23,437 bases of DNA from a virus: the IMG/VR virus record IMGVR_UViG_3300032092_000266, positions 1 through 23,437 of that record; one strand, written 5' to 3'. A program made the translations under genes and the position numbers. Numbering within the stretch: position 1 is the first letter of the stretch; every line of letters begins with the position of its first letter. The notes beneath the pieces were generated by a model. It saw nothing but the letters and a program-made list of their open reading frames with translations. It had not been told where the DNA came from and made no database searches. Shown here piece after piece: positions 1 through 23,437 of this stretch.

Positions 1-45
1 CCGGTCCTTCGTGCCTCTCCGACCTTGTCCGCTCCTCCTCGTCAT
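1..45 (-). CDS. 5' end of an unidentified gene (possible packaging gene)
   Basis: An open reading frame starts at an ATG whose last two bases overlap the stop of the HNH gene (ATGA overlap) and runs off the left edge. Only 15 codons are visible (MTRRSGQGRRGTKDR), very rich in Arg and Gly. In many phages an HNH gene next to tail/head operons is followed by the small terminase subunit, and a basic N-terminus would fit, but nothing in 15 residues identifies the family. The role is inferred from position only. Confidence 0.45.
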   Translation of the reverse strand, partial: MTRRSGQGRRGTKDR

Positions 46-479
46 GCTCCTCCTTGCTGCTCCATGCTCCTCTTCCTCTGCACCATCTGTGCCAGCCATG
101 TCACAACATCAGCCTTGTCCTTCGGTAGTATCTTGGCATCGGCATCCATGTAGATAGGTACAGGTGCAACAGATGTCTTCTCTAAGATAGACTTCGTATC
201 ATGACAAGACTTACATAGTGCTAATAGGTTGCCTAAGTTATACATAGAACCACCACGCGTGATAGGTATCATGTGGTCAACACATCCCTTCCTATCACCT
301 GGTGTTATGTCAACCATCTCACCAAGCACTAAGCACACCTCACACAAAGGATTGGCACGCCTATAATTCACGCTAACCTTCTGCCATGCACTGTTATAAT
401 TACCTTGCTCACCAGATGGCTTGCGCTGCATCTTAGCCTTATTAATACTTGACTGTATGTACTTAGGTATGTATGGCAT
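42..479 (-). CDS. HNH endonuclease
   Basis: 145-aa HNH-family nuclease. The zinc ligands are visible as C46-x2-C49 and C89-x2-C92, and the beta-beta-alpha-metal core as D68-H69 (VDHMIPITRGG), N84 (NLGNLLAL) and H93 after the second CxxC. This is the standard compact phage HNH of about 100-150 aa. In tailed phages such proteins are commonly encoded beside terminase and are needed for DNA packaging/cleavage in some of them; here it lies at the start of what is probably the packaging operon. It begins at an ATG that overlaps the stop of the glycosyltransferase gene by one base (TAATG) and ends in an ATGA overlap with the next gene, so translational coupling is likely. A free-standing homing-type HNH is the alternative, but the tight overlaps argue for an operon member. 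Confidence 0.9.
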   Translation of the reverse strand: MPYIPKYIQSSINKAKMQRKPSGEQGNYNSAWQKVSVNYRRANPLCEVCLVLGEMVDITPGDRKGCVDHMIPITRGGSMYNLGNLLALCKSCHDTKSILEKTSVAPVPIYMDADAKILPKDKADVVTWLAQMVQRKRSMEQQGGA

Positions 480-1465
480 TATAATCCTTTAAGTATCTTA
501 TATCTTGTTTGATTCAATAGTTCTATGTGTAGCACTTCATTAAGATACTTCCTTCCTTCCTTAACGAGAGATACTTTGTTAATGTTGCCAGCTATAATAG
601 CTAAGACAAGATCATAGAACTCGTTAGGTGTATTATAACTCATTACTCCAGGTATATTAAACTCCTTAAAATAAACATCTGCTAAGACTGGCATACCATT
701 GGCTAAACATTCGATAGCAAAGATATTAGATTTACCTTCATTAAACTCATTGCGCACTAATGGATAAAAGCCATAATCACCTTCTATCCTTTGCATGAAT
801 GTGAAATAGATAAACATACTATTCCATTCCACAAAGTTAGCCTTCTTGCTAAAGTCATACATCATAAACTTAGGCATACCAAAGAATGTAAATTCTGTGT
901 CTAATTCCATCGCCTTGTTCAGTTGCTCTTTAATAGTATGTAGGTCTGCAAAGTGTGTGCTGCCACCTCTCCAAACAAACCTTGGAGGATTGTGCTGCTC
1001 ATCTACCTTTATCATAGGTAGGTCAGTAGGTGACCATCCATTAGGTATAACAAACATAGGCTTATCATGGCTCAAAGGTTTATATAGGTCATATAGCTTT
1101 TGAGTAGATACTATGATGACATCGGCAAATAAGAATGTATCTTGTATTTGCTTTTGTACTTGTGGATTGCTAAAATAAGTTGATGCAGGATTATCTTCCG
1201 GAACATTCAATAAATGATCGTCAAAGTCGATTATAACAGCTTTCCCCATTCGCTTTGCATCAGCCATTATTCCAAGGGAGGCAGTGGAGTTAGGACGCTG
1301 AATAATTACTATGTCTGTATTATAAATATCATGCCAGACTGCTTTTTCCTGTTGGCAAATAATTAACTCAAATTTCTTTTGCAGAGCTAATCTCGAAAAG
1401 GGCCCAATAGTGCGGTAATAGTCAGTCGCTTGACTTTTAGAAGATGTAAATATAGTAGCCTTCAT
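479..1465 (-). CDS. GT-B-fold glycosyltransferase (GT4-like)
   Basis: 328-aa protein resembling group-1 (GT4-type) glycosyltransferases with two Rossmann-like halves. Visible elements are a nucleotide-binding-style segment IIDFDDH near residues 78-84, the interdomain region FVWRGGSTHFADL near 163-175, and a C-terminal EGKSNIFAIECLANGMPV block near 243-260 that matches the donor-binding E-x7-E-type region of the family. Donor and acceptor cannot be read from sequence; phage enzymes of this kind modify phage DNA bases, virion proteins or host surface glycans. The start overlaps the upstream 54-aa gene by ATGA and the stop overlaps the HNH gene, so it is an integral part of this leftward operon. 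A glycosyltransferase between a putative regulator and a packaging-type nuclease is unusual. Confidence 0.8.
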   Translation of the reverse strand: MKATIFTSSKSQATDYYRTIGPFSRLALQKKFELIICQQEKAVWHDIYNTDIVIIQRPNSTASLGIMADAKRMGKAVIIDFDDHLLNVPEDNPASTYFSNPQVQKQIQDTFLFADVIIVSTQKLYDLYKPLSHDKPMFVIPNGWSPTDLPMIKVDEQHNPPRFVWRGGSTHFADLHTIKEQLNKAMELDTEFTFFGMPKFMMYDFSKKANFVEWNSMFIYFTFMQRIEGDYGFYPLVRNEFNEGKSNIFAIECLANGMPVLADVYFKEFNIPGVMSYNTPNEFYDLVLAIIAGNINKVSLVKEGRKYLNEVLHIELLNQTRYKILKGL

Positions 1466-1626
1466 TTATTGTTTTTTTGCCAGTCAGCACATAAATAATT
1501 AATAATCTCAACCAATGGCATCTTCTTTCCAGTCTTTGCCGATAGTTTAATTTGTGTAATAATAAGGTTACGATGTGTAATCTCATCCAATAACACGCTT
1601 TTCTTTTTTTTCGTTAATACATCCAT
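1462..1626 (-). CDS. Small ribbon-helix-helix-like protein, 54 aa
   Basis: A 54-codon frame starts at ATG 1626 and ends with a TGA inside the ATG of the glycosyltransferase (ATGA). The protein is MDVLTKKKKSVLLDEITHRN followed by a segment predicted as helix, a TGKK turn at residues 32-35 and a second helix (PLVEIINYLCADW). A basic N-terminus, a short strand VLLDE, helix, TGK turn and second helix is the pattern of CopG/Arc-type ribbon-helix-helix DNA-binding proteins, though I cannot confirm homology. It is the first gene behind the leftward promoter and the only gene between that promoter and the operon, so a role as autoregulator acting on the palindrome at 1667-1678 is plausible. The stop/start coupling and absence of other signal in this 220-base gap make it a real gene. 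Confidence 0.7.
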   Translation of the reverse strand: MDVLTKKKKSVLLDEITHRNLIITQIKLSAKTGKKMPLVEIINYLCADWQKNNK

Positions 1627-1644
1627 TTTTTTATATTATTTATG

Positions 1645-1676
1645 CAAAGTTATACAATTTTATATATATTTGCAAA
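1645..1676 (-). promoter_or_regulatory. Leftward Bacteroidota-type promoter
   Basis: Read on the minus strand, a -7 box TAACTTTG (1652 to 1645; consensus TAnnTTTG) lies 20 bp downstream of a -33 TTTG (1676 to 1673). This matches the Bacteroidota primary sigma-factor consensus and spacing. The predicted transcription start is near 1640, about 14 bases before the 54-aa gene. Confidence 0.7.
1665..1672 (+). promoter_or_regulatory. Rightward early promoter (-7 box)
   Basis: TATATTTG matches the TAnnTTTG -7 consensus and lies 17 bases before the ssb start, giving a leader of about 12 bases. No good -33 TTTG is visible around 1641-1645, which may mean dependence on an activator or a weak basal promoter. 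It overlaps the leftward promoter. Confidence 0.6.
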
Positions 1677-1678
1677 TA
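1667..1678. promoter_or_regulatory. 12-bp palindrome in the divergent promoter, candidate operator
   Basis: TATTTGCAAATA is a perfect palindrome. Its left half is part of the rightward -7 box (1665-1672) and its right half contains the leftward -33 box (1673-1676), so one bound dimer could block both promoters. The 54-aa ribbon-helix-helix-like protein next door is a candidate ligand; this is inference. Confidence 0.5.
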
Positions 1679-1688
1679 AAAAATAATT

Positions 1689-2072
1689 ATGATAAAGTTA
1701 ATCGTTTCTGGACGCGTTGGACAAGACGCAGAATTAAAGACAGTAGGAGATACAACTGTATGTTCTTTTAGTATTGCCCACACCGAAAAGGTCTATGGAC
1801 AAACACCTGGAGAAAAAACTATTTGGGTAGGTTGTTCTGTATGGGGAGAAAGAGCCGTTAAACTTTCGCCATTTATCACAAAAGGCACTTACATTGTCGC
1901 AGAAGGATCAGGCACTGTAAATTCTTACATGAAAAACGGAGAGCCTGTAGGAATGATAAATTGCAGAATCACATCTTTAGAATTTGGAGGTAAGCCATCC
2001 GCAGAACAAACTCCGCACACCGCTACACCGCCAGTAGGCAAATTAGACCTTGGCGATGATATGCCATTTTAA
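1689..2072 (+). CDS. ssb: Single-stranded DNA-binding protein
   Basis: 127-aa SSB. The N-terminal OB fold starts MIKLIVSGRVGQDAELK and includes the FSIAHTEKVYG and TIWVGCSVWGERA strands typical of the bacterial/phage SSB family; a short Pro/Thr-rich linker follows, and the acidic C-terminal tip DLGDDMPF is the partner-recruiting tail that docks replication and repair proteins. It coats single-stranded DNA during phage replication and recombination. Length is short compared with host SSB (about 150-180 aa), as usual for phage. It is the first gene of the rightward arm, 17 bases behind its -7 box. Confidence 0.95.
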   Translation: MIKLIVSGRVGQDAELKTVGDTTVCSFSIAHTEKVYGQTPGEKTIWVGCSVWGERAVKLSPFITKGTYIVAEGSGTVNSYMKNGEPVGMINCRITSLEFGGKPSAEQTPHTATPPVGKLDLGDDMPF

Positions 2073-2095
2073 TAAACATTTATAAACCAATTAGT

Positions 2096-2896
2096 ATGAA
2101 AAACAATCAATTTGAATGGGAAGTTTACTCTCCCATCACTCGCAGACGCAACATCTTTAAACTTATCCTCCTTGGCATTATGCTATGCCTTTCCATGTAT
2201 ATTAGCAGTTTTGCAGGTGGTAGTTACAAAGCACAGAACTCTGCGCCTAATCCGGCAAAGGAATATCCGCAGGAAAATACTTCTATCATTGATGTTAAGA
2301 ATCTTCCTGGCAATACCATCAAGAACATGGAGAAAGATGAGCTGTACGACTACATGGATGCAGTAGGATTTCAAAGATTAAAGGGAAAGTCATTAGTAGA
2401 TTTAAGACGCATTTATTTAGGCTTTATGTACGATGATTTCTTTTATTCTATGCATAAAAAGACTAATCTGCCTATATCTGTTATCTATGCCTTCTTTATC
2501 ATTGAGGCAACAAGTAATGGATTAGAAAGTAAGTTGATGTTAAAGGCACTTAATCCGGGAGGAATAAAGTACACAGGCAAAGGAAGTAAAATGAAAGCAA
2601 TGGATGATTGCTATAAGGGAGGAAAGAAAATACCATGTGACTTTCAAGCGTACAATGATTACCAGTCTATGATAGATGGATGGGCAAGCGTTATGAATCT
2701 TCCAAGGTATAAAGGTTGCAAGAAGTATATTTATAGCAAATACAACAGAGGCATGAAGCCAAAGCAAATAGTAGATAGTATTTGCAAATGCTTTTATAAG
2801 TCTGGCTACCATACAAGTAATTTATGGAAAGTCCGATCTAATTTATCAACTCAATACTGGACAGTAAAGACATCTTTTCCTAACTTAGAATATTAA
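2096..2896 (+). CDS. Membrane-anchored glucosaminidase-domain peptidoglycan hydrolase
   Basis: 266-aa protein with a basic N-terminus (RRRN at 17-20) and a hydrophobic segment at about 20-41, giving a signal-anchor or signal peptide. A linker follows, then from about residue 105 a domain like the glucosaminidase/FlgJ family: LPISVIYAFFIIEATS places the catalytic-type Glu at E137, followed by NPGGIKYTGKG (the family's NxxGIK element) and FQAYNDYQSMIDGWASVM (the FRxY-x-S-x2-S-x2-D-type block). It should cut the glycan strand of peptidoglycan in the periplasm. It sits in the early arm, 23 bases after ssb, far from the holin and amidase of the late arm, so it may serve superinfection, secretion or a delayed role in lysis rather than being the main endolysin. 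Its N-terminus resembles that of the membrane protein starting at 11592. Confidence 0.75.
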   Translation: MKNNQFEWEVYSPITRRRNIFKLILLGIMLCLSMYISSFAGGSYKAQNSAPNPAKEYPQENTSIIDVKNLPGNTIKNMEKDELYDYMDAVGFQRLKGKSLVDLRRIYLGFMYDDFFYSMHKKTNLPISVIYAFFIIEATSNGLESKLMLKALNPGGIKYTGKGSKMKAMDDCYKGGKKIPCDFQAYNDYQSMIDGWASVMNLPRYKGCKKYIYSKYNRGMKPKQIVDSICKCFYKSGYHTSNLWKVRSNLSTQYWTVKTSFPNLEY

Positions 2897-2898
2897 AA

Positions 2899-3468
2899 AT
2901 GATAGACGATAAATTCTTCTTCGACAAATCCGTTGAACTTGGCTTTACCACTACCAACTACCAAAGCCTTGTTAACCTCCACGCTAACGGTGTGCAATGC
3001 CTTAAAACAATGGGCTGCAAAAGTGTATTTGAGTTTGGCTCTGGACTTGGCTTTTTCTTGTCTGCTTGTATCAATAATAACCTTTATGACTATATGGGTT
3101 ATGACATTAATATTTATGAAAGAGAATTTGCTATTAGCAAAGGAGTTAATCCGGACAGGTATTTATTACCAAAAGGTAAGTTTAAGATAAAAGGCAAATA
3201 TGATGCTATCTATTCCACAGAAGTATTTGAGCATATATTTGACGAGGATTTAATACTAATCCTTCCGGAACTAAGTAAAGCGTGCACAAAATATTTTTAC
3301 TTTACCTCAACTCCAAATCGAACTACACCAGAGTGGGATGCCAAATGGGGGCACATTAATCTTAAAAGCAAAGAGGAATGGATATCAATGTTCGAGCAAT
3401 ATAATTTTAAATTTCATTGCGATGAAAAAACCGTTACATCATGGGGAATGATATTCAAAAAAGTATAA
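2899..3468 (+). CDS. Class I SAM-dependent methyltransferase
   Basis: 189-aa Rossmann-fold methyltransferase. Motif I is seen as VFEFGSGLGFFLSAC (about 43-57), an acidic residue after strand 2 as GYDINIYE, and a motif IV/post-I-type segment YDAIYSTEVFEHIFDEDL followed by YFYFTSTPNR. This arrangement is that of the Methyltransf_23/11-type small-molecule, glycan or protein methyltransferases rather than of DNA methylases: there is no DPPY or PCQ motif. The substrate is unknown. It starts 2 bases after the glucosaminidase stop. Given the glycosyltransferase on the other side of the promoter, modification of a sugar or surface component is one guess. Confidence 0.75.
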   Translation: MIDDKFFFDKSVELGFTTTNYQSLVNLHANGVQCLKTMGCKSVFEFGSGLGFFLSACINNNLYDYMGYDINIYEREFAISKGVNPDRYLLPKGKFKIKGKYDAIYSTEVFEHIFDEDLILILPELSKACTKYFYFTSTPNRTTPEWDAKWGHINLKSKEEWISMFEQYNFKFHCDEKTVTSWGMIFKKV

Positions 3469-3490
3469 ATGAAAAGAATTAAAAAAGTAT

Positions 3491-3498
3491 TATCTTTG
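3491..3498 (+). promoter_or_regulatory. Promoter -7 box for the small RNA
   Basis: TATCTTTG fits the Bacteroidota -7 consensus TAnnTTTG. A start site 4-6 bases downstream falls at about 3502-3504, exactly the foot of the first RNA hairpin. No clear -33 TTTG is present about 20 bp upstream. Confidence 0.55.
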
Positions 3499-3502
3499 TA
3501 AT

Positions 3503-3600
3503 GTTCTTTAGATGGTGTGCAAGTCACCTAAAGAATTTTGAACAAAATAAACTTTGTTCACATGAGCCCAGTAGTCTTGCACCTATTGGGCTCTTTTTAT
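3503..3600 (+). ncRNA. Structured small RNA or leader: three hairpins with complementary loops
   Basis: A 98-base non-coding unit with three hairpins. H1: TTCTTTA 3504-3510 pairs with TAAAGAA 3529-3535, then after a GAT bulge GGTG 3514-3517 pairs with CACC 3525-3528, loop TGCAAGT. H2: TGAACAAA 3539-3546 pairs with TTTGTTCA 3553-3560, loop ATAAAC. H3: GAGCCCAGTAG 3564-3574 pairs with CTATTGGGCTC 3583-3593 (one G-U pair), loop TCTTGCAC, followed by a T run (terminator). Loop 1 TGCAAG (3518-3523) is the exact reverse complement of loop 3 CTTGCA (3576-3581), extendable to 7 bp with G3517-C3582, so a kissing-loop interaction is likely. With the promoter box just upstream this forms a self-contained transcription unit. 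It may be a free phage sRNA or a cis-acting leader of the methyltransferase gene at 3615. I do not recognise a named RNA family. Confidence 0.7.
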
Positions 3601-3603
3601 TTT
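3564..3603 (+). terminator. Rho-independent terminator ending the small RNA
   Basis: An 11-bp stem (GAGCCCAGTAG with CTATTGGGCTC, one wobble) with an 8-base loop is followed by TTTTTATTTT. The methyltransferase start codon lies 12 bases beyond it, with no promoter between. Confidence 0.8.
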
Positions 3604-3614
3604 AAAAAATTACT

Positions 3615-4766
3615 ATGAAAATATTACAGGAACTTGAAAGCCTTATTCCTCCATTATCAAACGAGGAATTTAAGCAGCTGGAACGAAACATTCTTGAAGA
3701 AGGGATTCGCGAACCATTAATTACATGGAATGGCATTTTGATTGATGGGCACAATCGATACAGGATTGCGCAGGAACATGACATGAATTACGAAACACTT
3801 GAAAAGGAGTTTGATAATATTAATGATGTAAAAATATGGATGGTAAATAATCAACTTGGAAGGAGAAACTTACCTGAGTTTGTAAGAGGTGAATTGCTAT
3901 CTTACATAAGAGATTTATTAAAATCCATTGGAAAAGAAAAATTAATAGAGGTTGGTAAAACATACGGAGAAGGTCATAAAAAAGAAGAGGGTTTATCAAT
4001 AGTTGATAAAGGCTCTCATAATACACAAAAAGAAATTGCCGAAAAACTTGGATGGAGTACTGGTAAGGTTGCAATGTTTGATATTGTAAGAACAAAAGCA
4101 CCAGAAGAAGTAAAGGAAAAATTAAGAACAGGGGAAGTAAGTATTAATCAGGCATACAAGGAAATTAAGAAGGAGGAAAAGAAAATTGAAAGAGTTGAAT
4201 TGATTCAAAAGCAAATTGAAGATATTGAAGAAGGTTTATTACCTGATTTAGTTGGATTATTTGACGTTGTTTCGATTGACCCTCCATGGCCATACGAAGC
4301 AGAAAGTAAAAATATAACCTCTTTTGATTCTGTTGGTAGAAGAGTTGCGAATCCATACCCTGAAATGAGTATAGAACAAATAAAGAATATTAAATTGCCT
4401 TTAATGGATAATGCTGTTGTTTTACTTTGGACTACTCATAAATTTCTGCCTGATGCTTTTGAAATATTAAAGGAATGGAAAACAGATTATAAAGCTACAT
4501 TGGTTTGGAATAAAGAAAAAATAGGCATGGGTGTATGGTTTAGAATGCAATGTGAGTTTTGTTTAGTAGGAATAAAAGGAAAACCATACTGGGATAATAC
4601 TACATACAGGGATATAATTACTGAATCAAGAAGAGAGCATTCAAGAAAGCCCGATTGTTTTTTTGAAATGATTGAAAAAATTACAATGGGAAATAGGTTG
4701 GAATATTTTAGTAGAGAAAAAAGAGAAGGCTGGAAAGTATTTGGTAACGATATAAATAAATTTTAA
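3615..4766 (+). CDS. ParB-like domain fused to MT-A70 adenine methyltransferase
   Basis: 383-aa fusion. Residues about 1-95 form a ParB/sulfiredoxin-type domain with the box GILIDGHNRYRIA (I43-D44-G45-H46), then KIWMVNNQLGRRNLPEF. Residues about 136-160 contain a helix-turn-helix (TQKEIAEKLGWSTGKVAMFD). A charged coiled segment (about 180-210) leads to an MT-A70 domain whose catalytic DPPWPY is at 222-227, followed by VVLLWTTHKFLPDAF and the C-terminal EHSRKPDCFFEMIE block common to this family. It should methylate adenine at N6 in DNA; the N-terminal half may recognise a site or use a nucleotide. Such ParB-MT-A70 proteins occur in phages and integrative elements, where antirestriction is a usual suggestion. 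It is preceded by the structured RNA and terminator, and its stop overlaps the nuclease gene by one base (TAATG). Composition is visibly more AT-rich than the flanking genes. Confidence 0.88.
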   Translation: MKILQELESLIPPLSNEEFKQLERNILEEGIREPLITWNGILIDGHNRYRIAQEHDMNYETLEKEFDNINDVKIWMVNNQLGRRNLPEFVRGELLSYIRDLLKSIGKEKLIEVGKTYGEGHKKEEGLSIVDKGSHNTQKEIAEKLGWSTGKVAMFDIVRTKAPEEVKEKLRTGEVSINQAYKEIKKEEKKIERVELIQKQIEDIEEGLLPDLVGLFDVVSIDPPWPYEAESKNITSFDSVGRRVANPYPEMSIEQIKNIKLPLMDNAVVLLWTTHKFLPDAFEILKEWKTDYKATLVWNKEKIGMGVWFRMQCEFCLVGIKGKPYWDNTTYRDIITESRREHSRKPDCFFEMIEKITMGNRLEYFSREKREGWKVFGNDINKF

Positions 4767-5266
4767 TGAATAATTGGAATAACAAAATACAGGTAAAAAA
4801 AGGTAATTTAGGAGAAAAGATTGTTTTAGGTATTTTAGAGCAAAAAGGATATATTGTTTATCAATCTATAACAGACAAGGCTCATGCTTTTGATTTTTTA
4901 GCTATAAAAGATAAAAAGATTTTTAAAATAGCTGAAATAAAATCTAAAGCAAGATTAAATAAATACAATGCTACAGGAATAAATATAAAAAATTATGAAG
5001 AATATTTGCATATCTATGAAACTCAAAAAATAGACACGATTTTATTTTTTGTAGACGAACATCCAAAAGAAAAAAGAATTTATTGTCAGCAATTATCTGA
5101 ATTAATTAAGGATAAAACCATTGATAAAATAAAATATCCTAACACTAAAATTGTAAATGGTATAATATTGTTTTCATTAAATGATATGATTCACGTTAAA
5201 CATTTATCCGATAGTGAAATAAACGAATTAATAGCTTTTTCATCAAGAAAATATAATTATGAATAA
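4766..5266 (+). CDS. PD-(D/E)XK-type nuclease-like protein
   Basis: 166-aa protein with the residue pattern of the PD-(D/E)XK fold: GNLGEKIVLGILEQKGY supplies the first-helix Glu (about residue 17), HAFDFLAI the central Asp, and KIAEIKSKAR the E-x-K pair, all within the first 65 residues, as in Hjc/RecB-like and restriction nucleases. The remainder (YEEYLHIYETQKIDTILFFVD) is of the alpha/beta kind that completes the fold. No specific family is recognised. Its start overlaps the ParB/MT-A70 stop by one base, so the two are co-translated: a methyltransferase-nuclease pair reminiscent of restriction-modification, though a repair or resolvase role is equally possible. Base composition is very AT-rich compared with genes from 5300 onward. 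Confidence 0.65.
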   Translation: MNNWNNKIQVKKGNLGEKIVLGILEQKGYIVYQSITDKAHAFDFLAIKDKKIFKIAEIKSKARLNKYNATGINIKNYEEYLHIYETQKIDTILFFVDEHPKEKRIYCQQLSELIKDKTIDKIKYPNTKIVNGIILFSLNDMIHVKHLSDSEINELIAFSSRKYNYE

Positions 5267-6173
5267 GGTAAACAACAAAATAAAGGAAAACTTTACAACA
5301 ATTCCTAATAGTGTTATAAGGAATAAGGCACTATCCGACCGCGCTCGATTCCTCTTTTGCTACATGGCATCCATGCCCAATGATTGGCAGTTTTACCAAT
5401 CTGCAATGGCAAAGGAATTGGGGTACACAAAGGATACACTTAGAAAGTATATGGAAGAGTTATTATCAACTGGATACTTAATAAGGGAACAAAGAAGGGA
5501 AAAAGGTAAGTTTGATTCCTACGATTATACCATCAATTTTTCACCGTGTATGGAAAATACCGACACGGTAAAAAACCACAGTGGAAAAAATCCGACACGG
5601 GAAAAGTCGACAATAACAAATAAAGACTTTGAACAAAGAAAGAATAATACAAATATAGACCTACAAAAAGAATGTGAAAATTCTTTCACGCCTGCTCAAC
5701 CAAAAATTAATAATCCTTTCTCTCGCCAGGCTTACCATGATTCTCTGAACACTGACTCTGACCCAAAAGAAAATTTTGCGAAAAAAGAAAAGGTAGCCGA
5801 CCGCGAACCCTCCGAGACCTACCTCTGCTTTTCCGCCTTCGCCTCCACCTATGAACGTCTTGCAGGTGTTACCTATCCAAGTGATAAAGGCAATTTTATT
5901 ATGACAGCTAAAGATGGTGCAAACTGTAAAAAGTTAGTAACATGGCTAAAAAAGGTAAGTGCCAGTGAGCAGGCACCAGACGAAATGGTTAAAATGTTTA
6001 CAACTGCAGCATGGCAAATATCCGATAAGTGGCTAAAGGCTAACTTTACTATTAGCAATATCTACTCCCAGGCAAATAATATTTATACTAAATTTATGTA
6101 TTCCAACCCTGCCGCACAGGAGAAGCGGAGGCAGGAGGAGATTGAAAGGCTCGTAAATGAATTTCAACCATGA
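5259..6173 (+). CDS. Phage replication initiator-like protein (winged HTH N-terminus)
   Basis: 304-aa protein. The N-terminal 90 residues (FTTIPNSVIRNKALSDRARF, then a QSAMAKELGYTKDTLRKYMEELLSTGYLIREQR helix-turn-helix and wing) match the winged-helix domain of phage and plasmid replication proteins. A low-complexity, polar linker (about 95-180) follows, then a helical C-terminal domain (YLCFSAFASTYERLAG to the end) that may recruit a helicase or loader, as in lambda O/DnaD-type proteins. It presumably binds the phage origin and starts replication. Iteron-like repeats lie inside the linker-coding region (5543-5605). It overlaps the nuclease gene by 8 bases and the next methyltransferase gene by ATGA. 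An alternative reading as a transcription regulator is less likely given the two-domain layout and the context. Confidence 0.75.
   Translation: MNKVNNKIKENFTTIPNSVIRNKALSDRARFLFCYMASMPNDWQFYQSAMAKELGYTKDTLRKYMEELLSTGYLIREQRREKGKFDSYDYTINFSPCMENTDTVKNHSGKNPTREKSTITNKDFEQRKNNTNIDLQKECENSFTPAQPKINNPFSRQAYHDSLNTDSDPKENFAKKEKVADREPSETYLCFSAFASTYERLAGVTYPSDKGNFIMTAKDGANCKKLVTWLKKVSASEQAPDEMVKMFTTAAWQISDKWLKANFTISNIYSQANNIYTKFMYSNPAAQEKRRQEEIERLVNEFQP
5543..5605. repeat. Iteron-like repeats inside the initiator gene, candidate origin
   Basis: Three related sites are present: ACCGTGT (5543-5549, inverted), ACACGGT (5563-5569) and ACACGGG (5595-5601). The last two sit in a longer imperfect direct repeat, TGGAAAATACCGACACGG (5551-5568) and TGGAAAAAATCCGACACGG (5582-5600), each followed by AAAA within two bases. 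The CGACACGG cores are 32 bases apart, so they fall in different reading frames and are not explained by protein repeats. An A-rich, unwinding-prone stretch follows (about 5601-5670). Lambdoid origins have this position and layout inside gene O. Confidence 0.55.
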
Positions 6174-6799
6174 AAGAATCAAATGTATATTTAGAAGACT
6201 GTATGATAGGCATGGCACGGTATCCAGACAAATACTTTGATTTGGCTATTGTTGACCCACCGTATGGGATAAACATTAATCATAACATGGGAAGGAGAAA
6301 AGGACATAAGCATAGTGGACATAAAAAAGTGAAATGGGATAACGAAACTCCAAATGATGGATATTTTGATGAATTATTTAGAGTTTCAAAAAATCAAATT
6401 ATTTGGGGTGGTAATTATTTTAAACTTCCACTTACTGGGGCTTGGTTGTTTTGGGATAAAATCATGCCATTTGATTTGTCTTTTTCAATGGGAGAGCTTG
6501 CTTGGATGTCAATCGGGAAAACAATTAGAAAGGTAGAATTAAGACATCATAGATTTATAAATAGTGATACAAAAAAAATACACCCTACGCAAAAACCAAT
6601 AGCCCTTTACAAATGGCTTTTGCATAACTACGCAAAGCAAGGAGATAAAATACTTGATACACATTTAGGTTCTGGAAGCAGTCGAATTGCAGCGTATGAT
6701 ATGGGTTTTGATTTTACGGCATTTGAATTGGATAAGGAATATTTTGAGGCACAGGAAAAAAGGTTTAATCAATTTAAATCACAACTTAAACTATTTTAA
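6170..6799 (+). CDS. Beta-class DNA N6-adenine/N4-cytosine methyltransferase
   Basis: 209-aa DNA methylase. The catalytic motif DPPYG is at residues 29-33 (LAIVDPPYGI), a variable target-recognition segment follows, then IHPTQKPIALYKWLLHNY and the SAM-binding LDTHLGSGSSRIAAYDMGF with FTAFELD at the C-terminus. Order catalytic - recognition - SAM site defines the beta class; DPPY favours adenine N6. It lacks a cognate restriction enzyme next to it, as is usual for phage orphan methylases that protect against host restriction or mark DNA for replication or packaging. It overlaps the initiator by ATGA. This is the second DNA methylase in the window. Confidence 0.93.
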   Translation: MKESNVYLEDCMIGMARYPDKYFDLAIVDPPYGININHNMGRRKGHKHSGHKKVKWDNETPNDGYFDELFRVSKNQIIWGGNYFKLPLTGAWLFWDKIMPFDLSFSMGELAWMSIGKTIRKVELRHHRFINSDTKKIHPTQKPIALYKWLLHNYAKQGDKILDTHLGSGSSRIAAYDMGFDFTAFELDKEYFEAQEKRFNQFKSQLKLF

Positions 6800-6804
6800 C
6801 AACC

Positions 6805-7035
6805 ATGAAACAAACACCCAAAGAAAAAGCCAAGGAACTATTTGACCACTACTATATTTTAATTCAAGAAATTGGAGGAGAATTAGGGCAGGAAATTCTT
6901 GTATCTATTTTGGCAAAGCATTGCGCTTTATTTGCAGCACGGGAAGTGTTGCAAGATAAATGGAACACAGAGGATTATGACCAATATCATTATTGGGAAG
7001 AAGTTCAACATGAAATAGAAAATTATGAAGAATAA
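6805..7035 (+). CDS. Small acidic protein of unknown function, 76 aa
   Basis: Not recognised. A 76-aa, mostly helical, acidic protein (C-terminus YDQYHYWEEVQHEIENYEE) starting 6 bases after the methyltransferase and overlapping the next gene by 11 bases. There is no signal peptide or membrane segment. Small acidic proteins in phage early arms are often host-takeover or DNA-mimic proteins, but nothing specific supports that here. Confidence 0.75.
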   Translation: MKQTPKEKAKELFDHYYILIQEIGGELGQEILVSILAKHCALFAAREVLQDKWNTEDYDQYHYWEEVQHEIENYEE

Positions 7036-7234
7036 ACAAAACCGCAATGCCTATATGCGTGAGTACATGAAGAAGTACCGCGCAACCATGAACGAATATA
7101 CTTACAAAAAGATCCGTGAACGCGAGAACCTACGCCTCCGCGCCAAGTACCATGCCATGAGCAGGGAGGAAAGGCAGAAGTACATAGAGTACCAAAGAAC
7201 CTATCACAAACTAAAACAATTTACTAATGAGTAA
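7025..7234 (+). CDS. Small highly basic protein of unknown function, 69 aa
   Basis: A 69-aa protein dominated by Arg, Lys and Tyr, with repeated (Y/M)MxxYxxxY-like spacing (AYMREYMKKYRATMNEYTYK), predicted all-helical. It could contact nucleic acid through its charge. It overlaps the acidic 76-aa gene upstream by 11 bases and the next gene by 8 bases; an acidic/basic neighbour pair might interact. GC content is higher than in the 3600-5270 block. The family is not recognised. Confidence 0.7.
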   Translation: MKNKQNRNAYMREYMKKYRATMNEYTYKKIRERENLRLRAKYHAMSREERQKYIEYQRTYHKLKQFTNE

Positions 7235-7955
7235 TTTAACACAGTACCAACCGCGCAACTCCGACGAGCAGGCAATTATCTCTGCCCGATCAAATCGCAT
7301 TGCGAACATGGAGCAAAAGGACGCGTACAAACAAACATTGAACGTAATTAGCTCCGTGTTTCCCATGTATGGCATTGATGGCGATTTAGCCTTTTATGCC
7401 AATATAGCCAAGGAGATAGTAAAGACCTTTGGACAAATAGCAGCCAATGAAATTGAGATAGCTTTTCGCCTCTTCTCCGCTGAAAGCCTGGAACTGGATG
7501 ATGATGTTAAATTCTACGGAAAAGCAAATATGCACACCATTGGCAAAATACTAAATGGGTACATGACTTACCGGAGGAAAATAATAGCAAGCCATGACAA
7601 CGAAGTAGCAGCACTTCGACACCAGAAGGACATGGAGGAACGCGGAAGAGTGGAGAGAGAGAAGTTGTACGCAGAATTCCCAAACATGATTAAAGACTTT
7701 ACCGGAAAGACATGGGAAGATGTGCCGCTTTACTGGTATGATATGTGCCTAAAGTTTGACATGATAACATACGAGGAAGGAGAAAAAAGAGCATTATGGG
7801 ATGAGGCACAGGCCATTGCACTCAAAGAGCCACCAGAATCATTAGACCTTATGACTATCCGCAGCCATGCAAAGAAAATAGAACATGGCAACATGAAAAG
7901 AGCAGTAGTGATTGCGCAGAAGTTGGCAGTGTGGAGGAAGGTGATAAAAAAATGA
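7227..7955 (+). CDS. Phage early protein of unknown function, 242 aa
   Basis: 242 residues, helical throughout. A domain at about 35-120 (VISSVFPMYGIDGDLAFYAN, then FGQIAANEIEIAFRLFSAESLELDDD, and NMHTIGKILNGYMTYRRK) is followed by a charged coiled-coil-like stretch (about 120-150, EVAALRHQKDMEERGRVERE) and a C-terminal basic helical part. Position after an initiator-like gene and a methylase suggests a replication accessory, such as a helicase loader, but no Walker motif or zinc site is visible, so that is only a guess. It overlaps the 69-aa gene by 8 bases. It is the last gene before a new promoter. Confidence 0.8.
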   Translation: MSNLTQYQPRNSDEQAIISARSNRIANMEQKDAYKQTLNVISSVFPMYGIDGDLAFYANIAKEIVKTFGQIAANEIEIAFRLFSAESLELDDDVKFYGKANMHTIGKILNGYMTYRRKIIASHDNEVAALRHQKDMEERGRVEREKLYAEFPNMIKDFTGKTWEDVPLYWYDMCLKFDMITYEEGEKRALWDEAQAIALKEPPESLDLMTIRSHAKKIEHGNMKRAVVIAQKLAVWRKVIKK

Positions 7956-7984
7956 AAATAATTTACATTTATTTTTAATTGTGC

Positions 7985-8015
7985 TTGTATATTATAAATA
8001 TACTTTGTATATTTG
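7985..8015 (+). promoter_or_regulatory. Promoter with -33 TTG and -7 TATATTTG, copy 1 of a repeat
   Basis: TATATTTG (8008-8015) fits the -7 consensus, with TTG (7985-7987) 20 bp upstream. The 23 bases 7993-8015 recur exactly at 11540-11562. Just past the predicted start a 5-bp inverted repeat, ATCGT (8019-8023) and ACGAT (8033-8037), could form a 5'-end hairpin or an operator. Confidence 0.65.
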
Positions 8016-8061
8016 ATAATCGTAAGAAACAAACGATAATTCACCTTAAAAAACAAAGATT

Positions 8062-8280
8062 ATGACAACTTTAGAAATTAATTTAGAAAGAAACGAAAAA
8101 AATGTATTCTGGACGGCTAATGATAATGCTGGTTGGTATGCAATTTCAAGAGATGGAATTAATATGATAACTTTTTATGAGGGCAAATATACTTTTTCAA
8201 TAAAAAAAGATGTAATAAGATTTTACACTGAAAAAGGTTTTGCGAAAAGAGTTACACAACTCCTAAATAGAGGATACTAA
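8062..8280 (+). CDS. Small protein of unknown function, 72 aa
   Basis: 72 aa, not recognised. It has a beta-rich pattern (VFWTANDNAGWYAISRDGIN, then MITFYEGKYTFSIKK) and ends in a basic helix (FAKRVTQLLNRGY). The gene forms its own small unit: the promoter lies at 7985-8015 and a hairpin terminator at 8293-8320. Its individual control suggests higher or earlier expression than its neighbours. Confidence 0.75.
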   Translation: MTTLEINLERNEKNVFWTANDNAGWYAISRDGINMITFYEGKYTFSIKKDVIRFYTEKGFAKRVTQLLNRGY

Positions 8281-8292
8281 AAATAAATTTAC

Positions 8293-8319
8293 AGGGCAGT
8301 CCCTCAGCTGCCCTATTTT
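8293..8319 (+). terminator. Hairpin terminator or attenuator
   Basis: AGGGCAG (8293-8299) pairs with CTGCCCT (8308-8314), 8-base loop, followed by ATTTTA. The next gene starts 26 bases after the stem with no TAnnTTTG box between. Confidence 0.65.
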
Positions 8320-8340
8320 ATCACCTTAATAAAAACAAAC

Positions 8341-8604
8341 ATGAACGACATTAGTAAAAGATTTGCATCCTACCTCATGGATGACTATCACATTAAAGGA
8401 ACAACAGAAGAAGATGTTGACAAAGCCATTAACAAAATCTTCCGCTATGAATTACTTGACGATGCCCAGCAAGTGTTATTTAACGAAATTATGACAGAAG
8501 CACTTGATGTGCCTTGGATAGCGGAGCAGCTCACCGATGTGTGGGATAGATATGAACAAGAGATTTTAGACTGCAAAAAAGAAGATTATTATGAAAATCG
8601 TTAA
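8341..8604 (+). CDS. Small acidic helical protein of unknown function, 87 aa
   Basis: 87 aa, acidic and helical (SKRFASYLMDDYHIKGTTEE, AINKIFRYELLDDAQQVLF, VWDRYEQEILDCKKEDYYE). The family is not recognised. It follows the hairpin at 8293-8314 and overlaps the next gene by 14 bases, so it is translated together with it. No signal peptide or membrane segment. Confidence 0.75.
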   Translation: MNDISKRFASYLMDDYHIKGTTEEDVDKAINKIFRYELLDDAQQVLFNEIMTEALDVPWIAEQLTDVWDRYEQEILDCKKEDYYENR

Positions 8605-8995
8605 AGGTGTAGTTAAGTATGGTGCAGGTGCGCCAAGGGAAGGACAGTATGGGCCTTCAATAAATATCCTCGTAACCCTGGAGGATCAAAGCCAAGTCAG
8701 AGTGTACGGAAAGCCTGGCGATGTTATTGAGAGATATAAGTCTGGGCAGAACATACAACTGATAGACGACAAAGGCAAATACAAGGTAGTTGAAGATGAG
8801 CAGCAAACAATGCCAGTACAAACAGAGCAAAGCGAAAAGCCAGACTTGGCAGCAATGGTTTTTGAAATGTCTGCCATTTACTCACAGGCATACATAGACA
8901 TCTATAACAAGATAAGTGAGGCTGGAGTGCCGCATGAAAGTGCAACGGCAGCTACAAGCACTATCTTTATACAGGTATTTCAGAAATTGAGGTGA
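8591..8995 (+). CDS. OB-like small protein of unknown function, 134 aa
   Basis: 134 aa. The first 65 residues are beta-rich (MKIVKGVVKYGAGAPREGQY, INILVTLEDQSQVRVYGKPGDVIERYKSGQNIQLID) with a strand pattern resembling an OB fold, followed by a Gln/Glu-rich linker and a helical C-terminal region (MSAIYSQAYIDIYNKISEAGVPHESATAATSTIF is one continuous helical part by composition). This could be a nucleic-acid-binding accessory protein; that is inference. The gene overlaps its upstream neighbour by 14 bases and is followed by a hairpin at 9008-9029. Confidence 0.75.
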   Translation: MKIVKGVVKYGAGAPREGQYGPSINILVTLEDQSQVRVYGKPGDVIERYKSGQNIQLIDDKGKYKVVEDEQQTMPVQTEQSEKPDLAAMVFEMSAIYSQAYIDIYNKISEAGVPHESATAATSTIFIQVFQKLR

Positions 8996-9007
8996 ATGAC
9001 TACATAC

Positions 9008-9033
9008 GAGGCAGTAACTGCGCTGCCTCTTTT
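9008..9033 (+). terminator. Hairpin terminator or attenuator
   Basis: GAGGCAG (9008-9014) pairs with CTGCCTC (9023-9029), 8-base loop TAACTGCG, followed by TTTT. The next start codon is 28 bases after the stem and no promoter box lies between. Geometry equals that of the hairpin at 8293. Confidence 0.7.
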
Positions 9034-9057
9034 ATAAAAACTTAAAAACAAAACAAA

Positions 9058-9294
9058 ATGGCTTTAGATAGAAAAACATCATGCAGAGTGTCATTTTATG
9101 ACCATGAACAAGAACAGATACAAAGCTGGGCAATAACTGGCAGTGCAAGATTAGCTTTGTTAATTAACACTATTTCACACGAAAAAAATAAAATAGAAAC
9201 ATATAAAGATGAATTTCAATCATCATTAGATTACCTTATTCATGATTTAAAGAAATTTTTGGAAACACCATACACAACAGAAGACAATGCTTAA
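9058..9294 (+). CDS. Small helical protein of unknown function, 78 aa
   Basis: 78 aa, acidic, with a central helical part (ARLALLINTISHEKNKIETY) and a C-terminal helix (SLDYLIHDLKKFLE). It directly precedes and overlaps (8 bases) the RecB-like exonuclease. In phage recombination cassettes a small protein beside the exonuclease may be an inhibitor or cofactor, but no motif supports a particular role here. Confidence 0.75.
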   Translation: MALDRKTSCRVSFYDHEQEQIQSWAITGSARLALLINTISHEKNKIETYKDEFQSSLDYLIHDLKKFLETPYTTEDNA

Positions 9295-10183
9295 ACTACC
9301 ACGACCACATCTTTCTATCTCTCAGATAAATTTATGGGAATCCGATCCCTCTGCCTACATGAAAAGGTATTTCCTAAACATTCCCGATGAACCTTCCTTA
9401 ATGATGGAATTTGGCAAGCAGTTTGCCAGTGACATTGAGGATTACGTCAAGGGTGAGCAAAGAGATTTTAACTTTCCACCTAACTTTTTAGAAGACATTT
9501 ACCTATATCCTCATGTAGAATATAAACTGGAACATGATTTTGGAGAGTTTAAATTTCTTGGCTACATTGACAATGCCTCTGAAAACTTTGGAATTATCCG
9601 CGACTTTAAAACAGGCACTGCTGCTTGGACACAAGATAGATTAGAAAATAGCCTTCAAATGATGGCATATAGTTTAATACTATTTAAGCAGCAAACAATA
9701 ATACCTACTTGTTTTATTGATTATTACAAGACAAGAATAAAAGGCAAAAGCATGGAGTGGACAGATGTGCATGAAACATATCAGCACACCTTTACTATGC
9801 AAGACTTGGCAAAGACAGAGATAAGAATAAGAAAAGCAGCGGAGGAAATAGCGGAAGCCTATGAGCTGCATTGTGATCGGCAAATATATTTTTTAACAGA
9901 AACATATACTGATTTAGATATTTTTATTAAACAAGCAACATATCAAAGAGATATTATTAGAAAAAAAATAGAAGATAAGTTGCAAAATAGTAGATATACT
10001 AAAAAATTTAACGATAAGATATTAAGTTATAGCACTTATCAGAAAAAGTCATATACCCATAGCCCGGAACTACAAGAAAGAGAGGAGCAACTGGCAGCAC
10101 AGAAGAAGCAGGAAATACTTTATGGAGTAGCTACGGAAGAAACAAAGACAATTACATTGCTAACGGTAAAAGATGCAAAGTGA
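9287..10183 (+). CDS. RecB/Cas4-like PD-(D/E)XK exonuclease
   Basis: 298 aa. The fold markers of the PDDEXK_1/RecB family are present in order: N-terminal LSISQINLWESDPSAYMKRY (equivalent of the family's S-x-S-x-CP-x-Y start), EFGKQFASDIEDYV (motif I region, here without the usual His), FLGYIDN with the metal-binding Asp (near 92), IIRDFKTG with the D-x-K pair (near 104-109), and ENSLQMMAYSLIL with the QxxxY element. It should degrade DNA ends to give single strands for recombination together with SSB, acting as a phage exonuclease. There are no cysteines for a Cas4-type iron-sulfur cluster. It overlaps the 78-aa gene by 8 bases and the next gene by GTGA. Confidence 0.85.
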   Translation: MLKLPRPHLSISQINLWESDPSAYMKRYFLNIPDEPSLMMEFGKQFASDIEDYVKGEQRDFNFPPNFLEDIYLYPHVEYKLEHDFGEFKFLGYIDNASENFGIIRDFKTGTAAWTQDRLENSLQMMAYSLILFKQQTIIPTCFIDYYKTRIKGKSMEWTDVHETYQHTFTMQDLAKTEIRIRKAAEEIAEAYELHCDRQIYFLTETYTDLDIFIKQATYQRDIIRKKIEDKLQNSRYTKKFNDKILSYSTYQKKSYTHSPELQEREEQLAAQKKQEILYGVATEETKTITLLTVKDAK

Positions 10184-10590
10184 AAGAGTATAATGCTCAA
10201 ATGATTGAGATTAAAGCCTTTTGTGATGAGGTAAACGCATGGATAAGTACAGCGCCAAGTGCTGAACACCTTGAGGAATGCGACGATTACCTCCGGCAGT
10301 TATCTGCCTACTATTCACGCTACACTGTTATCTCTGGCATGAATGAAAGCATTTACTCACAACTACTAATGATGTGCATCCGAGACATGGCAGAGGAGGA
10401 GTATAAAAGAATAAAGCACTCCTCTACCTTGACAGATTACTATGTAAAAGGAAAATATCCAAAAGCCACTGCCATCTTTGAGCAATGCCGATCCGTAAAG
10501 CAGCTATTATTAATCACCAGCGATAATTATCGCACACTACTAAGTAGCTTTAGGCAAGAAAGAATATTAGTAGGTCACATGACTACATAA
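10180..10590 (+). CDS. Helical protein of unknown function, 136 aa
   Basis: 136 aa starting with GTG overlapping the exonuclease stop (GTGA); an in-frame ATG eight codons in (10201) is the alternative start. It is all-helical, with LEECDDYLRQLSAYYSRYTV in the middle and a basic C-terminal half (FEQCRSVKQLLLITSDNYRTL). The family is not recognised. Coupling to the exonuclease suggests a partner role in recombination; a single-strand annealing protein would normally be larger, so I do not call it that. Confidence 0.7.
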   Translation: MKEYNAQMIEIKAFCDEVNAWISTAPSAEHLEECDDYLRQLSAYYSRYTVISGMNESIYSQLLMMCIRDMAEEEYKRIKHSSTLTDYYVKGKYPKATAIFEQCRSVKQLLLITSDNYRTLLSSFRQERILVGHMTT

Positions 10591-10623
10591 TAACTATAAA
10601 ATGAAACATAAAAGACAAATAAA

Positions 10624-11157
10624 ATGATTTTAACGGACAAGACCATTATTGACGAAATAGCAGCTGGCAATATTGTCATTGAGCCATTGATAGACGCAAA
10701 CATTGGTACAAATAGTGTTGATTTAACACTAAGCAATACTTTGCTAATGTACACCGATCACGTTCTTGACACCAGGAAGAAGAACCCGTATGTGCCTTTT
10801 ATTATTCCCGAAGAAGGAATGATTTTACAGCCAAATATTCTTTACCTTGCGTCAACTGTTGAATATACCGAAACCTTGAGACACGTTCCAATTATTCAAG
10901 GCAAATCATCATTGGGCAGACTTGGTTTATTTGTTCACATAACCGCAGGTTTTGGAGATGTAAATTTTAAAGGCCATTGGACTTTGGAGCTTGCTTGCAT
11001 TCAACCAGTAAAGATATACCCTGGCATGAAGATAGCGCAAATCTGCTATCACGACATTAGCGAAATGCCATACACCGACTATGCCAGCAAGGCAGATGCA
11101 AAGTATAAAGACCAGGGCAAAGATCCTGTCGCAAGTAAAAACTATTTAAACAGATAA
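10624..11157 (+). CDS. dcd: dCTP deaminase / dUTPase-family enzyme
   Basis: 177 aa, normal length for this family. It carries the trimeric dUTPase/Dcd core: NIGTNSVDLTLSN (28-39), the GKSSLGRLGLFVHITAGFGD block (93-112) with the Ser and Arg that contact triphosphate, and HWTLEL (118-123) whose E122 corresponds to the catalytic Glu of dCTP deaminase. It converts dCTP to dUTP (some members go on to dUMP), feeding thymidylate synthesis during phage replication. It starts 33 bases after the previous gene and is followed at once by a small membrane-protein gene. A plain dUTPase is less likely because the dUTPase Asp motif is replaced by the Dcd-type sequence. Confidence 0.9.
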   Translation: MILTDKTIIDEIAAGNIVIEPLIDANIGTNSVDLTLSNTLLMYTDHVLDTRKKNPYVPFIIPEEGMILQPNILYLASTVEYTETLRHVPIIQGKSSLGRLGLFVHITAGFGDVNFKGHWTLELACIQPVKIYPGMKIAQICYHDISEMPYTDYASKADAKYKDQGKDPVASKNYLNR

Positions 11158-11159
11158 TT

Positions 11160-11288
11160 ATGCTAACAGAACAAGAAAAAAAGAAATTAGGCAAAGAAAT
11201 TGCGCTTATAATTGTATCCATTGGAGGTATTATAACGCTATCTTATGCCGTGTATTTTATTGTTGACACTTTAAAAAAATGGTACTAA
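11160..11288 (+). CDS. 42-aa single-pass membrane protein
   Basis: A 42-codon frame starts 2 bases after the dcd stop. The protein has a charged start (MLTEQEKKKLGKE), one hydrophobic helix of about 21 residues (IALIIVSIGGIITLSYAVYF) and a basic end (DTLKKWY). Its stop overlaps the next ATG by one base (TAATG), the junction seen repeatedly in this phage. It is too short to match to a family; single-pass small proteins in phage early arms are sometimes superinfection-exclusion or membrane-targeting proteins. Confidence 0.65.
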   Translation: MLTEQEKKKLGKEIALIIVSIGGIITLSYAVYFIVDTLKKWY

Positions 11289-11476
11289 TGGAAGCTAAAA
11301 CAAATCGCTTTATAATAAAGTACAGGGAAGGCATTGTTAGTGTAGCTGCTAAAGATGTAGCGGAGGCAATCGAAAAATTTAAAGAATTACGCATTGAAAC
11401 GTGCGCAAAAGAATTAACTATTGTACCAGAGGATGAAATGTATAAACGCAGAGAAGAAATTTTCCGAAAGGAGTGA
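11288..11476 (+). CDS. Small protein of unknown function, 62 aa
   Basis: 62 aa beginning MEAKTNRFIIKYREGIVSVA. I chose the ATG at 11288 because it overlaps the stop of the 42-aa gene (TAATG); the ATG three codons earlier (11279) lies inside that gene. The fold looks beta-beta-alpha-beta (FIIKYREGIVSVAAKDVAEA, then helix, then AKELTIVPED), then a charged C-terminal helix, similar in outline to small DUF-type phage proteins of unknown use. Last gene before the terminator at 11493. Confidence 0.75.
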   Translation: MEAKTNRFIIKYREGIVSVAAKDVAEAIEKFKELRIETCAKELTIVPEDEMYKRREEIFRKE

Positions 11477-11492
11477 TTAGTATTTTATTTAT

Positions 11493-11526
11493 AGTGGGAA
11501 GTATTTTATTTCCCACTTTTTTTTTA
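11493..11526 (+). terminator. Rho-independent terminator
   Basis: AGTGGGAA (11493-11500) pairs with TTCCCACT (11510-11517), 9-base loop, followed by a T run of about nine. It closes the unit that contains the exonuclease and dcd genes. Confidence 0.85.
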
Positions 11527-11539
11527 TTTTATTATAATA

Positions 11540-11562
11540 TATAAATATACTTTGTATATTTG
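11540..11562 (+). promoter_or_regulatory. Promoter, copy 2 of the repeated -7 region
   Basis: The 23 bases are identical to 7993-8015 and include the -7 box TATATTTG (11555-11562). No clear -33 TTG lies 20 bp upstream, unlike copy 1. It sits between a strong terminator and the membrane-protein gene, so it starts a new unit. Confidence 0.65.
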
Positions 11563-11591
11563 CTATCATTAATTATTAAAACATCACAAAC

Positions 11592-12491
11592 ATGAAAAAG
11601 AATTTTAACAATCAGAACTTTGAATGGTTATTTCAGGATATTACATCCTCAATGCCAAAGATTATTTTTACAGGTATAATTTTAACATACCTTATTACCG
11701 CAGCTCTTAACGTTTATTTCCTTCCACTTCCCCTGCTCCTTTCTATTCCTGCATCGCTTATGCTCCAGTTTGGCCGATTTGCCGTTGTTTTTATTGATTT
11801 TTTAAACCCATCCGACAAGCGCAGTAAATATCCTCCGCGTGTTGCTGCCATTGCTACGGTGATAGCATTGTTAGAATTGTGGTTTAGTATTCAAGGGCAA
11901 ACAACTGGCGCAGAGTTTTGGGCTATGTTTTTCTTCATTGGTGCCATTATCTGCTTTGGATATGTTTTAGAAATACAGTTTATTGAAAAAGGAATAGAGG
12001 CATACGGCATAGGAGTTAAAGAGCCAAGGACAAGAAGGAAAGTAGTAAGAGAGGTAACTAAAACAAACATTAGCAGCACGCAGCCGATTAAGTTTACAAT
12101 GGCTGTTTGTTTTATACTAACAGTTGCCTACTTACCAGCACAGAATAATCATTTCTTTGCCTATAATACTATGAGCCTTGAAAAGATAGATAAGGGCTTA
12201 TTAGAAAGAAGGTATTACAGTGAGGCTAATGAATCTTACACTATTGATACTATCACCTATGATTTACTATCTGGCATTAATTTGTGGGATGGATATTCAA
12301 GGACTACTTATGATAATACCATGTTCATGACCTACGGCACGCAAAACTTTGAATATTTTCCATTAGCAGGTATATGGAAGTATAATAATAAATACTATGA
12401 CTATATAGGATTGCTCAAATTTGTGAGCAAATATGTCAAACGTAACTTTTTAAATAAAAAAATAAATTATGGCAAAATTCGTAGGCATTGA
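11592..12491 (+). CDS. Multi-pass membrane protein of unknown function
   Basis: 299 aa with about five hydrophobic segments: roughly 22-42, 45-70, 83-101, 107-130 and 166-183, followed by a soluble C-terminal domain of about 115 residues (from NNHFFAYNTMSLEKIDKGLL). A basic loop (RTRRKVVREVTK) lies between segments 4 and 5. The family is not recognised. The opening residues (MKKNFNNQNFEW) resemble those of the glucosaminidase at 2096 (MKNNQFEW), also just ahead of a membrane segment. It is placed behind its own promoter and upstream of the resolvase, which it overlaps by 23 bases. Phage multi-pass early proteins may act in exclusion or host-envelope changes; no specific function is supported. 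Confidence 0.8.
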   Translation: MKKNFNNQNFEWLFQDITSSMPKIIFTGIILTYLITAALNVYFLPLPLLLSIPASLMLQFGRFAVVFIDFLNPSDKRSKYPPRVAAIATVIALLELWFSIQGQTTGAEFWAMFFFIGAIICFGYVLEIQFIEKGIEAYGIGVKEPRTRRKVVREVTKTNISSTQPIKFTMAVCFILTVAYLPAQNNHFFAYNTMSLEKIDKGLLERRYYSEANESYTIDTITYDLLSGINLWDGYSRTTYDNTMFMTYGTQNFEYFPLAGIWKYNNKYYDYIGLLKFVSKYVKRNFLNKKINYGKIRRH

Positions 12492-12927
12492 CCCATCTAT
12501 GAGGCTTAACGGATTTGCCGTTTGTATCATTGATGAACAAAAAGTTTATTTTGGAAAGTACAAAAAACTTGCTGACTGGGCAAAAGACGCTTTGACCTGG
12601 GCAACAGATATAAAAGTAGTAGTCGAAGATTCTTCTTTGCAAAATATTACTTTTAGAAAATATGTCGATGGCAGGGCAAGAACAAAGATCAGCCGCAATG
12701 TCGGCATGAATCAAGGTGCGAGTAGATTCACTATTGATTGGTTAGAATTGTACGGACATACTGTAAAAGGAATATCACCACAGGATAAAGGCAGCAAATG
12801 GACAGTAGATTATGCAATGTCTGTAATTAAAGGAATGAAACTCGAAGTAACAGGAAACAAAAAATTATCACAAGATGAAATTGACGCTTTTCAATTAGCG
12901 TTAATATCAAAAGCATTTTTCAAATGA
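12469..12927 (+). CDS. RuvC-like Holliday junction resolvase
   Basis: 152 aa with the RNase H-like RuvC layout: first Asp in VGIDPSMRLNG (D8), Glu in VVVEDSS (E53), the NVGMNQGASR helix (about 77-86) similar to the RuvC substrate loop, and the C-terminal acidic pair in SQDEIDAFQLAL (D136, D139). It should cut four-way junctions produced during replication and recombination so that DNA can be packaged. Length is close to poxviral/phage RuvC-like enzymes. It overlaps the membrane protein gene by 23 bases and the following small gene by ATGA. Confidence 0.85.
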   Translation: MAKFVGIDPSMRLNGFAVCIIDEQKVYFGKYKKLADWAKDALTWATDIKVVVEDSSLQNITFRKYVDGRARTKISRNVGMNQGASRFTIDWLELYGHTVKGISPQDKGSKWTVDYAMSVIKGMKLEVTGNKKLSQDEIDAFQLALISKAFFK

Positions 12928-13100
12928 TACAGGAAAAAGTTATAAGAAAACGTCTTAATAATCTTGAAAAGATTTATATAGCTGAATCGCTAAAAGATAA
13001 AAATAGGCAAGATAAATGGTTCATGGGCATTATTGAACATCGAATTAAACAAGAGAAAACTAAACTTTCACTTTTAAAAATAGGAACACATGGCTGCTAA
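12924..13100 (+). CDS. 58-aa basic protein of unknown function
   Basis: A 58-codon frame whose ATG overlaps the resolvase stop (ATGA) and whose end overlaps the next gene by 11 bases. The protein is lysine/arginine-rich and helical (MIQEKVIRKRLNNLEKIYIA, then KWFMGIIEHRIKQEK). It is too short to assign. The double overlap and lack of any other content in the interval make it a likely real gene. Confidence 0.65.
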   Translation: MIQEKVIRKRLNNLEKIYIAESLKDKNRQDKWFMGIIEHRIKQEKTKLSLLKIGTHGC

Positions 13101-13383
13101 AACGTATGGACTGGATAAAAAGCAAATAGCACTTTGTGATGCTATGATAGCAAAGTATCCAAAAGGAATAAGGACAAATAATGTGGTATCCTCCGCATCA
13201 ACACTTGTATCTTTTTACAATTCCAAAGATGAAAATAACAAACAATTTTACCAGTATATGAATCCGGAAAGAATGGTATCTTTGCTTTGGCAAGTAGTTA
13301 AAATAAACAACGAGAAAGAGGATGTCAAAGAAGCTGCGGTTAGAATGTTAAATAAGTTATTGCAGGATATAGTTGTTAATTAG
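13090..13383 (+). CDS. Small protein of unknown function, 97 aa
   Basis: 97 aa, helical, beginning MAAKTYGLDKKQIALCDAMI. There is a pattern of short helices with a basic turn (AKYPKGIRTNNVV) that might be a winged-helix-like unit, and a C-terminal helix (EAAVRMLNKLLQDIVVN). The family is not recognised. It is the last gene of the rightward arm, followed by a strong terminator. Confidence 0.75.
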   Translation: MAAKTYGLDKKQIALCDAMIAKYPKGIRTNNVVSSASTLVSFYNSKDENNKQFYQYMNPERMVSLLWQVVKINNEKEDVKEAAVRMLNKLLQDIVVN

Positions 13384-13410
13384 TGTTTGTTGATGTTTAA
13401 GGTGTCTAAG

Positions 13411-13440
13411 AGGCGCAAGAGAGATACTTGCGCCTTTTTT
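13411..13440 (+). terminator. Terminator between convergent arms
   Basis: AGGCGCAAG (13411-13419) pairs with CTTGCGCCT (13427-13435), 7-base loop, 9-bp GC-rich stem, followed by TTTTTT. It stops the rightward arm just before the 3' end of the leftward amidase gene; on the minus strand no T run follows the stem. Confidence 0.9.
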
Positions 13441-14098
13441 ATTCCCACACTACACCTTGCTGCACTGCATAGTCTAAGATGCCCTTTGCGTGCGCTTTAG
13501 CAATACTCTGCTGCCAATTAACATCTATCATTAATTCAGCATCAGAATAATTAGTAAAGAATCCATTTTCCGACAACACAGCAGGCATAGATACACCAGT
13601 AAGCATTTGAAACCTTGCCTCTTTGTCTAAGTCATTGTCCGTATAATCAGCTCTATGCACCCATCCTGGTGTAGCAGTTTTTATTTGCTCCCCGATGCAA
13701 GTAGCAAGAAGATCTGACTTGGTTTCTCCTGGTGATGTAAATATCTCCCATCCTCTGGCAGTAGGTGACGCAGCATTGCCATGAATAGAAACAAGGATAG
13801 AGTGTTTAGCCACAGATGCGTAGGATGTGGCAAGTTGGCAGCGTTTATTCAATGTTGTATCATTGATAGGCTCATATATCTTTTTCACTTGGAATCCATA
13901 ATCAATAAGATACTGCTCCAAATAATTAGCTAATGAGCGATTAAATACTCCTTCGAAAAACCATCCATAGGAATGAAACTTGCCTGTGCGATGTTGGCAG
14001 CACTTAGAAGGATAGGTAACATATTTCTCTGGGCCCGTTCCATTCCTCATGCCACCGTGCCCGGCATCAAGGCATATTAAAAATTCATTTGGTTTCAT
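13439..14098 (-). CDS. N-acetylmuramoyl-L-alanine amidase (Amidase_3), endolysin
   Basis: 219-aa zinc amidase. The metal and catalytic residues of the Amidase_3 family are present: H14 in LDAGHGG, E49 in WFFEGVFNRSLA, H106 in LVSIHGNA, and the catalytic Glu E177 in PAVLSENGFFTNYSDAELM. It cuts the bond between the glycan strand and the stem peptide of peptidoglycan. There is no signal peptide, so it depends on the holin (15379-15783) to reach the wall. It is the last gene of the late arm, coupled to the metallophosphoesterase by an ATGA overlap. Confidence 0.93.
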   Translation of the reverse strand: MKPNEFLICLDAGHGGMRNGTGPEKYVTYPSKCCQHRTGKFHSYGWFFEGVFNRSLANYLEQYLIDYGFQVKKIYEPINDTTLNKRCQLATSYASVAKHSILVSIHGNAASPTARGWEIFTSPGETKSDLLATCIGEQIKTATPGWVHRADYTDNDLDKEARFQMLTGVSMPAVLSENGFFTNYSDAELMIDVNWQQSIAKAHAKGILDYAVQQGVVWE

Positions 14099-14925
14099 TC
14101 TGCAAATTGAAAATTGTAATTTAATTTTAGGTCAGAACCAATAGTATATTTCATCCATATACCTGCACCAGATTTAGGAGCTAAACCTTTTTCAATAGCA
14201 TAACCATTAAAATCTATTGGTGCGTTTTGATACGTTCCCGTTTTAATGTGCCATTGTTGGTCTATGCTTTCACCGTAACGACTTATACGATTTCTTGTTA
14301 TTGGAACTATCCATCTATCGTGTGTATGCCCACTAATAACAATATTTGCATCTGGAAGATAAACAGCTCTTCTTGCCGTTTGTATAACATCTTTAGTGAC
14401 TGGACCTCCCATTCCGTATCCATGGTGGAATGCAATAATTAAGGCTACTTTTGTACCTTCCTCAAAATAAGCGAAAAATCTGCAATAAATGTACCCCGAG
14501 TAATTACCCTGACTCATTTCTAACTGATAACAAATTTTATCAACTATTCCATATTCAATGCGTTTTTCAACGCTTGTCTCATGGTTGCCAGGTGAATAGA
14601 AAGCAAGTATAGATTTGTAAGGAGTCAAAAATTCTACTACATCTTTAATGACTTCATCTATATATCTTGCAGTATTGTATTTTGGATTTAAATCTGCTTT
14701 ATTGCTACGTGGGTCGTATTTGCCTTGCATTAAATCCAATAAATCACCAAAAATAAATACTGGTGCATTTCGTTCTAAAGCTAAATCAAGGTGTTCTTTT
14801 AACTTCACTCTATCACAATGAACACTATCTAAATGAACATCTGATATAAGTAAAAAATACCTATCTTTTTGGTACACTTGAAAATCTAAAAATTCATAAG
14901 TATTGGGAAATATTTTCTTTAACAT
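14095..14925 (-). CDS. Calcineurin-like metallophosphoesterase
   Basis: 276 aa with all the phosphoesterase signatures: D29-x-H31 in LLISDVHLD, GDLLD at 60-64, GNHE at 113-116, the HH pair near 167-168, and GHTH at 199-202. Two metal ions should be bound. Substrate is unknown; phage members may be 2',3'-cyclic or phosphodiester phosphatases or DNA-repair exonuclease relatives, but this one lacks the Mre11 C-terminal part. Unusually, it sits inside the lysis cassette between a small late gene and the endolysin. Its start codon comes just after a terminator-like hairpin and a run of ten A on the coding strand. Confidence 0.9.
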   Translation of the reverse strand: MLKKIFPNTYEFLDFQVYQKDRYFLLISDVHLDSVHCDRVKLKEHLDLALERNAPVFIFGDLLDLMQGKYDPRSNKADLNPKYNTARYIDEVIKDVVEFLTPYKSILAFYSPGNHETSVEKRIEYGIVDKICYQLEMSQGNYSGYIYCRFFAYFEEGTKVALIIAFHHGYGMGGPVTKDVIQTARRAVYLPDANIVISGHTHDRWIVPITRNRISRYGESIDQQWHIKTGTYQNAPIDFNGYAIEKGLAPKSGAGIWMKYTIGSDLKLNYNFQFAE

Positions 14926-14937
14926 GGTTTTTTTTTT

Positions 14938-14970
14938 AAAAAAGGGGAATAGAAATTAATCTACTCCCCT
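14938..14970 (-). terminator. Terminator or attenuator upstream of the metallophosphoesterase
   Basis: On the minus strand a 10-bp stem (14970-14961 with 14952-14943, one G-U pair) has an 8-base loop and is followed by TTTTTT. The phosphoesterase ATG is only 12 bases beyond, without a promoter between, so expression of the last two late genes must rely on readthrough. Confidence 0.75.
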
Positions 14971-15007
14971 CGGCTGCCTAAGGTAGCGATTCTTCTGCGC
15001 CTATAAT

Positions 15008-15361
15008 TTACTGCTGCTTAATAGATTGGAATCTTTTAGCGAGTTTAATCGTTAAGAAAACATGGTCTAAAACATCTTCAACAAGTAGTTCAACAGCATC
15101 ATTCTTTAAGTCAAATCTTTGTTTTAACTCGTTTACAAGTTCATCTTGTTCTTCCGGTGTAAGGTCAGTCAACTCCTGTTTAACCATTTCAATGCCAGCA
15201 AATGCCTTTGCAGCTGAAAAAATAACAGGTACAAAACGAGGGGAATCGGTTACAATGGAAAACTTTTTGTCTTCCAAAGATTTAATGATTGCCTCTAATA
15301 AATCGAAACCAAAGTTTAAAACTTCTTTTGTTTCTTTTACTCCTAAAACTTCGTTTGACAT
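15008..15361 (-). CDS. Helical late protein of unknown function, 117 aa
   Basis: 117 aa, acidic and helical (VLNFGFDLLEAIIKSLEDKK, LTPEEQDELVNELKQRFDLK, LVEDVLDHVFLTIKLAKRFQ). No membrane segment or signal. Proteins of this size and composition are common between holin and endolysin in Bacteroidota siphophages, but I cannot name a family. It is 17 bases downstream of the holin gene and is followed by the hairpin at 14938-14970. Confidence 0.75.
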   Translation of the reverse strand: MSNEVLGVKETKEVLNFGFDLLEAIIKSLEDKKFSIVTDSPRFVPVIFSAAKAFAGIEMVKQELTDLTPEEQDELVNELKQRFDLKNDAVELLVEDVLDHVFLTIKLAKRFQSIKQQ

Positions 15362-15378
15362 ATAAATTTATTTAATGG

Positions 15379-15783
15379 TTACTTTTTAAAAAAGCGTGTG
15401 ATTAATGTCCCTAATTCAACATTAGTTATCCGCTTTATGTTCTCAGCTACGGAAAACAACTCAGTCGCAGATATCATCATCGCTACCATGTAGGTAATTG
15501 GAAATGGAATTGAAAAGGTATTTTTTGCACCTTCAAAAATAAGGATGGCTACAAAATAAACTACAATCTTTTCTGTTGTTCGATACAATCCCTTACTACT
15601 TATACGCTGATTTTCTTTCTTTGCTGCTTTTATTCCGGTTATTGTGTCCGCAAAAACAACTGCAACAGTAAATAATAAAAAGCCTTTAATAGGAATGAAG
15701 AAAGAGGCAAAAAAGCCACAGCAGATGGAGAAGGCTATAAACTCGTATCCTTGGTAAAAAAGTTTTATAATTATTGATTTCAT
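15379..15783 (-). CDS. Phage holin
   Basis: 134 aa with about four hydrophobic stretches (roughly 14-30, 34-47, 72-87 and 95-112) and the segment VVFADTITGIKAAKKENQRI followed by SSKGLYRTTEK, which is typical of the phage_holin_4 type (DxxTGxxxA then a basic S-x-x-G element). It should form the lesions that release the amidase to the cell wall. It begins 1 base after the tail-fibre stop, placing it where holins usually sit, at the end of the tail module. A basic C-terminus (TRFFKK) fits. Confidence 0.85.
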   Translation of the reverse strand: MKSIIIKLFYQGYEFIAFSICCGFFASFFIPIKGFLLFTVAVVFADTITGIKAAKKENQRISSKGLYRTTEKIVVYFVAILIFEGAKNTFSIPFPITYMVAMMISATELFSVAENIKRITNVELGTLITRFFKK

Positions 15784-15784
15784 G

Positions 15785-18256
15785 TTATAAGTTTAAGACG
15801 ATCAAATAAAAACTTCCAGATGCTGGATTAGCTGAAGATGATGAATAATTATTAAATCTAACCGTAACTGTATTTGTAGAAGAAACCCATGCACTATATG
15901 ATGTGTTTGCTACAACAGAAGAATTTGGAACTCCCAATAAAACAGGACTGCCTGCAACTGCACCTGTAACTGTTGATGTAAGATCGCTTGATGATTGTGC
16001 GCTTGTATTTGGAAAATCCATTAAAGCAATAGTTCTATAACTATCTAAACCTAAAAAACCTGCAGAAAATTTAATTCCATCACCTACTCCTATTTCACCA
16101 ATCGCATTACTACTATTTACACCAATAACATGAGTTAATGAGGAAGTTGTTGCCATTGTACCAATAGTTACCCCTCCTGTTAATGCGCTTAACCCTGTAA
16201 CATTTAAATCACTACTTGCATTTAAAACACCATTAAATGTTTTAGCACCTCCAAATGTTTGAGTAGTTGCAGTTACTACACCTGTTGTAGATACTGCAGC
16301 GTTAGCTATTGTAATATTAGGAGTTGTCCCTCCAGATGAAGATATAGGCAAACTACCTGTAACGCTTGTAACAGTTCCCGTTCCTGTTCCTGCACCTATT
16401 GCCGTTCTAAAACTTGCAGCATCTAAAGCAGTCACCGTATTATCCGCGTTAAACCTTGGAAATGTTACAGCAGAAGGATTGGTTAAAGTAAACATACTTT
16501 GTCCAATCGTTGTACCTCCTAAATCACTCCTCATTCCATCCGCTGCCCTTTGGCTAACCGTGTTATCTGCATTGTATCTAAGAAATGAAATAGCCCCAAT
16601 GTCAGGCAAAGTAAATGTATTTGAGCCCCTTGTTGTTGGTGTTAGAATAGTTTGAGTACTTAACAATCCAGTGCTACTTGCCGTAACCATGCGAGTGCCT
16701 GAACCTGCAAGGTTTGTTAATGTCGTTGCGCCTGTTACATCAAGTGTGCCACCGATTAAACTGTTTCCTGTTGCTCTAAATGTTCCCGTTAAATCTAAAT
16801 TATACAATGGATTATTGTTAAAAATTCCAACACCAACAATACCTGCATCGTCAACACCTCTTAATCTTATATATTCAGAACCATTAGTTCCCAATGCAGC
16901 AGACATTTCATTTATACCTCTGTTTACAATGCCTTGAAAATATGCACCTTGGTCAAAAAAACTTGCATTGTCATTTGTTAATCTAAGTGTTACCGTTGCA
17001 CCAGCTATATTTTGATTATGTGCAAAATGTACTTCTTGATTACCAGGGCCTCCAGTAAATAAAGAAGGTGAGCCTGTAAATGTTCCAACGCCTAAACGTG
17101 TATTAAATGTTCCCGTTGTTCCATTTAAAGCTCCTGTCAATGTACCACCAGCCAATGGCAAATAAGTCGCAGCCGCAACACCTGTGCGCAAGTAATTTGT
17201 CAACATACTTGCCGTGTCGCTTACTAATAGTGCCGCCGTTGTGTCGCGCCAAAGTCCTTCGCTACTTTTGTAAAAAAGTGATGCATTACTTGTTGGATTA
17301 GTAATTAGCACATCGTGAAGCTCGTCTAATTCTTGACCATTTCTAATCTTTACAAATACCTCACCACTTCCTGCATTACTCTTTACACATACACCAATAT
17401 AAACACCATGAATAGGTGCTTGTGGTTTATTAGATGTTAATGCGCCTGCTGTTGTGCCAGATAAATAAACCGCTGAATCTACGGTTAAAGCAGATGTATT
17501 TATATTTGTTAATAATCCTTCTGTAATAACATAACCGCTTTGATTGTCGGCTATGCTTTGTGCAACAATACCAAAAGTATTTGCAGATGTTGGATCACTT
17601 GTTGCAATCGCTTTTGCGACTGTTATTCTGTTTCCTTGGCTACCAGATAAATAAACTACATCACCTTTTGCCAATGTTGCACCAGTGCGATTGTTGACGC
17701 GTTGATGTAATTGCTGCCCTATAACATTTGTAACTAAGCCACCTTTTAATCCTTGTATTAAACTCCCTTGCGTATCATTGTACTCTAACTCACCCACTCC
17801 CACAGTGCCATCCTTGGCAGTGTTAAAGGTGATAGAATCAAATGGCATAGTTACGCCGTATATAATAACTGTATCGCTATTATTAAACTTCCATCCTCCT
17901 TTAGTTTTAATATAGCTAAATAAGACATTATTAACTGTGTCAAATAGATGGTAGGCATTATTTATAGTAGAAGGTTTTAAAGACGTTGTATCGTTTGACC
18001 TTCCCCTAAAAACAAGACCATCGCCAGTACTCTGGTAACCAAGTCTCTGTTTGTTCCCCGTTGCTGGATACTGGGCAAAGGCAAAGGATGAAGCCAAAAT
18101 AATAATGGCAATAACAAGTTTTTCTCGTTTATTGCCTACTTTGTTAATTACCTTTTTGCCAATGCCAAGAACAAGCTCACGGATAAGAACAAGGGCAATC
18201 TCGCCAAGTCCTTTTAAAAACTTTCTTTCTTTCTTTGGTGCTTTTATTTCTTCCAT
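15785..18256 (-). CDS. Large tail fibre / receptor-binding protein
   Basis: 823 aa, rich in Gly, Thr, Ser, Asn and Ala, with beta-helical, fibre-like repeats (GATTLTNLAGSGTRMVTASS, SLPISSSGGTTPNITIANAA, TFGGAKTFNGVLNASSDLNV) of the kind seen in Bacteroidota phage fibres. The first 45 residues are very basic (KKERKFLKGL, KKVINKVGNKREK), followed by a hydrophobic run ending in AFAQ (about 47-63) that looks like a Bacteroidota signal peptide with cleavage before Gln; such a feature is odd in a cytoplasmically assembled virion protein. A short conserved start of the mature part reads NKQRLGYQSTGDGLVFRGR. The C-terminal 100 residues are probably the receptor-facing tip. It overlaps the 123-aa gene upstream by one base. 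Confidence 0.85.
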   Translation of the reverse strand: MEEIKAPKKERKFLKGLGEIALVLIRELVLGIGKKVINKVGNKREKLVIAIIILASSFAFAQYPATGNKQRLGYQSTGDGLVFRGRSNDTTSLKPSTINNAYHLFDTVNNVLFSYIKTKGGWKFNNSDTVIIYGVTMPFDSITFNTAKDGTVGVGELEYNDTQGSLIQGLKGGLVTNVIGQQLHQRVNNRTGATLAKGDVVYLSGSQGNRITVAKAIATSDPTSANTFGIVAQSIADNQSGYVITEGLLTNINTSALTVDSAVYLSGTTAGALTSNKPQAPIHGVYIGVCVKSNAGSGEVFVKIRNGQELDELHDVLITNPTSNASLFYKSSEGLWRDTTAALLVSDTASMLTNYLRTGVAAATYLPLAGGTLTGALNGTTGTFNTRLGVGTFTGSPSLFTGGPGNQEVHFAHNQNIAGATVTLRLTNDNASFFDQGAYFQGIVNRGINEMSAALGTNGSEYIRLRGVDDAGIVGVGIFNNNPLYNLDLTGTFRATGNSLIGGTLDVTGATTLTNLAGSGTRMVTASSTGLLSTQTILTPTTRGSNTFTLPDIGAISFLRYNADNTVSQRAADGMRSDLGGTTIGQSMFTLTNPSAVTFPRFNADNTVTALDAASFRTAIGAGTGTGTVTSVTGSLPISSSGGTTPNITIANAAVSTTGVVTATTQTFGGAKTFNGVLNASSDLNVTGLSALTGGVTIGTMATTSSLTHVIGVNSSNAIGEIGVGDGIKFSAGFLGLDSYRTIALMDFPNTSAQSSSDLTSTVTGAVAGSPVLLGVPNSSVVANTSYSAWVSSTNTVTVRFNNYSSSSANPASGSFYLIVLNL
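16391..16612 (-). repeat. Two tandem modules in the tail fibre
   Basis: Adjacent protein units of about 34 residues share the pattern TLxx-x-A-(I/V)-(S/T)-F-x-R-(Y/F)-NADNTV-x9-R: one reads ISFLRYNADNTVSQRAADGM (about 16612-16499), the other VTFPRFNADNTVTALDAASF (about 16490-16391). They differ at many bases, so the duplication is old. Boundaries are approximate. Confidence 0.6.
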
Positions 18257-18627
18257 TAGTTTATATTTATTGCAAATACAATGTAGTTACTTCCATCATA
18301 ATGCGTGTTAGAATCTATGGTAATAGTAGCAGGTAATGTAATAGAATATTGGCTATCTAACAATTTCTGCCCATTTTGGTAAACATGAATAGCTGCTAAT
18401 AAATTAGTTGTCGGCAACTTGCCGCTATTCTGTGTCCATGTTAATATAGCAGATGTTGTATTAAGAAATTCTTGATTAAAGATAGAAACGGCAGAGCCAT
18501 TTACTGTAACATTATTTATTGTTTCTGTAACATTGTTGTTTACCACTCCGCCACTTCCTGCGTTATTAGCAACTTCTGCAAAGTCGCGAGGTTTCGATAA
18601 AACTGTTCTTTCTGTATAATTAGGCAT
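18256..18627 (-). CDS. Small virion-associated protein, 123 aa
   Basis: 123 aa starting at ATG 18627 (a TTG one codon earlier is possible but less likely). Asn/Thr/Val-rich N-terminus (GSGGVVNNNVTETINNVTVN) followed by a beta-rich domain (TTSAILTWTQNSGKLPTTNL, then IHVYQNGQKLLDSQYSITLP), typical of a small beta-sandwich in tail-fibre or baseplate accessories. It may trimerise through the N-terminal part, like fibre connectors. It lies between the baseplate/hub protein (8-base overlap) and the fibre (1-base overlap). Confidence 0.75.
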   Translation of the reverse strand: MPNYTERTVLSKPRDFAEVANNAGSGGVVNNNVTETINNVTVNGSAVSIFNQEFLNTTSAILTWTQNSGKLPTTNLLAAIHVYQNGQKLLDSQYSITLPATITIDSNTHYDGSNYIVFAININ

Positions 18628-20842
18628 CAAGTTCTATTTTAAAGTAATCACCTTGCCAAATCTCTGTTTTTAAATCAAAACTACCTCTTTCAAAAACGTA
18701 ATATCCAGAAGAATATTCTATAACTTTATGAGGCAAGTAAGGATTGTCAACTGTAAGGTTTTGGAATGGCATATCAACCATGCGTAGCTTTGGTGTGAGC
18801 TGTCCGCGTATAACTTCATTTACTAATAATTGTGTGACATTGTTAAAGCCTGATCCGCTGCTGACATCCCATGAGCTGCTATTTTCATAGGTGCCAGATT
18901 CTAAAACTTTTAATCCTCCATCCGTTGTTTTACTTGGCCCATCACCAAGGTATGTATCAAGGCTAAATATAGTAGATGATTTATCGTCATTGTCAGAGCC
19001 ATATTCAAGGATATCACTTTGCCCAGAGACTGCACCAGTAGGAAGAAATTCAAGATAATTACTACTTAATAAATATGATATACTAAAATTACCAGAAACA
19101 TTTGTTCCTGCCTCATTGCGCATAGATTTTAATCGCATCTCCCATATATACTCCGCACTCTCTGGAATATCTAAGGTATCAAATGTTATAGTTTTATAAG
19201 CAACAAAAGCAGCATCTGCTGTTATTGTTTCAGTATTAAACTCATATTCATAAAATGTATTTTCCCAACTTGCAGCTTCTAAAATAAAATTAAAACCATT
19301 AGTGTATGTTACATTTCTTTTTAAATACTTATTTTCTTGCTTTACTTGTAATGATTTTATTTTGCCAGTAAAACCTGGAGATGATAAACTATCTAATTGT
19401 AATGTATTGGTGTTAGTTGATATAATTACATAGTCGTAATCACCACTTTCTGTAATTGTTTTTGTAACACCACCTAAACGTAATCTAAGAGTACCACTAT
19501 TTTCAATATCAACTTTTATTTTAATATAATACTTTCTACCAGATGTAACTGTAAAAGTAGTGTAGTATGCTACCGTTGCTATTATTGTACCTTCAAGTAT
19601 TCCATTATTAATAAACCATCCGCTGCCCAATGTCCAGTTAGCATCAGCAAAACCTTGCAATGGAAAGCTATTGATTATAGATGCTACCTTTACAGCAAAT
19701 ACAAATTGAAAAGGCTCAAAGTTTACAGGATTTAAAGCCTGGGCATAAAAGCCAAGTATTCCTGTGTATGATAATCTTGCATCTGCATTTGTAGCGTCTA
19801 ATGTCGGAGTGATAGTTGTTATTGGTGTAGCGTTGGTAGCATAGTTATATTCGACACCAGCTAATAAGTTTTGTTTAGCAAAGTGATTGTATCTAACAAC
19901 TACATTTTTCAATGCAGGATAGTATGTCCATTTACCTCCACTTAATCTCATTAAATCACTTCCTGGTAAATTAGTCTGTATATTAGACATGGTAAAATCA
20001 AAAGTAAATGTACCAGATGCCTGTACTCCTAAAGCACTGTATTTAAAATATCTGTGAGCTGAAGGATTCCTTGCATATTCATTGACTTGTATAAACCAAT
20101 ATTGATTGCCAGAAAATATTAATCTTGCGCCAAAGGTTTGACATATCTTTTTTAAAACATCGTAGCAACTTTGATATATGTAGTTGTTTTTTGTATCCTT
20201 ATGATAAAATGCCCTATGCTGTATAACTGTCAATAAAGCGTAATCTTTATTAGCACTATAAGCAGTTGTATTCTCATTCCAATTAAATACTGTATGCAGC
20301 ACAGGTAAGTTATTTGCAACCAGTTCACTTTGTACAAAATCTAATTGATTAAGGCAATTTAAAATGTGTTGTACAACTGTGTCCTGTCCATTGTAAGGCC
20401 CTACTGCACTTTTATAGTCTAATGTCTTTAGCCATCCTAAACCATCAATGGCAGATATTTGAGCCTGGTATCCTATAACTAAAGGTATGTCTTCAAACTC
20501 AACTAAATCTGTAACTATATAACCATACCAATAAAATGATACTGTTGTATTATCATCCTCATAGGCTGTAAGATGCATAGTAAACCTTCCCTCAACTGCC
20601 AAACCAATATCAAGTAATAATGTTTGAAGGTTACTATTATTAATAAGTAAAGACAATGAACAACGCGAGCCAATAATAGGTGTAAATCTTTCCGCACCTT
20701 GCTGGCTTTCACTATCATATTGTATGCCTAAAGAAAAAGTATCAAATGTACCAACAGAGCCAGTGTAATTACTATCTTTAATAGATACAGTAATCTTTCT
20801 GCGTTTTTCGTTATAAACTGTTGTTTGATACCTAACTCCCAT
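18620..20842 (-). CDS. Baseplate/tail-tip protein with carbohydrate-binding-like insert
   Basis: 740 aa. The N-terminal about 130 residues (ITVSIKDSNYTGSVGTFDTF, GRFTMHLTAYEDD, YGYIVTDLVEFEDIPLVIGY) are beta-rich and resemble the distal-tail/hub type of siphophages, followed by a helical segment and another beta part (YDVLKKICQTFGARLIFSGN, QYWFIQVNEYA) as in tail-hub proteins. At about 400-503 there is an inserted jelly-roll unit (NWTLGSGWFINNGILEG, FTVTSGRKYYIKIKVDIENSG, LRLRLGGVT, SSPGFTGKIKSLQVKQ) of the carbohydrate-binding type often found in phage tail tips. The C-terminus is beta-rich with a Ser/Gly linker. It probably sits at the tail tip and touches host glycans. Coupled to the tape measure gene by TAATG. 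Confidence 0.8.
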   Translation of the reverse strand: MGVRYQTTVYNEKRRKITVSIKDSNYTGSVGTFDTFSLGIQYDSESQQGAERFTPIIGSRCSLSLLINNSNLQTLLLDIGLAVEGRFTMHLTAYEDDNTTVSFYWYGYIVTDLVEFEDIPLVIGYQAQISAIDGLGWLKTLDYKSAVGPYNGQDTVVQHILNCLNQLDFVQSELVANNLPVLHTVFNWNENTTAYSANKDYALLTVIQHRAFYHKDTKNNYIYQSCYDVLKKICQTFGARLIFSGNQYWFIQVNEYARNPSAHRYFKYSALGVQASGTFTFDFTMSNIQTNLPGSDLMRLSGGKWTYYPALKNVVVRYNHFAKQNLLAGVEYNYATNATPITTITPTLDATNADARLSYTGILGFYAQALNPVNFEPFQFVFAVKVASIINSFPLQGFADANWTLGSGWFINNGILEGTIIATVAYYTTFTVTSGRKYYIKIKVDIENSGTLRLRLGGVTKTITESGDYDYVIISTNTNTLQLDSLSSPGFTGKIKSLQVKQENKYLKRNVTYTNGFNFILEAASWENTFYEYEFNTETITADAAFVAYKTITFDTLDIPESAEYIWEMRLKSMRNEAGTNVSGNFSISYLLSSNYLEFLPTGAVSGQSDILEYGSDNDDKSSTIFSLDTYLGDGPSKTTDGGLKVLESGTYENSSSWDVSSGSGFNNVTQLLVNEVIRGQLTPKLRMVDMPFQNLTVDNPYLPHKVIEYSSGYYVFERGSFDLKTEIWQGDYFKIELDA

Positions 20843-22917
20843 TATTGTATTCTACTTAATCCCTTTTGAGATCTGTTTAGCAATATGATTAAATCATTTC
20901 CGCTTATCCTTGTCTCCAATGTGCCACCTACGCCCATGTCTCCCATCATTGATTTTAACTTTGATAGTGGTGCTATAACTTCTGGGTCAACTCGTGCGTT
21001 TTTATTATCTCCTACCATTGCCATAGTTGGAGCAAATGCCAGACCACCTTGTGCAAGTTTGGGAGCAGCTAATTTACCTTTTACAAAAGTGCCTAATGCA
21101 ATTAAAGCTATACCACCTGCAATTGCAATAGCTGGATTTAATGATTTTAAAGCTGCTTTAATTCCTAATGCTGCAATACCAACTTGTACTGCCAATTTAC
21201 CAAATTGTATCAATGCATCAGCTAAAGGACCTATTACAGAACGTATATCAAATGATGCACCAGCTAAAGCATTTCCTAATGTTTCACCAAATGCTACTGC
21301 CATATCTTGCAATGTCCCTTCAATAATATTTATTAAACCTTCATTTAATTTATCAAAAGATAATTTTAATAATTCAATTTGTGTTAATTGTTCTTTAAAT
21401 TTACTATTTACTTTTGTAGTTGCTTGTTCAAGTGCTGCTTGTTCAGTTTTCAAACGTTCAGTTGAGGCAGTTGCACTGTCTAATTGTGTAGGTAATAAAT
21501 TTAATGTAGGTAATAAACTGGTAGTAGGCATTAATGCATTTTTATTTCCACCTACACCTCCACCTACTGTTGTAGTATTATTTGTTTTAGTAGTAGGAAT
21601 AATACCACCACCTCCACCAGTTGCTTTTGCCCCCGTTGTAAACAATGAGGCAAGTTTGCCTTTTAAACTATCAACAGTATCTCCAATACTTTTAAACTCT
21701 GTAGCTACTATTCTTTGTTCTTTTTGATACGATGTTAATCCATCAAGATTAAATAGATTTAAACCTAATGCTTTCTGTAAATAGTCAATATTTTTTAAAA
21801 CATTAGCTACTCCTTCCATTACGGAGTTTTTAATGTTTATCCAAATGTTTTTAAAGTTGTCAGTAAATGCTTTCCAGTTGTCGTAAACATACAATGCAAT
21901 AGCTCCGATAGCAGCAATGGATGCCGTGACAATTAATATAGTAGGATTAGCAGCTAAATATTTAAATGAATCGCTTATCTTACCGATTCCTTCTACTACA
22001 AGTTTTGATGCTCCGGCTAAAGCACCGTATGTGCTAATTAATTTACCAACTATAAATATAATAGGACCTATGGATGCAGCAACTAAAGCAGCCTTAACGA
22101 TGAAACCTTGTGTCTCTGGATTAAGTGCCTTAAATCCATCTACTAAACCTTGTATATATTTGCTTAAACTTTCTGCAACGGCTTGTAAATTTAATGATTC
22201 GTTTATAGCCTTGCCAAATTCTGCTAAAGAGGCAGTAACATTATCTTTTAAATTATCAAATGTATTCCCTAATCCACCCTGCGCCCTTTCTAATTCTCCT
22301 AATGCACTTACAGACCTTGTTATAAAGTCTTCTGCACTAATACCCATGTTATTTATTGCCTCCGCAGTAACTACTCCAAATTCATTTTGCATTACTTTAG
22401 CAAACTCTGGTAGCCTTCCCTTAATTTGGTTTAAATCTTCTTGAGTAACCTTTCCTACTGCACTTATTTGACCTAAAGCAACTATAACACCATCAAAGGT
22501 TTCAGCTCCCATTCCAGCCCTTGCAACTGCATTTCCAAACTGTGTTATAGTTTCGCGAGCAACATCAGCCGACATTCCAACGGATTGCAAAGTAGCCGAA
22601 GCCTTAACCACTTCAGGTAAAGCAAGACCAGGATTTTCAGCAACCTTTCTTAGTTTATCTAACTCTTCCTTTGCTCCTTCGCTACTACCCATAATGGCAA
22701 TCAATCCATTCTCCAGTTTCTCCATGTCGGCAAATGCCTTCAACGAAGCTGCACCAACACCAAGCAATGGCAGAGTTATAGACTGGGTCATTGTGCTGCC
22801 GATGTTTTGCATCTGTGAGCCAAACTTTGTCATTCTACTTTCTACCTTGCCAAGTTCACGGGAAAGGCTTGAAACATCTATGCCAAGTTTAAGATTTAAC
22901 TGCGCTGCATTTGCCAT
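20842..22917 (-). CDS. Tape measure protein
   Basis: 691 aa. The N-terminal coiled part (LGIDVSSLSRELGKVESRMT, KFGSQMQNIGSTMTQSITLP) and the conserved tape-measure domain (LENGLIAIMGSSEGAKEELD, LRKVAENPGLALPEVVKAS, QISAVGKVTQEDLNQIKGRL) identify it. Hydrophobic stretches near 264-295 and 325-345 and in the C-terminal region (AIAIAGGIALIALGTF) fit the membrane-inserting role during DNA ejection. A Gly/Thr-rich linker follows residue 420 (GGGGGIIPTTK, VGGGVGG). It sets tail length; at 691 aa the tail would be short-to-medium for a siphovirus by the usual length relation. The start is 2 bases after the chaperone stop. Confidence 0.92.
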   Translation of the reverse strand: MANAAQLNLKLGIDVSSLSRELGKVESRMTKFGSQMQNIGSTMTQSITLPLLGVGAASLKAFADMEKLENGLIAIMGSSEGAKEELDKLRKVAENPGLALPEVVKASATLQSVGMSADVARETITQFGNAVARAGMGAETFDGVIVALGQISAVGKVTQEDLNQIKGRLPEFAKVMQNEFGVVTAEAINNMGISAEDFITRSVSALGELERAQGGLGNTFDNLKDNVTASLAEFGKAINESLNLQAVAESLSKYIQGLVDGFKALNPETQGFIVKAALVAASIGPIIFIVGKLISTYGALAGASKLVVEGIGKISDSFKYLAANPTILIVTASIAAIGAIALYVYDNWKAFTDNFKNIWINIKNSVMEGVANVLKNIDYLQKALGLNLFNLDGLTSYQKEQRIVATEFKSIGDTVDSLKGKLASLFTTGAKATGGGGGIIPTTKTNNTTTVGGGVGGNKNALMPTTSLLPTLNLLPTQLDSATASTERLKTEQAALEQATTKVNSKFKEQLTQIELLKLSFDKLNEGLINIIEGTLQDMAVAFGETLGNALAGASFDIRSVIGPLADALIQFGKLAVQVGIAALGIKAALKSLNPAIAIAGGIALIALGTFVKGKLAAPKLAQGGLAFAPTMAMVGDNKNARVDPEVIAPLSKLKSMMGDMGVGGTLETRISGNDLIILLNRSQKGLSRIQ

Positions 22918-22919
22918 TA

Positions 22920-23258
22920 TTACTCTTTATCCCATTTGTCAAAAATTGACTTGTCAACTTCTGATAAACTTCTTTTAGTTGGTTTTGGATTATCTGTCTC
23001 CCAAGGAAACTCAATTAAATCTTTAGGTTTAATTGATTTGCCTTTTGCCGTATGAACATTTAATAAAAGTGTTGTTTGCCACCTGGCACGTTCCCACTCA
23101 AATTGCTGCTCTATTTCAAATTGGTTATTATAACCTTGCATGGCTATAATAACCTCTCTCAATGTCATTTCATAGTATTGCGGAGGGGAAAATTTTAATA
23201 CTCCAAAGCAAAAACGCTCTATATAATCAAGCGTTAATTCTGCTCCTCCGCTATCTCG
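22920..23258 (-). CDS. Tail assembly chaperone, -1 frameshift extension (GT-like)
   Basis: A frame open from the slippery site (23264-23258) to TAA at 22920, 113 codons after the shift. It is preceded by no suitable start at its upstream end; the first ATG (23168) is internal, so the natural product is a fusion with the upstream chaperone made by -1 frameshifting. The joined sequence after the slip reads RDSGGAELTLDYIERFCFGV and continues with SPPQYYEMTLREVIIAMQGY, the latter a pattern typical of the C-terminal part of tail chaperones (the extension binds the tape measure and major tail proteins during assembly). It directly precedes the tape measure gene, the universal position for this pair. 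If translated alone from 23168 it would give 82 aa. Confidence 0.85.
   Translation of the reverse strand, partial: RDSGGAELTLDYIERFCFGVLKFSPPQYYEMTLREVIIAMQGYNNQFEIEQQFEWERARWQTTLLLNVHTAKGKSIKPKDLIEFPWETDNPKPTKRSLSEVDKSIFDKWDKE
23180..23251 (-). promoter_or_regulatory. Putative frameshift-stimulating RNA structure
   Basis: On the minus strand GCGGAGG (23251-23245), starting six bases after the slippery heptamer, is complementary over 7 bp to CCTCCGC (23186-23180). Inside the loop AACGCT (23235-23230) pairs with AGCGTT (23218-23213). The spacing suits stimulation of -1 frameshifting. Only hand-folding supports it. Confidence 0.55.
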
Positions 23259-23437
23259 TTTTTTCTTTCCGGATCTTCTGGTACTGAAATCTCATTTGTT
23301 ATCAGCTCAGTTATCCTATTTATACCTCCCTTGTCCAAGTCAACTAAATCGCAAAACTTTTCTAAGGTATATGGGCACTTCTCTCCCTTTGCCTTGTAAC
23401 CTGCCTGTACACCTGCAAAGGCAAGTTCAAGGGCAAA
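23234..23437 (-). CDS. Tail assembly chaperone, upstream frame (G-like), partial
   Basis: The 3' part of a gene entering from the right edge; 67 codons are visible, ending at TAA 23234-23236. The sequence (LELAFAGVQAGYKAKGEKCP, YTLEKFCDLVDLDKGGINRI, TELITNEISVPEDPERKNEI) is helical and acidic. It resembles the Gene G/gp-type tail assembly chaperones by position and length of the visible part. Its 0-frame includes the slippery heptamer A AAA AAC eight codons before the stop, so a share of ribosomes should shift to -1 and make the longer fusion. Confidence 0.75.
   Translation of the reverse strand, partial: FALELAFAGVQAGYKAKGEKCPYTLEKFCDLVDLDKGGINRITELITNEISVPEDPERKNEIAEEQN
23258..23264 (-). 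other. Programmed -1 frameshift site A AAA AAC
   Basis: On the minus strand the zero-frame codons read AGA AAA AAC GAG, giving the X XXY YYZ heptamer A AAA AAC. Slipping by -1 moves decoding to AAA AAA CGA GAT, which stays open through the downstream chaperone part to 22920. The 0-frame stops eight codons later. Confidence 0.85.

Follow-up and report, generated by a model that had tools for sequence, protein, structure and literature searches.

We find that a 23,437-base virus fragment (the window, by which we mean the whole stretch of DNA analysed) carries at positions 3491-3603 a putative small RNA whose first and last hairpins have exactly complementary loops, and that this RNA belongs to an apparently undescribed family that is common in phages of an important bacterial phylum, the Bacteroidota, cultured isolates included. 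In alignments of its relatives, the contact between the two loops has near-perfect covariation support. A sequence-only reading of the window had described a -7 box, three hairpins, a terminator and complementary loops 1 and 3, and direct inspection found all of these as described (Table 1). The element folds at -34.9 kcal/mol (z -4.8), with 0 of 200 shuffled sequences equally stable. The terminator hairpin spans 3564-3593 and runs into five T residues at 3594-3598. Loop 1 reads TGCAAGT (3518-3524) and loop 3 reads TCTTGCAC (3575-3582); they have the core TGCAAG/CTTGCA in common, and the match extends to 7 bp as GTGCAAG with CTTGCAC. Genes on the window fragment include those for a tape-measure protein, ssb, the ParB/MT-A70 protein, an HTH replication protein and an N6/N4 methylase, and a tRNA and tmRNA search of the window returned none.

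Table 1. Coordinates of the kissing-loop element and the neighbouring genes in the window
Feature	Position	Strand	Basis or remark
-7 promoter box TATCTTTG (Bacteroidota type TANNTTTG)	3491..3498	+	direct read; fixed place in relatives
Predicted RNA of ~95 nt	3503..3600	+	start placed from the box, end from the T-run
Hairpin 1	3503..3536	+	fold; 9 of 11 modelled pairs double-changed, 94% of cells paired
Loop-1 kissing strand GTGCAAG	3517..3523	+	core inside loop 3518-3524
Hairpin 2	3539..3560	+	fold; class A only, missing from classes B and C
Hairpin 3 and T-run (intrinsic terminator)	3564..3598	+	10 of 10 pairs double-changed, 99% of cells paired
Loop-3 kissing strand CTTGCAC	3576..3582	+	exactly 7 pairs 100% Watson-Crick; adjoining columns mostly unpaired
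Gene for ParB-like N-terminus and MT-A70 methyltransferase	3615..4766	+	ATG at 3615, 17 nt past the T-run
Replication initiation protein gene	5259..6173	+	in relatives, own second kissing RNA directly upstream; none in the window

A protein search with MT-A70 yielded 80 viral loci. In many of them the equivalent place holds a promoter box and a hairpin, in many cases with another hairpin behind it, and then a terminator, with loop sequences that differ from locus to locus yet match themselves. We built a mechanical detector that takes a box, follows the transcript to a T-run, computes the lowest-energy fold and requires that an upstream loop and the last loop be exactly complementary over at least 7 bases. 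Within the first 536 kb, there were 42 matches of at least 7 bp on the gene strand; the other strand gave 4, reversed sequence 2 and shuffled sequence 0. Enlarged by scans with replication genes and with a DNA pattern, the total set comprises 144 distinct RNAs with 50 loop words.

Both complementary words are placed in the two hairpin loops in every class of these RNAs. Class A is the window type, in which hairpin 2 stands between hairpin 1 and the terminator hairpin. Class B is without hairpin 2; its loop 1 consists of the kissing word plus about ATTATA, and its terminator hairpin is interrupted by a GAA/GGA internal loop. In class C, hairpin 1 is short and the terminator hairpin contains an internal loop of the form AGTA...GAA (e.g. 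L048:2270-2388, L476:2715-2804); this internal loop is conserved, resembles the bulged-G (loop E) motif and might be contacted by a protein or take part in a tertiary contact. Classes A and B have kissing helices of opposite polarity, with the GU-starting strand in loop 1 in class A and in loop 3 in class B, and in both an unpaired purine stands just before that strand (alignments A3 and A4). One leader (L041:4830-4985) carries two different complementarities, GTGATAA/TTATCAC and GTGAAAAGTT/AACTTTTCAC.

The sequence-only reading had judged the loop match unlikely to arise by chance, and relatives found without any use of the loop pairing bear this out. Covariance model R1 describes only the nested stems, with the loop pairing left out, and its 91 matches represent 70 distinct class A sequences. 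Pairs were counted on the model-fitted alignment A3, in which the loop pair is likewise unmodelled, the first R1 alignment being non-structural in hairpin 1. The 7-bp loop-loop helix was paired in 484 of 484 cells, and changes on both sides were seen in 6 of its 7 pairs. Double-changed cells numbered 149, compared to 33 +/- 9 in shuffles, none of which (0/500) reached the observed value. Sliding the partners by 1 to 3 columns lowered pairing to 25-42%, and loop 1 of one RNA paired on average at only 4.0 of 7 positions with loop 3 of another; 18 different loop words occur in class A. The helix is also sharply bounded at exactly 7 bp, as columns just outside it are 7-26% Watson-Crick while those inside are 100%. 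Among 43 class B sequences, 41 have an exact 8-bp match, one a 7-bp match and one a G-U wobble (L421), and none of the 41 exact 8-mers extends beyond either border. Loss of the stems and of the loop complementarity in homologues had been named in advance as the outcome that would count against the structure; in the relatives both are kept.

G-U pairs are absent from the class A loop helix (0 of 484 cells), while the stems contain many. This would fit a reading in which the matched words act in DNA, either as a protein-bound interrupted inverted repeat or as hairpins of single-stranded DNA at an origin, a role suggested for STAXI, and the presence of ssb, methylase and replication genes nearby points the same way. 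We nevertheless give this reading hardly any weight: the matched words lie exactly in hairpin loops across several unrelated scaffolds, the promoter box and T-run are conserved, and the class B wobble is a G-U intermediate.

The element had also been proposed to be a discrete phage RNA with its own promoter and terminator, and this view is upheld in the relatives. In 70/70 class A and 45/47 class B sequences, the -7 box keeps a fixed position ahead of hairpin 1, the background being 0.04 per window, and the run of five T residues is found in 69/70 and 41/47, respectively; box and T-run are conserved on the strand of the downstream gene. The start of a codirectional gene lies mostly 11-29 nt past the T-run (144 RNAs), in a count whose filter takes only RNAs with a gene within 70 nt; typically this gene encodes a replication initiator or the ParB/MT-A70 methylase. 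In class A phages, a first RNA (RNA-1) stands before ParB/MT-A70 or whatever has replaced it, be it an HNH-like gene, another methylase or an unknown gene, and a second (RNA-2) before the replication initiation protein gene. Class B and C RNAs are followed by MT-A70, by a DUF6291 gene with a primase/helicase-like gene behind it, or by some other short gene with which the replication region opens. Only RNA-1 is present in the window, and there is no room for RNA-2 because a nuclease-like gene overlaps the replication gene. The loop word of the window's RNA-1, GTGCAAG, is one of the two commonest RNA-2 words in relatives (cf. L059:3402-3504).

A cis leader controlling ParB/MT-A70 had been among the roles suggested for the element. 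Its position does fit a cis leader, but the specific tie to MT-A70 had to be rejected, as the RNA stays where MT-A70 is absent or replaced; the same loop words are also found before different genes. The gene flanked by the two RNAs of class A phages is a hotspot (L084:5773-7245, L298:2097-2206, L301, L319, L323, L326) at which MT-A70 is swapped for other methylases, HNH-like or unknown genes, with the first codons (MQILQE...) sometimes kept and the RNAs staying in place. At one locus, a tRNA gene lies upstream of the RNA region (L073:3803-3872; Rfam RF00005, 41.3 bits).

The features of an attenuator or leader are thus present in the sequence, namely a promoter, a structured leader and an intrinsic terminator directly before a codirectional gene. 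Sequence comparison establishes the structure and the loop pairing, and from them and from the position of the RNA we infer a function: with a probability of about 0.5, the RNA is a cis leader or attenuator of early replication genes. RNA polymerase would start at the -7 box and make mostly the ~95-nt terminated RNA, and the downstream gene would be expressed from transcripts that read through hairpin 3, since there is no room for another promoter. As the RNA emerges, the kissing contact would lock hairpin 1 against hairpin 3 and so set the passage of polymerase into the replication genes; candidates for the tuning step are a protein of phage or host origin and a further copy of the RNA. Because the complementarity stops at the loop borders, the kissing complex would coexist with the terminator instead of forming an antiterminator that replaces it. 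An antiterminator reading was rejected given these sharp borders and a terminator stem left uninvaded by the complementarity, and a search for an alternative antiterminator structure or a ligand pocket found none. The loop pair is probably the working part, as it is, together with promoter, terminator and gene spacing, all that otherwise different scaffolds have in common. Two points speak against a cis leader: the compactness of phage genomes could by itself explain the closeness to the next gene, and a purely structural kissing helix does not need to change about three times faster than the stems.

The second of these points rests on comparisons of close relatives whose divergence outside the loops is at most 6%; in these, kissing positions differ at 5.5%, stems at 1.6% and other unpaired positions at 4.3%; an earlier loop-versus-stem comparison was biased, its pairs having been chosen for different loops, and the unselected repeat gave a weaker effect in the same direction. 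Kissing positions are thus about threefold more different than stems and about equal to unpaired linkers. That the helix, although paired throughout, changes about as fast as the unpaired linkers suggests, as far as sequences can tell, selection for new loop sequences. Outside the loops, only 1 of 80 sites distinguishes the second RNA of L059 from that of L073, yet their loops are GTGCAAG/CTTGCAC and GTGAAGG/CCTTCAC, respectively; between L060 and L269 the loops changed as a paired unit with 1 other difference in 85 sites; and in L466 and L467 the terminator hairpins and downstream DNA are identical but for 3 loop bases, which are compensated in loop 1.

RNAs with the kissing fold are also present in cultured phages, where they mostly stand before replication genes. 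Flavobacterium phage 11b has one at 33621-33720 with loops CGGGCAGG/CCTGCCCG, and Flavobacterium phage lillamy9-1 has one at 14098-14202 with GTGAGAC/GTCTCAC, identical in the five relatives checked; whole-genome scans of these two phages on both strands found this single place in each and nothing more. The loops are GGTGGAA/TTCCACC in Polaribacter phage Danklef_1, CTCTCACAA/TTGTGAGAG in Cellulophaga phi19:3, and GTGCAG/CTGCAC in Croceibacter phage P2559S, a 6-bp match below the cut-off of the whole-genome scan. At the place examined, no convincing RNA was seen in elemoA, tant8-1, Riemerella CRP5 or PJA1. Models R1 and R2 found no prophage copies in 296 and 395 sampled Bacteroidota genomes, a search that shows little, as it had no positive control. 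In lillamy9-1, an Rfam DUF805b RNA (L479:815-849; 52.1 bits) precedes the ParB-like gp041, with the kissing RNA lying about 1.3 kb further downstream. The replication-gene match of OQ791282.1, labelled 'Shigella phage Henu10', is shared at equal coordinates with Riemerella phage ON933637.1, and the host label of the former may be wrong.

The best account of loops that vary yet match themselves would be self-recognition in trans, in which the terminated RNA binds other copies of itself, loop 1 to loop 3, and shuts off or times the replication genes. Its targets would be nascent leaders on sister or superinfecting genomes, with the variable loop pair serving as a private code. Paired-unit changes on near-identical RNAs (as in the three pairs of loci above), the rapid change of kissing positions relative to stems, the place before replication initiators and the precedents of P4 CI RNA and IsrK (PMC4825925) and of IncK RNAI loops (PMC10724649) all argue for this reading, and in none of 17 detector configurations did the two RNAs of a phage have a loop in common. 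This last difference, however, is not significant against positional loop pools (P = 0.67). Intramolecular pairing should normally win over pairing between copies, the RNA is identical in six lillamy-type phages from two genera and two host strains, and no prophage copy was seen in the 296-395 sampled Bacteroidota genomes. We consider self-recognition in trans the main rival of the cis leader, possible but unlikely. Equally tentative, and rather doubtful, is the broader proposal of an RNA-only self-recognition code widespread in Bacteroidota phages, in which a private 7-8 bp pair on each leader would provide copy sensing or superinfection incompatibility, and the code would diversify while staying self-complementary.

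The promoter, the terminator and the seed-like appearance of the variable 7-8 nt loops would also suit an independent small RNA in which one loop serves to regulate an unlinked target in phage or host while the other loop hides or protects this seed. We think this improbable: identical loop words stand before different genes, and loop words and their complements are not enriched in neighbouring DNA (19 and 26 seen, compared to 34.7 and 28.6 expected). On the latter count, the idea that the loop word has a third copy acting as target was also rejected. We found no support for a decoy or anti-defence role, which the sequence-only reading had offered as further options.

The cis leader remains the reading that we favour, and if the loop pair acts only in cis, the family offers a clean natural system for the effects of kissing loops on termination and leader function. 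If the pair is instead read in trans, it would constitute a new RNA identity code controlling phage replication. Phages 11b, lillamy9-1, P2559S, Danklef_1 and phi19:3 are ready laboratory systems for the kissing RNA.

Consistent with the initial impression that the element belongs to no known family, Rfam 15 at gathering thresholds gave 0 matches in the window, and its matches at 21 relative loci were confined to tRNAs and a separate DUF805b elsewhere, with none to the element. Permissive matches (rli38, tsr26, Qrr) were rejected as sub-threshold scores of the generic hairpin-plus-terminator kind. The c4 model RF01695, for the P4-CI type of immunity RNA, matched neither the window nor the relatives. 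A search of the open literature, with most subscription journals outside its reach, found no published description of the kissing-loop RNA.

Among characterised systems, P4 CI RNA (with seqA-seqC) and Gifsy-1 IsrK are precedents for action on an RNA's own leader (PMC4825925). Like the kissing RNA, they are short RNAs derived from untranslated leaders, those of early or replication genes, with complementary segments on the same transcript; IsrK likewise has a terminated short form and a read-through mRNA form, and both achieve specificity via short complementarity (PMC4825925). P4 CI RNA differs in that it undergoes processing and has its targets outside its own sequence, pairing with which causes premature termination (PMC4825925), whereas the kissing RNA, ~95 nt long and ending in an intrinsic terminator of its own, carries both partners in two of its hairpin loops. 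Target sites of the P4 kind, placed elsewhere on the leader, are lacking; the complement lies inside the RNA itself.

In phi29 pRNA, too, a single phage RNA carries a pair of complementary loops, which vary between phages while always covarying (PMC12670572). Such loops are the hallmark of the pRNA ring (PMC12670572), and the phage RNAs GOLLD and ROOL multimerise by kissing loops (PMC12286853), so that the kissing RNA might likewise self-assemble into dimers, rings or chains, with loop 1 pairing to loop 3 of the next molecule. We regard this as decidedly improbable, as the linkers look long enough for pairing within one molecule, the RNA is sited before replication genes and not packaging genes, and no protein partner is common to the different contexts. 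In pRNA, loops of different molecules pair over 3-4 bp within a ring that sits on the packaging motor, whereas the kissing RNA has 7-8 bp, another fold and length, a place adjoining replication and modification genes, and no link to packaging. GOLLD and ROOL resemble it as phage-borne structured RNAs with covariation-supported kissing loops (PMC12286853), but they are several hundred nucleotides long, form multimeric cages and often lie near tRNA genes, compared to about 95 nt here. RNAI in the copy control of I-complex plasmids also involves kissing loops upstream of a rep gene, with loop changes setting specificity (PMC10724649); there, an opposite-strand transcript matches its target automatically, whereas here one strand encodes both loops. 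The STAXI motif similarly contains pseudoknots and lies near ssb, antirestriction and other DNA-handling genes, but it consists of two or three tandem pseudoknots, is listed for Enterobacteriales and does not have this loop-loop arrangement (PMC2864571). None of phi29 pRNA, the I-complex plasmids and GOLLD/ROOL has this fold, this context or a same-strand double-loop design; the kissing-loop RNA apparently represents an undescribed family.
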